64,000 nucleotides of DNA from Oerskovia paurometabola (GTDB lineage Bacteria > Actinomycetota > Actinomycetes > Actinomycetales > Cellulomonadaceae). The notes under the pieces were generated by a model. That model ran no database searches and had not been told where the DNA came from. It saw only the letters and a list, made by a program, of their open reading frames with translations. Location: NCBI RefSeq assembly GCF_016907365.1, contig NZ_JAFBBV010000001.1, forward strand, positions 2,294,001-2,358,000, read 5' to 3'. The translations under genes were made by a program, and so were the position numbers. Of this stretch, positions 1 to 64,000 are shown piece after piece; the first letter of the stretch is position 1; the number at the start of each line of letters is the position of its first letter.

Positions 1-1335
1 CTCGTCGCGCTGCAACGACCGGACCTCGTCCGGCGTGAGCCAGGGCGCGCACATCCTCAGGTAGGCGGGCACGTCCCACAGGTCGCCGACGAGGTCGGAC
101 GGCTCCAGGAGCGGCCAGGCCGTGTTGAGGGTCTTCGCCAGGTCGCGGTGGGTCACCAGGGAGCGGCGCACGAGGTCGAGCGGCAGCCCGTCGTCGCCCT
201 GCGCGTCGCCGAGCCTGTCCATCAGGATCTCGATCAACGCCTCCCAGACCACGTCGCGCGCCTCGTTGTGCGGCGTGCCGGGGTCAGGGGCGTCGAACGC
301 CTCGGCCCAGTCGTCGGCGCCGAGCCGCAGGTCGAGCCACGGGGTCTCGACGGTCGTGCCCGTCCGGGGAGGACGCTCGTACAGCCGCACCGCGGGCTCG
401 ATCGCCGCGACCATGCGGGCGGACGCCTTGAGGCGGGCCACGGCCGGCTCTGCCTCGACCGTGGCCTTCGCGCCCTCGGGGACGAGGTCGCGCAGCGTGC
501 ACGTCTGCACGCCCTCTTCGCCCAGGCTCGGCAGGACGTCCTCGACGTAGTCGAGGTACGGCTGGTGCGGCCCGACGACGAGCACCCCGCCCCGGTGCCG
601 TCCGACGTGCGGGTCGGCGTACAGCAGGTACGCCGCGCGGTGCAGGGCCACGACGGTCTTGCCCGTGCCCGGCCCGCCGTCGACCACGAGGGCGCCGTCC
701 GAACCCGCACGGATGATGGCGTCCTGGTCGGCCTGGATGGTGCCCAGCACGTCGCGCATCCGCGGGGTCCGCTCGGCTCCCAGGCTCGCGATGAAGGCCG
801 ACTGGTCGTCGAGGGTCACGTGGGACGCGAGGCCCGCGGCCGTGCCGTCCGTCGTGAAGACCTCGTCCCAGTAGTCGCTGATGCGCCCCTGCGTCCAGCG
901 GTACCGGCGGCGGCTCGCGAGCCCCAAGGGGTGCGCGCTCGTCGCGCTGAAGAACGGTGCGGCCGTGGGGGAGCGCCAGTCGACCAGCAGGCGACGACCC
1001 GCGCGGTCCGTGAGGCCCAGGCGCCCGACGTACACGGGCTCGGCGCCGTCCTCGGCGACCATGCGGCCCAGGCACAGGTCCACGCCGTAGCGGCGCAGCG
1101 TCCGTAGCCGCGAGGACAGGCGGTGGATCTCCTGGTCGCGCTCCAGGGCGAGCGTCCCGCTGCCGCCGGGCGACCTGCGGGCCGCGTCGAGGCGCGCGGA
1201 CACGTCCCTGGTCGTCTCGTCGAGGCTGGCCGAGATGGCCGCGAAGTGCTGCTCGTCGCGGTCGACGAGGGCCGGGTCGGCCTTGGGGGAGAGGCGGGCA
1301 GGGAGGGCGAACACGCTCGTGCTCGAGGGGGTCAT
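1..1335 (-). CDS. helR: RNA polymerase recycling motor ATPase HelR (partial, C-terminus outside window)
   Basis: UvrD/HelD-like ATPase that acts on RNA polymerase. HelR proteins displace rifamycins from the enzyme and so give resistance. The visible 445 residues open with a coiled-coil N-terminus, then the HelR-type block with LRTLRRYGVDLCLGRMV, then the P-loop DGGPGTGKT near residue 223, followed by VVGPHQPYLDYVEDVLPSLG. HelD-family proteins are usually about 700-760 aa, so roughly the last 40 percent is missing here. The ATG at 1335 is chosen because the protein starts in the normal place for the family and the regulatory palindrome lies about 57 nt upstream. The gene is separated from the upstream uvrA-like gene by a hairpin and has its own control site. 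The family assignment rests on recognised sequence, not on a search. Confidence 0.9.
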   Translation of the reverse strand, partial: MTPSSTSVFALPARLSPKADPALVDRDEQHFAAISASLDETTRDVSARLDAARRSPGGSGTLALERDQEIHRLSSRLRTLRRYGVDLCLGRMVAEDGAEPVYVGRLGLTDRAGRRLLVDWRSPTAAPFFSATSAHPLGLASRRRYRWTQGRISDYWDEVFTTDGTAAGLASHVTLDDQSAFIASLGAERTPRMRDVLGTIQADQDAIIRAGSDGALVVDGGPGTGKTVVALHRAAYLLYADPHVGRHRGGVLVVGPHQPYLDYVEDVLPSLGEEGVQTCTLRDLVPEGAKATVEAEPAVARLKASARMVAAIEPAVRLYERPPRTGTTVETPWLDLRLGADDWAEAFDAPDPGTPHNEARDVVWEALIEILMDRLGDAQGDDGLPLDLVRRSLVTHRDLAKTLNTAWPLLEPSDLVGDLWDVPAYLRMCAPWLTPDEVRSLQRDE

Positions 1336-1391
1336 GGCTGTGGCTCGTTCCGTCGTTCTGGCCTCGGGCCGACCATCGTGCGCCCCGACGG

Positions 1392-1410
1392 GGGCCTTGC
1401 CGCAAGCCCC
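1392..1410 (-). promoter_or_regulatory. Rifamycin-associated element (RAE) upstream of helR
   Basis: On the minus strand the 19 bases read GGGGCTTGCGGCAAGGCCC, which matches the published RAE inverted repeat found before rifamycin-inactivating genes and helR in actinobacteria. It lies 57-75 nt before the helR ATG. An AT-rich patch (TCTATAG, about 1420-1426 minus strand) just upstream could be the -10, which would put the RAE at or just after the transcription start. Rifamycin induction is inferred from the motif. Confidence 0.9.
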
Positions 1411-1432
1411 CCGGTGCGCTATAGATTGAGAG

Positions 1433-1461
1433 TGGCGGGAGGTTCGAGGACCTGCCCGCCA
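1433..1461 (-). terminator. Hairpin between uvrA-like gene and helR
   Basis: TGGCGGG-AGGT pairs with ACCT-g-CCCGCCA around a 6-nt loop. It lies downstream of the uvrA-like stop and upstream of the RAE. It probably ends the uvrA-like transcript and keeps helR under its own promoter. There is no T-tract, as is usual in this genome. Confidence 0.55.
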
Positions 1462-1514
1462 CTCCTGTGCTCACCGTGTGCGCTCACCTGGAGCGCTCAC
1501 CCGTCCCGCGGTCG

Positions 1515-3902
<2,388 letters not shown>

Positions 3903-3992
3903 GGGCTCTCCATCTGTCGGGTCGGCAGGCGCGCGAGAGCCTGCGGCCGGGCATGTCGTCTCTCGTCCGCCCCAGCCTAGGTCCAGGCACCG

Positions 3993-4019
3993 ACGCGGCG
4001 AGGGGGCGCGACGCCGCGT
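3993..4019 (-). terminator. Hairpin after the kyn operon
   Basis: ACGCGGCG (3993-4000) pairs with CGCCGCGT (4012-4019) around an 11-nt loop, just past the kynU stop. It is a plausible terminator for the kynA-amidohydrolase-kynU transcript. Confidence 0.4.
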
Positions 4020-4038
4020 GCGCCGGGTGGTGCGTGGC

Positions 4039-5352
4039 TCAGCCCGACGGCGCCACGTCCGCGGGAGCGTCGGCAGGCCCAGGCGAGGGTTCCTCGAGGA
4101 GGGTTGCGCGGATCGCCTCGACCCCGACCTGCACCTCGGCGAAGCTCGTCGACAGGGGCGAGAGCCCGAGCCGCAGACCGTCGGGGCGGCGGAAGTCGGG
4201 GATGATGCCCTGCGCCCACAGCCGCCCGACCACGTGCTCGAACGCGGGGTGGTCGACGGTGACGTGGCTGCCGCGCCGGGCCGGGTCGCGGGGCGAGGCG
4301 ACGCGTACCCCGAGGGGGACGAGCAGCTCGTCCACGAGGTCGAGCGCGAACGTGGTGAGCCGGACCGACTTGTCCCGCACGGCATCGGCCCCGGCGACGT
4401 TCCCCGCCTCGTCGAGCAGGTCGAGCATGTCCTGCATCGCGAGCATCCCGACGACGGCGGGCGTCCCGCTGAGGAAGCGTCGTACCCCCGTGTGCGGTGC
4501 GTACGCGGGCCCCATCTCGAACGGCGCGTCGCTGCCCATCCAGCCCTGGATCGGCTGGGTCAGCGCCGTCTGGAGGTCCGCGCGCACGTACCCGAACGCG
4601 GGCGACCCGGGGCCGCCGTTGAGGTACTTGTAGGTGCAGCCCGCCGCGAGGTCCACGTCCCAGGCGTCGAGCGCGACGGGCACGGCCCCCGCGGAGTGGC
4701 ACAGGTCCCACAGCACGAGCGCCCCGGCGTCGTGGGCGACGCGCGTGATCGTGCCCGCGTCGGCGAGGAACCCGGACCGGTAGGCGACGTGGCTGAGGAC
4801 CACGAGCGCGGTCTGCGGCCCGACGACGCACGCGACCTCGTCCGGGGTCACGCCCGCGTCGGGGTCCGGGGAGAGCCAGCGCAGCGTCGCGCCCCGTTCG
4901 GCCGCGACGCCCTGGAGCACGAACCGGTCCGTGGGGAAGTTCCCGGTGTCCACCACGATCTCGGTGCGCCCCGGGCGGGCGTCGAGCGCCGCGCGCACGA
5001 GCTTGTAGAGGATCACGGTCGTCGAGTCGCCCACGAACGTCTGGCCCGGCGCCGCGCCGAGCACGGTCTGCCCGATCCGGTCGCCGATCGCGAGCGGCAG
5101 GTCGTACCAGGACTCGTCCCAGCCGCGGATGAGGCGCGAGGCCCACTGCTCGGTCGTGAAGCGGGCCAGGCGCTCGGCGCTCGCGCGCGTGGGACGCCCC
5201 AGAGAGTTGCCGTCGAGGTAGGCGACCACGTCGTCGGAGGGCACGAACTCGTCCCGGAACCGGGCGAGCGGGTCGGCGGCGTCGAGGGCTGCGGCGCGTC
5301 GCGCGGGAGTCCGGGTGCGGGCGGTCGGGGGACTGGCCTGGCTGCTGGTCAC
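4039..5352 (-). CDS. kynU: Kynureninase
   Basis: PLP enzyme that splits L-kynurenine into anthranilate and L-alanine. It is 437 aa, close to the usual 410-430. The PLP lysine lies in CTYKYLNGGPG at about K242, and YLDGNSLGR near the N-terminus is the usual substrate-side motif. The GTG start at 5352 overlaps the stop of the upstream amidohydrolase (GTGA), so translation is coupled. It is the last gene of a three-gene operon with tryptophan 2,3-dioxygenase, so the pathway runs tryptophan, N-formylkynurenine, kynurenine, anthranilate. Confidence 0.93.
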   Translation of the reverse strand: MTSSQASPPTARTRTPARRAAALDAADPLARFRDEFVPSDDVVAYLDGNSLGRPTRASAERLARFTTEQWASRLIRGWDESWYDLPLAIGDRIGQTVLGAAPGQTFVGDSTTVILYKLVRAALDARPGRTEIVVDTGNFPTDRFVLQGVAAERGATLRWLSPDPDAGVTPDEVACVVGPQTALVVLSHVAYRSGFLADAGTITRVAHDAGALVLWDLCHSAGAVPVALDAWDVDLAAGCTYKYLNGGPGSPAFGYVRADLQTALTQPIQGWMGSDAPFEMGPAYAPHTGVRRFLSGTPAVVGMLAMQDMLDLLDEAGNVAGADAVRDKSVRLTTFALDLVDELLVPLGVRVASPRDPARRGSHVTVDHPAFEHVVGRLWAQGIIPDFRRPDGLRLGLSPLSTSFAEVQVGVEAIRATLLEEPSPGPADAPADVAPSG

Positions 5353-6542
5353 GGGTGGTGCTCCCTGGTCGGGTCGTCGAGGGACAGGTCGTGGGTGGTC
5401 ACCGCACGGCCGGAGGCGTCGGCCGAGGGCGGGTCGGCCGTCGGTCCGTCACGTGCAGGTGGTTCCCGGCCGAGGAGGTCGCGTGGCCTGAGCACCGTCG
5501 CACGCGCGAGCCAGGCGGCGACCTCCTCGGGCGGGGCGCCCGGCGCGGGTCTCGGCCCGGGCAGGAACGTGCAGGCGACCGGGGTCGGTGCGGAGGTCAG
5601 GGCGAGCAGCAGCCCGTCCGTGGCGAGACCTGCGGACTGGAGCGCGACGAGCTCGCGCTCGTCGACCCCGACGGGCAGCGGCCCGTTGCCCTGGTCCGTC
5701 CCGTAGACGACCGCGCCGCCCGCCGCGACGAACCGCGTGAGGTTGTCGAGGGCCACCGCGTACGGGGCCGCCGGGGAGCCCCAGCCGTGGACGTCGAGCG
5801 TGCTGACCCAGGTCTGGGAACGCGCCGCCGCTCTCACGAGGCGGTCCGGCAGCCGCTCGCTGAACGGGCAGTGCGCGAGCCGGTCCACGCCCGCCACGAG
5901 TGCCCGCTCGGCCTGGCCCGCGCCCTCGGTGTGCGCGACCACGGTCCGGCCGTGCTCGTGCGCCCGCCCCACGAGCGCGCGGAGGGTCGCGTCGTCGGGG
6001 ACGGGGCCCGCGTCCGCGTGCAGGGCGACCTTGAGGAAGCTCGCGCCGGCCTCGACCTGTCGGTCGACCGCGGCCACGGCCTGCTCGGGGCCGGCGATCT
6101 CCTCGACGGACCCCGGCGGGGCCCACGACCGGTCCGACGGGTAGCCGCCGGGGGCCGTGAGGAACGCCCCGGCGAAGCGGACCTCGGGCAGGGCGCCGGC
6201 ACGATCGGGCCGGGCTGACGATGTCGAACGGGCCGAACGGGCCGAGCAGACCGCGAGCGCCGCCAGCACCGCCGGGTCGCCACCCAGGTCGTCGACTGCG
6301 GCGAGCCCGCCCCGGAACAGGGCCCCGGCGTCGACCAGCGCCAGGTGGACGTGGGCGTCGCGGAAGCCGGGCAGGAGGACGCCCTCGAGGCGATGGGTCG
6401 GGGCGGGGTCGGTACCCACGCGCGACCGGAAGCCGCCCGGGGTGGCGACGACCGCCGTCGGGCCGGTCCATCCCGTGCCCCGCTCCCAGCGGGCGTCGAC
6501 CGCGAAGGTGACCGCGGCGCGCTCTTCCGGTCCAGCGCTCAC
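5349..6542 (-). CDS. Metal-dependent amidohydrolase in the kynurenine operon
   Basis: A 397-aa amidohydrolase-superfamily protein related to imidazolonepropionase/prolidase-like hydrolases. The first metal motif is in [11 protein letters not shown], later histidines are VVAHTEG and RLAHCPF, and the C-terminal metal Asp is probably in YGTDQGNG. The GTG at 6542 is chosen because it overlaps the kynA stop (GTGA), mirroring the junction with kynU. No cyclase-type KynB formamidase is present in the operon, so this enzyme may hydrolyse N-formylkynurenine. That substrate is inferred only from context. It could equally serve another amide. Confidence 0.8.
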
Positions 6543-7402
6543 GCCCGGCCGATCTCGGTGCGCACCGCGAACAGCTCGGGGAAGAACGTCAGGTCGAGGG
6601 CCTTCTCGAGGAAGCCCACGCCGCTCGACCCGCCCGTGCCGCGCTTGGTCCCGATGATGCGCAGCACGGTCTTCATGTGACGAAAGCGCCAGAGCTGGAA
6701 GTTGTCCTCGAGGTCGACGAGCTCCTCGCAGCTCTCGTAGGCGAGCCAGTTGCCCTCGGGGTCGTCGTAGATCGTGCGGAAGGTCTCGACCAGGTCCTCG
6801 TCGAGCGTGTAGCCCTGCGTGACGTCGCGCTCGAGCACGCGGGCCGGCACGTCGTGGCCGTGCCGCGCGAGGTAGCGCAGGAACTCGTCGTAGACGCTCG
6901 GCTCGTGCAGCAGGCGCTCGAGCTCGGCGCGCGCCGCGGGCTCGGCGTCGAACACCGAGAGCATGCGCGCGTTCTTGTTGCCCAGCAGGAACTCGACCGC
7001 GCGGTACTGCCACGACTGGAACCCGGACGCGTGGCCCAGGAACCCGCGGAACTGCGCGTACTCGCTCGGCGTGAGGGTCGCCAGGACGGACCACTGCTCG
7101 GTCAGCGTGCGCTGGACGTGCTTGACCCGCGCGATGCGCTTGAGCGCGGACTGGAGGTCGTCGGCCGCGATGAGCGCGCGCGCCGAGACCAGCTCCTGCA
7201 GGACCAGCTTGAGCCACAGCTCGGTCGTCTGGTGCTGCACGATGAAGAGCATCTCGTCGTGGTGGGCGGGCTCGCTGACCGGGGCCTGCGCGTCCAGGAG
7301 CGTGTCCAGGTGCAGGTACGAGCCGTACGTCATCTGCTCGCGCAGGTCGGTCACGATGTCGGGCTCGAGCGGGCGCTCGCTGCCCGGTGACGGCGTTGTC
7401 AT
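6539..7402 (-). CDS. kynA: Tryptophan 2,3-dioxygenase
   Basis: Haem dioxygenase that opens the indole ring of L-tryptophan to N-formylkynurenine. It is 287 aa, typical for bacterial TDO. Visible landmarks are [13 protein letters not shown] (distal-side His near residue 56), [12 protein letters not shown], and [14 protein letters not shown], where His near 242 is the expected haem ligand, followed by the GTGGSSG substrate loop. The ATG at 7402 is preceded by TACTCT with 6 nt between, which suggests a leaderless transcript. It is the first gene of the kyn operon. Confidence 0.95.
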
Positions 7403-7482
7403 CCCCCGAGAGTAGGTGCCGTGGGCGACGGGTGCCACGAGTCACGTGCCGGACTGCGCGTGCTGGGGGGTACCGTCGCCGG

Positions 7483-8031
7483 GTGGACACGGAGACCGGG
7501 CGGACCAGCAGCATCCTTCTCGACGACCTCGCGCAGGACCGGGCGTCCCGCGAGGAGATGCTGGGCCGGTTGCGCGGAGTCACGGCCGCACCGGGCCAGG
7601 ACCGGTTCGTCTCGTCGGCCGCCGAGATCGTGGCCCTCGCCGAGGCGGACCCCGGCCGTCACCTCCTGGTCGCCTCGCGCGGCGAGGAGGTCGCGGGGCT
7701 CGGCGTCCTGCACCCGGGCGGCGCTCCCACCGAGGTGGTCGCGCTGCTCGACGGGCCGGCGACCGGCGACGTCGTGCTGTTCCGCGGGTTCCTCGTCGAC
7801 GCGGCGCACCAGGGGCAGGGCGTCGGGACCGCCGTGGCGGCCGCCCTGCCGGCGCTCGCGGCCCGGCTCGCGGAGCGCCTCGGACGAGGGCCTTTTGCGG
7901 CCGTCGTGCTGACCGTCAACGAGGAGAACGTCGCCGGGCTACGTGCCTACGCGCGCGGCGGGTTCGTCGACCGCGGCCGGTACCTCGGGGGTGACGCGGG
8001 GCCGCAGCGCGTCATGGCGCACGCGCTGTAG
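7483..8031 (+). CDS. GNAT family N-acetyltransferase
   Basis: A 182-aa acetyl-CoA-dependent acyltransferase of unknown substrate. The acetyl-CoA-binding turn is visible as VDAAHQGQGVGTAV (about residues 105-120), followed by LTVNEENVAGLRAYARGGF, the usual C-terminal strand-helix of GNAT enzymes. The GTG at 7483 is chosen because TACCGT ends 6 nt before it, a leaderless arrangement, and the N-terminus then begins where the fold begins. It is transcribed away from kynA, so the two genes share an intergenic region of 80 nt. Confidence 0.8.
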   Translation: MDTETGRTSSILLDDLAQDRASREEMLGRLRGVTAAPGQDRFVSSAAEIVALAEADPGRHLLVASRGEEVAGLGVLHPGGAPTEVVALLDGPATGDVVLFRGFLVDAAHQGQGVGTAVAAALPALAARLAERLGRGPFAAVVLTVNEENVAGLRAYARGGFVDRGRYLGGDAGPQRVMAHAL

Positions 8032-8038
8032 CGGCGCG

Positions 8039-8059
8039 CACCCCGAGGCGCCCGGGGTG
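8039..8059 (+). terminator. Weak hairpin between convergent genes
   Basis: CACCCCG (8039-8045) and CGGGGTG (8053-8059) can pair around a 7-nt loop just after the acetyltransferase stop. It has no T-tract, and the stem is short. Confidence 0.35.
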
Positions 8060-8142
8060 CCCGGGCGCACGGAGGCGGTGTTCGTGACCGCAGTTTCCAC
8101 CGTGGATCTTCGATGATCGCGGTCCGTGGTCGCTGCGACTTC

Positions 8143-9210
8143 TCAGAGCCAGCGGCGCCACTTGAAGATGCCCCAGAGCCCGAAGCCGAAGCAGGCCATG
8201 AGGAGCAAGGCGTACGGGTAGCCCCAGGTCCAGTGGAGCTCGGGCATGAAGTCGAAGTTCATACCGTAGATGCCGGCGATGAGGGTCGGGGTGAACAGGA
8301 TCGCGGCCCAGGAGGAGATCTTCTTGACCTGTTCGCCCTGGTCGATGGTCTCCTCCGCGAGGCGGCGGCTTTCCTCGCCCTGGGCGAGGCTCGCGCTGGA
8401 CATGCGGCGCATGGCGTCGTTCTGCTCGAGCGAGACGAGCGTGGAGTGCACGGTCAGGGCGTTCTCGAGCAGGGACCGCGAACCGTCGACGCGGTCCGTC
8501 ACGCGAAGCGTGTGGTCCAGGACGTTGCGCAACCGGTTCTGCACCTCGTCGCCTGTGCCGTAGCGGTCTGCCCCGCGCAGCAGTCCGTGCACCATGTCCG
8601 GGAGGGGGCCGATCGCCCGCTGGAGGGCGATGACCTGGGAGAGCAGGTTGTAGATCCGCTGGGACAACGTGGGATCCACGTTGCCCTGGCCGAAGAGGCT
8701 GTCCTCGACCTCGTCGATGTCGTTCACCAGGCCGGCCACGACGGGCGCATAGCCGTCGACGATGGCGTCGAGGAACGCCGTGAGCATTGCCTCGGGCCCT
8801 CGGCCGAGGAACTCGGGTTCGGCTTCGAGCGCGTCCCGAGCCGCTGTCAGGTCCAGTCGATCGCCGTGGCGGACGGTGACGACGAACCGGGGCCCGACGA
8901 ACAGGTGCACCTCGCCGATGTCGACGCGCTCGGCCCGGTCGTCGTACCAGGCGGGGCGGATCACGACGAACACGGTCTCGCCGTACCGTTCGAGCTTCGC
9001 GCGCTGGTGCCCCTTGTGGGCGTCCTCGACGGCCAACGGGTGCAGACCGAACTTCGCAGCGACGGTCTCGAGATCGTCCTCGCTCGGGTCCAGCAGCCCG
9101 ATCCATGCGACGCCTCCCGAGCGCTCCAGGTCGTCGGCGACGCCCTGGAGGTCAGGTGGGGACGCGGTGCGGTGTCCGCCGACGTAGATGCGGCTGTCGA
9201 TCGTCGTCAT
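8143..9210 (-). CDS. corA: CorA-type magnesium/divalent cation channel
   Basis: A 355-aa cation channel subunit. It has a long cytosolic N-terminal domain with coiled-coil stretches and two C-terminal membrane helices. The signature YGMNF lies near residues 314-318 at the end of the first helix, followed by the short acidic periplasmic loop and a last helix ending in basic residues. The ATG at 9210 overlaps the stop of the upstream tetR gene (ATGA), so corA is translationally coupled to a TetR regulator. The substrate is probably Mg2+, Co2+ or Zn2+ and cannot be told from sequence alone. Confidence 0.88.
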   Translation of the reverse strand: MTTIDSRIYVGGHRTASPPDLQGVADDLERSGGVAWIGLLDPSEDDLETVAAKFGLHPLAVEDAHKGHQRAKLERYGETVFVVIRPAWYDDRAERVDIGEVHLFVGPRFVVTVRHGDRLDLTAARDALEAEPEFLGRGPEAMLTAFLDAIVDGYAPVVAGLVNDIDEVEDSLFGQGNVDPTLSQRIYNLLSQVIALQRAIGPLPDMVHGLLRGADRYGTGDEVQNRLRNVLDHTLRVTDRVDGSRSLLENALTVHSTLVSLEQNDAMRRMSSASLAQGEESRRLAEETIDQGEQVKKISSWAAILFTPTLIAGIYGMNFDFMPELHWTWGYPYALLLMACFGFGLWGIFKWRRWL

Positions 9211-9884
9211 CGGTTCATCCCCTTGTCGCACGGGTCATCGCCCTCGTCCTCTTCCCCGTCACCGAGGGCCGCAGGTGCCGGGGCGAGCACCGTCTGCACG
9301 GCGGGTCCGACGAGGGCGACCAGCGTCTCACGGTCCGCTTGCGCCAGCGTGGGGACGCCGACCACTCCCCGTCCCACCACGAGCCCGACCAGCATCGACG
9401 ACACGAGCCCCGCGCGGAGCGTCGCGTCCTCGACGTCACGGGACGCGACGGCGTCGACGAGGAGGCGCTCCTGGAGGAACTCGCGCAGCTGGGTACTTGC
9501 CTGATCGTTGACGATGGCACCGCGCAGCATGGCCATCAGCGGGGCAGAGCTGTGGGCGTCCTCTTCCCAGATTCCGAGGAAGGCCCGAACCACCCGCTCC
9601 CCGAGGCCGTGGTCGGGCCCCTCGAACGCCGCGCTGAAGCGCGAGAGTGCGCCCGCCGGCACGGACATGACGGCCGCGAAGAGCTCGTCCTTGGACCGGA
9701 AGAACTGCATCACGAGCGAGGCGTCGACCCCGGCGTCGGCCGCGACGCGGCGGATCGTGGTCGCCGTGAAGCCGTCGGCCGCGAACCGGGCGCGGGCCGC
9801 GTCGAGGACGGCTTGCCTGGTCGAGGTTGCACCCGGTCGACGCCCGCGCCGCGCCGGGGAAGCCGGGCTCGTGTGTGTGGTCAT
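9207..9884 (-). CDS. TetR family transcriptional regulator
   Basis: A 225-aa one-component regulator. The N-terminal helix-turn-helix is visible in ARFAADGFTATTIRRVAADA and VDASLVMQFFRSKDELF (about residues 30-70), and the rest is an all-helical ligand domain. The ATG at 9884 lies 6 nt after TACCTT, whose -35 TTGAGA is 17 bp upstream, so the mRNA is leaderless. The -35 is one arm of the palindrome at 9915-9930, which also forms the -35 of the opposite gene. Autorepression and control of the CocE-type hydrolase are therefore likely. The effector is unknown. Confidence 0.88.
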   Translation of the reverse strand: MTTHTSPASPARRGRRPGATSTRQAVLDAARARFAADGFTATTIRRVAADAGVDASLVMQFFRSKDELFAAVMSVPAGALSRFSAAFEGPDHGLGERVVRAFLGIWEEDAHSSAPLMAMLRGAIVNDQASTQLREFLQERLLVDAVASRDVEDATLRAGLVSSMLVGLVVGRGVVGVPTLAQADRETLVALVGPAVQTVLAPAPAALGDGEEDEGDDPCDKGMNR

Positions 9885-9911
9885 GCTCCGAAGGTACCGT
9901 CCCTCGGATCG

Positions 9912-9933
9912 AATCTCAACAGATGTTGAGTTT
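9912..9933. promoter_or_regulatory. TetR operator overlapping both divergent -35 boxes
   Basis: CTCAACA-ga-TGTTGAG (9915-9930) is a perfect 7+2+7 palindrome, with two more A/T pairs outside it. Rightward, TTGAGT (9926-9931), 17 bp and TACGGT (9949-9954) form the promoter of the hydrolase gene. Leftward, TTGAGA (9919-9914), 17 bp and TACCTT (9896-9891) form the tetR promoter. One bound TetR dimer would block both. Confidence 0.75.
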
Positions 9934-10005
9934 TGCGTCGAGCGGTCGTACGGTCGAGGAGTTGACAGAGCCCGTCCCGGGCTCGACAGAGACGAGGAGC
10001 TCACG

Positions 10006-11751
10006 ATGAGCGTCGACCAGAAGGTGTATGTGCCGTCCCAGCCGCTGGAGCCGGGTCCCCGGTACGGGATCCTGAGCGGCTACGAGCCGGGGACCCGGAC
10101 GCTCGAGGCGGGGTTCCAGATCGCCCCGCCCTTCAAGCCTCTGCCGGTCGACGTCGTGCTCGACAAGGACGTGCCCGTCACGCTGCGCGACGGGGTGACG
10201 ATCCACGTCGACGTCTTCCGGCCTGCCGGGACCGAGCAGGTGCCGGTCATCGTGGCGTGGAGCCCCTACGGCAAGGGCCAGGGGACCTCGGCAAGCGTCA
10301 TGGGCATCTTCGGCATGGTCGGGCTCGACAACGGCACCGTGTCCGGGCTCGAGAAGTTCGAGGGGCCCGACCCCGCGTACTGGTGCGCGCGCGGCTACGC
10401 GATCTGCAACCCCGACATCCGGGGCGTGGCCGAGTCCGAGGGGGACAGCGTCATCTGGGATCGCCAAGAAGGCCGCGACGCCCACGACCTGGTCGAGTGG
10501 CTCGCCGAACAGGACTGGTGCTCGGGCAAGGTCGCGATGAGCGGAACGTCCTACCTCGCCGTCTCACAGTGGTTCACCGCAGCCGAGCAGCCCCCGCACC
10601 TCGCTGCGATCAACCCGTGGGAAGGCGTGAGCGACGTCTACCGTGACCTCGTGATGCGCGGCGGGATGCCCGACACCGGGTTCGCCGAACAGCTCCAGGA
10701 CAACAGCTACTGGGGTAAGAGCCATCGCGAGGACATCCTCGCCGAGGCAGCCCAGTTCCCGCTCATGGGCGAGCTGTGGGAGGACAAGATCCCCGACTTC
10801 GACACGATCACCGTGCCTGCGTACGTCGTGGCTAGCTACTCCAACACCCTGCACACCCAGGGCACGTTCCGCGCCTGGCGGCGCATGGCCTCGCAGGACA
10901 AGTGGCTGCGCATCCACAACAGCCAGGAGTGGCCCGACTACTACGACGAGGCCAACGTCGAGGACCTGCGCCGGTTCTTCGACCACGTCCTCAAGGGCCA
11001 GGACAACGGGTGGGAGCAGACGCCGCGCGTGCGCTACTCCGTGCTCGACCTGGAAGGCGGCGACCGGGTGAACGTCCCTGCCGACCAGTTCCCGCCCGCG
11101 GAGGTCACGTCCACGACCTACTACCTCGACGGCGCAGCTCGCACCCTGTCGACGACGCCGCCCGCCACGGAGAGCACGGCGGGCTACGCCGTGGGGGGCA
11201 ACCCGGACGTGGTGTCGTTCGTGACGCGCTTCGAGACCGAGACCGTCCTCGTCGGGTACCCCAAGGCGCACCTGTGGGTCGAGGCGCAGGGCTCCGACGA
11301 CATGGACCTGTTCGTCCTGGTCCAGAAGCTCGACGCGCACGGCACGCCGCTGCAGGAGTTCACCGTGCTCAACCACGGCGCGATCGTCCACGACGTCACC
11401 GAGCGAGGAGCCTCGATCCTGCGCTACAAGGGCTCCGACGGGCGCCTACGCGTCTCCTTGCGCCACCTGGACGAAGAGCTTTCCACCGACGACGTCCCCG
11501 CCCACACCTTTGACCGTGTCGCCAAGCTCGTGCCCGGCGAGGTCGTCGACGTCGAGATCGACCTGCTCCCCGTGGGCCTGGCGTTCCACCCCGGCGAACA
11601 GCTGCGTCTCGTCGTCAGCGGACGGTCGCTCCTGGGCACCATGATGCCCGGCAACCGCGAGTACGCCTCCACCGTCAACGCGGGCACGCACGTCGTCCAC
11701 ACCGGCGGCCACCGGCCCTCCTACCTCCAGCTCCCGGTCCTGACCGCGTGA
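10006..11751 (+). CDS. CocE/NonD family alpha/beta hydrolase (peptidase S15-like)
   Basis: A 581-aa cytosolic hydrolase with an N-terminal alpha/beta domain and a C-terminal jelly-roll (about residues 370-581) ending in the usual HPGEQLRLVVSG segment. The nucleophile is Ser182 in SGTSYLAVSQW, and the candidate His is in RIHNSQEWPDYY. The usual GWYD segment that supplies the catalytic Asp in CocE is replaced here by ASYSNTLHTQGTFRAW, so the third triad residue is uncertain. The ATG at 10006 has GAGGAG about 9 nt upstream. The gene is divergent from tetR-corA and shares its operator, so the substrate or product may be the TetR ligand. Confidence 0.85.
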   Translation: MSVDQKVYVPSQPLEPGPRYGILSGYEPGTRTLEAGFQIAPPFKPLPVDVVLDKDVPVTLRDGVTIHVDVFRPAGTEQVPVIVAWSPYGKGQGTSASVMGIFGMVGLDNGTVSGLEKFEGPDPAYWCARGYAICNPDIRGVAESEGDSVIWDRQEGRDAHDLVEWLAEQDWCSGKVAMSGTSYLAVSQWFTAAEQPPHLAAINPWEGVSDVYRDLVMRGGMPDTGFAEQLQDNSYWGKSHREDILAEAAQFPLMGELWEDKIPDFDTITVPAYVVASYSNTLHTQGTFRAWRRMASQDKWLRIHNSQEWPDYYDEANVEDLRRFFDHVLKGQDNGWEQTPRVRYSVLDLEGGDRVNVPADQFPPAEVTSTTYYLDGAARTLSTTPPATESTAGYAVGGNPDVVSFVTRFETETVLVGYPKAHLWVEAQGSDDMDLFVLVQKLDAHGTPLQEFTVLNHGAIVHDVTERGASILRYKGSDGRLRVSLRHLDEELSTDDVPAHTFDRVAKLVPGEVVDVEIDLLPVGLAFHPGEQLRLVVSGRSLLGTMMPGNREYASTVNAGTHVVHTGGHRPSYLQLPVLTA

Positions 11752-11756
11752 CTCCA

Positions 11757-11794
11757 CGTCCGCCCTCCTCACCTTCGGGCGAGGTGGGCGGACG
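11757..11794 (+). terminator. Strong hairpin after the CocE-type hydrolase
   Basis: CGTCCGCCC (11757-11765) pairs perfectly with GGGCGGACG (11786-11794), and most of the inner bases also pair around a TTCG tetraloop. It begins 5 nt after the stop codon. Confidence 0.75.
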
Positions 11795-12030
11795 CACGGC
11801 GTGGTCGTGAGGCGTGACACCTACCGCCGGGTGGTGCGTCGATCGGCCGAGACTGCCGTCGTCGTCGGGCGAACCCGGTTGTCGTCGAGATCCGGCCGGA
11901 CCCGAGCGGCAACCCACGCTCGGCACCTCTGGTACGTCTGTGGGCAGCGGAGTTGAGACGTGCGTCCTACAGTGCAGGCAGGCGCACGCGGGACCCCGAC
12001 CGGGCACGTGTGCACGACCGGGGAGGCACC

Positions 12031-13239
12031 ATGACACGAGCAGTGGTGACAGGTATCGGCGCGGTGACACCGCTGTCTTCGACGGCCCAGGGGACCTGGG
12101 AGGCCCTCGTGCGCGGGGACCACGGCGTCCGGGCGATCTCCGACGAGTGGGCGCACGACCTGCCCGTACGGATCGCTGCGCGCGTCGACGACGCGTTCGC
12201 CGAGCCGCTCGGCGTGCGGCTGCTGCGCCGCACCGACCGCGCCGAACAGCTCGCGCTCGTCGCGGGCCGGGAGGCGTGGGTCGACGCCGGGAGCCCGGAC
12301 GTCGACCCGGAACGACTGGCCGTGGTGGTCGGCTCCGCGAACGGAGGCATCGCCACGACCCTCGCTCAGAGCCGCCTCTTCGACGCGCACGGCCACCGCC
12401 GGGTCTCCCCGCACGCCGTGACCATGCTCATGGCCAACGGCCCCGCCGCCTGGCTCTCGATCGACCTGGGCGCCCGGGCCGGCGCCCGGGCCCCGGTCAG
12501 TGCGTGCGCCGCCGGCAGCGAGGCCATCGCCACGGCGCGCGAGATGATCCTCGCCGGGACCGCGGACGTCGTCGTGTGCGGGGGAGTCGAGGCAGGGGTG
12601 CAGGCGTTCTCCCTCGCGGCCTTCGCCCAGGCGCGGGCCATGTCGACGCGCAACGACGAGCCCGAGCGGGCCTCGCGCCCGTTCGACGCCGCGCGCGACG
12701 GGTTCGTCATGGGCGAGGGAGCGACGATCGTCGTCCTGGAGTCCGAGGAGCACGCCCGGGCGCGCGGCGCCCGCGTCCTGGGCGTGGTCTCGGGGGCCGC
12801 GCTCACCTCGGACGCCTACGACATCGTGGGCGGCGACCCCCAGAACCAGGCCCGCACCGTGACGCTCGCGCTGCGCTCGGCCGGGCTGTCGCCCGGCGAC
12901 CTGGGGCTCGTCCACGCCCACGCGACCTCGACCCCCGTGGGCGACCGCAACGAGGCCGACGCGCTGCGCTCGGCCCTGCCCGACCCGCCGCCCGTGACCT
13001 CGACCAAGGGTGCGACCGGCCACCTGCTCGGGGCCTCGGGATCGCTCGGCGTCGTCGTCGCGCTGCTCGCGCTGCGCGACGGCGTGGTGCCGCCCACGCT
13101 CAACCTCGACACCCCGGACCCCGCGATCGACCTCGACGTGGTGCACGGGACCGCCCGTCCGACGACGGCGCGGCACGCGCTGGTCGACGCGTTCGGGTTC
13201 GGCGGGCACAGCGTGAGCGTCGTGGTCTCGCGCGACTGA
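12031..13239 (+). CDS. Beta-ketoacyl-ACP synthase (FabF/KAS II-like), stand-alone
   Basis: A 402-aa condensing enzyme that elongates acyl chains on ACP. The active-site Cys159 is in VSACAAGSEAI. The two catalytic histidines are in AHATSTPVGD and TKGATGHLLGASGS, and the C-terminal loop reads FGFGGHS where most KAS enzymes have FGFGGHN. The ATG at 12031 has GGGAGG 7 nt upstream. No acpP, fabD or fabH is next to it, so it is probably a second KAS outside the main fab cluster. It could serve fatty-acid remodelling or a small specialised pathway. A TACAGT box (11968-11973) is a possible -10; otherwise the 230-nt upstream gap shows nothing. Confidence 0.88.
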   Translation: MTRAVVTGIGAVTPLSSTAQGTWEALVRGDHGVRAISDEWAHDLPVRIAARVDDAFAEPLGVRLLRRTDRAEQLALVAGREAWVDAGSPDVDPERLAVVVGSANGGIATTLAQSRLFDAHGHRRVSPHAVTMLMANGPAAWLSIDLGARAGARAPVSACAAGSEAIATAREMILAGTADVVVCGGVEAGVQAFSLAAFAQARAMSTRNDEPERASRPFDAARDGFVMGEGATIVVLESEEHARARGARVLGVVSGAALTSDAYDIVGGDPQNQARTVTLALRSAGLSPGDLGLVHAHATSTPVGDRNEADALRSALPDPPPVTSTKGATGHLLGASGSLGVVVALLALRDGVVPPTLNLDTPDPAIDLDVVHGTARPTTARHALVDAFGFGGHSVSVVVSRD

Positions 13240-13322
13240 GGACGTCGGGCGACCGATGAGTTCGTACGCCGGACTCGGTCCACCCGCCGGATAGATCGAC
13301 ACGAGCCACCAGGAGGTCGGCC

Positions 13323-13919
13323 ATGGGCCGGATAGTCGTCGTGAACTTCCTCAGCATCGACGGGGTCATCCAGGCGCCCCTGTCGCCCGACGAGGACCGT
13401 GACGGTGGCTTCGCGCACGGCGGCTGGGTCCCACCGTTGAGTGACGAGACGGTCGACGCGTTCATGCAGAGGGCGACGGTCGGCGCCGCGGGCCTGCTGC
13501 TGGGGCGCCGGTCGTACGAGATCCTCCGGGACGCCTGGGCGCAGGGGGACGACTCCGAGCCCGCGATCGCGGCCATGAACCGGATGCCGAAGTACGTCGT
13601 CTCCTCGACGACCTCTCTCGCCGACCTCACCTGGCAGGGCTCCCACCTGGTCGGCGGCGACCTGCCCCGCGCCGTCACGGACCTCACGGGCCGCACCGAC
13701 GGCGACATCGTCGTGCTCGGGGCCGGAACCCTCGTCCGGGCGCTCGCCGAGCACGACCTCGTCGACGAGTACCGCCTGCTGCTCTTCCCGGTCGTCCTGG
13801 GGTCCGGGAAGCGCATGTTCGACGAGCGCGCCCACCTCGCCCGCTTCACGCTGACCGAGAGCATCGTCACCCCCCGTGGGGTCGTCATCGTCACCTACGT
13901 GCGCGACGCGACGGACTGA
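13323..13919 (+). CDS. Dihydrofolate reductase family (RibD C-terminal-like) protein 1
   Basis: A 198-aa NADPH-type reductase fold. Family signs are VVNFLSIDGVIQ at the N-terminus, LLLGRRSYEILRDAW, IVVLGAGTLVRALAEHDLVDEYRL split over two strands, and VVLGSGKRMF. The ATG at 13323 follows an AGGAGG sequence. Proteins of this group are common in actinobacteria and mostly uncharacterised; the true substrate is unknown. A second, more divergent paralogue lies at 19945-20505. It is convergent with yidC. Confidence 0.82.
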   Translation: MGRIVVVNFLSIDGVIQAPLSPDEDRDGGFAHGGWVPPLSDETVDAFMQRATVGAAGLLLGRRSYEILRDAWAQGDDSEPAIAAMNRMPKYVVSSTTSLADLTWQGSHLVGGDLPRAVTDLTGRTDGDIVVLGAGTLVRALAEHDLVDEYRLLLFPVVLGSGKRMFDERAHLARFTLTESIVTPRGVVIVTYVRDATD

Positions 13920-13950
13920 GCGGGGCGCCCGGCGCGGACCCGGGCCGGCA

Positions 13951-14904
13951 TCAGCCCCGGCGTGCCTTCCTCGTCGTGCCGCGACGCGGCTGCCGTCGCT
14001 GCCCGCCGACGCGCGTGGCGACAGCGGGTCCGGCGGGCTCGCCGGCCGGGACCTCGGCCACCGCGGGACGGGCCGCCCGCGCCACGTCCTGGTCGCCCGA
14101 GGGCACGAGGCGACCGATCACGAGCTGCTGCCCGAGCCCCCACAGCGACGACGTCGCCCAGTACAGGACCACGCCCACAGGGAAGCCCACCGCCACGACC
14201 GCCGAGACCGCGGGCAGCACGAACGCGAGCATGCCCTGCTGCCGCGCCAGCGGGGTGGGGTCGACCGGGTTGGCGCGCGCGCTCAGCCGCTGGGTCAGGA
14301 CCTGCGCGGCGTACATCACGACGATCAGCACGGCGGGCACCAGGACCCCGGCCAGGCCGCCCGTCGCGGCACCGCCCGTGAAGGCCCCGGTCAGCGTCCC
14401 CGACAGAGGCGCGCCGAGGAGCGTCGCGGCGTCCGCCTCACGGACCAGGTCGCCGGTCAGCGCCCCGACGGGCACCTGGCGCCCGATCCCCGAGAGTACC
14501 GAGTACAGCGCGAACAGGACCGGCGCCTGCACGAGCAGCGGCAGGCAGCCCGCGAGCGGGTTGGCGCCGGTGCGCGCCATGAGCTCCTGCTGCTCGCGGC
14601 GGGCCGCGTCCCGGCTCGCCGGGTCGCTCGTGCCCCGGTACTTCTCCTGGATCCGGCGGATCTCGGGCGAGGCCAGGCGCATCGCCCGCATGCCCCTGAC
14701 CTGCACGACGACGAGCGGGACGAGCACGAGCCGGACGATCACGACCAGGCCGACGATCGCGAGGCTCCACGCGGTACCCCCGGCAGGGTCGAGGCCGAGC
14801 GCGGTCAGTGCCGAGTGGAGATGGACGAGGATCCAGGCGACCACCAGCTGGATCGGGTGGACGAGCGTGGAGAGGGCATGGGTGAGGGCATCGACGACGG
14901 GCAC
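13951..14904 (-). CDS. yidC: YidC/Oxa1-type membrane protein insertase
   Basis: A 317-aa insertase that helps membrane proteins fold, alone or with SecYEG. The core has the YidC pattern of about five membrane helices: one near residues 40-65, a charged hairpin with RRIQEKYRG, then GCLPLLVQAPVLFALYSVLS, a helix near 200-225, and a last pair with FPVGVVLYWATSSLWGLGQQ. The C-tail is Arg/Lys-rich, as expected for ribosome contact. The GTG at 14904 is preceded by AGGAG at good spacing. It lies next to a DUF6412 gene instead of rpmH-rnpA, so it is probably an extra copy and not the replication-origin yidC. Confidence 0.9.
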   Translation of the reverse strand: MPVVDALTHALSTLVHPIQLVVAWILVHLHSALTALGLDPAGGTAWSLAIVGLVVIVRLVLVPLVVVQVRGMRAMRLASPEIRRIQEKYRGTSDPASRDAARREQQELMARTGANPLAGCLPLLVQAPVLFALYSVLSGIGRQVPVGALTGDLVREADAATLLGAPLSGTLTGAFTGGAATGGLAGVLVPAVLIVVMYAAQVLTQRLSARANPVDPTPLARQQGMLAFVLPAVSAVVAVGFPVGVVLYWATSSLWGLGQQLVIGRLVPSGDQDVARAARPAVAEVPAGEPAGPAVATRVGGQRRQPRRGTTRKARRG

Positions 14905-15013
14905 GGTGGACTCCTGCGGGTGGAGGGGAGGGGGGAGCGCGGAGCTCCCGCGCCAGTTCCGCAGGGACCGGCACGGCACCGGGCCGACGACGGCTCGGGG
15001 GAGTGCTGGAGGT

Positions 15014-15394
15014 TCAGGCGGTGCGCGGGAGCGGGCTCGCTCCCGGCGCTCGCGGCCGGGGCCGTCCGGGGGTCGTGGGGCTGTGCTGGCGCACGGGGGC
15101 GGGCAGCGGCACGGGCTCGGGGCCGACGGGCACCGCGAGCAGCAGCAGGACCGCGACCGCGACGCACGCGAGCACGACGCCGAGCGCCCCGGCGGTGGCC
15201 GCGAGGGTCGCGGCACCGAGCAGGGAGAGCACGCCGCCCAGCGACGACGAGCCGCCGAACGACTGCCCGACGGCGAGCACGAGCACCGCCAGCAGCGGCA
15301 CCAGGGCCACGGCCCGGGCCGAGGACGTCGAGGTCAGCCGGTCGTAGCGCGCGCGCAGCGAGGCGGCTCCACGTACGACATGGTCTGCCCGCAC
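15014..15394 (-). CDS. DUF6412-like small membrane protein
   Basis: A 126-aa protein with two strongly hydrophobic segments (about residues 23-45 and 55-90) and a Pro/Arg-rich tail. It lies 109 nt upstream of yidC on the same strand, the context in which DUF6412 proteins are seen in actinobacteria. The GTG at 15394 is chosen for the AGGAGG about 8 nt upstream. No biochemical function is known to me. A role beside the insertase is inferred from the pairing only. Confidence 0.65.
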   Translation of the reverse strand: MRADHVVRGAASLRARYDRLTSTSSARAVALVPLLAVLVLAVGQSFGGSSSLGGVLSLLGAATLAATAGALGVVLACVAVAVLLLLAVPVGPEPVPLPAPVRQHSPTTPGRPRPRAPGASPLPRTA

Positions 15395-15654
15395 GTCCCT
15401 CACCTCCTGCGCTCGTCGTCGGTCGCTCGTCCCGCCCAGACTAGCGCGGCGTCCGTCCGTTCCGGTGTCGCGCGCGCGGTGCTCGTGCGATGCTCGCAGG
15501 ACCCGCAGCCCCGACACGACCGGGATCCTGCACGTCCCGGGTCCTCGTCCCACGGGGATCCGCACCGGCTGTCCTGCGCGTCGCCGCCCGTGCTGACCGA
15601 CGCGCCCCTGCACCCCGGCGTGCCGACGCACCCGGGACGTCCTCGGGAGGTCTC

Positions 15655-17334
15655 ATGTCCGAGCTGGTGGTCGACAGCGGCGACACGGTCTGGGTGCTCG
15701 TGTCCGCGGCCCTCGTCCTGTTCATGATGCCGGGGCTCGCGCTCTTCTACGCGGGACTGGTCCGACGCGGCAACGTGCTCGCGATCATGCAGCAGAACCT
15801 CGTCCCGATCGCCGTCATCACGCTGACGTGGGTCCTGGTGGGCTACAGCATCGCGTTCAGCGACGACATCGGGAACGGCTTCATGGGGGACCTGGGCCTG
15901 TTCGGGCTCACGGGCCTCGACTCGGCCCCGACCCCCGCTCTGCACGTCGTCGACGGCGACGTCGCCATCCCGACCCTCGCGTTCGTCGCCTTCCAGATGA
16001 TGTTCGCGATCATCACGCCCGCGCTCCTCACGGGGGCGACGGTGGGGCGCCTGCGGACGGTCGGTTGGGTCGTGACGCTCGCCCTGTGGTCCGTGCTCGT
16101 CTACCCGTTCGTCGCGCACTGGCTGTTCAACCCGGACGGCTGGCTCGCGCAGCTCGGGGCGCAGGACTGGGCGGGCGGGATCGTCGTGCACGCCGCGGCC
16201 GGGGCAGCGGCGCTCGCGGTCCTCGTCGTCGTCGGGCGTCGGCAGGGGTGGCCCGAGGCGGGGTCGATCCCGCACTCCATCCCGCTCGCCGTGGCCGGAG
16301 CGGGCATCCTGTGGTTCGGCTTCAACGGCGGCGGCTCGCTCCAGGGGAACGGGGTGGCGGCCCAGGCCGTCCTCAACACGCACGTCGCGGGGGCCGCGGC
16401 CATGGGGGCCTGGCTGCTCATGGAGCGCTGGCGCACGGGCAAGGGCACCGTGATCGGTGCCGTCACGGGCGGCGTCGCGGGGCTCGCGACCATCACCCCT
16501 TGCGCGGGGTACGTGAGCACGCTGTCCGCGCTCGTGATCGGGGTCGCGGCGGGCGTCGTGTGCACGTTCGCGCTCGGGCTCAAGAAGGTGTTCCGGTTCG
16601 ACGACGCGCTCGACGTGATCGCGGTGCACTTCGTGGGCGGCCTCCTGGGCTCGCTCCTGCTCGGGTTCTTCGGGGAGCGCGCGATCAACGACGCCGGCGC
16701 CGACGGTCTCTTCTTCGGCGGGGGGCTCGACCTGCTGGGCGCCCAGGCGCTCGCCCTGGTCGTCGTGGTCGCGTTCTCGTTCGTGGTGACGCTGGTCATC
16801 GCGTTCGGGGTCGACAGGACGGTCGGCCTCAAGGTGCCGCCCGGCGAGGAGTTCGGCATGGACGAGGTCGAGCAGGGGGCGAACGCGTACACGCTGGGGC
16901 AGGTCTCGGGCCTGTCCGCGACGGGGGCGGCGTCGGCCCCGGTCGGGTCCAGCACGGTGGCTCACGGCGAGCGCCCGGCATCGGCCGCAGCGGCTGCCGC
17001 GACCGCCGTCGGCGGGACGTCCGTCCCCACGACGACCGACGCGGTCGTGCTGTCCGCGACGTTCGACTCGGCGGACCTCGACGCCCTCACGACGGCCCTC
17101 GAGGAGGCCGGGGCATGGGCCATCCAGGTCTGCGAGGTCAACGAGGTCGTGGCCGACGCCCCGACCCTGCGATTCCGCGAGTCGACCGAGCGCACCCGCT
17201 TCGCGCGCCGCCTGCGCGTCGACCTCTGCACGAGTCGCGGCGACGTGCCGGCGGTCGTCGCGCTCCTCACCCAGCACGCCGTGGGGCTGCGCTCGCCCCT
17301 GGTGCTCCCGCTCGTGGCGGCCGCCGGGAGCTGA
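15655..17334 (+). CDS. amt: Ammonium transporter (Amt) with C-terminal PII-like domain
   Basis: A 559-aa protein whose first ~420 residues are a complete 11-helix Amt channel for NH4+/NH3. The start is VWVLVSAALVLFMMPGLALF, and the pore includes GGIVVHAAAGAAAL and the late VHFVGGLLGS. After the normal end (VEQGANAY, near 410) there is a 40-residue Ala/Ser/Thr linker and then about 95 residues with a strand-helix-strand / strand-helix pattern, VVLSATFDSADLDALTTALE and RLRVDLCTSRGDVPAVVALL, that looks like a degenerate PII (GlnK) fold without the uridylylated T-loop. No separate glnK or glnD is adjacent. The ATG at 15655 follows GGGAGG. The Amt call is firm; the PII resemblance is by eye. Confidence 0.9.
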   Translation: MSELVVDSGDTVWVLVSAALVLFMMPGLALFYAGLVRRGNVLAIMQQNLVPIAVITLTWVLVGYSIAFSDDIGNGFMGDLGLFGLTGLDSAPTPALHVVDGDVAIPTLAFVAFQMMFAIITPALLTGATVGRLRTVGWVVTLALWSVLVYPFVAHWLFNPDGWLAQLGAQDWAGGIVVHAAAGAAALAVLVVVGRRQGWPEAGSIPHSIPLAVAGAGILWFGFNGGGSLQGNGVAAQAVLNTHVAGAAAMGAWLLMERWRTGKGTVIGAVTGGVAGLATITPCAGYVSTLSALVIGVAAGVVCTFALGLKKVFRFDDALDVIAVHFVGGLLGSLLLGFFGERAINDAGADGLFFGGGLDLLGAQALALVVVVAFSFVVTLVIAFGVDRTVGLKVPPGEEFGMDEVEQGANAYTLGQVSGLSATGAASAPVGSSTVAHGERPASAAAAAATAVGGTSVPTTTDAVVLSATFDSADLDALTTALEEAGAWAIQVCEVNEVVADAPTLRFRESTERTRFARRLRVDLCTSRGDVPAVVALLTQHAVGLRSPLVLPLVAAAGS

Positions 17335-17363
17335 CCGGGACCGGGGCGGGGGAGAATGACCCC

Positions 17364-19835
17364 GTGGACCCGGACCCGATCGCCCGCCTGCTCGCCTCGC
17401 CGCCCGATCTCCCGGTCCGCCACCACCTGGCCGAGCTCACCGACGCCGTCCGGGACCGGGGCGTCGCCGTGCTCCAGGCTCCTCCCGGCACGGGCAAGAC
17501 GACCCTCGTCCCGCCGGCGCTCGCGGCCGTCCTGCCCGCGGGGCGCGTGATCGTGACCCAGCCGCGCCGGATCGCCGCGCGGGCTGCAGCCCGCCGGCTC
17601 GCGCACCTGCTCGGAGAGCCCGTCGGACGCACGGTGGGCTTCTCGGTGCGCGGGGAGTCCCGGACGGGTCCCGAGACGCGCGTCGAGGTCGTCACGACCG
17701 GCGTCCTGCTGCGCCGCCTCCAGCGCGACCCGGAGCTCGCGGGGGTCGGCGTCGTCGTGCTCGACGAGGTCCACGAGCGGCACCTCGACGCCGACCTCAC
17801 GCTGGCCCTGCTGGTCGACGTCCGGGCGACCCTGCGGCCCGACCTGGCCCTGGTCGCGATGTCCGCGACGATCGAGGCCGAGCGCACCGCGCACCTCCTG
17901 GGCGACGGGCTCCCCGCGCCGGTCGTGGTCGCGGACGGCAGCCTGTTCCCCGTCGAGGAGGTGTGGGCGCCGTCGCCCGGGCCGCGGCTCGACGAGCGCG
18001 GCGTGCCGCGCGCGTTCCTCGACCACGTCGCCGCGACCACGCGCCGAGCGCTGGTCGAGCAGTCCGGCGACGTGCTGGTCTTCGTGCCGGGCGCGGGCGA
18101 GGTCGACGGCGTCGCCCGCCGCCTGGCCGGCGTGGAGGCCGACGTCCGTCCGCTGCACGGGCGGCTGCCCGCGCGCGAGCAGGACCTGGCCCTGACGCCG
18201 GGGCCGCGTCGCCGGGTCGTGGTCTCCACGGCCGTCGCCGAGTCCTCGCTCACCGTGCCCGGGGTGCGGGTGGTCGTCGACGCCGGACTGTCCCGCGAGC
18301 CGCGCACCGACCACCGGCGCGGCCTCGCGGGTCTCGTGACGGTCCGCGTGAGCCGTGCGGCGGCCGAGCAGCGCGCCGGACGTGCCGGACGCGAGGGCCC
18401 GGGGGCCGTGTACCGCTGCTGGTCGCCCGGCGAGCACGCCCAGCTCGTCGCGCACCCGACGCCCGAGATCCTCACGGCCGACCTCGTCGCGTTCGCGCTC
18501 GAGCTCGCGTGCTGGGGGAGCCCGGACGGGGCGGGCCTCGCGCTCCTGGACGCCCCGCCCGCGGCCGCGATGTCGGTCGCGCACACGACCCTCGAAGCCC
18601 TCGGCGCGGTCCACCCGGACGGGACGGTCACAGCCCGGGGACGTGAGATCGCGCGCGTCCCGGCCGACCCCCGGCTCGCGCGGGCCCTCCTGGACGCGAG
18701 CGACGTCGTCGGGCCGCGGCTCGCCGCCGAGGTGGTCGCCCTCCTGTCCGACGACGTGCGCGCACCCGGTGCGGACCTCGTCGCCGCCCTGCGGGACGCC
18801 CGGCGGGGCGGCCCGGCGAGCGGGGCGTGGCGCGCGCAGGCCGAGCGGCTCCAGGGTCTCGCTCCCGCGCCGGGGCGGGGACGCCGCGAGGACCTGAGCC
18901 TGGACCTCGCGGTCGGGCTCGTCGTCGCGCTCGCGCACCCCGACCGGGTCGCGCGCAGGCGGCCGAACGGGTCGACGTACCTCATGGTCTCGGGCACCGG
19001 GGCCGCGCTGCCGCCCGGGTCCCCGCTCGCGGGGTACGACTGGCTCGCCGTCGCGGACGCCGACCGCGGCGCCGGCAGGCGCGACGCGACGATCCGCTCG
19101 GCCGCACCCGTCGACGAGGACCTCGCGTACGAGGCCGCGTCCGCGGCCCTGCGCGAGGACGACACCGTCACGTGGTCGGGCGGGCGCATCCAGGCGCGGC
19201 GCACGACGCGGCTCGGCGCGATCGAGCTCGCCTCGCAGAAGGTCGCCGACCCGCCCGCCGACCAGGTCGTCGCGGCGCTGCGCACCGGGCTCGAGCGCGA
19301 GGGCCTCGACGTCCTGCCCTGGCGCGAGCCCGCGCGCGAGCTGAGGCACCGGCTCGCGTTCCTGCACCGCGCCCTGGGCGAACCGTGGCCCGACGTGTCG
19401 GACGAGGCCCTGCTCGCGGGGCTCGACACGTGGCTCGGCCCCGACCTCGCCCGGGTCCGCTCGGCAGCCGACCTCCAGCGCCTCGACGTGACCAGCGCCC
19501 TGCGGCGCCTGCTGCCGTGGCCCGCGGCGGGCCGGCTCGACGAGCTCGCCCCCGTGCGCGTCGACCTGCCCGGGGGACGCAGCGCCCGCCTCGACTACAC
19601 CGGGGACCAGCCCGTGCTCGCCGTCAAGGTGCAGGACGCCTTCGGGTGGCGGGCCACGCCCCGCGTCGCCGACGGACGCGTGCCCGTGCTGCTGCACCTG
19701 CTGTCCCCGGCCAGGCGCCCCGCCGCGATCACCGCGGACCTCGAGTCGTTCTGGGGAACGGGATACGCGCAGGTGCGCGCCGAGCTGCGCCGCCGCTACC
19801 CCAAGCACGACTGGCCCGAGGACCCGACGGCCTGA
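17364..19835 (+). CDS. hrpB: ATP-dependent helicase HrpB
   Basis: An 823-aa DEAH-box helicase of the HrpB family, about the usual length. The P-loop APPGTGKTT is near residues 38-46, the DEVH box near 133-136, and SAT motif III in VAMSATIEAE. Motifs V-VI are around ESSLTVPGVRVVVDAGLSR and QRAGRAGREGPG. The helicase core is followed by the HrpB C-terminal region. The GTG at 17364 has GGGGGAG about 9 nt upstream and begins 29 nt after the amt stop, so the two may be co-transcribed. The cellular role is poorly defined in actinobacteria. Confidence 0.92.
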   Translation: MDPDPIARLLASPPDLPVRHHLAELTDAVRDRGVAVLQAPPGTGKTTLVPPALAAVLPAGRVIVTQPRRIAARAAARRLAHLLGEPVGRTVGFSVRGESRTGPETRVEVVTTGVLLRRLQRDPELAGVGVVVLDEVHERHLDADLTLALLVDVRATLRPDLALVAMSATIEAERTAHLLGDGLPAPVVVADGSLFPVEEVWAPSPGPRLDERGVPRAFLDHVAATTRRALVEQSGDVLVFVPGAGEVDGVARRLAGVEADVRPLHGRLPAREQDLALTPGPRRRVVVSTAVAESSLTVPGVRVVVDAGLSREPRTDHRRGLAGLVTVRVSRAAAEQRAGRAGREGPGAVYRCWSPGEHAQLVAHPTPEILTADLVAFALELACWGSPDGAGLALLDAPPAAAMSVAHTTLEALGAVHPDGTVTARGREIARVPADPRLARALLDASDVVGPRLAAEVVALLSDDVRAPGADLVAALRDARRGGPASGAWRAQAERLQGLAPAPGRGRREDLSLDLAVGLVVALAHPDRVARRRPNGSTYLMVSGTGAALPPGSPLAGYDWLAVADADRGAGRRDATIRSAAPVDEDLAYEAASAALREDDTVTWSGGRIQARRTTRLGAIELASQKVADPPADQVVAALRTGLEREGLDVLPWREPARELRHRLAFLHRALGEPWPDVSDEALLAGLDTWLGPDLARVRSAADLQRLDVTSALRRLLPWPAAGRLDELAPVRVDLPGGRSARLDYTGDQPVLAVKVQDAFGWRATPRVADGRVPVLLHLLSPARRPAAITADLESFWGTGYAQVRAELRRRYPKHDWPEDPTA

Positions 19836-19944
19836 TCGGGTCCGCGCTGCCGCCGAGCGGCGCTGCCCCCGAACGGCGCAGCGCCTGCGCGGCCACCGGC
19901 CTACGCTGGGACGGACCGCGACGGAACCCGGCGAGGAGCGCACC

Positions 19945-20505
19945 GTGGCACAGCTGACCTGCACCGGCATCATGTCCCTCGACGGCTACGTCGCCGACGC
20001 CTCCGGCTCGTTCGGGTGGAGCGCCCCCGACGAGGAGGTGCACGCGTTCGTCGACGACCTCGAGCGCTCCGTCGGGACCTTCCTCCTGGGGCGCCGCGTC
20101 TACGAGGTCATGCGCGTGTGGGACGACCCGGCCATGCTCGACGACGAGTCGCCCGCCGTGCGCGACTACGCGCGCATCTGGCGCGACGTGGACAAGGTCG
20201 TGTACTCGACCACGCTCGACGACCCGGGCCTGGCGCGCACGCGCGTCGAGCGGTCGTTCGACCCGGTCTCCGCCCGCGCGCTCGTCGACCGCGCCGAGCG
20301 CGAGGTCGGCATCGGCGGACCGACCCTGGCCGCGCAGGCGCTCGCGGCCGGGATCGTCGACGAGGTGCGGGTCTTCGTGCACCCAGTGCTGGTGGGCGGC
20401 GGCACGTCCTTCTACCCCGCGGGCGTCCGGCTCGACCTCGAGCTGCTCGACGAGCGCCGCTTCACGGGCGGCGTGGTCTACACGAGGTACCGCGTCGCGA
20501 GCTGA
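19945..20505 (+). CDS. Dihydrofolate reductase family protein 2
   Basis: A 186-aa protein with the RibD-C/DHFR fold. It has TGIMSLDGYVADASGSFGW, FLLGRRVYEVMRVW, IGGPTLAAQALAAGIVDEV and HPVLVGGGTSF, a better match to the family consensus than the paralogue at 13323. The GTG at 19945 is preceded by GAGGAG. It probably reduces a small molecule with NADPH; the substrate is unknown. It is followed 80 nt later by mgtE, on the same strand. Confidence 0.85.
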   Translation: MAQLTCTGIMSLDGYVADASGSFGWSAPDEEVHAFVDDLERSVGTFLLGRRVYEVMRVWDDPAMLDDESPAVRDYARIWRDVDKVVYSTTLDDPGLARTRVERSFDPVSARALVDRAEREVGIGGPTLAAQALAAGIVDEVRVFVHPVLVGGGTSFYPAGVRLDLELLDERRFTGGVVYTRYRVAS

Positions 20506-20585
20506 CGCGCTCCCGTGCCGTGGGCCTCGTCACGTCGTGCCGTCTCCGCCGGGCCTGTGGTCGGCCGTCCTGAGAAGGTGGGGCC

Positions 20586-21914
20586 ATGCGCGCACACTCC
20601 GAGCCCCGGACCGAGCGACCCCACGACCTGGAGGACCTGCAGCACCGCATCGCGAGCATGGACACGCAGGAGGTCGTCGACGAGCTCGGGCGCCTGGGCG
20701 ACCAGCGGCGCGCGGTCGCGTTCCGCCTGCTGCCCAAGGGGCGCGCGGTCGAGGTCTTCGAGGACCTCGACCCGGCGATCCAGGCGGAGCTCGTCGAGGC
20801 GTTGCGGTCCGAGGCGACCGCGGAGATCTTCGCGGCCCTCGACCCGGACGACCGGGCGTCGCTGCTCGACGAGCTGCCCGCGGGTGTCGCGGCCCGGCTC
20901 CTGGGCGGGCTGGGGCCCGACGAGCGGGCCCTGACGACCGCGCTGCTCGGGTATCCCGAGGACAGCGCGGGCAGGCGCATGTCCCCCAGGGTGGCGTCGG
21001 TGCGGCGTGGCACGAGCGTCGCGGGGGCCCTCGACGCGCTGCGCCGGGCGGGCGACGACGTCGAGACGATCTACACCGTGCCCGTCCTCGGTGCCGGGCG
21101 CGTGGTCGAGGGCGTCGTGTCGTTGCGCCGGCTGCTCGTGAGCGACCCGGACGCCCTGGTCGAGGACGTCATGTCCCCGGCCGTGACGGTCGAGGCGACC
21201 GACGACCAGGAGCACGCGGCCAACGTCGTGCGCGACGGCGGGTACGTCGCGGTGCCCGTGGTCGACCACGAACGCCGCCTCCTGGGCGTGCTCACGGTCG
21301 ACGACGCGATGCGCATCCTCGAGGCCGAGGACGACGAGGACTCTGCCCGCGTGGGTGGCTCGGAGCCGCTGCGCCGCCCGTACCTGACCGTCTCGGTCCT
21401 GGGGCTGGTGCGGGCGCGCGTGGTGTGGCTCCTGCTGCTGATCGTCGCGGCGAGCCTCACGGTCGGGGTGCAGAGCTACTTCGAGGCCGAGCTCGACGCG
21501 GTCGTGGCGCTCGCGCTGTTCATCCCGCTGCTCATCGGCACGGGCGGGAACGCGGGGTCCCAGGCCGCGACGACCGTGGTCCGCGCGCTGGCGGTGGGTG
21601 ACATCCGCCGCGGCGACCTGCTGCGCGTCGTGGGGCGCGAGATGCTCACCGGCCTCCTGCTCGGGACGGTGCTCGCCGCGGTCGGCTTCGGTCCGGCGGC
21701 GTGGGTCGCGGGGGTCTCGATCGCGCAGGTGCTCGCGATCACGGTCGTGGGGGTGTGCGTGCTCGCGACGACGGTCGGGTCGAGCATCCCGATCCTGGCG
21801 CGCCGCGTGGGTATCGACCCGGCGATCGTCGCGGCGCCCTTCATCTCGACGTTCGTCGACACCCTGGGGCTGGTCATCTACTTCTCGGTGGCGAAGGTGG
21901 TCCTGGGCATCTGA
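20586..21914 (+). CDS. mgtE: Magnesium transporter MgtE
   Basis: A 442-aa Mg2+ channel subunit. The order is an N-domain of short helical repeats (residues about 10-130, e.g. LLDELPAGVAARLLGGL), a CBS pair (about 135-255, with VAVPVVDHERRLLGVLTVDDAM), a connecting helix, and five C-terminal membrane helices beginning near RARVVWLLLLIVAASL and including the pore segment GTGGNAGSQA. In known MgtE proteins Mg2+ binding between the N and CBS domains closes the pore. This is the second Mg2+ transporter in the window after corA. Confidence 0.93.
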   Translation: MRAHSEPRTERPHDLEDLQHRIASMDTQEVVDELGRLGDQRRAVAFRLLPKGRAVEVFEDLDPAIQAELVEALRSEATAEIFAALDPDDRASLLDELPAGVAARLLGGLGPDERALTTALLGYPEDSAGRRMSPRVASVRRGTSVAGALDALRRAGDDVETIYTVPVLGAGRVVEGVVSLRRLLVSDPDALVEDVMSPAVTVEATDDQEHAANVVRDGGYVAVPVVDHERRLLGVLTVDDAMRILEAEDDEDSARVGGSEPLRRPYLTVSVLGLVRARVVWLLLLIVAASLTVGVQSYFEAELDAVVALALFIPLLIGTGGNAGSQAATTVVRALAVGDIRRGDLLRVVGREMLTGLLLGTVLAAVGFGPAAWVAGVSIAQVLAITVVGVCVLATTVGSSIPILARRVGIDPAIVAAPFISTFVDTLGLVIYFSVAKVVLGI

Positions 21915-21921
21915 GGCGCGC

Positions 21922-23067
21922 TCAGTCCTGCGGGGGCCGCGCACCTCGGACCTGCGCGGACCGGCGGCGCGCGCCCACGACGCTCAGCGACATCGCGGCA
22001 AGGACCGCGAGGGCGGCGATCACCCAGCCGTAGGCCGGGACCTCGGGAGTCGTCGTCGCGCCCGGCGGGGTCGGGTTCCCGGAGGGCGTCCCGCTGCCCG
22101 ACGGCGTCGCCCCCGTCTCCCGCGCAGCCGCGGCTCGCGTGTCGGTCGCGTCGCCCGGCGTCTGCGGGCCGGTCGCGCGAGACTCGGCCGCGGCGCCGTC
22201 GGCGCCGTCGGTGCCGTCGGGGACTGCGGGACCGGCGGGAGCCGCGGGTGCTGGCGCCGGGGTGGGCGGCGGGTCGAGGGCGAGCGCTGCCGTGGTCGCG
22301 GGGCCCACGACGCCGTCCGGGGCGAGACCCCGCGCGCCCTGGAACGCGACGACCGCGGCGGACGTCGCGGGGCCGTACGCACCGTCGGCCGCGAGGTCCT
22401 GGCCGTGGAGTCGCAGTCGTTCCTGGAGGGCCTGGACCTCGGGCCCCGAGGCGCCGAGCACCAGGCCGAGGGGGGAGCGGGGCCGGCCGGCCGCAGACCT
22501 GCCTGTTTTGTCCGTTCCGCCCGTCGTGCCCGCGGCGGCCGGCGAGCGGGCCGACCGGTCGGGAGCCGCCTGCGCCGGCGGCTGCGCGGGAGCAGAAGGG
22601 GCCGCACCGGGGTAGGCGGCGAACACCTCGGCGACGTAGGCGCCCCCGGCGGCGTCGGTCGCGTACCCGACCCCGACCGACGTGAACGTCGAGGACAGGA
22701 TGTTGGCCCGGTGCCCCGGGGAGCCCATGAGGCTCGCGTGCAGGCCCGACGGCGACGGGTCGGTGGACCACGCCACGTTCTCGCCCCACGAGGACCAGCC
22801 GCCAGGGATCTGCGCGCCCGTCGACGGGTTGTGGCTCATCGAGCCGTTCGCGGCCATCCGCTCGGCCCACGCCTGGGCGACGCCGGCGAGCCCGGGGTCG
22901 TGCGCCAGGGGCGCGAGCCCCGCGGACGAGCGCGCGCCGTTCACGAGACCCACCACGTCCCCGGCCCCCGAGGCCCGGGCCGGTGCGCCCGTGCTCAGGC
23001 CCACCGGCACCGTCAGCACGAGGGTCGTGAGCGCGACGAGGAGCGTGGTCATCCGGCGTGCGCGCAC
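21922..23067 (-). CDS. Secreted CAP-domain protein with peptidoglycan-binding domain and C-terminal anchor
   Basis: A 381-aa surface protein. A signal peptide (about residues 1-33, MTTLLVALTTLVLTVPVG core) is followed by a CAP/SCP-like domain (about 35-155) with WAERMAANGSMSHNP, WGENVAW and SPGHRANILSS. A PG_binding_1 repeat follows (about 200-260, LGASGPEVQALQERLRLHG), then a Pro/Ala/Thr-rich stalk, one membrane helix (about 345-367) and a basic tail. No LPXTG motif is seen, so anchoring is by the helix. The GTG at 23067 has GGGAGG at the right distance. It is convergent with mgtE (7 nt apart). CAP function in bacteria is mostly unknown. Confidence 0.85.
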   Translation of the reverse strand: MRARRMTTLLVALTTLVLTVPVGLSTGAPARASGAGDVVGLVNGARSSAGLAPLAHDPGLAGVAQAWAERMAANGSMSHNPSTGAQIPGGWSSWGENVAWSTDPSPSGLHASLMGSPGHRANILSSTFTSVGVGYATDAAGGAYVAEVFAAYPGAAPSAPAQPPAQAAPDRSARSPAAAGTTGGTDKTGRSAAGRPRSPLGLVLGASGPEVQALQERLRLHGQDLAADGAYGPATSAAVVAFQGARGLAPDGVVGPATTAALALDPPPTPAPAPAAPAGPAVPDGTDGADGAAAESRATGPQTPGDATDTRAAAARETGATPSGSGTPSGNPTPPGATTTPEVPAYGWVIAALAVLAAMSLSVVGARRRSAQVRGARPPQD

Positions 23068-23167
23068 GGTGCCTCCCGGGTGGTCGGGCAAGGACGGGTC
23101 GGGTCCACTGTGCCGTGACCGGGTCGCTCGTGCGCGCGGGCGGCGCCTCGAGCGCCTCGGTGCCCCC

Positions 23168-23455
23168 TCAGCCCTGCGGGTCGAGGGCTGCCTGGGAGAG
23201 CTTCCACTCGCGGTACCTCTCGCGCAGGCACACCGCGCACGGCCGGTACCCGGCGGCGATCGCGGTCTCCTCGTCGGCGAAGAACACGCGATGGGTCACG
23301 TAGCCTCCGCGCGCGATCGCGCGGGCGGCGCCGGGGCAGTCGAGCCGGCCGTAGATCCGGGAGCGTCGGTGGCCGCCGAGAGTCCCGGGGACGGTGCTGA
23401 GGGTCGGGACGCGGTCGGGTCCGAGCAGTCGGTAGAGCCGTGGCGTCGTGCTCAC
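23168..23455 (-). CDS. Small Ada-type metal-binding domain protein
   Basis: A 95-aa protein resembling the stand-alone Ada zinc-binding fold: GRLDCPGAARAIARGGYVTH, RVFFADEETAIAAGYRPC and then CAVC before a C-terminal helix. In Ada four Cys bind zinc and one accepts methyl groups from DNA phosphates. Here one Cys lies in the first half and two in the CxxC, so the ligand set may be completed by His or be reduced. The GTG at 23455 has AGGAG upstream. No methyltransferase domain or gene is adjacent. The function is unknown. Confidence 0.72.
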   Translation of the reverse strand: MSTTPRLYRLLGPDRVPTLSTVPGTLGGHRRSRIYGRLDCPGAARAIARGGYVTHRVFFADEETAIAAGYRPCAVCLRERYREWKLSQAALDPQG

Positions 23456-23660
23456 GGGGGCGCTCCTGGGGCGGGGAGACCGGGCGGACGTGCTCACCTT
23501 CGTAGACGCCCGTGCCGTGCGCGACGTGAGGTGGCGTGCTGGGGTGTGAGGTGGGGAGCGGCGCCGTCGGGCGGGGCGGGCTTCCTGATGCCGACCGCGG
23601 CCCGCGCGGATACGTTCGCCCGTGAGGCGCGCACTGCGCCCACGGTCGAGAGGCGGGCGC

Positions 23661-25457
23661 ATGCCGACGAGCACCAGGCCACCCACACGCGCGCAGCGAC
23701 CGTGGTTCGTGTTCGCGTCCCTGCAGGGATACCGCGGGGCCTGGCTGCGGGGCGACGTGGTCGCGGGCCTGACCGTGTGGGCCGTCCTCGTGCCCGAGTC
23801 GCTTGCGTACGCGACCATCGCGGGCGTCTCGCCCGTCGTGGGCCTGTACGCCGCGGTGCCCTCGCTGATCCTGTACGCGGCGTTCGGCAGCTCGCGCCAC
23901 CTGGTCGTGGGGCCCATGTCCGCGACGGCGGCCCTGTCCGCGAGCGTGGTCGCCGCCTTCCGGCCCGGCGACGACGCCGCGTTCGTCGCGCTGACCACGG
24001 CCGTCGCGCTCGTGACCGGGGTCCTGTGCCTGGTGGCGGGCATCGCGCGCCTCGGGTTCCTGGCCTCGTTCATCTCCGAGCCCGTGCTCAAGGGGTTCAT
24101 CGTGGGCCTCGCGCTCACGATCGTGATCGGGCAGGTGCCCGCCCTGCTGGGCGTCGACAAGGGCGAGGGGAACTTCTTCGAGAAGCTCTGGACGATCCTC
24201 ACCGAGCTCGGCACGGCGCACCCCCTGACCGTGGTCCTGGGCCTGGGGTCCCTCGCGGCGGTCCTCGCGATCAAGCGCTGGCTGCCCAAGGTGCCCGGCT
24301 CGCTCGTCGTGGTCGGGATCGGGATCGCCCTGGTCCTGCTGCTCGGGCTCGACGACGACGGCGTCGACATCGTCGGCCCCATCCAGGCCGGGCTCCCTGC
24401 GCTCGGCCTCCCGACGGGCGTCGACCGGAACACCTGGACCGACCTGGTCGGCCCGGCCGCGGGCGTCATGCTCGTGGGCTTCGCCGAGGCCTTGGGTGCC
24501 GCCAAGACGTACGCCTCGCGCGAGGGCTACGACATCGACGCCAACCGCGAGCTCGTCGGCATGGGCGCCGCGAACCTCGGCTCGGGCCTCGCGTCCGGGA
24601 TGGTCGTCAACGGCAGCCTGTCCAAGACCGCGGTCAACGGCGGCGCGGGCGCCAGGAGCCAGGTCTCGGGCCTCGTCGCCGCGGCGCTGACCCTCCTGAC
24701 GCTGCTGTTCCTCACGCCCGTGTTCGAGTCCCTGCCCGAGGCCACGCTCGCGGCCGTCGTCATCGCCGCCGTGATCGAGCTCGTCGACGTCAAGGCCCTG
24801 CGTCGCCTGTACCGCCTCGCGACGCCGCGCTCCAAGGCCCTGTACGGGGGAGCGGCCCGGCACGACTTCTGGGCGGCGCTCGCGGCCATGCTCGGCGTCC
24901 TGGTGTTCGACACCCTGCCTGGCCTCGTGCTCGGGATCGTCTTGTCCCTCTTCCTGCTCCTGGACCGGGCCTCGCGGCCCCACGTGGCCGTGCTCGTGCG
25001 CAGCTCGCACGGCGTGTGGGTCGACCGCGCGCGGCGCATCGCCACGGGCAAGGACGGGGGCCGGGGCGTCGAGGGGGCGCTCGTGGTGCGCGTCGAGTCG
25101 GGCCTGTTCTTCGCCAACGCGGACACCGTGCGCGCGGCGGTCCGGCGCCTGGTCGCCGACGCGTCGCCGCGCGTCGTGGTCCTCGACGCCGAGACCGTGC
25201 CGTTCGTGGACGTCGAGGCCGCCGAGATGCTCGTGACCCTGCACCGCGACCTCGACCGGGTCGGTGCGCGCCTGGCCCTGGCCCGCGACGTGGGTCAGGT
25301 GCGGGACGTCCTGCGCGGCGCCGTCGGGCCGGACGAGATGCCACCCACCTACCCCGACGTCGACACCGCGCTGCGCGACCTCCTGCCCGCCGCGGCCGCA
25401 GGCTCGGGCTCGGCCGGGGGCGCGGGAGAGCCCGCCGCGGGCGCGTCGCCCGCCTGA
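23661..25457 (+). CDS. SulP family anion transporter with STAS domain
   Basis: A 598-aa transporter for sulfate, bicarbonate or a related anion. The membrane domain spans about residues 25-445, with AVLVPESLAYATIAGVSPVV, the SulP GPMSATAALSA motif and EALGAAKTYASREGYDIDAN. A cytosolic STAS domain (about 465-575) carries VVVLDAETVPFVDVEAAEML. The ATG at 23661 has GAGAGG upstream. A leaderless GTG at 23622, 5 nt after TACGTT (23611-23616), would add 13 basic residues and is a real alternative. No carbonic anhydrase or cys gene is nearby to indicate the substrate. Confidence 0.88.
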   Translation: MPTSTRPPTRAQRPWFVFASLQGYRGAWLRGDVVAGLTVWAVLVPESLAYATIAGVSPVVGLYAAVPSLILYAAFGSSRHLVVGPMSATAALSASVVAAFRPGDDAAFVALTTAVALVTGVLCLVAGIARLGFLASFISEPVLKGFIVGLALTIVIGQVPALLGVDKGEGNFFEKLWTILTELGTAHPLTVVLGLGSLAAVLAIKRWLPKVPGSLVVVGIGIALVLLLGLDDDGVDIVGPIQAGLPALGLPTGVDRNTWTDLVGPAAGVMLVGFAEALGAAKTYASREGYDIDANRELVGMGAANLGSGLASGMVVNGSLSKTAVNGGAGARSQVSGLVAAALTLLTLLFLTPVFESLPEATLAAVVIAAVIELVDVKALRRLYRLATPRSKALYGGAARHDFWAALAAMLGVLVFDTLPGLVLGIVLSLFLLLDRASRPHVAVLVRSSHGVWVDRARRIATGKDGGRGVEGALVVRVESGLFFANADTVRAAVRRLVADASPRVVVLDAETVPFVDVEAAEMLVTLHRDLDRVGARLALARDVGQVRDVLRGAVGPDEMPPTYPDVDTALRDLLPAAAAGSGSAGGAGEPAAGASPA

Positions 25458-25632
25458 CTCCCGCCTGCCCGACGCCGCCGGCGCACCGCGCGGCCTCCCG
25501 CAGCCCGTCGACCGTGGCCCTTCGCGCGCGGTCGGCCGGGCGCAGCACTACGGTCGGGATGACCGGACCCGCGGGCAGCCGCGAGACCCGGGACGCGGCG
25601 CCGACCGGCGGCGCACGACGAGAGGAAGTGCC

Positions 25633-26301
25633 GTGGGCCCAGCCGTCGGTCAGTCCCTGCCCATCGCGGTGGGAGTCCTCATCAGCCCCATGCCCATCGT
25701 GGCGGTCGTGCTGATGCTCGTCAGCAGGAAGGCGAAGGCCAACGGCTTCTCGTTCCTGCTGGGGTGGATCGTGGGGATCGCGGCCCTCGGGTCGATCGTG
25801 CTGCTCGTGGCCGGCGCTGCCACGCCCGACGCGTCCGGGCCCCCGGCGTGGGCGAGCGTCGTCAAGATCGTCCTGGGCGTCCTGCTGCTGCTCCTCGCGG
25901 TCTCGCAGTGGCGCGGACGCCCGCGCGAGGGCGCGAGCCCCCAGCCGCCGAGGTGGATGAGCGCGATCGACGCCTTCACGCCCGTCAAGGCGTTCGGCCT
26001 CGCGGTCCTGCTCGGGGCGGTCAACCCCAAGAACCTGCTGCTCGTCGTGTCCGGCGCCGCGGCGATCGCCGCCGCGACGCCCGAGACGTCCGAGCAGCTC
26101 GGGGCCCTCGCGGTGTTCGTCGTCGTGGCGAGCCTGGGGGTCGCGGCCCCCGTCGCGATCTACCTGGCCATGGGATCCCGGGCAGCGACGCTGCTCGACG
26201 GGCTCAAGGCCTGGATGATCCAGAACAACGCCGTCATCATGGCCGTGCTGCTCCTGGTGCTCGGGGCCAAGATGATCGGTGACGGGATCACGGCGCTGTG
26301 A
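25633..26301 (+). CDS. GAP (Sap/LysE-like) family membrane protein
   Basis: A 222-aa integral membrane protein with about six helices, beginning with IAVGVLISPMPIVAVVLMLVS and including VKAFGLAVLLGAVNPKNLLLVV. These resemble the GAP/Sap proteins that export peptidoglycolipids in mycobacteria and the wider LysE fold. The GTG at 25633 follows AGAGGAAG. Its stop overlaps the start of the fur-like gene (GTGA), so expression is coupled to a metal regulator. That suggests a metal- or envelope-linked exporter, though the cargo is unknown. Confidence 0.75.
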   Translation: MGPAVGQSLPIAVGVLISPMPIVAVVLMLVSRKAKANGFSFLLGWIVGIAALGSIVLLVAGAATPDASGPPAWASVVKIVLGVLLLLLAVSQWRGRPREGASPQPPRWMSAIDAFTPVKAFGLAVLLGAVNPKNLLLVVSGAAAIAAATPETSEQLGALAVFVVVASLGVAAPVAIYLAMGSRAATLLDGLKAWMIQNNAVIMAVLLLVLGAKMIGDGITAL

Positions 26302-26762
26302 GCGAGGCGGCGGGCGCGGTGCCGCAGACCGACGAGCGGGTCCAGGCGGCGCTCGACCTCCTGCGGGCCGGCGGGCACCGTGTGACCGAGGCGCGCCGCG
26401 CCGTCCTGGAGGTCCTCGCGACCGAGGAGGGGCACCCGAGCGCCGACGAGCTGTGCACCCGGGTCCACGACCGGCACCCGGGCATCCACCGGGCCACGGT
26501 CTACCGCACGGTCGACCGGCTCACGACGCTGGGCGTGGTGACGCACGTGCACATCGGTGGTGGTGCGACGGCCTACCACCTGGCCCCGGGCGGACCCGTG
26601 CGCGAGCACCTGCACGCGATCTGCGACTCGTGCGGGCGGATCATCGACCTGCCGGGCGACCTGCTCGACCCCGTGACCACCTGGCTCTCGACCGAGGCAG
26701 GCTTCACGCTCGCCCCGGCGCACGTCGCGCTGTCCGGCACGTGCGCGGACTGCCGGGTGTGA
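26298..26762 (+). CDS. Fur family metalloregulator
   Basis: A 154-aa Fur/Zur-type repressor. The N-terminal winged helix includes GHRVTEARRAVLEVL and HRATVYRTVDRLTTLGVV (about residues 25-85). The dimer domain has EHLHAICDSCG and a C-terminal CADC, giving the two CxxC pairs of a structural zinc site. The first His/Glu set of the regulatory site lies around HVHIGGGATAYHL. Whether it senses zinc or iron cannot be decided from sequence. It is translationally coupled to the membrane protein upstream. Confidence 0.88.
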   Translation: MSEAAGAVPQTDERVQAALDLLRAGGHRVTEARRAVLEVLATEEGHPSADELCTRVHDRHPGIHRATVYRTVDRLTTLGVVTHVHIGGGATAYHLAPGGPVREHLHAICDSCGRIIDLPGDLLDPVTTWLSTEAGFTLAPAHVALSGTCADCRV

Positions 26763-26848
26763 AGGCCACCGCGGGGGGAGCGCGACGCCCGAGGGTCGGT
26801 CGACCGTGCTCGTCCGCGCGACCGGCGCGCGATCTCCCCGAAAAACCC

Positions 26849-26879
26849 TTGCCCTTGCCCGGGGGCAGGCCGCTACTGT
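26849..26879 (+). promoter_or_regulatory. Candidate promoter of the structured RNA/HNH transcript
   Basis: TTGCCC (26849-26854) is followed after 19 bp by TACTGT (26874-26879). The duplicated TTGCCC at 26855 gives a 13-bp spacer, so the first copy is the better -35. Transcription from about 26886 would leave a roughly 365-nt leader before the HNH start, far longer than any other leader in the window. Confidence 0.4.
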
Positions 26880-26884
26880 GGTGC

Positions 26885-27183
26885 ACGTCCGGTCAGGAGG
26901 CCGGTCGCCGGTCGGGGCAGCCCGCGCGGCGCTCGCTCCTGACCCGTTCTCATGAGGTGCCGCTCCGGCGGCCCGCACGAGCTGACGCACACGAGACCGC
27001 GCCACAGTGGTAGCGCGGCGAGCCAGGCACATGAACCTGGCCACGACGGGGACCCGTGGTGTGCGTGGAGGTTCCAAGTCGCCCGGACTGCAGTCGGGCG
27101 GCACCCCTGGAGAGGCATGTGCCAAGGACGGCGACGGGGCGCACCAGCGCCCCGTGGGGCGGGTTCGATTCCCGCCCTCTCCG
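26885..27183 (+). ncRNA. Structured RNA with two cloverleaf folds upstream of HNH gene
   Basis: The 489-nt gap between the Fur and HNH genes can fold extensively. A 9-bp helix (26891-26899 with 26936-26944) comes first. An 8-bp helix (26956-26963 with 27098-27105) then encloses cloverleaf A: acceptor-like 26985-26992 with 27059-27066, a D-arm-like hairpin 26997-27018 with loop CACAGTGGTA, a hairpin 27022-27041 with 8-nt loop CACATGAA, and a small hairpin 27042-27058. Cloverleaf B is 75 nt (27109-27183): acceptor GGAGAGG with CCTCTCC, a short D-like arm, an 8-bp hairpin capped by ACCA instead of an anticodon loop, and a consensus T-arm GCGGG-TTCGATT-CCCGC abutting the acceptor. There is no CCA end. 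I do not recognise a described RNA class. It could be a free RNA or the HNH leader. Confidence 0.6.
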
Positions 27184-27251
27184 CAGACGACGTGGGTGGC
27201 CCGCGGCGCCGAGGATCTCGGTACCGCGGGTCGCAGACAGGGAGTCGGTCG

Positions 27252-27713
27252 ATGAGCGAGGTCCTCATCTACAACCTGGGCGGCGGGCAGGTCCTGGGCC
27301 GTGTCTCGCTCGGGCACGCGATCCGTATGCTGCACCGCCGGGTCGCGGCCGTGCGGGAGGCCGTCGAGGGGGAGACCTTCGGCCCGTACCAGCGCCCGGT
27401 CTCGGTCGAGCTGGTGCGCTACGTCCACTCCCGCTGGGTCTACGAGCGCACGGGCCGCGTCCCGTACTCGCGCGCCGCGCTGCTGCGTCGTGACAAGCAC
27501 CGTTGCGGCTACTGCGGTCGCCCTGCGACGACCATGGACCACGTGGTGCCTCGGTGCCAGGGCGGGACCACGACCTGGCTCAACGCCGTGGCGGCGTGCG
27601 AGGCGTGCAACAGCGCCAAGGCGGGCCGGACTCCCCAGGAGGCCGGCATGACGTTGCGTTCGCGGCCCTTCGAGCCCGTGCTCGCCGACGTCTACCCGTA
27701 CGGGAAGCGCTGA
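27252..27713 (+). CDS. HNH endonuclease
   Basis: A 153-aa HNH protein. An N-terminal segment (about residues 1-75) with VLIYNLGGGQVLGRVSLGHA precedes the nuclease core: CGYCG, TTMDHVVPRCQGG, WLNAVAACEACNSAKAGRTP. The two CxxC pairs bind a structural zinc, and the DHV/N/H set forms the beta-beta-alpha-metal active site. All expected residues are present, so it should be active. The ATG at 27252 follows a GGGAG sequence. No recombinase, methylase or intron core is adjacent. Its only notable neighbour is the long structured region upstream, which suggests a functional link. Confidence 0.88.
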   Translation: MSEVLIYNLGGGQVLGRVSLGHAIRMLHRRVAAVREAVEGETFGPYQRPVSVELVRYVHSRWVYERTGRVPYSRAALLRRDKHRCGYCGRPATTMDHVVPRCQGGTTTWLNAVAACEACNSAKAGRTPQEAGMTLRSRPFEPVLADVYPYGKR

Positions 27714-27716
27714 GCG

Positions 27717-27917
27717 TCAGGGCGACGGGGAGTTCTCGACCCGGATGGTGCCGTCGTCCTCGAGGACGAGCCGGTGCGGGTCGCCGTCGGCGAGGCGCAG
27801 GGCGTGCTCGAGCGCGAGCTGCGGCACGTCCAGGGCCCAGTCCGGCAGGTGGCGGTGCGTGCGCAGCGCGTCGAGGATCGGACCGGGCGGGATGCGGCGG
27901 GACGTCAGGTCGGACAC
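27717..27917 (-). CDS. Small conserved-looking hypothetical protein
   Basis: A 66-aa acidic protein, convergent with the HNH gene (3-nt gap). It has no signal peptide, membrane helix or cysteine. The N-terminal half carries RRIPPGPILDALRTHRHLPDW, and the C-terminus a strand-like RLVLEDDGTIRVENSPSP. Codon use matches its neighbours. The GTG at 27917 has TGGAG just upstream. I do not recognise a family. Confidence 0.5.
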   Translation of the reverse strand: MSDLTSRRIPPGPILDALRTHRHLPDWALDVPQLALEHALRLADGDPHRLVLEDDGTIRVENSPSP

Positions 27918-27962
27918 GGCTCCAGGATCCCACGGCCGGCTCCACCCGCACCGCTTGCATGG

Positions 27963-27978
27963 TTGCGTGACTGCGCAA
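27963..27978. promoter_or_regulatory. Candidate ArsR operator before the MFS gene
   Basis: TTGCG-tgactg-CGCAA is a perfect 5+6+5 inverted repeat ending 21 nt before the MFS start codon. Because the second gene of the unit is an ArsR repressor, this is the likely autoregulatory site. Confidence 0.5.
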
Positions 27979-27998
27979 ACAGGCAGGATGATGGGGGC

Positions 27999-29294
27999 AT
28001 GCTCTCGGCCCTCGCGCACCCCGTCTACCGACGCCTGTTCGCCGCGCAGGTCGTCGCCCTCGCGGGCACCGGCGTCGCGACGGTCGCGCTCGGCCTGCTC
28101 GCCTACGACCTCGCGGGCCGCCGCGCGGGCGTCGTCCTCGGGACGGTCTTCACGGTCAAGATGGTCGCCTACGTCGCCCTGGCCCCGCTCGCGGCCACGC
28201 TCGTGGCCCGGGTGCCGCGGCGGCTGGTCCTGGTCGGTGCGGACCTCGTGCGCCTGGTCGCGGCGCTCGCGCTGCCCCTCGTGGGGGAGGTGTGGCAGGT
28301 CCTCGTGCTCGTCCTGGTCCTCCAGAGCGCGTCGGCGACGTTCACGCCCACGTTCCAGTCCGTCGTCCCCGACGTCCTGCCCGACGAGCGCGACTACACC
28401 GCCGCCCTGTCCCTGTCCCGGCTCGCCTACGACCTCGAGGCCGTCGCGTCCCCGGCGCTCGCGGCCGTCCTCCTGCTCGCACTGAGCCCGGCCGGGCTGT
28501 TCTGGGGGACCGCGGTGGGGTTCGGGGCCTCGGCGCTCCTCGTGGCCACGGTCGTGCTGCCGCGAGTCCCCGGCGCCGCGGCAGCGACGACGGACGGCCA
28601 CGTCGCGGCGACCGAGCCCGACGGGCCGTTCGGCGCGCGCGTGCGCCGGGGGGCGGGGATCTTCCTGCGCACGCCCGCGCTGCGGCCCGTGCTCGCGCTG
28701 AACCTCGCGGTCGCGGCCGCGGGCGCTCTGGTCCTGGTCCAGACGGTCGTGATCGCCCGCACGGTCCTGGGTCTGGGGCCCGACGGCGTCGCTCTCCTCC
28801 TGGCCGTGTGCGGCAGCGGGTCGGTGGCCGCCGCGCTCGTCCTGCCGCGGGTCCTTCGCGCCTGGCCCGAGCGTCGTGTGATGCTCGGGGGAGCGGCCCT
28901 GCTCACGGTGGGCTGCGCCGTCGTCCCCCTGGTGCTCGCGGCTCCCGCAGGGGTCGCCGTGGCCGGGGTGTGCGCCGCCTGGGTCGCGATCGGCGCCGGG
29001 TGGTCGGCGGTCGAGACCCCCGTCGGGCGCCTCGTGCGGCGCTCGGTGGACCGAGGGGACCTCCACCTGGCCTTCGCCGCGCAGTTCTCGTTGTCGCACG
29101 CGTGCTGGCTGGTCACGTACCCGCTCGCGGGGTGGCTCGGGACGCTCGGCCTGGCGGCCGCCGCGACGGCGCTGGCCCTCGTCGCGGGCGCCGCGACCGG
29201 GCTCGCGCACGTGCTGTGGCCGGGGTCCGTCGCCGGTGAGGCGCCTCTACCGGGCGCCGATCGCGTGCGAGCCGCCGCGAGGGTGGGACCATGA
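27999..29294 (+). CDS. MFS transporter
   Basis: A 431-aa major facilitator with about 12 membrane helices. After the first helix pair come charged loops such as LVARVPRRLVLVGADLVRLV, in the position of the MFS motif A. A longer central loop (about residues 195-220) separates the two halves. It resembles drug-efflux-type MFS proteins found with ArsR regulators in actinobacteria. The ATG at 27999 is preceded by AGGATG, and the reading frame upstream shows no membrane segment. Its stop overlaps the arsR-type gene (ATGA). The substrate is unknown: a metal, metalloid or drug. Confidence 0.86.
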   Translation: MLSALAHPVYRRLFAAQVVALAGTGVATVALGLLAYDLAGRRAGVVLGTVFTVKMVAYVALAPLAATLVARVPRRLVLVGADLVRLVAALALPLVGEVWQVLVLVLVLQSASATFTPTFQSVVPDVLPDERDYTAALSLSRLAYDLEAVASPALAAVLLLALSPAGLFWGTAVGFGASALLVATVVLPRVPGAAAATTDGHVAATEPDGPFGARVRRGAGIFLRTPALRPVLALNLAVAAAGALVLVQTVVIARTVLGLGPDGVALLLAVCGSGSVAAALVLPRVLRAWPERRVMLGGAALLTVGCAVVPLVLAAPAGVAVAGVCAAWVAIGAGWSAVETPVGRLVRRSVDRGDLHLAFAAQFSLSHACWLVTYPLAGWLGTLGLAAAATALALVAGAATGLAHVLWPGSVAGEAPLPGADRVRAAARVGP

Positions 29295-29656
29295 GGGGGA
29301 TGGCCACCACGCAGCGTGACTCGCTCCCCGTCGCACCCCCCGAGGTCGACCTCGACCGTGCGGTCGAGGTGCTGCGCCTGCTCGCCGACCGCACCCGCCT
29401 CGCGGTGCTGCAGATGCTGACGGGCACCGAGATGCCGGTGACCGCGATCGCCGAGGCCCTCGACCGTCCCGTCCCCGCGATCTCCCAGCACCTCGCGAAG
29501 CTGCGCGCCGGGCATCTCGTGACGTCGCGGCGCGAGGGCACGAGCGTCTACTACGCGCCCGCGACCGAGCACGTCGAGGCGCTCGTCACGAACGTCCTGC
29601 ACCACACCGAGCACATGCTCTACCCGCGCCCGCCGCACCACGTCCGCGAGGCGTGA
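29291..29656 (+). CDS. ArsR family winged-helix regulator
   Basis: A 121-aa repressor with the ArsR fold: VLRLLADRTRLAVLQML, then IAEALDRPVPAISQHLAKLR as recognition helix, then the wing RREGTSVYYAPA. No CxC metal site is present in the alpha-3 region. The C-terminus has HHTEHMLYPRPPHH, a His-rich stretch that could bind metal. The ATG at 29291 overlaps the MFS stop and has GAGGGTGG upstream. Probably represses its own operon at 27963-27978. Confidence 0.87.
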   Translation: MRGMATTQRDSLPVAPPEVDLDRAVEVLRLLADRTRLAVLQMLTGTEMPVTAIAEALDRPVPAISQHLAKLRAGHLVTSRREGTSVYYAPATEHVEALVTNVLHHTEHMLYPRPPHHVREA

Positions 29657-29695
29657 GTCCCCGCTCCCGCCGGGCGCTCGCGCCATGGACGGGGC

Positions 29696-29724
29696 TTGGA
29701 CCTACGCGCGCGGCGGTCTAAGGT
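29696..29724 (+). promoter_or_regulatory. Promoter of the PAS-ANTAR gene
   Basis: TTGGAC (29696-29701), a 17-bp spacer and TAAGGT (29719-29724) form a good sigma-70-type promoter. It gives a leader of about 50 nt before the ATG at 29784. Confidence 0.6.
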
Positions 29725-29783
29725 GAGGCACCTAGGAGTCAGGAAGCGGCCCCTCGACACGCACGTGCTGAGAGCGAGCCATC

Positions 29784-30512
29784 ATGACCACCGAACAGTC
29801 CCCTCGCAGGCGTCGCCGCGACCCGCTCGCGGAGGCGTTGAGCCTCGGGCGGGCCCATCCCACCGGCCAGTACCGCGTCGACCTGCGCACCAGCGAGTGG
29901 TGGTGGTCCGAAGAGGTCTACCTGCTGCACGGGCTGACGCCCGACTCCGTCGTGCCGAGCGCGGCTCTCCTCGTCCAGCACAAGCACCCCGACGACCGCG
30001 ACACGGTCCTGCGCGACCTCGCGCTGCTGCGCACTACCGGGCGCCCCTTCAGTGCCAGCCACCGCATCGTGGACGCGCGCGGGCGCACCAGGACGGTCAC
30101 GGTCACGGGTCAGGGCCGCCGCGACGCCTCGGGGGCCGTGGTCGAGGTGATCGGCATGATGATCGACACGTCCGCCGCGCACGAGGACGCGCTGCGCCGT
30201 GAGGTCACGCGCCAGGTCGCGGTCGGTCTCCAGGACCGCGCTGTCGTCGACCAGGCCAAGGGCGTCATCATGGCCTCGCACGGGCTGGACCCGGACGGCG
30301 CGCTCGACCTGCTCGTCGTGCACGCGAGCGAGAGCAGCCGACGCCTGCCCGACGTGGCACGCGAGCTGATCGACGCGATCGCGGCCGGCGGCGGCCTGGG
30401 CGGTCGCGCCAAGGACCGGGTCGACGCGTGCCTGGCCGCCCTCGAGCCCGGCAGCGTGAGCCGCCCGGGCGGCGCACAGCTCTTCCGGCGCAAGGGAGCG
30501 GTCACGGGCTGA
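29784..30512 (+). CDS. PAS-ANTAR domain regulator
   Basis: A 242-aa protein with an N-terminal PAS fold (about residues 25-135, with WWWSEEVYLLHGLTPDSVVP and FSASHRIVDARGRTRTVTV). A C-terminal ANTAR domain follows (about 145-205, LQDRAVVDQAKGVIMASHGL and the ARELIDAI end). ANTAR domains bind paired hexaloop hairpins in nascent RNA and prevent termination. The PAS domain should sense a small ligand or redox cofactor. It is convergent with a GAF-ANTAR gene, leaving only 39 nt between the two stops. Targets are unknown. Confidence 0.88.
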   Translation: MTTEQSPRRRRRDPLAEALSLGRAHPTGQYRVDLRTSEWWWSEEVYLLHGLTPDSVVPSAALLVQHKHPDDRDTVLRDLALLRTTGRPFSASHRIVDARGRTRTVTVTGQGRRDASGAVVEVIGMMIDTSAAHEDALRREVTRQVAVGLQDRAVVDQAKGVIMASHGLDPDGALDLLVVHASESSRRLPDVARELIDAIAAGGGLGGRAKDRVDACLAALEPGSVSRPGGAQLFRRKGAVTG

Positions 30513-30551
30513 GCCGCCGACACCCGGACGGGACCCGCCCGGGCCCGACGG

Positions 30552-31316
30552 CTACGTCACGGGGAACCTGCGTGTCTCGACGACCTCGCGGGCGAGGTCG
30601 TAGAGCTTGACGTTCGAGTCCTGCGAGACGCGGCTCAGCACCGAGAACGCGCGCTGCGCCGAGAGCTGGTAGCGCTCCATGAGGATGCCCTGGGCCTGGC
30701 CGATCACGGTGCGGGTCTGCACGGCGCTCGTGAGCTGCTCCTCGGTGCGCGCGGCGGTCAGTGCCGCCGCGGCGACCGCGGCGAACGTCGAGACGATCGA
30801 CAGCGCCGTGGCGGGAAACGCGCCCGTGGAGCGCGAGTACAGGTTCAGGGCGCCGTGCGAGGTCTCGCTCGTGAAGAGCTGGACGCACAGCATCGAGCGC
30901 ACCCCAAGCTCCGCGTGGACCTGGTCGGCCCACCGCTGCCAGCGAGGCTCGGCCGCGAGGTCGTTGGTGCGCACCAGGTCGGTCTCGCGGATCGCGTCGA
31001 GGCACGGCCCCTCGTTCAGGGCGTACTGGAGCTCGTCCCCGCGCCGGGCGAGGTCGTGCGACGCGGCGGGGGTCTCGATGCGCCCCTTGCGGGTCACGAG
31101 CGAGATCCCGGCGGCGTCGCAGCCGTCGACCATCGCGACCGCGAGCTCGACCGTGCGGTCGAGCGTCTCCTGGAGGCTGGGCTCCTCGGCGAGCGTCCGC
31201 GCGGCCGACGCGATCGACGACTCGATCGCGGTGGCGGGGCTCACCCCGGTGCCGAACTCGGCGGTCGTGGCGACGGCGAGGGCGTCGTCCTTCGTCTGCT
31301 GCAGATCCTGCGTCAT
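30552..31316 (-). CDS. GAF-ANTAR domain regulator
   Basis: A 254-aa protein with a GAF sensor (about residues 35-175, GCDAAGISLVTRKGRIETPAA split over strands, and LNEGPCLDAIRETD). The ANTAR domain (about 190-250) carries IGQAQGILMERYQLSAQRAF and ends in AREVVETRR. It probably senses a signal through GAF and acts on RNA as an antiterminator. The ATG at 31316 begins the conserved part. Two ANTAR proteins placed end to end suggest a shared regulon. Confidence 0.88.
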   Translation of the reverse strand: MTQDLQQTKDDALAVATTAEFGTGVSPATAIESSIASAARTLAEEPSLQETLDRTVELAVAMVDGCDAAGISLVTRKGRIETPAASHDLARRGDELQYALNEGPCLDAIRETDLVRTNDLAAEPRWQRWADQVHAELGVRSMLCVQLFTSETSHGALNLYSRSTGAFPATALSIVSTFAAVAAAALTAARTEEQLTSAVQTRTVIGQAQGILMERYQLSAQRAFSVLSRVSQDSNVKLYDLAREVVETRRFPVT

Positions 31317-31452
31317 CGTGCGTCCCGTTCGTGCTCGGGGGTGGCCGGTCGTCGGCGCACGACCGCGCCGTTCCTCCACCTGTCGAGGACAACGCTACGC
31401 GGTCCGTGGGCGGCCCCCGTGCGTGGGCGCCCGAGGGGTGCCCGGGGGCTGC

Positions 31453-31872
31453 TCACGCGTCCTGCAGGTCCGCGGTGTCGCGGGCACCGACCGTGACCTG
31501 CCCGCGCTCGATCGCGGTCACGAGGTCCGAGAGGCGGACGATGCCCACCAGGTCCGGTCCGACCATGACGGGCAGTCGCAGCAGGGCGTGTCGTTCCATG
31601 ATCCGCACGGCCTCCCGGGCCGGGTCCTGGGGGCTCAGGACCACGAGGTCCTCGGTGCACAGGTCGCCCACGGGGTGGTCCGGCGAGGCGTCGTCTGCCA
31701 GTGCCCGCACGATGCTGCGGTCCGTGAGGATGCCCAGCACGTCCCTGTCGTCGAGCACGACGGCGTCACCCGAGTCCTCGTCGATCATGGTGCGGGCGGC
31801 CTGCGCGACGGTCGCGGTGCGCTCGACCGTGCAGAACGCCGTGGACATGAGCTGTGCGATGGTCGTCGGCAT
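31453..31872 (-). CDS. CBS-pair protein
   Basis: A 139-aa protein made of two CBS motifs (MSTAFCTVERTATVAQAAR with VLGILTDRSIVRALA, and LCTEDLVVLSPQDPAREAVR with LVGIVRLSDLVTAIE). Such proteins bind adenine nucleotides and act as energy sensors or regulators of partners. The ATG at 31872 has GGAGG 6 nt upstream. An ATG 8 codons earlier lacks a good ribosome-binding site. It follows the SDR gene on the same strand but is separated by a strong hairpin. Confidence 0.85.
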   Translation of the reverse strand: MPTTIAQLMSTAFCTVERTATVAQAARTMIDEDSGDAVVLDDRDVLGILTDRSIVRALADDASPDHPVGDLCTEDLVVLSPQDPAREAVRIMERHALLRLPVMVGPDLVGIVRLSDLVTAIERGQVTVGARDTADLQDA

Positions 31873-31983
31873 CGTCGCCTCCGTGGTCCCTGCCATGATC
31901 CGTGCCCTGAACGGCGAGCCGCTCCTTGGCCCGGTACCCACCCTAGCCCGCGCCGGTCAGGCGGGCGGCTCGTGGGGTCCGCG

Positions 31984-32029
31984 CGCGAGGCCGGCACAGG
32001 CGCCGTGAGGGGCCCGTGCCGGCCTCGCG
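31984..32029 (-). terminator. Strong terminator hairpin after the SDR gene
   Basis: CGCGAGGCCGGCAC (31984-31997) pairs perfectly over 14 bp with GTGCCGGCCTCGCG (32016-32029). The loop is 18 nt. Confidence 0.7.
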
Positions 32030-32053
32030 TCGAGGAACGTCGCGAGGGCGGCG

Positions 32054-32917
32054 TCAGAACACCGGCTTGCCGCCCGTGACCCCGAGCACGGTCGCCGAGA
32101 CGTAGCCCGCGTCGGCGGGCGAGGCCAGGAAGACGAAGGCCGGTGCGACCTCGGCCGGCTGCCCGGCCCGCCCGAGCGGGGTGTCGGCCCCGAACTGCTC
32201 GATCTTCTCGGGCGGCTGCGTCGCGGGCTGCAGCGGCGTCCAGATGGGTCCGGGGGCCACCGCGTTGACGCGGATGCCGCGCTCACCGACCTCGGCCGCG
32301 AGGTTGACCGTGAAGTTGTTGATCGCCGCCTTGGTCGCCGCGTAGTCCAGGAGCGAGGTGGAGGGCTGGTAGGCCTGGATCGAGGAGACGTTGATGATCG
32401 ACGCGCCCTCCCCCAGGTGCTCGAGCGCGGCCTGCGTCACCCAGAACAGCGCGTACAGGTTGGTCTTGAGCACCCGGTCGAGGTCCTCGGTCGTGACGTC
32501 GGCGATCGAGGACCGTCGAGCCATCTGGAAGCCGGCGTTGTTCACGAGGACGTCCAGCCCCCCGAGCTGCTCGACGGCGTCGGCGACGAGCGCGCGGCAC
32601 TCCGGCTCCTCGCGCAGGTCCCCGGGCAGCAGGACGGCCGTGCGGCCCGCCTCGCGCACCCAGCGCGCGGTCTCCTCGGCGTCGGACTGCTCCTCGCGCA
32701 GGTAGCCGATCGCGACGTCCGCCCCCTCGCGTGCGAACGCGATCGCGACCGCACGCCCGATGCCCGAGTCGCCCCCGGTGATCAGGGCCCGCAGGCCGGC
32801 GAGCCTGCCCGAGCCCCGGTAGGACGACTCGCCGTGGTCGGGCAGCGGGTTCATGGGGGGCGTCAGGCCCGGGGGCTCCTGCTGCTGGGCGGGGAAGGCG
32901 GGGGTCTGGTCGGTCAC
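32054..32917 (-). CDS. Short-chain dehydrogenase/reductase (glucose dehydrogenase/YhdF-like)
   Basis: A 287-aa NAD(P)-dependent oxidoreductase. The cofactor motif is TGGDSGIGRA (near residues 50-60), NNAG appears near 132, and the catalytic Ser is in NVSSIQAYQPS with YAATK (Tyr/Lys). The N-terminal ~40 residues, with PPGLTPPMNPLPDHGE, are typical of the stress-associated SDR group that includes general-stress dehydrogenases. The GTG at 32917 follows a perfect AGGAGG. It is divergent from the GMC oxidoreductase gene; the substrate is unknown. Confidence 0.88.
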   Translation of the reverse strand: MTDQTPAFPAQQQEPPGLTPPMNPLPDHGESSYRGSGRLAGLRALITGGDSGIGRAVAIAFAREGADVAIGYLREEQSDAEETARWVREAGRTAVLLPGDLREEPECRALVADAVEQLGGLDVLVNNAGFQMARRSSIADVTTEDLDRVLKTNLYALFWVTQAALEHLGEGASIINVSSIQAYQPSTSLLDYAATKAAINNFTVNLAAEVGERGIRVNAVAPGPIWTPLQPATQPPEKIEQFGADTPLGRAGQPAEVAPAFVFLASPADAGYVSATVLGVTGGKPVF

Positions 32918-33126
32918 GGGATCCTCCTTCAGGTCGCCGCACGCGCGCACGCCGGTCGGCGGCCCGCGGCGGGCGAGGTGTTCTCGGGTCCCGTCCACGC
33001 TAGGACGGCGCTCGCGGACTCGCAGCACGAGCGCCGACCCGGCCGCTCGGCGACGGGTGGGCGCCGCGGTGGCAGGATGAGCACCTGCCGGGCGCGAGGG
33101 AGCGCCCGAGGAACGAGGTGGCCACG

Positions 33127-34971
33127 ATGACCAAGGAAGGCTGCGAGGAGCGGGCGGACGGGCGCGAGGACGCGCGCGGCGACGCCGGGGGCGTCTCGCA
33201 CGACGTCGACGTCCTCGTGGTGGGGTCGGGCTTCGGCGGTTCCGTGGCTGCCCTGCGCCTGACCGAGAAGGGCTACCGGGTCGCGGTCCTGGAGGCGGGC
33301 CGGCGCTTCGCCGACGAGGACTTCGCGAAGACCTCCTGGCACCTGCGCGACTTCCTGTGGGCCCCGCGCCTGGGCTGCCTCGGGATCCAGCGCGTGCACC
33401 GGCTGCGCGACGTCCTGGTCCTCGCGGGCGCCGGGGTGGGGGGCGGCTCGCTCGTGTACGCCAACACGCTGTACGAGCCCCTCGACGCCTTCTACACGGA
33501 CCCCGCCTGGGGCCACCTGACGGACTGGAAGGCCGAGCTCGCCCCGTACTACGACCAGGCGCGGCGCATGCTGGGCGTGGTCACGTACGCGGGCCGCACG
33601 CCGGCCGACGACGCCATGGCCCTGGTCGCCCGCGAGATGGGCGTCGGGGGCTCCTTCACCCCCGCTCCCGTGGGGGTGCTGTTCGGCACCCCCGGGGCCC
33701 GGGTGCCCGACCCGTTCTTCGGCGGCGCGGGCCCCGAACGTCGCGGCTGCCTCGAGTGCGGGCAGTGCATGACCGGGTGCCGCCACGGCGCGAAGAACAC
33801 CCTCGTCAAGAACTACCTGCACCTCGCCGAGCGCGGCGGGGCGAGGATCCACGCCCTGGAGACGGTCACGCGCATCGCCCCGCTGCCTGGGGGCGGCTAC
33901 GAGGTCACCTCCCGCCGTACCGACCGGGCGTCCGTCCGGCGCACCCGCTGGACCGCCGAGCACGTCGTCCTCGCCGCGGGGGCGCACGGCACGCAGCGCC
34001 TCCTGCACGCCCAGCGCGACGCCGGCACGCTCCCCGGCCTCTCGCCACGGCTCGGGATGCTCACGCGCACCAACTCCGAGGCGCTCCTGGGTGCGACCGC
34101 AGACCGGCCTCACCGCTCGGACCTCCCCGTGCCCGACTACACGCGCGGCGTCGCGATCACCTCGTCCTTCCACCCCGACGCCCACACGCACGTCGAACCC
34201 GTGCGCTACGGCCGCGGCTCGAACGCCATGGCCCTCCTGCAGACCGTCCTCGTCACGCCCCGCGGCGCTCGCGGCCTGCGCGGACCCGGCAGCGAGCAGC
34301 CCGACGACGGCGATCGCCAGGGCCCGTCGCCCACGCCCGGCGCGTGGTTGCGCGAGCTGTGGGCGCAGCGCCGTCGCCTCCCGGCCATGCTCGACCTCCG
34401 GGGCTGGTCCGAGCGCACCGTGATCGCCCTGGTGATGCAGAGCCACGACAACTCGCTCACGACCTACACGAGACGCACGTGGACGGGGCGACGTCGCATG
34501 ACCTCACGTCAGGGCCACGGTGCCCCGAACCCCGGCTGGATCCCGGCGGCGCACGAGGCGGCCCGGCGGCTGGCCCGGGTCATGGGCGGCGCGCCGGGCG
34601 GGAGCATCGGGGAACCGTTCGGCATGCCGCTCACGGCGCACTTCCTGGGCGGGTGCGCGATCGGCGCCTCTGCGGCGACGGGGGTCGTCGACGCGTACCA
34701 GCGGGTGTTCGGCCACGAGGGGCTGCACGTCCTGGACGGGGCGGCGGTGAGCGCGAACCTGGGCGTCAACCCGTCGCTGACGATCACGGCGCAGGCCGAG
34801 CGGGCGGTCGCGCTGTGGCCCAACCGGGGCGAGGCCGACCCCCGGCCGCCTCTCGGGAGCGACTACCGGCGGGTCGCCCCGGTCGCGCCGCGCGGGCCCC
34901 TCGTACCGGCGTCTGCCCCCGGGGCGCTGCGCCTTCCCGTGGTCCGGGTCACGCACGGCGGCCCGTCCTGA
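33127..34971 (+). CDS. GMC-family FAD oxidoreductase (cholesterol-oxidase-like)
   Basis: A 614-aa flavoprotein. The FAD motif VVGSGFGGSVAALRL lies near residues 34-48, and GAGVGGGSLVYAN follows. Near residue 205 the run CLECGQCMTGCRHGAKNTL holds four closely spaced cysteines, seen in this subgroup and possibly a metal or redox site. The C-terminal FAD/substrate segment is LGGCAIGASAATGVVDAY and LGVNPSLTITAQAER. The ATG at 33127 has GAGG upstream, while a GTG three codons earlier is possible. It is divergent from the SDR. The substrate may be a sterol, sugar or alcohol. Confidence 0.85.
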   Translation: MTKEGCEERADGREDARGDAGGVSHDVDVLVVGSGFGGSVAALRLTEKGYRVAVLEAGRRFADEDFAKTSWHLRDFLWAPRLGCLGIQRVHRLRDVLVLAGAGVGGGSLVYANTLYEPLDAFYTDPAWGHLTDWKAELAPYYDQARRMLGVVTYAGRTPADDAMALVAREMGVGGSFTPAPVGVLFGTPGARVPDPFFGGAGPERRGCLECGQCMTGCRHGAKNTLVKNYLHLAERGGARIHALETVTRIAPLPGGGYEVTSRRTDRASVRRTRWTAEHVVLAAGAHGTQRLLHAQRDAGTLPGLSPRLGMLTRTNSEALLGATADRPHRSDLPVPDYTRGVAITSSFHPDAHTHVEPVRYGRGSNAMALLQTVLVTPRGARGLRGPGSEQPDDGDRQGPSPTPGAWLRELWAQRRRLPAMLDLRGWSERTVIALVMQSHDNSLTTYTRRTWTGRRRMTSRQGHGAPNPGWIPAAHEAARRLARVMGGAPGGSIGEPFGMPLTAHFLGGCAIGASAATGVVDAYQRVFGHEGLHVLDGAAVSANLGVNPSLTITAQAERAVALWPNRGEADPRPPLGSDYRRVAPVAPRGPLVPASAPGALRLPVVRVTHGGPS

Positions 34972-35023
34972 CGCAGGGTCGGTGCAGGGGAGAGGTGCCC
35001 TCGGCCCACCGGCGGGCGTCCGG

Positions 35024-35039
35024 TCGAACACATGTTCGA
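35024..35039. promoter_or_regulatory. SOS box 1 (LexA-type site)
   Basis: TCGAACacatGTTCGA matches the actinobacterial LexA consensus TCGAAC-N4-GTTCGA perfectly. First of three sites spaced exactly 44 bp apart in the gap between two convergent genes. Confidence 0.8.
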
Positions 35040-35067
35040 CGAGATGCGGGCGCCCGGCCGGTCGGTG

Positions 35068-35083
35068 TCGAACTGGTGTTCGA
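35068..35083. promoter_or_regulatory. SOS box 2 (LexA-type site)
   Basis: TCGAACtggtGTTCGA is again perfect, 44 bp after box 1. The 28-bp linkers on either side are not related in sequence, so this is not a copied tandem repeat. Confidence 0.8.
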
Positions 35084-35111
35084 GCCGAGGTGTGCCTGTC
35101 GGCTCGCGGAC

Positions 35112-35127
35112 TCGAACACCCGTTCGA
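35112..35127. promoter_or_regulatory. SOS box 3 (LexA-type site)
   Basis: TCGAACacccGTTCGA is again perfect, 44 bp after box 2. It ends 19 nt before the stop codon of the leftward nuclease gene. Flanking bases do not extend the pairing, which argues for protein binding over an RNA hairpin. Confidence 0.8.
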
Positions 35128-35145
35128 CCCGGTGGGGGAAGGGCC

Positions 35146-35898
35146 TCAGGAGCCTCCTGCGCCGTCGAGCTCCACGTCGACGACGACCGCCCGATGGTCC
35201 GACAACCCGGTGTCGACCGCCCGACCCGGTGCGAGCGGGCGCACCCCGCCGTCGGCCAGGACATGATCGATCTGCAGCGTCGGGTGCGAGACCGGGTAGG
35301 ACCGCGCGACCGCCAACGGGCTCCACCCCGTGACCGTCGCGGGGATCTCCGACCGAAGGTTCAGGTCCCCCAGCAGGACGAGCGGCCGCGGCGCCCCCGC
35401 CAAGCCCCTCACCAGCCGCTCGAGCTGGTGCTCGCCCCACCCGTCGAGGAAGCTCAGGTGCGTCGCCGCCACCGTCAACGGACCCTGCGGCGTCGCCACC
35501 ACCGCGACCACGGCCGCCCGCGGCTCGTCGAGCCGCCACCGGCGCGCCCGCTGGTCGGTCGCCCGGGGCAGGGGACGCCACCACGGGCGGCGAGGCAACG
35601 GCAGGACCCGCCACTCGAGCACGGGGAACCTCGACAGCAGGGCCACGCCGTACTGCGCCCGACCGTCCGCCGAACGCCGGTCGAGCGTCGGGGCGAACCG
35701 GTGCTCGACCGCGCCCATCGCCTCGGCCGCCACCTGCGCCAGGTCCGCCCGTCCCGAACGGTGCTGGTTGCGGTCCACCTCCTGCAGCGCCAGGACGTCC
35801 GCGTCGAGATCGGCCACCGCCCGGGCGAAGCGGTCGACGTCCACCAGGTCGTCGCTGGTCGACCGGCCGTGCAGGATGTTGAAGGTCGCGAGTCGCAT
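35146..35898 (-). CDS. Endonuclease/exonuclease/phosphatase (EEP) family protein
   Basis: A 250-aa Mg2+-dependent phosphohydrolase fold. Motifs in order are RLATFNILHG (N-terminal Asn), LALQEVD (metal Glu), QYGVALLSRFP, AATHLSF, LLGDLNLRSEIP (DxN), and the final LSDHRAVVVDV with the catalytic Asp/His. All key residues are present. It could act on DNA, RNA or a phospholipid headgroup. There is no signal peptide, so it acts in the cytosol. Its 3' end lies beside three LexA boxes. The gene starts at the ATG at 35898, with no clear ribosome-binding site. Confidence 0.87.
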   Translation of the reverse strand: MRLATFNILHGRSTSDDLVDVDRFARAVADLDADVLALQEVDRNQHRSGRADLAQVAAEAMGAVEHRFAPTLDRRSADGRAQYGVALLSRFPVLEWRVLPLPRRPWWRPLPRATDQRARRWRLDEPRAAVVAVVATPQGPLTVAATHLSFLDGWGEHQLERLVRGLAGAPRPLVLLGDLNLRSEIPATVTGWSPLAVARSYPVSHPTLQIDHVLADGGVRPLAPGRAVDTGLSDHRAVVVDVELDGAGGS

Positions 35899-35995
35899 CG
35901 CACCGATTCTCCCCCCACCGACGCCGCCGTGCTCGCCGTCGGGCGCGAGCCGGCTCCCGGCGGCAGCCCCACCGCGGCGGGCCTAGGCTCACGCC

Positions 35996-36616
35996 ATGGC
36001 CAAGTACTTCGACGTCCACCCCGTCGACCCCCAGCCCCGCGCGATCGACCAGATCGTCACGCTCCTGCGCGACGACGCCCTCATCGCCTACCCCACGGAC
36101 TCCTGCTACGCGCTCGGCGCCCGCATCGACTCCCACAGCGCCACCCAACGCATCCGCGACATCCGCCACCTCGGCGACAAGCACCACTTCACGCTCGTGT
36201 GCGCCGACTTCGCGCAGCTCGGACAGCTCGTCAAGATCGACAACGCGGCCTTCCGCGCCATCAAGGCCTCCACGCCCGGCAGCTACACCTTCATCCTGCC
36301 CGCGACCGCCGAGGTGCCCCGACGCCTCGCCCACCCCAAGAAGAAGACCGTCGGTGTCCGCATCCCCGACCACGCCGTGACCCAGGCCATCCTGCGCGCC
36401 CTCGGCGAACCCCTGCTGTCGAGCACGCTCCTCCTGCCCGGGGAGGACGAACCCATGACCCAGGGCTGGGAGATCAAGGAAGCCCTCGACCACCAGGTCG
36501 ACGCCGTCGTCGACTCCGGGGACTGCGGCACCGAACCCACCACCGTCGTCGACTTCTCCTCCGGCACCGCCGAGGTCGTCCGCGTCGGCGCAGGAGACCC
36601 CACCCGCTTCGAGTGA
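35996..36616 (+). CDS. YciO/YrdC/Sua5 family protein (threonylcarbamoyl-AMP synthase-like)
   Basis: A 206-aa protein with the YrdC fold: LIAYPTDSCYALGARIDS, KHHFTLVCADFAQL, ASTPGSYTFILPATAEVP and KKKTVGVRIPDH. The length and absence of a C-terminal Sua5 domain fit the YciO subgroup, whose role in t6A formation is uncertain. The main tsaC is probably elsewhere. TAGGCT ends 6 nt before the ATG at 35996, so the transcript is probably leaderless. It is 70 nt upstream of the pyrophosphorylase gene. Codon choice favours C-ending codons strongly, unlike genes further right. Confidence 0.85.
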   Translation: MAKYFDVHPVDPQPRAIDQIVTLLRDDALIAYPTDSCYALGARIDSHSATQRIRDIRHLGDKHHFTLVCADFAQLGQLVKIDNAAFRAIKASTPGSYTFILPATAEVPRRLAHPKKKTVGVRIPDHAVTQAILRALGEPLLSSTLLLPGEDEPMTQGWEIKEALDHQVDAVVDSGDCGTEPTTVVDFSSGTAEVVRVGAGDPTRFE

Positions 36617-36685
36617 CCACGGACGTGACCGACGCCCCACGAGCCCGCCCAGCACGAGCAGGCACCCAGACCTAGCATCGACACC

Positions 36686-38095
36686 ATGAGCAGCCAGGGC
36701 CTCACCCACTCCCAGCACAAGATGGCCGACGCCGGCGTCCACCCCACCGCGATCGACGTCTTCAGCCGCTTCTACGAGCTCCTCGACGGCGGCGCCACCG
36801 GCACCGTCCCCGAGACGGACGTCGACCCCCTCACCGACGTCACCCACCGCCACGACCTCGACATCAGCCCCGACGCCGCCGCCACCGCCCTCTCCCGCAC
36901 CGCGCTCGTCAAGCTCAACGGCGGCCTCGGCACCTCCATGGGCATGGACCGCGCCAAGTCGCTCCTCACCGTCCGCGACACCAGCCACGGCCCCCTGACC
37001 TTCCTCGACATCATCGCCGGACAGGTCCGCGCCGCCCGCGCCGCCACCGGCGCACGCCTCCCGCTGCTCTTCATGAACAGCTTCCGCACGCGAGACGACA
37101 CCCTCGCGGCGCTCGCGGCCTACCCGGACCTCGCGGTCGACGGTCTGCCGCTCGACTTCCTGCAGAATCGCGAGCCCAAGCTGCGTGCGGACGACCTCGA
37201 GCCCGTCGAGTGGCCGGACGACCCCGACCTGGAGTGGTGCCCGCCCGGTCACGGGGACCTGTACACGGCACTCGTGACGTCGGGGGCGCTCCAGCGGCTC
37301 CTGGACGCGGGGTACCTGTACGCGAGCGTCTCCAACTCGGACAACCTCGGTGCGGCTCCGGACGCGGCCATGGCCGGGTGGTTCGCGGCGTCGGGCGCAC
37401 CGTTCGCGGCCGAGGTCGCGCGCCGCACGCCCGCGGACCGCAAGGGCGGCCACCTCGTCGTGCGGCGCTCCGACGGACGCCTGGTGCTGCGCGAGACCGC
37501 ACAGACGCCCGAGGAGGACCTGGCTGCGGCCGGGGACATCGAGCGTCACCGGTACTTCAACACGAACAACCTGTGGCTCGACCTGCGTGCGCTGTCCGCC
37601 GAGCTCGACCGCACCGGGGGGGTCCTCGAGCTTCCCCTGATCCGCAACCCCAAGACGGTCGACCCCACCGACCCGTCCTCGACGCCCGTGATCCAGATCG
37701 AGTCGGCGATGGGCGCCGCGATCGAGGTCTTCGAGGGATCGACCGTCATCGAGGTCGACCGCAGCCGCTTCCTGCCCGTCAAGGCGACGAGCGACCTGCT
37801 GCTGCTGCGCTCGGACGTGTACGAGCTCGGTGACGACTTCACGCTCGCGGCGCAGGTCGAGGCGCCGCTCATCGACCTCGACGGCGCGCACTACAAGCTC
37901 GTCGGTGACTTCGACGCCCGGTTCGCGCAGGGCGCGCCGTCGTTGCGCGGGGCGCGCAGCCTCACCGTGCGGGGCGACTGGACGTTCGGCCGCGGAGTCG
38001 TGGCCGAGGGGGACGCGGTCCTGGCGGACGCGGGCGAGCCGTCGACCGTCCCGGACGGGGCGCACGTCGGACCCGAGGGGATCGGGACCCGTTGA
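36686..38095 (+). CDS. UTP-glucose-1-phosphate uridylyltransferase (UGP2-type)
   Basis: A 469-aa nucleotidyltransferase of the eukaryotic-like UGPase family, which makes UDP-glucose from UTP and glucose-1-phosphate. Motifs are LNGGLGTSMGMDRAKS (UTP loop, near residue 75), FMNSFRTRDDT, WCPPGHGDLYTAL, VSNSDNLGA and FNTNNLWLDL, followed by a C-terminal beta-helix. TAGCAT ends 7 nt before the ATG at 36686, so it is leaderless. The first ~135 codons favour C-ending codons, and from about 37090 the gene switches to G-ending codons, a visible mosaic inside one intact reading frame. Confidence 0.92.
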   Translation: MSSQGLTHSQHKMADAGVHPTAIDVFSRFYELLDGGATGTVPETDVDPLTDVTHRHDLDISPDAAATALSRTALVKLNGGLGTSMGMDRAKSLLTVRDTSHGPLTFLDIIAGQVRAARAATGARLPLLFMNSFRTRDDTLAALAAYPDLAVDGLPLDFLQNREPKLRADDLEPVEWPDDPDLEWCPPGHGDLYTALVTSGALQRLLDAGYLYASVSNSDNLGAAPDAAMAGWFAASGAPFAAEVARRTPADRKGGHLVVRRSDGRLVLRETAQTPEEDLAAAGDIERHRYFNTNNLWLDLRALSAELDRTGGVLELPLIRNPKTVDPTDPSSTPVIQIESAMGAAIEVFEGSTVIEVDRSRFLPVKATSDLLLLRSDVYELGDDFTLAAQVEAPLIDLDGAHYKLVGDFDARFAQGAPSLRGARSLTVRGDWTFGRGVVAEGDAVLADAGEPSTVPDGAHVGPEGIGTR

Positions 38096-38188
38096 CGCGG
38101 TGATCCGGCACGTCCCACCCGTGGGCGGGGCGCGGCAGGGCCCTGGCGGGGCCCACGGGACCGCTGACGGCTCGTGGGAGGCGCGTGG

Positions 38189-38221
38189 CGTCGTCGGGCG
38201 GGTTCCTGCCGCCCGACGACG
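38189..38221. terminator. Bidirectional terminator between UGPase and YigZ genes
   Basis: CGTCGTCGGGCGG (38189-38201) pairs perfectly over 13 bp with CCGCCCGACGACG (38209-38221), with a 7-nt loop. It lies between two convergent genes and can serve both. Confidence 0.75.
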
Positions 38222-38263
38222 TCACGCGGCCCGGGAGGGGCCTCTGCGTGCGCTCAGGGTCGC

Positions 38264-38935
38264 TCAGGCGGGGACGTCGACGATGCGTCGATCTCCCACG
38301 GCGGGGGAGAGCGCTCCGCTCGACGCCGACGCGACGTCCGCGTCGAGCGCGGCGAGGTCGGCGGGCGGGACCAGGAGGCGGAAGGTGGCCGACCCCGCGT
38401 AGTCGGTGCCCTCGAGGACGGCGCCACGGGTCTGGCACCACTCGTGGAGGACGTTGCCGATACGGCCGGCCTCGGCGTGCGGGACGTCGACCGCGACCTC
38501 GACCATGACCTCGCGCCGCAGCACGGGTGCGAGGTCGAGGGTCTCGCTCACGGCGTTCGAGTAGGCGCGCACGAGCCCGCCCGCGCCCAGCAGCACCCCA
38601 CCGAAGTAGCGCGTGACGACCGCGACGAGGTCGGTCACGTGCCGGTGCCGCAGAACTTCCAGCATGGGGATGCCCGCCGTGCCCGAGGGCTCGCCGTCGT
38701 CGCTCGAGCGCTGCTGGTCGGCGTGCGTCCCCACGACGAGCGCGGTGCAGTGGTGCCGGGCGTCCCAGTGGTCCTTGCGCGCGCGCGCGATCACGGACTC
38801 CGCCTCGGCGACCGACGTGACCGGGTGCAGGAGCGTGAGGAAGCGGGACTTCTTGATCACGAGCTCGTGCTCGACCGGGGCGGCGATCGTCGACGGGAGC
38901 GGCGCGTTCTCGGGGGAGTGCGGGAGGGGAGCCAT
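38264..38935 (-). CDS. YigZ/IMPACT family protein
   Basis: A 223-aa protein with the UPF0029 N-terminal domain: EHELVIKKSRFLTLLHPV, WDARHHCTALVVG, SDDGEPSGTAGIPMLEVLR and VVTRYFGGVLLGAGGLVRAYS. A C-terminal ferredoxin-like domain follows. IMPACT proteins link to translation control in eukaryotes; the bacterial role is unclear. TAGGCT ends 7 nt before the ATG (leaderless). The promoter region overlaps the repeat array in front of the Fic gene, so the two genes may be co-regulated. Confidence 0.9.
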   Translation of the reverse strand: MAPLPHSPENAPLPSTIAAPVEHELVIKKSRFLTLLHPVTSVAEAESVIARARKDHWDARHHCTALVVGTHADQQRSSDDGEPSGTAGIPMLEVLRHRHVTDLVAVVTRYFGGVLLGAGGLVRAYSNAVSETLDLAPVLRREVMVEVAVDVPHAEAGRIGNVLHEWCQTRGAVLEGTDYAGSATFRLLVPPADLAALDADVASASSGALSPAVGDRRIVDVPA

Positions 38936-38952
38936 CGACGCCCAGCCTAGCC

Positions 38953-39004
38953 AACCTTGACTTGAGAGTGCCTAAGTCAAGGTTAGAGGGCATAACCTTG
39001 ACTT
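38953..39004. promoter_or_regulatory. Triple 11-bp repeat operator before Fic gene 1
   Basis: AACCTTGACTT (38953-38963), its reverse complement AAGTCAAGGTT (38974-38984), and AACCTTGACTT again (38994-39004) are spaced 21 and 20 bp apart, close to two helical turns. The first copy contains a TTGACT that may serve as a -35. The array lies 25 nt before the Fic start and overlaps the yigZ promoter. Likely an operator, perhaps for the Fic protein itself. Confidence 0.65.
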
Positions 39005-39028
39005 GATGAGGCACAAGGAAGGATTGCC

Positions 39029-40243
39029 ATGACGGGTGGACGTGTCGGGACGACTGCTCCGGAGGTCGCCGCCTGGCCGCCGCACGGCGCCGAGGTCAGA
39101 CCCTGGTCGTCGACCTCGCGCGGTCCGCGCGAGGACCGCATGCTACGCGAGATCACCGTGTCGTTGCCGCCCCGGATCGCGGGCCTCGCCTACGTCCCCT
39201 CGGCCGAGGAGGCCGCGGACATCGAGCGGGCCGCGGTGGACATCACCCGCCTCGACGCGGTCCACGGACCCGTCCTCTCGTCGTTCGCGACGTTCCTGCT
39301 GCGCACGGAGGCCGTCGCCTCGTCGCGGATCGAGCGACACGACGCGAGCCTGGCCGACCTGGCCCGGGCGACGATCGGCATGAAGTCCGGGAAGGACGCG
39401 CAGGTCACCGTCGCGGCCGCGCGGGCGGTGTCTCGGCTCGTCGACGCGGCGGGCCGGGCGGGGACGATCGAGCTCGACGACCTCCTCGCCGCCCACCGGA
39501 CGCTCCTCAAGGACGACCCGCTCGACGGGCCCACCGCGGGAACGCTCCGCACGGTGCAGAACTGGATCGGCGGGTCCGACTGGTCGCCGCGCGGCGCGGT
39601 GCACGTGCCGCCGCCGCCCGAGCTCGTGCCCGGGTACATGGAGGACCTGATCGCCTTCCTGCGACGTGACGACCTTCCGGCGGTGGCGCAGGCCGCGATC
39701 GCGCACGCCCAGTTCGAGTCGATCCACCCCTTCACCGACGGCAACGGGCGGATCGGACGTGCCCTGATCGGGGCCGTGTGGCGGCGGCGCGGGCTGGCCC
39801 CGACCCTGGTCGTCCCGGTCGCGTCGGCCATGCTCGCGGACACGGGGGAGTACTTCGCCCGCGTCAACGCTTACCGGGACGGGCGCGTGGCGCAGTTCGT
39901 GCGATACCTGGCGACGAGCGCGTCGGCCGCCGCGCGCGAGGCGCGCATCTCGGCCGACAACCTGTCCGAGCTGCCGGCGGCATGGCGGGGGGAGGTGCGT
40001 CCCCGGGCGGGGTCGGCCGCGGCCGCGCTCCTCGACGGGTTGCTGGACCATCCGGTGCTCGACGGGGATCTCGCCCGGCAGGTCGCCGGGACCTCGGCGG
40101 CGGCGGCCTACGAGGCGCTCCATCGGCTCACGGAAGCAGGGGTCCTGTCTCAGCTCTCGACGTCCCAGCGGCACGGGGTGTGGGCGGCGACCGAGGTGCT
40201 GGGAGAGATCGACGACCTCACGAGGCGGCTCCGCGAGGCCTGA
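39029..40243 (+). CDS. Fic family protein with C-terminal winged helix (1)
   Basis: A 404-aa protein. The Fic core motif is HPFTDGNGRIGR (about residue 233), which transfers AMP from ATP to a protein hydroxyl. The N-terminal inhibitory helix reads ASSRIERH; the usual S-x-x-x-E-(G/N) has Arg after the Glu here. The C-terminal ~90 residues form a DNA-binding-like winged helix (VAGTSAAAAYEALHRLTEAG and VWAATEVLGEID). This architecture is widespread, and many members sit behind inverted repeats. The ATG at 39029 follows AAGGAAGG. No antitoxin gene is adjacent. The target is unknown. Confidence 0.9.
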   Translation: MTGGRVGTTAPEVAAWPPHGAEVRPWSSTSRGPREDRMLREITVSLPPRIAGLAYVPSAEEAADIERAAVDITRLDAVHGPVLSSFATFLLRTEAVASSRIERHDASLADLARATIGMKSGKDAQVTVAAARAVSRLVDAAGRAGTIELDDLLAAHRTLLKDDPLDGPTAGTLRTVQNWIGGSDWSPRGAVHVPPPPELVPGYMEDLIAFLRRDDLPAVAQAAIAHAQFESIHPFTDGNGRIGRALIGAVWRRRGLAPTLVVPVASAMLADTGEYFARVNAYRDGRVAQFVRYLATSASAAAREARISADNLSELPAAWRGEVRPRAGSAAAALLDGLLDHPVLDGDLARQVAGTSAAAAYEALHRLTEAGVLSQLSTSQRHGVWAATEVLGEIDDLTRRLREA

Positions 40244-40283
40244 CGAGCCCGGAGGGACCCTGACACGCTGCACCCTCTGATCA

Positions 40284-40301
40284 AAAAAAGTGTGCCAAGC
40301 G
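40284..40301 (+). repeat. 18-bp direct repeat, copy 1
   Basis: AAAAAAGTGTGCCAAGCG matches the copy at 41544-41561 with one mismatch in 18. This copy lies 2 bp before TAGGAT (40304-40309), the -10 of the recombinase-like gene. Its A-tract is striking in a genome this GC-rich. Confidence 0.6.
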
Positions 40302-40316
40302 GCTAGGATGGCTTCC

Positions 40317-40988
40317 ATGGTCACCAACGCTGCCGACTCACCCCCACGAGCCTCGACGGGCGGGGACGGCCCGGACGGTCCCGCTCCGGCGCTCGCCCCG
40401 CGCTACCCGCGCCCGCCGGTGACGCGCGACGAGGCCGAGTGGGTCTGGCGTGAGCTGTCGGTCGGTGCCATGTACGCGTCGACCAAGCCGGAGATGGTGC
40501 GCCTGGCGGTCATCGTCGGTCTGACCCGTGCGACGGGGGCCAGGTACTCCGACCTGCTGCGCTGCACGGTCGACTCGCTCGACCTGGGGCCCGCGGGCCC
40601 CCAGGCGGGGGAGGGGAGCGTCGTGGTGCAGCACGGCAAGCACCGCACCGCGCGCGAGCACCGCCTCGAACCGGGCGTGGTCATGGTCCTGCGTCGCTGG
40701 ATGGACGTCCGGGACGAGCTGTGCTCCGAGCTGGAGGGGTCCGTGCCGCGGGCGCTGCTCCTGACGGTCCACCACACGCACGACAACGGCATCACGGTGG
40801 CCAGCGGGCTGCCCATCACGAAGCAGGGGCTGGTGCTGTCCTGGCGGCGCTTCGTGCAGCGCACCAACGCGCGGTACGGCGGGGTGCGCCCCCCGCTGCC
40901 GACGCGCTTCGAGCAGGTCCGTCGGGCCTGGCACGCACCGGCCGAGGGTGAGCCGGCTGCGCAGCCCGAGCAGCCGGCGCGGGCCTAG
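40317..40988 (+). CDS. Tyrosine-recombinase-like protein lacking the full catalytic set
   Basis: A 223-aa protein. The region RLAVIVGLTRATGARYSDLLRCTV followed by LGP, then VVVQHGKHRTAREHRLEPGVVMVLRRWMDV split in two, resembles the first half of a tyrosine-recombinase catalytic domain, with the box-I Arg in TGARYSDL and a Lys in the following hairpin. The box-II HxxR and terminal Tyr are not recognisable, so it is probably a DNA-binding relative or a decayed integrase. TAGGAT ends 7 nt before the ATG at 40317, a leaderless start. Function is unknown. Confidence 0.6.
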   Translation: MVTNAADSPPRASTGGDGPDGPAPALAPRYPRPPVTRDEAEWVWRELSVGAMYASTKPEMVRLAVIVGLTRATGARYSDLLRCTVDSLDLGPAGPQAGEGSVVVQHGKHRTAREHRLEPGVVMVLRRWMDVRDELCSELEGSVPRALLLTVHHTHDNGITVASGLPITKQGLVLSWRRFVQRTNARYGGVRPPLPTRFEQVRRAWHAPAEGEPAAQPEQPARA

Positions 40989-41027
40989 CCCCGCGCGGCC
41001 GGGCCACGACGGGCCCGACGGCGGAGG

Positions 41028-41480
41028 TCACCCCTCGCGCAGATCGGCCGCGGGGGAGGGGGGCGACTGCGGGCCGAGCTCCTGGAACAGCGTGATCTGC
41101 AGGCCGGCGGGGGCGTCCAGGCGCGCGTTGAGGGAGTCCCAGGGGGTGCGGACCGGTGGCGCCACGAGCGAGGCCCCGGCGTCGACGAGGTCGGTCGTGA
41201 TCGCCGCGGTGTCGACCACCTCGAACGCGACGCGCAGGCGTGGCGCGACCTGCCTGCCCACCTCGACGTCGTCGATCATGCGCTTCTGCGCGGGGTTGGC
41301 GATCTCCAGGGTGGCGCGCCCGGCGTCGAGGATCGCGACGCGGGCGTCGCCCTCGCCGGTGTACGCCTCGAGCTGGGGGAGACCCAGGGAGTCGCGGTAG
41401 AAGGCGAGCGCCCGCTCGTAGTCCTCGGCCTCGACGACCAGACGGAGCTGCAGGACGGGGCGGGTGGGGTTGTCGACCAT
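41028..41480 (-). CDS. VOC (glyoxalase/bleomycin resistance) family protein
   Basis: A 150-aa paired beta-alpha-beta-beta-beta protein. It has LRLVVEAEDYERALAFYRDSLG and RLRVAFEVVDTAAITTDLVDAG, the two halves of the fold, and ends with LDAPAGLQITLFQEL. Members include glyoxalases, dioxygenases and drug-binding proteins. The strand ends lack a clear set of His/Glu metal ligands, so binding may be metal-free. The ATG at 41480 is chosen as the first codon of the fold; its ribosome-binding site is weak. It is convergent with the recombinase-like gene. Confidence 0.8.
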   Translation of the reverse strand: MVDNPTRPVLQLRLVVEAEDYERALAFYRDSLGLPQLEAYTGEGDARVAILDAGRATLEIANPAQKRMIDDVEVGRQVAPRLRVAFEVVDTAAITTDLVDAGASLVAPPVRTPWDSLNARLDAPAGLQITLFQELGPQSPPSPAADLREG

Positions 41481-41543
41481 CAGGTCACCGTAGGTCAGCC
41501 GGTCGGATGGTGCGCGTCGATCTGCGGTACACCTCTCCTGGAT

Positions 41544-41561
41544 AAAATAGTGTGCCAAGCG
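41544..41561 (+). repeat. 18-bp direct repeat, copy 2
   Basis: AAAATAGTGTGCCAAGCG, one mismatch from the copy at 40284, again followed by a TANNNT-like box (TACCGAT). Read leftward it gives CGCTTGGCACACTATTTT, upstream of the VOC gene. The two copies flank 1.24 kb holding the recombinase-like and VOC genes. Confidence 0.6.
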
Positions 41562-41646
41562 TACCGATCACGCACCTCACCCAAGCGATCAACTCACCAA
41601 CCAGCCCAGACAAGCAGGGGCGCACGCGCGGGCCCTCCGGACAGAG

Positions 41647-41680
41647 CGACCCCCTGCCCTGACGGGGGAGCAGGGGGTCG
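41647..41680 (-). terminator. Terminator of the MoxR/DUF58 operon
   Basis: CGACCCCCTGC (41647-41657) pairs perfectly with GCAGGGGGTCG (41670-41680) around a 12-nt loop, 23 nt past the last stop codon of the leftward operon. Confidence 0.75.
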
Positions 41681-41702
41681 CGCGCCCTGTCGCGAGGTCG
41701 TC

Positions 41703-42260
41703 TCAGCGCCACCAGGTCCGCGGGACGGCGAGGACGACGAGGCCGATCAGCGCGACAGCGGCGACGACGACGAAGAACCCGTTCCGGTCCAGGGTCGAGG
41801 CCGCGAAGCCCAGGAGCGCCAGCCCCTGGCAGGCGAGCTGGATCACGACCGCGCGCCGTAGCTCCGGCAGAAGGACGGAGCGTTCGACACGGCCCTTCCG
41901 CGGCACGCGCGCAGCCCACCAGGAGGAACGCAGCACGAGGTGGGCGAGCGGGAGGAGCAGGAAGACGACCGGGTCGAACGACGTGTCGGCCCCGAGCATC
42001 GCGAGGGCGCCGACGAGCAGCACCGCGTGCGGCACCGGGGTGTGCGGGCGCGCCGCGACCACGGCCGACAGGGCCAGCGCGACGACCGCGCTCCCGAGCA
42101 GCGACGGGACGAGCTGGTGCACGCTCAGGACGCCGAACAGGAAGGTCGCCCCGACCATGACGGCACGCAGGGCGTCGCCCGACACGGTCGGACCGGTGCT
42201 CACCTCGGTCGCAGGCGGTCCCGCAGGCTTCTCGGGAGGCGCGGTGGGGTGGGCGCTCAC
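41703..42260 (-). CDS. Membrane protein, last gene of MoxR/DUF58 operon
   Basis: A 185-aa protein with four to five membrane helices (for example VMVGATFLFGVLSVHQLVPS and FFVVVAAVALIGLVVLAVP) and a basic inner loop VPRKGRVERSVLLPE. The N-terminal 25 residues are Pro/Thr-rich. It resembles the N-terminal membrane part of TgpA-type proteins but has no transglutaminase domain. The GTG at 42260 overlaps the DUF58 stop (GTGA). The function is probably with the DUF58 and MoxR proteins at the membrane. Confidence 0.7.
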   Translation of the reverse strand: MSAHPTAPPEKPAGPPATEVSTGPTVSGDALRAVMVGATFLFGVLSVHQLVPSLLGSAVVALALSAVVAARPHTPVPHAVLLVGALAMLGADTSFDPVVFLLLPLAHLVLRSSWWAARVPRKGRVERSVLLPELRRAVVIQLACQGLALLGFAASTLDRNGFFVVVAAVALIGLVVLAVPRTWWR

Positions 42261-43594
42261 CGTGTCGTCCCTCGCTGGCTGTGGCGCTGCCGACGGGCCG
42301 CGAGCTCGAGCGCAGCCCGGGCCCCGCCCTTGCCGTTCACCGAGGAGGTCCAGGGGACCACCACGACACCTTCTCGTCGGATGGCTTCGAGACGCTGTTC
42401 GCGCTCGAGGCGCGTGATGCGCCACGCGAGGACGACGCTCGGCTCGTCCTGCGGGACGTCCACGGTGGGCAGGATGTCGACCGCGACCACGGGGTGCCCG
42501 GTCGCCCGCCAGGTCTGGGCGATCATGGCGCTCTCGTCGTCGAGGAAGGTCGAGAACATGTAGACCAGGGCTGCCGCCGGGATCTGTGGCGGGCGCATGC
42601 GACGACGTGGCTCGCCGATCGGGTGGGCCAGGGCCAGAGCATGCACGATCCGCTGGAGCTGGCGCTTGCCCGCGGCCGGTGGAAGAGGGCGACGGATCCA
42701 CCCGAGGTCCTCGAACCCGACCCGGTCCCCGCCGTCCAGCGCCGTCTGGGCGACCGATGCCGCGGCGTGGCGGGCGATGTCCAAGGAGGTCGCCCGGTCC
42801 ATCGGCAGCGGACCACGCCCTCGCCACGTCGTGACGTCCGGGCCCACCTCGTCCCGCGAGTCCAGGACGAGGACGATCGTCGCCTCGGCCGTGGCCTGGG
42901 TGCGTCGGACGTAGAGCGTCTCGAGACCGGGGGACCGGCGTGCGGTCGCGCGCCAGTCGATGCGCCGCAACCGGTCTCCCGGGGCGAAGGGGTGGACGTC
43001 GCGGAGCTCGGTGCCGTCGCCGAGGCGACGGGTCGTGTGCGGGCCGGTGAGCCCGGCGAGCTGGCGCGGCAGCGGGAGACGGCCGAGAGGCTGCGCGGTC
43101 GGGAGCACGAGCGTGCCCGGCGACTGAGCCGCGTCCGGGATCGACTCGACGACCCCCTCGGGTCCGGACGCGACGTGGTCCACCCGGAACAGGCGGTGCG
43201 GTCCTGTCCTCGCCGAGTGCGTCGTGAGGTCGAGCGTGCGGGTTCCCTCGACCAGCACCGTGACGTCCGCGTCGTCGTTCCCCGGGCTGGTGACGCGCAG
43301 ACGGACCGGTGTGGCGGCGTCGGGCACGTCGAGGCGGAGCCGCGACCGCAGCTCGCCGGGACGCAGGTCGGTCGTGTCGGCCGGCTCGAACGTGGCGACC
43401 ACGGCCTCGCCCCGGGGCCTGGCGCCCCAGCCCCACACCGCGCTGAGCAGGGCCGGCGCGCCCAGGACCGCGATGTCCGCGCGACCCGCGAGGAGACCGG
43501 TGACGAGCAGGGCGAGACCGAGCACGACGCCTGCGGCCAGGCTCGTGGTCTGCTGCCAGCTCGTCAGGCGCGTCGTCGTGGCGAGCGAGGTCAT
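42257..43594 (-). CDS. DUF58 domain protein
   Basis: A 445-aa membrane-anchored protein. Two N-terminal helices (about residues 15-55) are followed by a beta-rich domain and the DUF58 signature LRRIDWRATARRSPGLETLYVRR split by a turn, here with DVHPFAPGDRLRRIDW. After it comes a von Willebrand-A-like fold with VLVLDSRDEV. DUF58 proteins are regular partners of MoxR ATPases and are thought to be assembly factors or their clients. Starts and stops overlap those of both neighbours (ATGA and GTGA). Confidence 0.88.
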   Translation of the reverse strand: MTSLATTTRLTSWQQTTSLAAGVVLGLALLVTGLLAGRADIAVLGAPALLSAVWGWGARPRGEAVVATFEPADTTDLRPGELRSRLRLDVPDAATPVRLRVTSPGNDDADVTVLVEGTRTLDLTTHSARTGPHRLFRVDHVASGPEGVVESIPDAAQSPGTLVLPTAQPLGRLPLPRQLAGLTGPHTTRRLGDGTELRDVHPFAPGDRLRRIDWRATARRSPGLETLYVRRTQATAEATIVLVLDSRDEVGPDVTTWRGRGPLPMDRATSLDIARHAAASVAQTALDGGDRVGFEDLGWIRRPLPPAAGKRQLQRIVHALALAHPIGEPRRRMRPPQIPAAALVYMFSTFLDDESAMIAQTWRATGHPVVAVDILPTVDVPQDEPSVVLAWRITRLEREQRLEAIRREGVVVVPWTSSVNGKGGARAALELAARRQRHSQRGTTR

Positions 43595-44580
43595 CGCGTC
43601 GCGGTGGCGACCGCAGCAGGGCCGGGGACGCGATCGAGGATGGCGCGGACGACGGCCTGCGGCTGAGCGTTCGAGGCCCAGGCCGTCGGGGTCAGGGTGA
43701 GGCGGTGCGCGAGCACCGGGACGGCGACCCGCTTGACGTCCTCGGGCAGCACGTAGTCCCGGCCGTCGAGGGCCGCCACGGCGCGGGCGAGCAGCACGAG
43801 GTTCTGCGACCCGCGGGGAGACGCCCCCACCTCGAGCTGGGAGTCGGCGCGCGTGGCTGCGACGAGGTCGACGCAGTACGTGAGGACGTCGGGGTCGACG
43901 TCGGTCGCCTCGACTCCAGCCTGCATCGCGAGGACGGTCCGAGCATCGACGACCTGGCGCACCTCGGCCTGCTCCTGGCGCCGGTCGAGACGACGACGCA
44001 AGACCTCCCGCTCCTCGTCGCGACCCGGGTAGCCGACCCCGAGCCGGACCATGAACCGGTCGAGCTGTGCCTCGGGCAGCGGATAGGTGCCCTCGTACTC
44101 GACGGGGTTGGACGTCGCGAGGACGTGGAACGGCCGCTGGAGCGGGTAGGTGCTCCCCTCGATCGACACCTGCCGCTCGGCCATGGCCTCGAGGAGGGCG
44201 GACTGTGTCTTGGGTGCCGTGCGGTTGATCTCGTCCGCCAGGAAGATGCCCGTGAACACCGGGCCGGGCCGGAACACGAAGTCGGTCGTGGCCGGGTCAT
44301 ACACCGAGGACCCGGTGATGTCCGCGGGCAGGAGGTCCGGGGTGCACTGGAGCCGCGCGAAGTCGAGCCCCAGGGCCGTCGCGAGGCTCCGGGCCGCGAG
44401 CGTCTTGCCGAGTCCGGGCACGTCCTCGAACAGGACGTGCCCGCCCGCGAGGATCGTGGCGAGCGCGAGCTCGAGCGAGTCCCGCATGCCGACGACGGCG
44501 GTGCCGACCTCGTCGAGGATGCGGCGGCCGTGCGCGGCCACCTCGGGGACGCTGAGCGCGGGGGCAGGGGAGTCCGTCAT
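43591..44580 (-). CDS. MoxR family AAA+ ATPase
   Basis: A 329-aa AAA+ chaperone-type ATPase. The P-loop is VLFEDVPGLGKT (near residue 55), Walker B IFLADEINRTAPKTQSAL, sensor 1 VLATSNPVEYEGTYPLPEAQ and the arginine region LDRFMVRLGVGYPG, followed by the lid domain. MoxR proteins remodel partner proteins, often VWA-containing ones such as the DUF58 protein encoded next. The ATG at 44580 is followed by a normal MoxR N-terminus. It lies mid-operon, 71 nt after a small membrane protein gene. Confidence 0.92.
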   Translation of the reverse strand: MTDSPAPALSVPEVAAHGRRILDEVGTAVVGMRDSLELALATILAGGHVLFEDVPGLGKTLAARSLATALGLDFARLQCTPDLLPADITGSSVYDPATTDFVFRPGPVFTGIFLADEINRTAPKTQSALLEAMAERQVSIEGSTYPLQRPFHVLATSNPVEYEGTYPLPEAQLDRFMVRLGVGYPGRDEEREVLRRRLDRRQEQAEVRQVVDARTVLAMQAGVEATDVDPDVLTYCVDLVAATRADSQLEVGASPRGSQNLVLLARAVAALDGRDYVLPEDVKRVAVPVLAHRLTLTPTAWASNAQPQAVVRAILDRVPGPAAVATATR

Positions 44581-44651
44581 CGGGTTCGCCTCTCGGTGCG
44601 GGTGTCTACGGGTGCTGTGGCTGTCGGCATCGGCGCCGACTGGCGTGCTGA

Positions 44652-45146
44652 TCAGGTGTCGGTGCGGGAGTGCGGGAGGTTCTCGATCGCGGCCACCCAG
44701 GACCGCAGGACCTTCATGGTGGGCGGCCGTGGGTCGTCGGTCATCTGCCGGTGGACCTGCGTGCCGAGCCGGTCGGCCGCCGCTCGCATCTGCTCGGGGT
44801 CCGTGCTGTGGAGGTCGATGCCCTCGTCGGCGAGGGCCGTGGCCGCGAGCGCCCGCACGCGTCGGTGGGCGCGTTCGCTGACGCGTCCGTGGCTCCCGTG
44901 CATTGCCCAGGTGAGGTCGGAGAGGTCTCGCCGGGCGCCGTCGCGGTTGGTGTCGGGCAGGGCTCGGTGCTGGGGGTCGTGTCCTGTGTCGATGCGTCGG
45001 GAGAGGACGAGGGCGACGAGGAGGGCGACGGTGACGGCGAGCGCGTGGGGGAGGTCGAGGCCGAGGAGGGCGAGGGCTGTGCCGGTGGCGACGAGGAGTG
45101 TCGCGAGGGTGAGGATCTTCTTGTCGGTGGTGAGCCGGTGCTTCAT
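44652..45146 (-). CDS. Small membrane protein of the MoxR operon
   Basis: A 164-aa protein with two N-terminal helices (about residues 10-50, LATLLVATGTALALLGLDL and ALAVTVALLVALVLS). A cytosolic, charged and helical domain follows with many Arg/His (VSERAHRRVRALAATALAD). I do not recognise a family. The ATG at 45146 overlaps the stop of the DUF4129 gene (TGATG). The operon position suggests a partner for DUF4129 or MoxR. Confidence 0.68.
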   Translation of the reverse strand: MKHRLTTDKKILTLATLLVATGTALALLGLDLPHALAVTVALLVALVLSRRIDTGHDPQHRALPDTNRDGARRDLSDLTWAMHGSHGRVSERAHRRVRALAATALADEGIDLHSTDPEQMRAAADRLGTQVHRQMTDDPRPPTMKVLRSWVAAIENLPHSRTDT

Positions 45147-45928
45147 CAGGTCTCTCCCCGGGGGGCCGGTGTGCTGGTGGTGGTGGCCTGGTGCTGGGGT
45201 GCGTCGGCATCTCCCCTTCCGCCGCTGTCGTCGCTGACGGGCGGCGTGAAGGCGATGGCGAGGCGTTCGAGGCAGCTGCGCGCGGCGTCGACGTCCTGGG
45301 GGGTGAGGGGGTGGGTGGTGAAGCGCGCCCGCTGGTAGAGCTTCAGCAGGGTGGTGACGGCGTCGGGGTCGGCGGGGGTGGCGTCGAGGACGGTCGTGGT
45401 GAACTCGGTGGGGGTCTGCGCGGGGTGTCGGCGGTGCCCGGTGTCGGCGGCGGCGTCCTCGAGCGCTATCCAGGCGGCGGTGACGGCGTCGCGTGGGGTC
45501 GCGGCGGTGTCGAGGAGGTGCCGGGCGTGCTGGACGCCTCGGCGCAGTGCGGGGAGCTGGACCGTGAGGGCGGGGAGGGCGATGCTGGCTCCGGTCGCGA
45601 CGTGGTCGTGGGGGGCGGGCGCCTGGATGGCGGGCTCCCGGGTGCGGCGGCGCAGGTGCACGATCGTGACGACGACCAGGACGAGGGCGACGAGTACCGC
45701 GAGGTACGTCATGTACTCGCCGATGCTGAGCCCGGCGGCTCGTTCGTCGAGACCTTCGAGGAAGAGCGCGGTGTCTTCCGTGCGTTGCACGGGGGGAGGG
45801 GGGACGACGGAGGTCGGTCGGGTGGTGACGGGTTCGAGCCGGAAGCTCCAGCGGTTCCCGGCGGCTGCGCCGACGAGGACGAGGGCGATCAGGACGACGA
45901 CACCCCCCAGTCGCGTCCGGTTGCTCAT
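45146..45928 (-). CDS. DUF4129 domain protein
   Basis: A 260-aa protein with two membrane helices (about 8-25 and 75-97) separated by an extracytoplasmic loop. The cytosolic DUF4129 domain (about 145-235) carries AVTAAWIALEDAAADTGHRR, TPTEFTTTVLDATPADP and LLKLYQRARFTTHPLTPQDVDAA. DUF4129 usually forms the C-terminus of TgpA-type transglutaminases; here it is free-standing. It is coupled at both ends to its neighbours by overlapping start/stop codons. Codon use is strongly C-ending. Confidence 0.85.
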   Translation of the reverse strand: MSNRTRLGGVVVLIALVLVGAAAGNRWSFRLEPVTTRPTSVVPPPPVQRTEDTALFLEGLDERAAGLSIGEYMTYLAVLVALVLVVVTIVHLRRRTREPAIQAPAPHDHVATGASIALPALTVQLPALRRGVQHARHLLDTAATPRDAVTAAWIALEDAAADTGHRRHPAQTPTEFTTTVLDATPADPDAVTTLLKLYQRARFTTHPLTPQDVDAARSCLERLAIAFTPPVSDDSGGRGDADAPQHQATTTSTPAPRGET

Positions 45929-47097
45929 GCTGGTCGGTTCCTCTCGGCGTACAGGCCGGCGGTGGCGGCGGCCAGGAAGGCGGCGGGGTCGTCGTCGAGC
46001 CCGCGGCCCATGGTGGACAGCCCGACGGGCGTGGCGCGCAGGGCTCCGAGGAGCGGGGCGTCGGCGTCGGCGTGGACGAGGCGGTGGCGCCCGTGGGGTG
46101 CGGCGAGGTGCGCGGCCTGCTCGGTGATGCGTGCGGTGAGCGCGGCTCCCCACCCGGGGAGGGCTTCGACGTCGGCGCTGGGGCGGGGGACCACGACGTC
46201 GCTGGCCGCGAGCGCCACCCGGCCGTAGGCGGTCAGGGAGTGGTGGGAGATGCCGAGGTGGCGGTCGCGGGGGTCGGCGCCGGAGACGCGCAGGGAAGCG
46301 ACGGGGCGGCCGCCGAGGGTTGCGGCGGCGTTGAGGGCTTCGCCGGCGGCGACGCCGGAGAAGCCCCAGCGGGTGCCGGTGCCGAGGTTCCCGGGTCCTT
46401 GGGTGACGACGGCGAGGTCGGCACCGGTGACGTGGCGGGCGGCGAGGAGCCCGGTGTGGACGGTGACCGCTTCGTGGTCGCCGCCGTAGGCCTGGCCGAC
46501 GGTGAGGCAGGTGTGGAGCCAGTCGGCGTCGCGCAGTCCGGAGACGGTGCGGGAGAACGCGGCGGGCAGGGCGCCGCCGTCGGTCATGACGTAGGCGATG
46601 CGGGGCGCGGGGCGTCCGTCCTGGGCGGCGGCGAGGCGTGCGCCGGCGACGATCGCGGGCAGGGCGGAGTGGAGGTCGGCGACGACGACGGGCATGCCGT
46701 CGAGGTCGTCGGCGTCGCGCAGGGTGTCGTGGTGGGGGGACTCCTGCTCGTCGACGCCCAGCACGAGGGCCTGCAGGGGGGTGTAGCGGGCCTTGACGAG
46801 GTGCCCGGGCCCGGGGGCAGGGTCGGGGGGCAGGGCTCCGGGCAGGGCGACGACGAGGGCGTACCCGCCGGTGCCGAGGCCGCGGGCGAGGGCGGAGACG
46901 TTGAGGAGGACCTGGTCGCCGACCTGGGGTTCTCCGACGAGCTGCGGGTAGGCGAGGGCGCGTACGGTGCGGGGGCGTTCCTCGGTCCCTGGGGCGGCGG
47001 TCGCGGGCAGGGGTTCGTCGAGCTCGACGCTCACTTCCTGCGCGCCTTGCCAGGCCCGGCCGCGGGAGATCACCCTTGCACTACGCCACGTCATCAC
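45925..47097 (-). CDS. DUF3866 family protein
   Basis: A 390-aa cytosolic protein conserved in actinobacteria and some Firmicutes, with no known reaction. Typical stretches are VGDQVLLNVSALARGLGTGGYALV split in two, VVADLHSALPAIVAG, RIAYVMTDGGALPAAFS and VVTQGPGNLGTGTRWGFSG. TATCCT ends 7 nt before the GTG at 47097, so a leaderless start there is preferred over the ATG three bases later. It is divergent from pafB, a neighbour pair seen in other actinobacteria, and leads the MoxR/DUF58 operon. Confidence 0.85.
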   Translation of the reverse strand: MMTWRSARVISRGRAWQGAQEVSVELDEPLPATAAPGTEERPRTVRALAYPQLVGEPQVGDQVLLNVSALARGLGTGGYALVVALPGALPPDPAPGPGHLVKARYTPLQALVLGVDEQESPHHDTLRDADDLDGMPVVVADLHSALPAIVAGARLAAAQDGRPAPRIAYVMTDGGALPAAFSRTVSGLRDADWLHTCLTVGQAYGGDHEAVTVHTGLLAARHVTGADLAVVTQGPGNLGTGTRWGFSGVAAGEALNAAATLGGRPVASLRVSGADPRDRHLGISHHSLTAYGRVALAASDVVVPRPSADVEALPGWGAALTARITEQAAHLAAPHGRHRLVHADADAPLLGALRATPVGLSTMGRGLDDDPAAFLAAATAGLYAERNRPA

Positions 47098-47132
47098 ACG
47101 GGTGAGGATAGCGTTCGTTAGCGTGGGTGCCG

Positions 47133-48191
47133 ATGCCTGATCAGACGAGTCAACCAGTCAACCCTGCCACGAGGCTCTTGAACCTCGTGATCGCCCTCGT
47201 GAACACGAGCGTGTCGATGACGAAGCAGCAGATCCGTACGAGTGTCGCGGGGTATGCCGACGCGCCTTCTCCCGAGGCGTTCGAGCGGATGTTCGAGCGC
47301 GACAAGGACTCGTTGCGCGACCTGGGGATACCGATCGTGACTGTCGACGCCGGGGGGCACAGCGACGACGTCGGGTATCGGATCGACCAGGACGCGTACG
47401 CGCTGCCCGCGGTCGACCTGACCCCGGCGGAGTTCGGGGTGCTGTCCTTGGCGGCGCAGTTCTGGCAGGACAAGACCTTGCGCACGGACATCTCGCGCGC
47501 CTTGACGAAGCTGCGCGCGGCGGGGGCGGGCGAGGTCGCGAACGACGCGGTCGCCGGGCTCGCCCCGAGGGTGCGGGCCGTGGGCGACGCGTACGGCCCC
47601 CTGCTCGACGCGATCGAGGCGCTGCGTCCGGTGTCGTTCACCTACCGGGCGGCCTCCACGGGCGAGGTGCGGGACCGCACGGTCGAGCCGTGGCGCATCG
47701 CGGCCCGCCGCGGCGGGTGGTACCTCCTCGGGTTCGACCGCGAGCGCCAGGCGCCGCGGGCGTACCGGTTGAGCCGCATCGAGGGCCGGGTGCGTCTCCT
47801 GGGGCGTCCGGGGGCGTTCGCCATCCCGGACGGGGTGGACGTGGACGCGCTCCTGGGGGCGCGGGCGGGGCAGGAGCAGGTCGCTGCCCTCGCGATCGGT
47901 CCCGAGCGGGCCGAGGCGTTGCGGGCGCGCGGTCGCAGCGACGGCGACGGGCCGGGCACGGGGCCGCGTGCGGACGGGCGCGACGTCGTGCACGTGTCGT
48001 TCACGAACCAGCATGCGTTCGCGGACGAGATCGCGGGGTACGGGGACGCGGTCGTGGTCCTGAGCCCTGCGGGGCTGCGGGACGCCGTGGTGCGCCGGTT
48101 GGCGGCCGCGGCCCGCCTGGGGCAGGCGCCGGCCACCACCACGCAGGACCACCCGAACGGCACGACGAGCACGGAGGAGCAGCGTGGCTGA
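47133..48191 (+). CDS. pafB: WYL-domain transcriptional activator PafB
   Basis: A 352-aa DNA-damage regulator. A winged-helix N-terminus (about 15-90) includes SVSMTKQQIRTSVAGYA, and the WYL domain (about 170-250) has FTYRAASTG, VEPWRIAARRGGWYLLGFD and RAYRLSRI. A WCX C-domain follows. PafB and PafC act as a heterodimer that activates the LexA-independent damage response in mycobacteria, and single-stranded DNA is reported as a trigger for the family. The ATG at 47133 is preferred; an in-frame GTG 6 nt earlier is possible. It overlaps pafC by 8 nt. No Pup ligase gene is adjacent. Confidence 0.9.
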   Translation: MPDQTSQPVNPATRLLNLVIALVNTSVSMTKQQIRTSVAGYADAPSPEAFERMFERDKDSLRDLGIPIVTVDAGGHSDDVGYRIDQDAYALPAVDLTPAEFGVLSLAAQFWQDKTLRTDISRALTKLRAAGAGEVANDAVAGLAPRVRAVGDAYGPLLDAIEALRPVSFTYRAASTGEVRDRTVEPWRIAARRGGWYLLGFDRERQAPRAYRLSRIEGRVRLLGRPGAFAIPDGVDVDALLGARAGQEQVAALAIGPERAEALRARGRSDGDGPGTGPRADGRDVVHVSFTNQHAFADEIAGYGDAVVVLSPAGLRDAVVRRLAAAARLGQAPATTTQDHPNGTTSTEEQRG

Positions 48192-49206
48192 GCGCGCGGA
48201 CGACCGGTTGGTGCGCCTGCTGGGCATCGTCAGCTACCTGGACGGGGCGGGCGGGGTCCCGGTCGAGGAGCTCGCGACCCGGTTCGGGGTGACGACGCGC
48301 CAGATCGTGGAGGACGTCGACGCCCTGTGGGTGTCCGGCACCCCCGGGTACTGGCCCGACGACCTGATCGACTTCGACGCGGACTCCCTCGAGCGGGGCG
48401 TCGTGCGGCTCACGGAGGCGCGCGGCATGACGCGTCCCCTGCGCCTGGGCACCCGCGAGGCGGTCGCGCTCATCGCGGCCCTGCGCGCCATGGGGGAGAC
48501 CCCGGCGGTGCGTTCGGACCGGGCGCGCGCCGACGTCGTCGCGTCGGTCCTGGCCAAGCTCACCGGCGCGACGGGCGAGGCCGCCGCAGCCCTCGACGTG
48601 CGCCTGTCCCCTGACGGGGCCCCCGAGGTCGTCGCCGCGGTGTCCTCGGCGCTGGCGAACCGGCACCGCCTGCGCGTGCGGTACGTGACGAGCTCCGACG
48701 TCGTGTCCGAGCGCGAGATCGACCCGGTCGCGCTGCACACCCAGGACGCGTACTCGTACCTCCTCGCGTGGTGCCACCGCGCCCAGGGGCAGCGCACGTT
48801 CCGCCTCGACCGGCTCCTGGCCGCGACCGAGCTCGACGTCCCCACGGGCGAGCACGACCTGCCGACCGAGGTCGACTTCACGCCCACGGGCGACGCGCCG
48901 CTGGCGACGATCACGTTCGCGAGCCCCGCCCGCTGGGTCGCGGAGCAGGTCCCCGTCGAGAAGGTCCGCAACCTGCCCGACGGCGCGTTCGAGGTCTCCC
49001 TGCGCGTCACCAACCCCGTGTGGTTGCGCCGCCTCCTCCTCGAGCACGCCCGCCACGTCCTGGCCGTCGCCCCCCAGGAGGTCGCCGACGACGTCGCTCA
49101 GGCCGCGAGCGCCGCCCTGGCCGCGTACGGGGCCGAGGGCGGTGGCCCGTACGAGCCGGGCGACCCGGTGGGGACGACCGGGTCCGCCGACGGCCCGGCG
49201 AACTAG
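48184..49206 (+). CDS. pafC: WYL-domain transcriptional activator PafC
   Basis: A 340-aa partner of PafB. The N-terminal helix-turn-helix has VPVEELATRFGVTTRQIVED, and the WYL-like domain has LRVRYVTSSDVVSEREIDPV, DAYSYLLAWCHRAQGQRTF and RLDRLLAA. The C-terminal WCX region ends around VLAVAPQEVADDV. The GTG at 48184 lies inside the end of pafB, giving equimolar expression. Together they should control RecA and other repair genes in a LexA-independent way. Confidence 0.9.
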   Translation: MAERADDRLVRLLGIVSYLDGAGGVPVEELATRFGVTTRQIVEDVDALWVSGTPGYWPDDLIDFDADSLERGVVRLTEARGMTRPLRLGTREAVALIAALRAMGETPAVRSDRARADVVASVLAKLTGATGEAAAALDVRLSPDGAPEVVAAVSSALANRHRLRVRYVTSSDVVSEREIDPVALHTQDAYSYLLAWCHRAQGQRTFRLDRLLAATELDVPTGEHDLPTEVDFTPTGDAPLATITFASPARWVAEQVPVEKVRNLPDGAFEVSLRVTNPVWLRRLLLEHARHVLAVAPQEVADDVAQAASAALAAYGAEGGGPYEPGDPVGTTGSADGPAN

Positions 49207-49216
49207 GCTGGGCCCT

Positions 49217-49543
49217 ATGTGGTTCACCATCTGGTCGGTCCTGGTCGTCGGCACGCTCGTCGGCGCCTTCTTCCTGGGGCGCGACCTGTGGCGCAAGGCC
49301 AGGGCGATGTTCGCGCAGATGTCGGAGTCGGCGCTCGTGATGGACCGGTTCGCGCAGCGCACGGACGAGACGACCGCGGCGCTGGCGGCGTCGGCGCCCA
49401 GCACGGCGCCCACCCTGTTCGACGACCCGGTCCTCCTGCACGAGCGGGTCGAGGAGCTGCGCGCGCAGCGGGCCGAGCGTCGGGCGGGACGCAGGACCCG
49501 CAACAAGGTGACGTGGGACCGGTGGCGTCGATTCAACGCGTAG
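49217..49543 (+). CDS. Single-pass membrane protein between pafC and tatA
   Basis: A 108-aa protein. One N-terminal helix (about residues 1-22, WFTIWSVLVVGTLVGAFFLG) is followed by a helical cytosolic tail with FDDPVLLHERVEELRAQRAE and an Arg-rich end. TAGGCT ends 7 nt before the ATG at 49217, indicating a leaderless transcript. A small protein in this position is common in relatives. I know no assigned function. It might attach to the Tat machinery. Confidence 0.72.
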   Translation: MWFTIWSVLVVGTLVGAFFLGRDLWRKARAMFAQMSESALVMDRFAQRTDETTAALAASAPSTAPTLFDDPVLLHERVEELRAQRAERRAGRRTRNKVTWDRWRRFNA

Positions 49544-49589
49544 GATCTGCGACAACAAGACTTGCGTCCGACTCCAAGGGAGCCATCTC

Positions 49590-49787
49590 ATGGGCATGCT
49601 GAAGCCCTGGCACATCATCGTTCTTGTCGTCGTCGTCCTGCTCCTGTTCGGGGCGAAGCGACTTCCTGACCTGGCCCGCAGCGTGGGGCAGTCCCTCAAG
49701 ATCTTCAAGAGCGAGGTCAAGGACCTGCGCGACGACGACAAGCCCGCGGAGCCTGCCGTCAAGGATGACGACGCCCCCAAGGCCTGA
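49590..49787 (+). CDS. tatA: Twin-arginine translocase subunit TatA
   Basis: A 65-aa pore-forming subunit for export of folded proteins. It has one membrane helix (HIIVLVVVVLLLFGAKRLPDL, split at the FGAKRLP hinge), an amphipathic helix (ARSVGQSLKIFKSEVKDL) and a short acidic tail. The ATG at 49590 follows GGGAG. It is 3 nt upstream of tatC. No tatB is in the window; many actinobacteria encode it elsewhere. Confidence 0.95.
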   Translation: MGMLKPWHIIVLVVVVLLLFGAKRLPDLARSVGQSLKIFKSEVKDLRDDDKPAEPAVKDDDAPKA

Positions 49788-49790
49788 TCC

Positions 49791-50579
49791 GTGGCCGGTT
49801 CGACGAAGACGGCCAGGTCCGCCGAGGGGCGCATGCCGCTGCGCGAGCACCTGCTCGAGATCCGCAAGCGGCTCTTCCTGGTCTCGTGCGGGCTCGTCGT
49901 GGGCGCGATCGGCGGCTGGTTCCTCTACGAACCGCTGCTGGCCGCGCTCCAGGCGCCCCTCGAGGCGGCGGCGGCCGCGCAGAACAAGGTCATCAACCTG
50001 AACTACTCGGGCATGGCGACCGCGCTCGACATGAAGATCAAGGTCTCCCTGTTCCTCGGGGTGCTCGTGACGTGCCCGTGGTGGCTGTACCAGCTGTGGG
50101 CGTTCATCACCCCGGGCCTGACCCGCAAGGAACGTCGCTACGCCGTGGGCTTCCTCGGGGCATCGGTGCCCCTGTTCCTCGGCGGCGTGACCCTGGCCTG
50201 GTGGGTCCTGCCGCACGCGGTCGACATCCTCGCGGCGTTCGTCCCCGAGGGCGCGACGAACCTCACGGACGCGCAGGGCTACCTGAGCTTCGTGATGCGC
50301 CTCGTCCTGGCGTTCGGGCTCGCGTTCGTCCTGCCCGTCGTCCTGGTGGCCCTGAACTTCGCGGGCCTGGTCCGGTCCACGGCCCTGCTCGCCGGGTGGC
50401 GCTGGGCCGTCCTCATCGCGTTCGTCTTCGCGGCCGTCATGACGCCCACGCCCGACGCGCTCACGATGATCTTCGTCGCGCTGCCCATCTGCGTCCTGTA
50501 CTTCGGGGCCGTGGGGATCGCGATCCTGCGGGACCGCAGCACCGACAAGCGCGCCGCCGCTGCGCTCTCCGGTGCCTGA
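49791..50579 (+). CDS. tatC: Twin-arginine translocase subunit TatC
   Basis: A 262-aa six-helix receptor for RR signal peptides. The start carries MPLREHLLEIRKRLF, with the conserved Glu/Arg N-terminus. FITPGLTRKERRYAVGF lies in the first cytosolic loop, and the last helices contain VFAAVMTPTPDALTMIFVALP. The GTG at 49791 follows tatA closely, and its end overlaps the lipid kinase start by 8 nt. Confidence 0.95.
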   Translation: MAGSTKTARSAEGRMPLREHLLEIRKRLFLVSCGLVVGAIGGWFLYEPLLAALQAPLEAAAAAQNKVINLNYSGMATALDMKIKVSLFLGVLVTCPWWLYQLWAFITPGLTRKERRYAVGFLGASVPLFLGGVTLAWWVLPHAVDILAAFVPEGATNLTDAQGYLSFVMRLVLAFGLAFVLPVVLVALNFAGLVRSTALLAGWRWAVLIAFVFAAVMTPTPDALTMIFVALPICVLYFGAVGIAILRDRSTDKRAAAALSGA

Positions 50580-51699
50580 CCGGCCCCAGCCCCGCCCCGC
50601 CCGCCTCGCCGTCGTCGTCAACCCGACGGCCGACCGTGGGCGGGGTCGGGGCGACGGCGCGCGCACCATCGCCCTCCTGCGCGACGCCGGTCACGACGTC
50701 CTCGACCTCAGCGCCCCCAACGCGCCGCTCGCGCTCGAGAACGCCCGCGACGCCGTCGCCGGACGCCCGAGCGGGACGACGGGGGAACAGACGAGCGGGC
50801 AGGCGAGCGGGCACGGCCCGGGCAGCACGGACCCGATCGACGCCCTCGTCGTCGTCGGCGGGGACGGCATGGTCCACCTCGGCGTCAACGCGGTCGCCGG
50901 GACCGGGATCCCCCTGGGCATCGTCGCCGCCGGGACGGGCAACGACTTCGCGTCGGCCCTCGACCTGCCCGTGCACGACGTCCCCGCCGCCGTCGCGCTG
51001 CTCCTCGACGCCCTGTCCGCCCGCGGCGCAGGCACCGGCGGGGTGCGGGTCGTGGACGCCGCGCGGGCCGAACCCCTCGACGCCGATCTCGCTCCCCGGC
51101 CGGGCAGGGCCCGCTGGTTCTGCGGCGTCCTGTCCGCGGGCCTGGACGCCGCCGTCAACGCCCACGCCAACGCCCTGACGTGGCCGCGCGGCAGCGCCAA
51201 GTACGTGCGCGCCGTCGTGAGCGAGCTCGCCCGGTTCCGCCCGTACGGGTACCGCATCACCGCGGACCTCGCACCGGAGGACCGGTCCGGCGCGCTCCCC
51301 GGCAGCGTGCCCGACGACGTCGCGTCCCCGTTCGTGTGGACCTCGCCCGGGACCGTGGTCGCCGTCGCCAACGGGCACCGCTTCGGCGGCGGCGTCCAGA
51401 TCGCCCCCGACGCGCGGATCGACGACGGTCTCCTCGACCTCGTCACCGCCGGTCCGCTGACCCGGCTCGGAGCCGCCCGCGTCTTCCCCGGCATGTACCA
51501 GGGCAAGCACGTGCACCACGCGGCCGTCGACGTCCGACACGCCACCTCCGTGCTCCTCGAGGCCACCGACGCGGGCCGCCCGCCACCCCCGGCCTTCGCC
51601 GACGGGGAGCGCATCTCGCGCCTGCCCGTGCGCGTCACCGTGGCTCCCGGGGCCCTGCACGTCCTCGACGGTCGCGTCCCCGAGGCCCCGCCCGCCTGA
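50572..51699 (+). CDS. Diacylglycerol/lipid kinase family protein
   Basis: A 375-aa soluble lipid kinase of the DagK type. VVVNPTADRGRG begins the nucleotide-binding fold, VVGGDGMVHLGVNA is the GGDG active loop, and PLGIVAAGTGNDFA follows. The C-terminal sandwich has GGGVQIAPDARIDDGLLDLV. It should phosphorylate diacylglycerol or a related lipid. Two low-complexity insertions (near 65-85 and 165-185) are longer than usual. The GTG at 50572 is coupled to tatC. Confidence 0.88.
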   Translation: MPDRPQPRPARLAVVVNPTADRGRGRGDGARTIALLRDAGHDVLDLSAPNAPLALENARDAVAGRPSGTTGEQTSGQASGHGPGSTDPIDALVVVGGDGMVHLGVNAVAGTGIPLGIVAAGTGNDFASALDLPVHDVPAAVALLLDALSARGAGTGGVRVVDAARAEPLDADLAPRPGRARWFCGVLSAGLDAAVNAHANALTWPRGSAKYVRAVVSELARFRPYGYRITADLAPEDRSGALPGSVPDDVASPFVWTSPGTVVAVANGHRFGGGVQIAPDARIDDGLLDLVTAGPLTRLGAARVFPGMYQGKHVHHAAVDVRHATSVLLEATDAGRPPPPAFADGERISRLPVRVTVAPGALHVLDGRVPEAPPA

Positions 51700-51796
51700 C
51701 GTGCGACGAGTCCCGGGGACCGTGGCCCCGCACCCCGAGGCCGACCACGTGCGAAAAGCCCCACGGACCGACACCCCCGGACCGTAGGGTGGTGGC

Positions 51797-54700
51797 ATGA
51801 CCGCAGCACCCCGTACCGCCGGCAACGCAGGCAAAGACGACAGGGACGACACCGCCGACAGCGCCTTCCAGGCGAGCCCCGCGGAGCGGTACGCGGCCTC
51901 TCGCGCCCTCCAGGCCGCCTCCCGCACCCAGCTCGCCGCGTTCCGCGAGGTCGTCGGCTTCCCGTTCGACGACTTTCAGGTCCGGGCCTGCCAGGCCCTC
52001 GAAGAAGGGCGCGGTGTCCTCGTCGCCGCCCCCACCGGCGCCGGGAAGACCGTCGTGGGGGAGTTCGCCGTCCACCTCGCGCTCGCCGGCGGACGCAAGG
52101 CCTTCTACACGACCCCCATCAAGGCGCTGTCCAACCAGAAGTACGCCGACCTCGCGCGCCGCCACGGCGTCGACCAGGTCGGCCTGCTCACGGGCGACAC
52201 GTCCATCAACGGCGACGCCCCGATCGTCGTCATGACCACCGAGGTCCTGCGCAACATGCTCTACGCGGGCTCGCGCGCCCTCGACGGCCTCGCGTTCGTC
52301 GTCATGGACGAGGTCCACTACCTCGCCGACCGCTTCCGCGGACCCGTCTGGGAGGAGGTCATCATCCACCTCGACGACGACGTCCAGCTCGTGTCCCTGT
52401 CCGCGACCGTGTCCAACGCCGAGGAGTTCGGCGACTGGCTCGAGATGGTCCGTGGCGACACCGCCGTCATCGTCAGCGAGCGCCGACCCGTCCCGCTGTG
52501 GCAGCACGTCCTCGTCGGCTCCCGCCACCGCGGCCCTCGCACCGCGGGCGAGGTCGTGCGTCCCGGCACGGGCGCGGACCTGATCGACCTGTACGCGGGG
52601 CACGTCGACCCGACCGACCCCGGCGTCAACCCGCCCATCAACCCGGATCTGCTCGCGGCGTTCCGCAGCGGCGCGCGCGACGGCGGGTACCCCGGGCGGG
52701 GCGGGCGCAGCGGGGACCGCGGCTACCGGGGACGCGGGGGCCGTGGCGGGCCAGGCGGACACCGGGGTGGCGGGTCGGGCGACGGGGGTGGGCGCCGTAC
52801 CCCGCCACGCTTCGCCGTGGTCGACGCCCTGGACGCCGACGGCCTGCTGCCCGCGATCTTCTTCATCTTCTCCCGCGCCGGGTGCGAGGCCGCCGTGACG
52901 CAGTGCCTGGCCGCCGGCCTGCGCCTGACCACTCCCGCGCAGGAGGCGGAGATCCGCGCGACCGTCGAGGCTCGCAGCGCGACCCTGCCCGCCGAGGACC
53001 TCGACGTGCTCGGCTACTGGACGTGGAGCGAGTCCCTGGCGCGCGGCGTCGCCGCCCACCACGCGGGCATGCTGCCCATCTTCAAGGAGATCGTCGAGGA
53101 CCTGTTCAGCCGTGGCCTGGTCAAGGTCGTGTTCGCGACCGAGACCCTCGCCCTCGGGATCAACATGCCCGCCCGCTCGGTCGTCCTGGAGAAGCTCGTC
53201 AAGTGGGACGGGACGTCGCACGTCGACATGACACCGGGGGAGTACACCCAGCTCACGGGCCGCGCCGGGCGCCGCGGCATCGACGTCGAGGGGCACGCCG
53301 TCGTCGTCGACCACCCGGGGCTCGACCCCGTCGCCCTCGCGGGACTCGCGTCCAAGCGCCTGTACCCGCTCAAGTCCTCGTTCCGCCCCACGTACAACAT
53401 GGCCGTCAACCTCGTGGCCCAGGTGGGCCGCGAGCGCGCCCGCGACGTCCTGGAGACGTCGTTCGCTCAGTTCCAGGCCGACCGGGGCGTCGTGGGCCTC
53501 GCCAAGCAGGCGCAGGCGCACGCCGAGGCGCTCGAGGGGTACGCGCAGGCCATGACGTGCGACCGGGGCGACTTCGGCGAGTACGCCCGGCTCCGGCGGG
53601 CGATCGCGACCCGCGAGGCCGACCTGTCGAAGTCGGCGCAGCGGGCCAGGCGCGCCCAGATCGTCGCGGACTTCGAGAACCTGCGCGTCGGTGACGTCGT
53701 CGAGCTGCCCACGGGGCGCCGCGCCGGGTACGTCGTCGTGCTCGACCCCGGCAAGGACGGCGGCTTCGACGGCCCCCGCCCCACCGTCCTCACCGAGGAC
53801 AAGCACGTCAAGAAGCTCACGGTCGCCGACGCCCCCTCCGGGATCCGCACCGTCGGCAAGGTCCGCATCCCCAAGACCTTCAACCCGCGCGTGCCCGCGG
53901 CCCGCCGCGACCTGGCCTCCTCGCTGCGCAATGCGCTCGGCGCGTTCGTCGACACCCCCGGTGCGCCGTCGCGGGGCAAGTCTCCCACCGTGCGGTCGGC
54001 CGCCGCCGACGACAAGGAGCTCAGCCGCCTGCGTGCGGCACTGAGAGCCCACCCGTGCCACGACTGCCCCGAGCGCGAGGACCACGCCCGCTGGGCCGAG
54101 AGGTGGGCCAAGCTGAAGAAGGAGCACGACGCCCTCGTGCGACGCGTCGAAGGGCGCACCGGCTCGATCGCCCGCGTCTTCGACCGGATCTGCGACATCC
54201 TCACCGGCCTCGGGTACCTGGAGGTCGACCCCCACCCCGCGAGCGGTGGCACGCTCGACGACGCCACGTCGGCCACGTCGGACCCGGCAGACCCGGCAGA
54301 CCCGGCGACGCTGGGCGCGACCGACACCGCGACGACGTCCGCTGCCCTGTCCGCCCCGGCGCGCCCCCGGCCCGGCCGCACGCCCGCCCCCGAGGTACGG
54401 ATCACGGACGCCGGGCAGTGGTTGCGCAGGCTCTACGCCGAGAACGACCTGCTGCTCGCCGAGTGCCTGCGCCGCGGCGTGTGGGACGACCTCGACCCCG
54501 CCGGGCTCGCCGCCGTCGTCTCGACCCTCGTCTTCTCGGCCCGCCGCGACGAACCCGGTGAGCCGTACGTGCCCGGCGGCCCCCAGGGGAAGCTCGCCCG
54601 CGCGCTCGACGCGACGGTCGTCGTGTGGTCCGAGGTCGACGACCTCGAGGAGGCCCACCACATCGACGCGACCGGCACGCTCGACCTCGGGATCGTCGCG

Positions 54701-54910
54701 GCCGTGCACCGGTGGGCCACCGGGCGCAGCCTCGACGCCGTCCTGCGCGGCTCCGAGCTCGCCGCGGGGGACTTCGTGCGCTGGTGCAAGCAGATCATCG
54801 ACGTGCTCGACCAGCTCGCGACCGCCGCCCCCACCCCGGCGATGCGCAAGACCGCGGTGCGCGCCATCGACGCCGTCCGGCGCGGGGTCGTGGCCTACTC
54901 GAGCGTGTGA
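51797..54910 (+). CDS. helY: Ski2-like DEAD/DEAH RNA helicase HelY
   Basis: A 1037-aa helicase of the Mtr4/Ski2 type. The order is motif I APTGAGKT (near residue 76), DEVHYLADRFRGPVWEE (motif II, near 171), SATVSNAEEFGDWLE, then a Gly/Arg-rich insertion (about 295-335). Next come IFSRAGCE, the motif V region ATETLALGINMPARSVV, QLTGRAGRRGID (motif VI) and a C-terminal DSHCT-like domain with a Pro/Asp/Ala-rich insert near 820-860. TAGGGT ends 6 nt before the ATG at 51797. It lies at the end of the pafB-helY block, as in mycobacteria. The RGG-like insertion probably binds RNA. Confidence 0.92.
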   Translation: MTAAPRTAGNAGKDDRDDTADSAFQASPAERYAASRALQAASRTQLAAFREVVGFPFDDFQVRACQALEEGRGVLVAAPTGAGKTVVGEFAVHLALAGGRKAFYTTPIKALSNQKYADLARRHGVDQVGLLTGDTSINGDAPIVVMTTEVLRNMLYAGSRALDGLAFVVMDEVHYLADRFRGPVWEEVIIHLDDDVQLVSLSATVSNAEEFGDWLEMVRGDTAVIVSERRPVPLWQHVLVGSRHRGPRTAGEVVRPGTGADLIDLYAGHVDPTDPGVNPPINPDLLAAFRSGARDGGYPGRGGRSGDRGYRGRGGRGGPGGHRGGGSGDGGGRRTPPRFAVVDALDADGLLPAIFFIFSRAGCEAAVTQCLAAGLRLTTPAQEAEIRATVEARSATLPAEDLDVLGYWTWSESLARGVAAHHAGMLPIFKEIVEDLFSRGLVKVVFATETLALGINMPARSVVLEKLVKWDGTSHVDMTPGEYTQLTGRAGRRGIDVEGHAVVVDHPGLDPVALAGLASKRLYPLKSSFRPTYNMAVNLVAQVGRERARDVLETSFAQFQADRGVVGLAKQAQAHAEALEGYAQAMTCDRGDFGEYARLRRAIATREADLSKSAQRARRAQIVADFENLRVGDVVELPTGRRAGYVVVLDPGKDGGFDGPRPTVLTEDKHVKKLTVADAPSGIRTVGKVRIPKTFNPRVPAARRDLASSLRNALGAFVDTPGAPSRGKSPTVRSAAADDKELSRLRAALRAHPCHDCPEREDHARWAERWAKLKKEHDALVRRVEGRTGSIARVFDRICDILTGLGYLEVDPHPASGGTLDDATSATSDPADPADPATLGATDTATTSAALSAPARPRPGRTPAPEVRITDAGQWLRRLYAENDLLLAECLRRGVWDDLDPAGLAAVVSTLVFSARRDEPGEPYVPGGPQGKLARALDATVVVWSEVDDLEEAHHIDATGTLDLGIVAAVHRWATGRSLDAVLRGSELAAGDFVRWCKQIIDVLDQLATAAPTPAMRKTAVRAIDAVRRGVVAYSSV

Positions 54911-54924
54911 CCTTCGCGTCACGA

Positions 54925-54961
54925 GCGCCCGGCACGCCCCACGAAGGGGCGCGCCGGGCGC
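54925..54961 (+). terminator. Terminator after helY
   Basis: GCGCCCGGC (54925-54933) pairs with GCCGGGCGC (54953-54961), and inner CCCC/GGGG bases extend it. It lies 15 nt past the helY stop and 10 nt before the next promoter. Confidence 0.75.
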
Positions 54962-54984
54962 GGCGTGGCATATCGTGTGGTTTC

Positions 54985-56649
54985 GTGGCCTCCACCCTGT
55001 ACCGCAACGGTGTCATTCACTCCTCGACCGACCCCTTCGCCGAGGCGATGCTCGTCGACGGCGGGGTGATCACCTGGATCGGCGCGAACGACACCGCCGC
55101 CGGGCTCGCCGCCCGCGCCGACCGCGTCGTCGACCTCGACGGAGCGCTCGTCGCCCCCGGGTTCGTCGACTCCCACGTCCACGTCCTCGAGACCGGGCTC
55201 GCCCTCGCAGGCGTCGACCTGTCCGCGAGCGCCGGCGTCACGTCCCTGGCCGCGGCGCTCGACGCGCTGCACGCCGCGGTCGAGGCGCGCCCGGCCGCCG
55301 AGGCGGACGACGTGCTCCTCGCGTTCGGGTGGGACGAGCAGGAGTGGCCCGAGCACCGTGCCCCGACGCGCGAGGAGATCGACGCGGCGTGCGGGGGAGC
55401 GCTCGTGTACGCCGCGCGCGTGGACGTGCACTCGGCGGTCGTCTCGACGTCGCTCGCGGCGCGCGCCGGCCTCGAGGGGCGCCAGGGCTGGACGGACAGC
55501 GGCTGGGTCACCCTGGACGCGCACCACGCGGCCCGGGACGCGGCCCGCGCCATGAGCCCCGAACGTCGCACCGCGATCTACCGGACGGCCCTGGACGCGG
55601 CCGCCCGCCGCGGCATCGTGTCGGTGCACGAGAACAGCGCGCCCTCGATCGACACCCGGGACGGGCTGCGCGAGCTCATGGCCCTCACGGCGGACCCCGA
55701 GGGAGCCCTGCCGCACCTGGTCGCGTACCGGGGCGAGCTGTGCGCCACGCCCGACGACGCGCGCGCCCTGCTCGCCGACCTGCCCGGCCTGGCGGGCATC
55801 GCGGGGGACCTCAACGTCGACGGGTCCCTCGGCTCGCGCACCGCGGCCCTGCGCCACCCGTACTCCGACCTCACGGGCGCCCCCGGGGAGGCGGGGCCCG
55901 ACGGGCGCGGCAACCAGTACCTGACCGCCGAGCAGATCGCGACCCACCTGTCCGCCGTCGCGGCGACGGGCACCCAGGGCGGGTTCCACGTCATCGGCGA
56001 CCGCGCCATGGACGAGTTCGTCGTGGGCCTGCGCGTCGCCGCGGAGGCTGACGGGGCCGCCGCGCACCGCCGCGCCGCGCACCGTGTCGAGCACGCGCTG
56101 TTCGTCGACACCAACGCCCTGTCGACCCTCCTGCTGTTCGGGGTCTCGCTGTCCATCCAGCCCGTCTTCGACGCCGCGTGGGGCGGCCCTGACGGCATGT
56201 ACGCGTCGCGCCTGGGTCCCACGCGCGTGGCCGGGCTCTCGCCGTTCGCCGACCTGGCCGGGGCGGGCGTCCCGCTCGCGTTCGGCTCCGACTCGCCCGT
56301 GACCGCGATGGACCCCTGGTCCGCGGTCCGGGCCGCGATGTCGCACGCCGACCCCGACCAGCGCATCTCCGCGCGGGCCGCGTTCCGGGCGCACACGCGC
56401 GGGGGCTGGCGCATCGCGGGCCTCGACCACACGGGCGCGGGCCAGCTGCGCGTCGGCGCGCCCGCCCACCTCGCGGTGTGGCGTGCCGAGCACCTCGCGG
56501 TGCAGGGGGCGGGGACCTCCGTGTCCTCCTGGAGCACCGACGCCCGCTCCGGCACACCCCTGCTGCCCGACCTCACCGACGACGCCCCCGACCCCACGTG
56601 CCTGCAGACGGTGCGTGACGGCGTCGTGCTGTTCGACACGTTCGACTGA
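54985..56649 (+). CDS. YtcJ-type amidohydrolase
   Basis: A 554-aa metal-dependent amidohydrolase (amidohydrolase 3 group, like N-substituted formamide deformylases). Metal motifs are VAPGFVDSHVHVLETG (near residue 60), VSVHENSA, GGFHVIGDRAMDEF, HRVEHALF and the late Asp in AFGSDSPVTAMDPW. All ligands look intact. The GTG at 54985 is 8 nt after TATCGT (54971-54976), so it is leaderless. The substrate is unknown. It is not part of the helY operon because a strong terminator intervenes. Confidence 0.87.
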   Translation: MASTLYRNGVIHSSTDPFAEAMLVDGGVITWIGANDTAAGLAARADRVVDLDGALVAPGFVDSHVHVLETGLALAGVDLSASAGVTSLAAALDALHAAVEARPAAEADDVLLAFGWDEQEWPEHRAPTREEIDAACGGALVYAARVDVHSAVVSTSLAARAGLEGRQGWTDSGWVTLDAHHAARDAARAMSPERRTAIYRTALDAAARRGIVSVHENSAPSIDTRDGLRELMALTADPEGALPHLVAYRGELCATPDDARALLADLPGLAGIAGDLNVDGSLGSRTAALRHPYSDLTGAPGEAGPDGRGNQYLTAEQIATHLSAVAATGTQGGFHVIGDRAMDEFVVGLRVAAEADGAAAHRRAAHRVEHALFVDTNALSTLLLFGVSLSIQPVFDAAWGGPDGMYASRLGPTRVAGLSPFADLAGAGVPLAFGSDSPVTAMDPWSAVRAAMSHADPDQRISARAAFRAHTRGGWRIAGLDHTGAGQLRVGAPAHLAVWRAEHLAVQGAGTSVSSWSTDARSGTPLLPDLTDDAPDPTCLQTVRDGVVLFDTFD

Positions 56650-56706
56650 GACCGGCCCGGCCGGGCCGGGACACGTGCGGGGCGCCCGCCGCGCCCTCGC
56701 GCGGAT

Positions 56707-56774
56707 GAGGCCGGTGCCACCCGAGCGCGCCTCCCGGCCACGACCGGTGGCACCGCGCGCCGTGGACCGGCCTC
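56707..56774 (+). terminator. Complex hairpin after the amidohydrolase
   Basis: GAGGCCGGT (56707-56715) pairs with ACCGGCCTC (56766-56774). Alternatively GGTGCCACC (56713-56721) pairs with GGTGGCACC (56746-56754). The two helices share three bases, so they compete. Probably a terminator. The overlap is noted because it resembles a switch. Confidence 0.45.
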
Positions 56775-56777
56775 GGA

Positions 56778-56805
56778 TTGACACCACCGTGAGGGGCGGT
56801 AAGTT
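56778..56805 (+). promoter_or_regulatory. Near-consensus promoter with no gene attached
   Basis: TTGACA (56778-56783), a 16-bp spacer and TAAGTT (56800-56805). It is the only exact TTGACA-based promoter I noticed in the window. The next gene, lnt, has its own -10 box (TACCCT, 57000-57005) 207 nt later. Confidence 0.6.
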
Positions 56806-56811
56806 CGATGA

Positions 56812-56990
56812 CGTGTTCCGGCCGCCAGTGCCGCAGGGGTTCGAGCCACCATCTCACCGTCCATCCTGCGAGCCCTGACGTGCATCGGCTCGACCCGCGC
56901 GTTCAGTAGACAACACGGCCTCACCGGTGGCGGTGCGACGTGGTCCGAAGGACGCGCGGGTCGGCCCACATCTCCCGGCCGACCTGCAGG
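56812..56990 (+). ncRNA. Candidate small RNA between the orphan promoter and lnt
   Basis: The 362-nt gap before lnt contains a terminator, then the strong promoter above, then about 150 nt without a convincing gene. A hairpin closes it: GGTCGGCC (56959-56966) pairs with GGCCGACC (56977-56984), loop 10 nt. The unit would give a transcript of roughly 175 nt. A 23-codon frame starting ATG at 56808 lies too close to the -10 to be translated from this start site. RNA status is inferred from the promoter-terminator pair. Confidence 0.4.
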
Positions 56991-57011
56991 TACGTGGCGT
57001 ACCCTGCACTG

Positions 57012-58619
57012 GTGTCGACCCGTGAGCCGAGCCGCTGGCTGCTGATCCTTCTCGCCGCCGGTGGCGGCTTCCTGACGAACACCGCCTTCCCCGACCGCGG
57101 GTGGTGGCCCATGGCGTTCGTCGGGGTCGCGGCCCTCTTCCTCGCCCTGCGCCGCGACCGTGCGTGGTGGAACGCCCTCGTGGGCCTCGTGTGGGGCCTC
57201 GCGTTCTTCCTGCCGCACATCCAGTGGGCGCAGATCGCGACCGACACCGTCCCCTGGCTCGCGCTGAGCGTCCTCGAAGCCGTCTTCCTGGCGCTGTTCG
57301 GTGCGATGTGGACATGGGTGCGGCGGCTCGGCTTCGTCCGCCGCAACCTGGCCTGGCAGGTCGTGACGTTCTCGGTGCTGTGGGTCGCGGTCGAGCAGTG
57401 GCGCTCCGAGTTCCCCTTCGGCGGGTTCCCCTGGGGCCGGCTCGCGTTCTCCCAGGTCGACTCCCTGCTGGGGCGCACCGCCTGGCTCGGCGGAGGACTG
57501 CTCGTCTCGCTGCTGACCGCCGCGATCGGCGTCCTGCTCGCCGTGTTCCTGCTCGAGGCCCGCCGGGTGCGCAGCATGCCCGCCCTGTGCGCGCTCGGCA
57601 CGGCAGCCGTGCTCCTCGGCGTAGGCCTCGTCGTCCCGCTCGACACCCGAGCGGAGACCGGGACGCTGAAGATCGGCGCGGTCCAGGGCAACGTCGGGGA
57701 ACCCGGCCTCGGGTCGTTCGCCAACCGTGGCGAGGTCCTGCAGAACCACGTCGACGGCACGGTCGCGCTGCTCGACGAGGTCGACCCCGGCGAGCTCGAC
57801 GTCGTCCTGTGGCCCGAGAACGGCTCCGACCTCGACCCGCAGACCACCCCCGACGTCGCCGCCGACATCGACGCGGCCGCGACGGCCGTCGGTGCGCCCG
57901 TCCTGGTCGGGGCGCAGGAGTTCCCCGAGACCGGTGGGCGGTACAACGTGTCGCTGCTGTGGGCGCCCGGGCAGGGCGTCATCGACCGGTACGCCAAGCA
58001 GCACCCCGCACCGTTCGGCGAGTACATCCCGATGCGCAGCTTCGTGCGGATCTTCTCCGACCAGGTCGACCGCGTGACCACAGACATGATCGCCGGTGAC
58101 GAGGTCGCCGTCGTCGACCTGCCCTCCGAGCGCCTCGGGCGCACCGTCCCCCTCGCCACCGTCATCTGCTTCGAGGTCGCGTACGAGGAGCTCGTCCGCG
58201 ACGCCGTGAACGTGGGTGCCGAGCTCCTCGTCGTCCCCACCAACAACGCGTCCTTCGGCTACAGCGCCGAGTCCACCCAGCAGCTCGCGATGTCCCGCCT
58301 GCGGGCCATCGAGACCGGGCGCGCGACCGTGCAGATCTCGACCGTCGGCGTGAGCGGCATCATCGCCCCCAACGGCGCGCTCCTGCAGAGCACTGAGCTC
58401 TTCACGGCCGACCAGATGATCGCGACGCTGCCCCTGCGAGACTCCCTGACCCCGGCCGTACGGCTCGGGTACTGGCCCGGGTGGGTCGCGGGTGGCCTCA
58501 CGGTCCTGCTCGTCGTGGCCGGCGTCGTCTCCCACGTCACCCGCCCGGCCGCGAGCGCCAAGGCCCCCGGGCGCAGGCCCGCGACCAAGCGCCCGGCGTC
58601 CAAGCCTGCGCGCCGCTAG
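57012..58619 (+). CDS. lnt: Apolipoprotein N-acyltransferase
   Basis: A 535-aa membrane enzyme that adds the third acyl chain to lipoproteins. About six N-terminal helices (residues 10-215) are followed by a nitrilase-type domain with the Glu-Lys-Cys triad: WPENGSDLD (Glu near 269), YAKQHPAPFGEY (Lys near 328) and TVICFEVAYEELVRDA (Cys near 386). A last helix and a Lys/Arg/Pro-rich tail follow. The GTG at 57012 is 6 nt after TACCCT, a leaderless start. The dolichol-phosphate mannosyltransferase gene that often follows lnt in actinobacteria is absent here. Confidence 0.92.
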   Translation: MSTREPSRWLLILLAAGGGFLTNTAFPDRGWWPMAFVGVAALFLALRRDRAWWNALVGLVWGLAFFLPHIQWAQIATDTVPWLALSVLEAVFLALFGAMWTWVRRLGFVRRNLAWQVVTFSVLWVAVEQWRSEFPFGGFPWGRLAFSQVDSLLGRTAWLGGGLLVSLLTAAIGVLLAVFLLEARRVRSMPALCALGTAAVLLGVGLVVPLDTRAETGTLKIGAVQGNVGEPGLGSFANRGEVLQNHVDGTVALLDEVDPGELDVVLWPENGSDLDPQTTPDVAADIDAAATAVGAPVLVGAQEFPETGGRYNVSLLWAPGQGVIDRYAKQHPAPFGEYIPMRSFVRIFSDQVDRVTTDMIAGDEVAVVDLPSERLGRTVPLATVICFEVAYEELVRDAVNVGAELLVVPTNNASFGYSAESTQQLAMSRLRAIETGRATVQISTVGVSGIIAPNGALLQSTELFTADQMIATLPLRDSLTPAVRLGYWPGWVAGGLTVLLVVAGVVSHVTRPAASAKAPGRRPATKRPASKPARR

Positions 58620-58785
58620 TCGTCCGACCGCGGCGCGGACTCCCAGGAGCTCCCGTCCTGCCCGACGTCGAGGATCGCCCGGGTGCGGCGGACCCGGCAG
58701 GTGCGCGGCGCCGTCGGGCAGACCGGACACCTGCGGTGCGCAGGCGGGTGAGCGGGGGAGGGCCCGACCGTGGGCCCGGGGACGA

Positions 58786-58823
58786 CGAAGGGCCCGGAAC
58801 TCCGAGGAGTTCCGGGCCCTTCG
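58786..58823. terminator. Bidirectional terminator between lnt and rbpA
   Basis: CGAAGGGCCCGGAACTCC (58786-58803) and GGAGTTCCGGGCCCTTCG (58806-58823) are perfectly complementary over 18 bp. It is the strongest hairpin in the window and serves both convergent genes. The 165 nt before it, after the lnt stop, hold nothing I can support. Confidence 0.85.
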
Positions 58824-58834
58824 CGTCAGAAGAT

Positions 58835-59179
58835 TCAGGCGCTGCGACGCAGCTTGCCGGCACGCAGCAGCCCGAGCCGCTCGTCGAGCAGCTCCTCGAG
58901 CTCCTTGATCGTGCGTCGCTCCAGCAGCATGTCCCAGTGCGTACGGGCGGGCTTGCCGGCCTTGGGCTCGGGGCGCTCCGCGTCACGCAGGAGGGCCTCC
59001 TCACCGCAGCGACACTCCCACACCGCAGGCACCTCGGCCTCGGTCGAGAACGGCAGGATGATGGTGTGGCCGTTGGGGCAGTCGTAGTGCGCCTGGAAAC
59101 GAGGGGCGAAGTCGACGCCCGCGTCGGACTCCATGCTCTTCGCACCGATGCTCATTCCACGTAGGGACCGGTCTGGCAT
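58835..59179 (-). CDS. rbpA: RNA polymerase-binding protein RbpA
   Basis: A 114-aa activator of the primary-sigma holoenzyme, an actinobacterial hallmark. The start MPDRSLRGMSIGAKSMES is the N-tail plus core entry. A core zinc-type fold has YDCPNGHTIILPF and WECRCGEEALLRD, and the C-terminal sigma-interacting helices contain ARTHWDMLLERR and IKELEELLDERL. The ATG at 59179 follows GGAGG. RbpA helps open-complex formation and contributes to rifampicin tolerance in some species. A sigma-R-like promoter precedes it. Confidence 0.96.
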   Translation of the reverse strand: MPDRSLRGMSIGAKSMESDAGVDFAPRFQAHYDCPNGHTIILPFSTEAEVPAVWECRCGEEALLRDAERPEPKAGKPARTHWDMLLERRTIKELEELLDERLGLLRAGKLRRSA

Positions 59180-59222
59180 GTCGTCCTCCAAGGGGTAGCG
59201 GCAGGGGTTGTCTATGGGGGTC

Positions 59223-59248
59223 AACGTCCCACCGGATGCGCATGTTCC
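59223..59248 (-). promoter_or_regulatory. Sigma-R-like promoter of rbpA
   Basis: On the minus strand GGAAC (59248-59244) is followed after exactly 18 nt by GTT (59225-59223), matching the thiol-stress sigma-R pattern GGAAT-N18-GTT with one change. It lies 44-69 nt upstream of the ATG. In Streptomyces rbpA is a sigma-R target, so the match is biologically sensible. The remaining upstream DNA to 59480 shows no gene. Confidence 0.6.
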
Positions 59249-59480
59249 GAAGGGGCGTGAAGGTCCGGTGAACGCACGTGGCACGCCGAACCCACCCGTC
59301 GAGGCTGCCCAGCAGACCACGCGCATCGGGGAGGACGCGCACACCCGCGAGACCACCGACCAGGTTTCCGGTTTTCGCAGGGCGGCGCAACTCCACACGC
59401 ACGATCGACGGTGTGATGTTGCCCGGGGCAAGGCCCGCGAGGTGCCTGACCCCGAGACCCAACCGTGCACCCCCTGCGCC

Positions 59481-59514
59481 CTTGTCCAAGGTTATGGCAT
59501 GATCCTTGGACAAG
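59481..59514. promoter_or_regulatory. Inverted repeat before Fic gene 2, overlapping its ribosome-binding site
   Basis: CTTGTCCAAGG (59481-59491) and CCTTGGACAAG (59504-59514) are perfect 11-bp inverted repeats 12 nt apart. The right arm overlaps the AAGGAGG Shine-Dalgarno (59512-59518). It can work as a DNA operator or, if transcribed, as a hairpin that hides the ribosome-binding site. Confidence 0.65.
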
Positions 59515-59524
59515 GAGGTTGCCC

Positions 59525-60766
59525 ATGCAAGGAACCAACGAGTCGCCGCTTCCCCCGGCGGGCAGCACCTGGCCCTCGATCGCGTTCGAGGAGCACCCGT
59601 GGCGACTGTACGCCGACTCTCCCGTCTCTCGACGTCAACGAGAGCTGCACGCAGGGCCGTACCGGTCGGCGCTCACCCCGGAGATCGCGGGCCGCGAGGT
59701 TCCGCTGCCTGCGTCTCTCGTCGCAGAGTGCGAGGATGCCGCCACCGAGGTCGCCCGCTTCGACGTCGAGATGGACACGGTCCTCGGCGCCGGCGAGCTC
59801 GCGCCGCTGCGCAGCGTCCTGCTCCGTAGCGAGTCGGCCGCCTCCTCCCAGATCGAGAACCTGACGGTCGGGGCACGACAGCTCGCACTGGCGGAGATCG
59901 GTGGGGACGCCTCCCGCAACGCGACGACCGTCGCCGGCAACGTCCACGCCATGCAGGCGGCGATCGACCTGGCGGACCAGCTGGACGGCGACGCGATCCT
60001 GGCCGTCCACCGTGCGCTCATGGGCGAGCGCGATCTCACGGCCGGTCGATGGAGACGGGAGCAGGTCTGGGTCGGCGGGACGTCCGCCGGTCCTCACCTC
60101 GCCGAGTTCGTCGCGATCCACCACGAACGGATCCCTGCCGCGATCGAGGACCTGGTCGCCTTCGCACGCCGCACCGACCTCCCGGTCCTCGCGCACGCGG
60201 CGATCACCCACGCCCAGTTCGAGACCATCCACCCGTTCACGGACGGCAACGGAAGGTCTGGCCGAGCACTCGTCCACGCGATGCTCCGTCACGCCGGGCT
60301 CACGCGCCGGGTCACCGTGCCGGTCTCCGCCGGGCTCCTCGTCGACACCGACGCCTACGTCGACGCCCTGACGGCCTTCCGTCGCGGGGACGTCGTCCCC
60401 ATCGTCCACCAGGTCAACGAGGCAGCGCTCGTCGCCGTCGGGAACGGCAGGGCCCTGGCCGCCGACCTGTCGCTCGTTCGTCAGGAATGGACCGCACGGC
60501 TCGACGCCCGTCGGGGCGCAGCGGCATGGCGGGCGATCGACGTCGTCCTCGGGCAGCCTGTCGTCACGGTCTCCTTCCTTGCCGACGCGCTCGGCGTGAG
60601 CCTGCCCGCAGCGCAGGGGGCGATCGACCGACTCGTCGGCGCGGGCGCCCTGACCGCGACCGACCCACGCCGACGCCGCGGCCGGACCTGGCAGGCGACC
60701 GAGGTGCTGGCCGCCCTCGACGCGTTCGCGGCTCGCGCAGGTCGGCGACGCGTCGCGGGATCCTGA
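59525..60766 (+). CDS. Fic family protein with C-terminal winged helix (2)
   Basis: A 413-aa AMP-transferase-type protein. The N-terminal inhibitory motif is intact (SSQIENLTVGA, S-x-x-x-E-N), and the core is HPFTDGNGRSGR (about residue 239). A C-terminal winged helix has VSFLADALGVSLPAAQGAID and RGRTWQATEVLAALD. It is clearly paralogous to the protein at 39029 but not a recent copy. The ATG at 59525 follows AAGGAGG, which is embedded in the inverted repeat. It lies 103 nt upstream of the recombinase gene. Confidence 0.9.
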   Translation: MQGTNESPLPPAGSTWPSIAFEEHPWRLYADSPVSRRQRELHAGPYRSALTPEIAGREVPLPASLVAECEDAATEVARFDVEMDTVLGAGELAPLRSVLLRSESAASSQIENLTVGARQLALAEIGGDASRNATTVAGNVHAMQAAIDLADQLDGDAILAVHRALMGERDLTAGRWRREQVWVGGTSAGPHLAEFVAIHHERIPAAIEDLVAFARRTDLPVLAHAAITHAQFETIHPFTDGNGRSGRALVHAMLRHAGLTRRVTVPVSAGLLVDTDAYVDALTAFRRGDVVPIVHQVNEAALVAVGNGRALAADLSLVRQEWTARLDARRGAAAWRAIDVVLGQPVVTVSFLADALGVSLPAAQGAIDRLVGAGALTATDPRRRRGRTWQATEVLAALDAFAARAGRRRVAGS

Positions 60767-60829
60767 GCCCCGCGGGGGCGAGGTGTCCGAATGGTCGCCG
60801 ATGCGACGGATCGCGGTACCGTTCGTGCT

Positions 60830-60883
60830 GTGAGGAACCAGGCAGACCGCGCACAGTGGACGGATCGCCATGGCGACCGTTGA
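60830..60883 (+). other. Possible leaderless 17-aa upstream ORF overlapping the integrase start
   Basis: A GTG at 60830 lies 7 nt after TACCGT (60817-60822). It opens 17 codons whose stop (60881-60883) is inside the recombinase gene, which starts at 60870. Translation of the short ORF would run through the integrase start region. It may be coincidence. No codon bias can be judged at this length. Confidence 0.25.
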
Positions 60884-61955
60884 GGCGTACGAGACGACCG
60901 CCGGGCGACGGTACATGGTTCGCTACCGCACCCCGGAGCGCAAGCAGACCAAGAAGCGCGGCTTCAAGACCAAGCGCAGCGCCGAGGCCTTCGCGTCCTC
61001 GCTCGAGGTGTCCATCCTGCGCGGCGAGTTCATCGACCCGACCGCGGCCCGCTCGACCGTGCTGGAGCTCGGGGGAGCGTGGCTCGGGCGGCAGACCCAT
61101 CTCAAGCCCTCGACGGCCCGGGCGATCGAGAGCTCGTGGCGGCTGCACGTCACGCCGCGGTGGGGGAGCGTGCCCGTCGCGGAGATCCGGCGCACCGCGG
61201 TGCAGGCCTGGGTCTCCGACCTGAGCGCCACGTACAGCGCCACGACGGTCGCGCGCGCGCACGGCGCCCTGGCCTCGCTGCTCGACGACGCGGTCGACGA
61301 CCGCCGCATCCTCACCAACCCGGCCCGCGGCGTCAACCTGCCCCGCAAGGTACGACGCGAGCACACCTACCTCGACCACCAGCAGGTCGCCGCGCTCGCC
61401 GCCGCAGCCGGTCGGCACGAGACCCTCGTCCTGGTCCTCGCCTACTGCGGGCTGCGTTGGGGCGAGGCCGCGGGGCTTCGCGTCCGCGACCTCGACATGC
61501 TCCGCCAGCGGTTGCGCATCAACCAGAACGCGGTCGAGGTCGGTTCCGAGATCGTCGTCGGGACGCCCAAGACCCACGAGCGGCGCTCCGTCCCGTTCCC
61601 CGCCTTCCTCTCGTTGCACCTCGCCGCGGCGTGCGAGGGCAAGGCGCGCGACGACGTCGTCTTCCACGGCGACCGCGGCACCTACCTCAAGCGCTCCAAG
61701 TCGGGGACGGGCTGGTTCTCCCGCGCGGCCCGTGACGCGGGCATCGACGACCACCTCACCCCGCACGACCTCCGCCACAGCGCCGCGAGCCTCGCGGTGT
61801 CCGCGGGGGCGAACGTCAAGGCCGTCCAGCGCATGCTGGGACATGCCTCCGCGAGCATGACGCTCGACGTCTACGCAGACCTCTTCGAGAAGGATCTCGA
61901 CGGCGTCGCGGTCGCCCTGGAGACGGCTCGACTCCGCGCGGTCTCGCGCGGCTAG
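60870..61955 (+). CDS. Site-specific tyrosine recombinase (integrase)
   Basis: A 361-aa phage/ICE-type integrase. The N-terminal arm-binding domain has VRYRTPERKQTKKRGFKTKR, a SAM-like core-binding domain spans about 65-155, and the catalytic domain has all key residues: Arg near 195 in GLRWGEA, HxxR near 299-302 in TPHDLRHS, LGHAS near 323, and the nucleophile Tyr near 334 in TLDVYADL. It should be active. No excisionase, phage or conjugation genes follow, and no tRNA attachment site is seen, so the element is either very small or decayed. Confidence 0.92.
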   Translation: MATVEAYETTAGRRYMVRYRTPERKQTKKRGFKTKRSAEAFASSLEVSILRGEFIDPTAARSTVLELGGAWLGRQTHLKPSTARAIESSWRLHVTPRWGSVPVAEIRRTAVQAWVSDLSATYSATTVARAHGALASLLDDAVDDRRILTNPARGVNLPRKVRREHTYLDHQQVAALAAAAGRHETLVLVLAYCGLRWGEAAGLRVRDLDMLRQRLRINQNAVEVGSEIVVGTPKTHERRSVPFPAFLSLHLAAACEGKARDDVVFHGDRGTYLKRSKSGTGWFSRAARDAGIDDHLTPHDLRHSAASLAVSAGANVKAVQRMLGHASASMTLDVYADLFEKDLDGVAVALETARLRAVSRG

Positions 61956-62005
61956 TGCCCGGCGTGTGCCCACGGGGTCTCTCCGGGACACAGGCGGGCG
62001 CCAGG

Positions 62006-62075
62006 AACCGTTGATATCGCAACGGTTCGCGGGGGAGCCGTAGGCGGTGCCCCGTGGGTCTAGAACTCACGGGGC
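62006..62075 (+). terminator. Two hairpins after the integrase gene
   Basis: GAACCGTTG (62006-62014) pairs with CAACGGTTC (62021-62029). GCCCCGTGGGT (62049-62059) pairs with ACTCACGGGGC (62065-62075) with one G-T pair. They lie in the 355-nt gap before the DUF1905 gene. They are probably terminators, though tandem hairpins beside an integrase could also be part of an attachment site. The rest of the gap holds only a possible -10 (TAGAGT, 62252-62257). Confidence 0.5.
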
Positions 62076-62310
62076 GGCCACCTCTTGGGCGCGAAACGGA
62101 CATCTCCGACCGACTCACCATGTGCGGCGCGATGCCCGAGATGTGACGGGAGCGAAACTGGCTTCGCCGCTCTCAGGGCTTCCTGGAGAAGTCTGTCGAC
62201 ATCAAGAGACTTTGCCCCGGCGGGGACGGTCCGGCACTGGACGGCACTCGGTAGAGTCGGACGACGCAGGGCGGCACGCACGGTGCTGTCGACGACGAGG
62301 AGGTCACGTA

Positions 62311-62598
62311 GTGAGCACGAGTCCAGGTCCGATGCACGTCACGTTCTCCGCGCCGATCGGGGTGACGGTGCGCGACGACGTGTGGTCGTGCGTCGAGGTG
62401 CCCAACTCGGTCGAGCTGCTCGGAACGGGGAAGTCCGTCCGTGTGGTCGCGACCGTGGACGGCCACGACCTGACGGCCGGACTCATGCCGACCGGGTCGG
62501 GTGGCCACATGCTCTCGATCAGCGCAAAGCTCCGCAAGAAGCTCGGCAAGGACATCGGGGACGCGGTGACCGTCCACCTGTCCGAAAGGCTGACCTGA
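62311..62598 (+). CDS. DUF1905 domain protein
   Basis: A 95-aa small beta-barrel protein. VTFSAPIGVTVRDDVWSCVE, VRVVATVDGHDLTAGLMPTG and LRKKLGKDIGDAVTVHLSER match the DUF1905 pattern. The function is unknown; members often stand alone or precede a YdeI-type helical domain, which is absent here. The GTG at 62311 has GAGGAGG upstream. Confidence 0.8.
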   Translation: MSTSPGPMHVTFSAPIGVTVRDDVWSCVEVPNSVELLGTGKSVRVVATVDGHDLTAGLMPTGSGGHMLSISAKLRKKLGKDIGDAVTVHLSERLT

Positions 62599-62681
62599 CC
62601 TCCGGTTGACGTGCTTGCGCATTCCGGACGCGTGGCGCGAAAAGCACCACGTACCCGGAGAGCGGAATTGTCGTCGAGGTT

Positions 62682-63632
62682 TCAGCCCCAGAACGCGGTC
62701 AGTCGATCGCCCAAGCCCAGGCCCTGCTCGTACCCGGTTCGAGCGGCCGTCGGGCGGAGCGAGACATCCATCGCGTCGGCACCGAACAGGTGCTCGGAGC
62801 CTTCGTCCGGGACGATCGTCACGACCTCGCTGCCACCGGCGCGGAGCTCGTCGGCCTGCGCAGCCAGCTGCAGGCCCCAGGTTGGCGGGGTGAGTGACCG
62901 ACCACCGAAGGGCGACAGCACGAGCACCCGCCCGTGCCCCTCGGCGAGGTCGGCGTTCTCATTGCGCCGGTAGCCGCCGTCGATGTACCGGCGGCCGGCG
63001 ATCTGGTAGGGGAGGCCGCTCGAACAGCTCGCCGCGACGGCGTCCACCAGGTCGATCCCGCTGTCGCGGTCGAAGACGACCGGGTCGCCGGTCTCGGCGT
63101 CGACGGCCGTGAGCAGGACCCGTCGCAGCGGCCAGTCCTGACCGGGCAGTCGTGACGCGACCGTGGTCCGCCACCGGTCCTGCCAGGAACCGTCCGACGT
63201 CGCCTCCCGCGCGAGCGCTGCGCCACCGACTCGTTTCCGCAGGTCAGCCGGGTCATGTGCCGAGGCGATGAGGGCGCGCATCCGCTCGAGGTGGTCGACG
63301 ACCTGCCTGTTCGAGCCCCTGTCCCGGTTGGCTCCTCCCGGAGCGCGTCGCTCCGGAGGGGCGGCGGCAAGGACGGCGGCCAGCAGGTCGGCCGGGGTCG
63401 CGCCCGACAGCTGGGCAGCGGCGGTCGAGCCGGCCGACGTCCCGACGGTCAGGTCGGGGGCGGTCACGTCCACGCCGGCTTCGAACAGACCGGCGACGAC
63501 GCCGATCAGCCAGGCGTTGCCGGTCGAACCGCCACCACCGAGGACCAGGGCTCGTTCGCCGACAACGCGCCCCGGCAGGCCAGGGGCGGACGTCGCGGGG
63601 GAGTGCGAGGAAGAAGAGGGTGAGGTGTTCAT
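62682..63632 (-). CDS. Patatin-like phospholipase
   Basis: A 316-aa acyl hydrolase with the Ser-Asp dyad. The oxyanion loop is LVLGGGGSTGNAW (near residue 30), the nucleophile Ser near 66 is in VGTSAGSTAA, and the Asp near 218 is in YIDGGYRRNEN. There is no signal peptide, so it is cytosolic. It probably cleaves a phospholipid or neutral lipid. The first 20 residues are Ser/Pro-rich. The start at 63632 is the first ATG; AAAGG lies upstream. It is convergent with the DUF1905 gene. Confidence 0.87.
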   Translation of the reverse strand: MNTSPSSSSHSPATSAPGLPGRVVGERALVLGGGGSTGNAWLIGVVAGLFEAGVDVTAPDLTVGTSAGSTAAAQLSGATPADLLAAVLAAAPPERRAPGGANRDRGSNRQVVDHLERMRALIASAHDPADLRKRVGGAALAREATSDGSWQDRWRTTVASRLPGQDWPLRRVLLTAVDAETGDPVVFDRDSGIDLVDAVAASCSSGLPYQIAGRRYIDGGYRRNENADLAEGHGRVLVLSPFGGRSLTPPTWGLQLAAQADELRAGGSEVVTIVPDEGSEHLFGADAMDVSLRPTAARTGYEQGLGLGDRLTAFWG

Positions 63633-64000
63633 AGGAGTCGCCTTTCGCGAAGTGTCTGGCGAGCGCTCCCGGTGGCGACTATCGCAGTCGCGCGATCGTG
63701 GGCTGCGGGGGAGCGCCCGGTACGGATGCTGCGTTCACGGGTCTCACCTCCTCGACGGTTCACGATCACTGCGACGCTAGCACGACACCTCCGCACGCGA
63801 CCAAGGGATTTTGCCCCGGATTCCTCGGTGACATTCTTCTGCGTTCCTCGAATCGCTCGGAGAAATCCGAGGACGGGAATCTCCCCGCACGGAGAATCGG
63901 TCGCTGCGTCACCCCGGCCGGGATCGAGCAGATTTGGAGAAGCGCACGCCCGCGTCCCTCAGTAGCGTCGAACCTGACGGCAGACACTCCACGAAGGGGA
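63633..64000. other. Intergenic tail of the window
   Basis: 368 nt with lower GC than the rest. TCCTCGG and CCGAGGA repeats near 63816-63875 can pair. A TAGCGT box (63963-63968) and a final AAGGGGA suggest the promoter and ribosome-binding site of a rightward gene that begins just past the window. I see no convincing gene in it. Confidence 0.4.

Follow-up and report, generated by a model that had tools for sequence, protein, structure and literature searches.

Why is the gene for a small HNH nuclease in Oerskovia paurometabola preceded by a long leader RNA that is tRNA-like in its folding, yet non-decoding? We addressed this question in a 64-kb stretch of DNA (64,000 nt, hereafter the window) from a 4.33 Mb genome assembled in one contig. 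The locus had been singled out in an initial annotation as a leader of about 365 nt containing two cloverleaf folds, and its features are as follows:

26298-26762: Fur-family gene, 5' of the promoter
26842..26879, + strand: WhiB7/WblC-type promoter, with an A-tract (26842-26845), 3 bp, a -35 element TTGCCC (26849-26854), a 19-bp spacer and a -10 element TACTGT (26874-26879)
26891..26944, + strand: 5' leader hairpin with arms GGTCAGGAG (26891-26899) and CTCCTGACC (26936-26944) and a variable interior
26984..27103, + strand: TLS1 RNA, a cloverleaf-like fold (26986-27065) followed by the GACTGCAG hairpin (27081-27099)
27109..27185, + strand: TLS2, an anticodon-less tRNA-like fold with the 3' end GCA
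27201..27229, + strand: hairpin 5' of the gene (alignment columns 336-364)
27252..27713, + strand: PLMP-HNH (IshB-like) nuclease gene, 153 aa, intact

Promoter and conservation of the leader

Judged from the -10 TACTGT, transcription would start at ~26887, which gives a leader of ~365 nt and agrees with the length first proposed. In Streptomyces, WblC promoters combine GAAAWY 3 bp 5' of the -35 (TKGMNN) with a 16-19-bp spacer and TANNNT, according to PMC7157823. The corresponding WhiB7 layout (A-tract 3 bp 5' of the -35, 16-19-bp spacer, -10) is present at 26842-26879. This promoter architecture is established here and is common to the window locus and the WhiB7/WblC regulon. As described in the same paper, tRNA genes and aminoacyl-tRNA synthetases belong to that regulon, and six tRNA genes are under direct WblC control. 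Control of our locus by WhiB7 is predicted from sequence.

The strict promoter pattern was found in 6/7 same-genus (Oerskovia) loci. It lies 5' of 59/171 HNH loci (160 distinct), where shuffles predict 0.35, a comparison to be read with the caveats that the pattern is the published motif (PMC7157823) tuned on already-seen loci; that the loci are best matches and thus a non-random sample, a few with <1 kb upstream; and that the 171 include near-duplicates, with at least L118/L061 and L149/L103 still from the same genomes among the 160. In downstream control stretches the pattern occurred in 0/78. Within the window it matches once per strand, the second match lying at 63811 on the - strand. At the Kribbella locus L124 the strict pattern stands at 402 and the first same-strand tRNA at 977. 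The genome of the window also encodes a WhiB7-like protein (L218, G000:C1:1498256-1498402) with GVWGGE and an RGRGRP stretch, which we take to be the WhiB7-type motifs that mark it as such; read by eye, its gene has an upstream short ORF (uORF) and a terminator-like hairpin.

The leader was detected in 7/7 Oerskovia genomes (the named same-genus loci include O. douganii, O. rustica and O. enterophila), the other six being 88-98% identical to the window, and the whole leader (query 26880-27190) was found in none of the 221 family genomes outside these seven. Both folds are conserved. Mean pairwise differences were 2.4% for TLS1 (26990-27066), 3.9% for the linker and 3.8% for TLS2, compared with 9.4% for the 5' leader, 17% for the promoter, 17.6% for the TLS2-to-gene spacer and 48% upstream of the promoter. 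In the nuclease gene, fourfold sites differ by 32% and codon positions 1 and 2 by 3.8%; since the divergence of the two folds is similar to the latter, the RNA is about as strongly constrained as the protein. The earlier suggestion of a small mobile unit does not agree with the presence of the leader throughout the genus, and a mobile plasmid or phage element was rejected, as searches of the plasmid and phage collections gave no hit to the leader. An N-terminally extended protein reading through the leader (a 253-codon ORF in the window) is likewise unsupported because leader indels shift the frame, the open frames across the seven genomes being 256, 256, 256, 163, 225, 225 and 225.

A blastn search with the leader (E<=0.001) gave matches in 49/221 family genomes. 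Beyond the seven Oerskovia and two array copies described below, these are short (<=51 bits); the best, at 51 bits, aligns window 26886-26938, in the region of the 5' hairpin, with G194:C10:772817-772872, outside Oerskovia. The arms of the 5' hairpin pair in 7/7 Oerskovia genomes, with one G-U; in the hairpin before the gene, two pairs are double-changed and several are broken in one or two species. A comparison with Rfam, as the initial annotation had advised, showed no family reaching threshold on the window leader, and the best sub-threshold match was tRNA-Sec at TLS2 (27.1 bits, E 0.0033, gathering 47).

Folding energies are weaker evidence, supportive but not decisive. The full leader had a z of -3.67 (0/100 shuffles as good), and in its minimum-energy fold part of the TLS2 acceptor pairs with an upstream UCUC. 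Taken alone, TLS2 had a z of -3.53 with 12 bp split as 5+7 and not 7+5 in the minimum-energy fold, and TLS1 a z of -1.96 (7/200 shuffles as good) with its T-like arm shifted.

Two folds and their counterparts in tRNA arrays

TLS1 consists of a 7-bp closing stem, a D-like arm with the loop CACAGTGGTA, an anticodon-like arm with the 8-nt loop CACATGAA, and a T-like arm of 4 bp that abuts the closing stem. The D-arm-like loop had been recognised in the initial annotation, which had counted 8 bp in the closing stem. Among the seven Oerskovia, 112/120 positions are invariant. Window positions 26993-27102 also matched two non-Oerskovia genomes of the 221 at 80% identity (E 1e-21 and 1e-20), and both copies sit within tRNA arrays, namely L253 with 31 tRNA/tmRNA genes and L254 with 26 in a single-contig genome (ARAGORN). 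A third copy was recovered in L219 using a covariance model of nine sequences that excluded L219 (76.2 bits, E 4.7e-14); this array holds 39 tRNAs, the last of which is followed by the nuclease homologue.

Across Oerskovia and the three array copies, the TLS1 helices and the following hairpin form standard pairs in 224/224 cells of an alignment with ten rows, eight of them distinct, the L219 row having been aligned to the TLS1 model so that its pairs lean towards it. The structure was drawn from the window and L230 ahead of counting. Changes on both sides affect 13/28 base pairs, whereas a sliding-partner control reached <=3 double-changed pairs and <=50% paired cells. The TLS1 fold is thereby established, and TLS1 is a candidate new RNA family with strong compensatory support.

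The surroundings of TLS1 in the three arrays are alike. It follows tRNA-Ser(CGA), after 2 (L219), 33 (L253) and 381 nt (L254), and precedes tRNA-Ala(UGC), with tRNA-Phe between them in L219 (the tRNA-Ala of L253 was identified by likeness and not by ARAGORN). In L253 and L254 it lies 6-10 kb upstream of the nuclease homologue. No TLS1 was found in plasmid arrays, the L253 copy gave no hit in either the plasmid or the phage collection, and under strict filters TLS1 occurred in 1/394 class genomes, that is, in its own genome only. TLS1 as an obligate partner of the nuclease is unsupported.

For TLS2, coordinates bear out the 7-bp acceptor (GGAGAGG at 27109-27115 with CCTCTCC at 27176-27182), the T-arm abutting it (27159-27175, GCGGG-TTCGATT-CCCGC) and the length of 75 nt including the discriminator that had been described initially. 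The place of the anticodon arm is taken by a stem with an ACCA loop (27134-27142/27147-27155), non-decoding as had been stated, but with 9 bp where 8 had been given. The + strand of the window contains a single perfect 7-bp acceptor abutting a canonical T-arm, whereas 100 dinucleotide shuffles gave 0.01 such arrangements on average. Both cloverleaf-like folds are real. ARAGORN called 0 tRNA genes in the window, TLS1 and TLS2 included. TLS2 is also absent from the 53 RF00005 matches (E<=1) of its own genome, and Rfam and ARAGORN returned no tmRNA in the window.

In the seven Oerskovia, 70/77 positions of TLS2 are invariant. The invariant block ends at 27185, after G-C-A, and beyond it 6/15 positions are invariant. 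Acceptor and T-arm show zero variation and therefore provide no covariation test. The ACCA arm shows one compensated pair, one G-U, and one mismatch in one species.

Where might TLS2 have come from? In a pool of 184 array and own-genome tRNA entries (20 stretches came from the own genome's 52 tRNA matches), it most resembled the odd tRNA-Ala(UGC) located 3' of TLS1 in L253 and L254. Scores were 26.0 (L253) and 22.0 and 21.5 (two cuts of the L254 copy) against 16.2 for the next different tRNA; two entries, the odd tRNA-Ala of L230 and that of L231, entered this pool by hand once the likeness had been noticed, and the ARAGORN-called L254 copy, at 21.5, is above the next tRNA. Compared with the array tRNA-Ala, TLS2 has kept the acceptor, the D-like stretch and the T-arm, whereas it carries another arm in place of the anticodon arm, A3:U70 instead of G3:U70, and G73 instead of A73. 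Alanyl-tRNA synthetase reads G3:U70 and A73. The loss of these features and of the anticodon, next to an invariant acceptor and T-arm, fits selection for the fold and not for decoding or alanylation. On the strength of its sequence, TLS2 is a relic of the array tRNA-Ala(UGC), minus the anticodon and the alanine identity features, and would represent a worked case of a tRNA that loses its decoding and charging features and survives as a fold. We also considered TLS2 as a tRNA-Ser mimic (GGAGAGG acceptor, G73), but it resembles the array tRNA-Ala more; Ser-type recognition may still apply.

A nuclease family beside tRNA genes

The nuclease is intact, as originally described (Pfam HNH 4e-11, HNH_5 3.5e-10), with PLMP-like residues 2-55 and an HNH domain from ~residue 74. 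No RuvC domain was detected, and only HNH families scored above the Pfam cut-off. By structure, the N-terminus matches the first ~53 residues of IscB/IsrB, and the HNH domain matches those of Cas9/IscB. Residues C85, C88, D96, H97, N111, C116, C119 and N120 are invariant in 19/19 rows, and we presume that they include the catalytic and zinc residues. IshB is a protein composed of PLMP and HNH domains. Because its N-terminal domain resembles the PLMP of IscB/IsrB, the window nuclease looks IshB-like (name from PMC12477157), and both the PLMP N-terminal domain and the intact HNH domain are present. The PLMP-like N-terminus and the Cas9/IscB-close HNH domain are shared with the IshB/IscB/IsrB (OMEGA) proteins; IscB and IsrB have RuvC, however, whereas the window protein has 153 aa without it.

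Homologues of the nuclease (E<=1e-20) occur in 122/221 family genomes, and many stand next to tRNA genes. The proposed link between tRNA-like RNA and HNH genes is borne out. An ARAGORN tRNA lies <=600 nt upstream on the same strand in 25/160 distinct loci (at least two of the 25 being one genome from two collections) and on the opposite strand in 0/160. These loci belong to Cellulomonas, Kribbella, Asanoa, Kineosporia, C. cellasea and others, and in Cellulomonas a tRNA-Arg(ACG) sits 16-20 nt 5' of the matched start (L010, L061-L063, L066, L118). No such upstream tRNA was found in L158-L184 (27 loci, nearly all Streptomyces or close kin). In several draft Streptomyces assemblies of that set, the contig carrying the homologue ends a few kb or less away from it, which may reflect a nearby repeat, for example an rRNA operon. 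On plasmids, 6/7 loci have 26-41 tRNA/tmRNA genes around or beside the homologue, and the Curtobacterium plasmid has none. With homologues in or beside the arrays L219, L253 and L254 and six plasmid arrays, the nuclease belongs to an array-associated HNH family. Array tmRNA genes were noted at L253 14794-15151, L254 16257-16614, L257 11124-11511 and L262 11645-12033, with the tags AKRDFALTA or ANATRSDLALAA.

tRNA arrays with HNH genes are already known. An HNH gene marks arrays in mycobacteria and stands beside tRNA genes on Mycobacterium chromosomes, plasmids and phages, according to PMC5966550, PMC9569102 and PMC12803027. Unlike those arrays, the Oerskovia locus has no recognisable tRNA, only TLS1 and one conserved anticodon-less relic behind a WhiB7-type promoter, and its 0 tRNA genes in 64 kb compare with the >=20 clustered tRNA genes that define an array in PMC5966550. 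Our literature search returned no prior description of the TLS1 RNA, the conserved anticodon-less relic, or the WhiB7-type promoter or PLMP-like domain of the family. The array origin of the folds, the association of the HNH family with tRNA genes, the WhiB7-type promoter and the PLMP-like domain also go beyond the initial annotation.

A possible processing mark and competing readings

We regard the array origin of both folds as established by their likeness to array copies. The processing and function of the leader are what we infer. In our tentative reading, to which we assign slightly less than an even chance, the locus is a reduced, fixed tRNA-array unit in which TLS2 would set a stable RNA apart from the nuclease mRNA as a processing mark for RNase P/Z. 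Of the roles guessed at initially, an RNase P-processed leader is the best candidate. The simplest account would be that a tRNA array was reduced, or that the locus recombined with one, leaving TLS1 and one tRNA behind a stress promoter. Under translation stress, WhiB7 would activate transcription. The TLS2 acceptor/T-arm would be recognised by RNase P and RNase Z, with cuts at ~27108/27109 and 27183-27185, and a stable TLS1-containing RNA of ~220 nt would thereby be separated from the nuclease mRNA. In this scheme, TLS2 would be a tRNA punctuation mark, retained for processing alone.

RNase P and RNase Z read the acceptor/T-arm. As TLS2 has lost its decoding and alanylation features, has kept those for RNase P/Z, and is conserved up to the tRNA end, we propose that it serves to cut the transcript. 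The strong conservation of two array pieces, one of them a tRNA that has lost its decoding loop, suggests that they were kept for a new job. Because TLS1 also occurs far from the gene, in arrays, its RNA probably has its own function in translation stress. In mitochondrial tRNA-punctuated transcripts, tRNA folds serve to cut RNAs apart; TLS2 differs in having no decoding features, and cutting here is a proposal. An array induced by translation-targeting antibiotics is described, in PMC10272220, for the stress-induced Anabaena trn operon (26 tRNAs, TrcR-repressed), which differs in comprising tRNA genes, in a cyanobacterium, under another regulator. The locus would connect an IshB-like nuclease both with tRNA arrays and with a WhiB7-type stress promoter. 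As it comprises one gene and one leader and occurs in a cultured genus, it makes the role of the array HNH gene testable.

Several findings count against this reading. TLS2 ends in G-C-A and not in a full CCA, the minimum-energy fold of the full leader competes with its acceptor, and the 9-bp ACCA arm is maintained although processing alone would not need it. No strict promoter pattern was found in the stretches around the three TLS1-bearing arrays, where the relaxed form occurs once (L254 4486, ~340 nt 5' of the first tRNA). The nuclease of Oerskovia flava (L109, on a contig shared with L008; assigned to another genus in the genome collection) is 81% identical and has no such leader. Finally, 'HNH' is absent from the main texts of two WhiB7/WblC papers, PMC7157823 among them.

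The main rival, which we consider rather unlikely, is control of the nuclease gene in cis: the tRNA-like leader would regulate the nuclease by attenuation or at translation, replacing a uORF-plus-terminator, and would sense the state of tRNA or a tRNA-binding enzyme through TLS1/TLS2. Cellulosimicrobium-type relatives (protein 77-83% identical, same kind of promoter) have, by eye, a short ORF and a terminator-like hairpin at the position that TLS1/TLS2 occupy in Oerskovia, and the full-leader pairings that exclude the TLS2 acceptor could form a switch. The hairpin before the gene has its two compensated pairs, but it is disrupted in one species, and differences rise to 17.6% between TLS2 and the start codon, where translation control would act. 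TLS1 also lies 6-10 kb from the nuclease gene in arrays, and its origin was therefore not as a nuclease leader.

It is improbable, in our estimate, that the PLMP-HNH protein binds the leader RNA and uses it as a scaffold or guide, in the manner of the omega RNA upstream of IscB/IsrB. The nuclease would then be an RNA-bound IshB, induced by translation stress, with an adopted array RNA, and, if true, a minimal RNA-associated HNH system without RuvC; we place little weight on this. The omega RNA (HEARO) had no match at gathering or at E<=10, although an unrelated RNA could still act in this way.

Many tRNA nucleases cut the anticodon loop, and TLS2 has none, which speaks against a decoy role in which released tRNA-like RNAs would keep tRNA-cutting toxins, or other enzymes that act on tRNA, engaged and so protect the cell. 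Such a role accords with the retention of acceptor and T-arm without an anticodon and with the discussion of tRNA arrays as anti-defence in PMC12803027, and we hold it to be a shade less probable still than an RNA-bound IshB. Decaying tRNA pseudogenes or a chance fold, with no present function, are very improbable: TLS2 is tRNA-like yet non-decoding, but divergence 8-13 times below that of fourfold sites and similar to codon positions 1+2 contradicts decay, barring a hidden overlapping function, as do the compensatory changes in TLS1, and conservation with compensation excludes a chance fold.

Other leaders of the family carry tRNA-like elements of their own. In the Cellulomonas group, short tRNA-like folds of 64-67 nt, followed by ACC and lacking a normal D-arm, were observed upstream of the nuclease gene, for example at L061 ~1324-1390 and also in L059, L060, L062, L063, L066, L071, L080 and L104, in some loci directly behind the promoter pattern. 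At L065 905-980, a tRNA-Arg-like sequence before the nuclease gene has a shortened (damaged) anticodon loop, and ARAGORN leaves its identity open. Given these short folds and the damaged tRNA-Arg, leader tRNAs may have been repurposed more than once. In one Cellulomonas group (L059, L060, L069, L084, L086, L101), the nuclease gene is immediately preceded by a small ORF that starts with (M)VRIVN.
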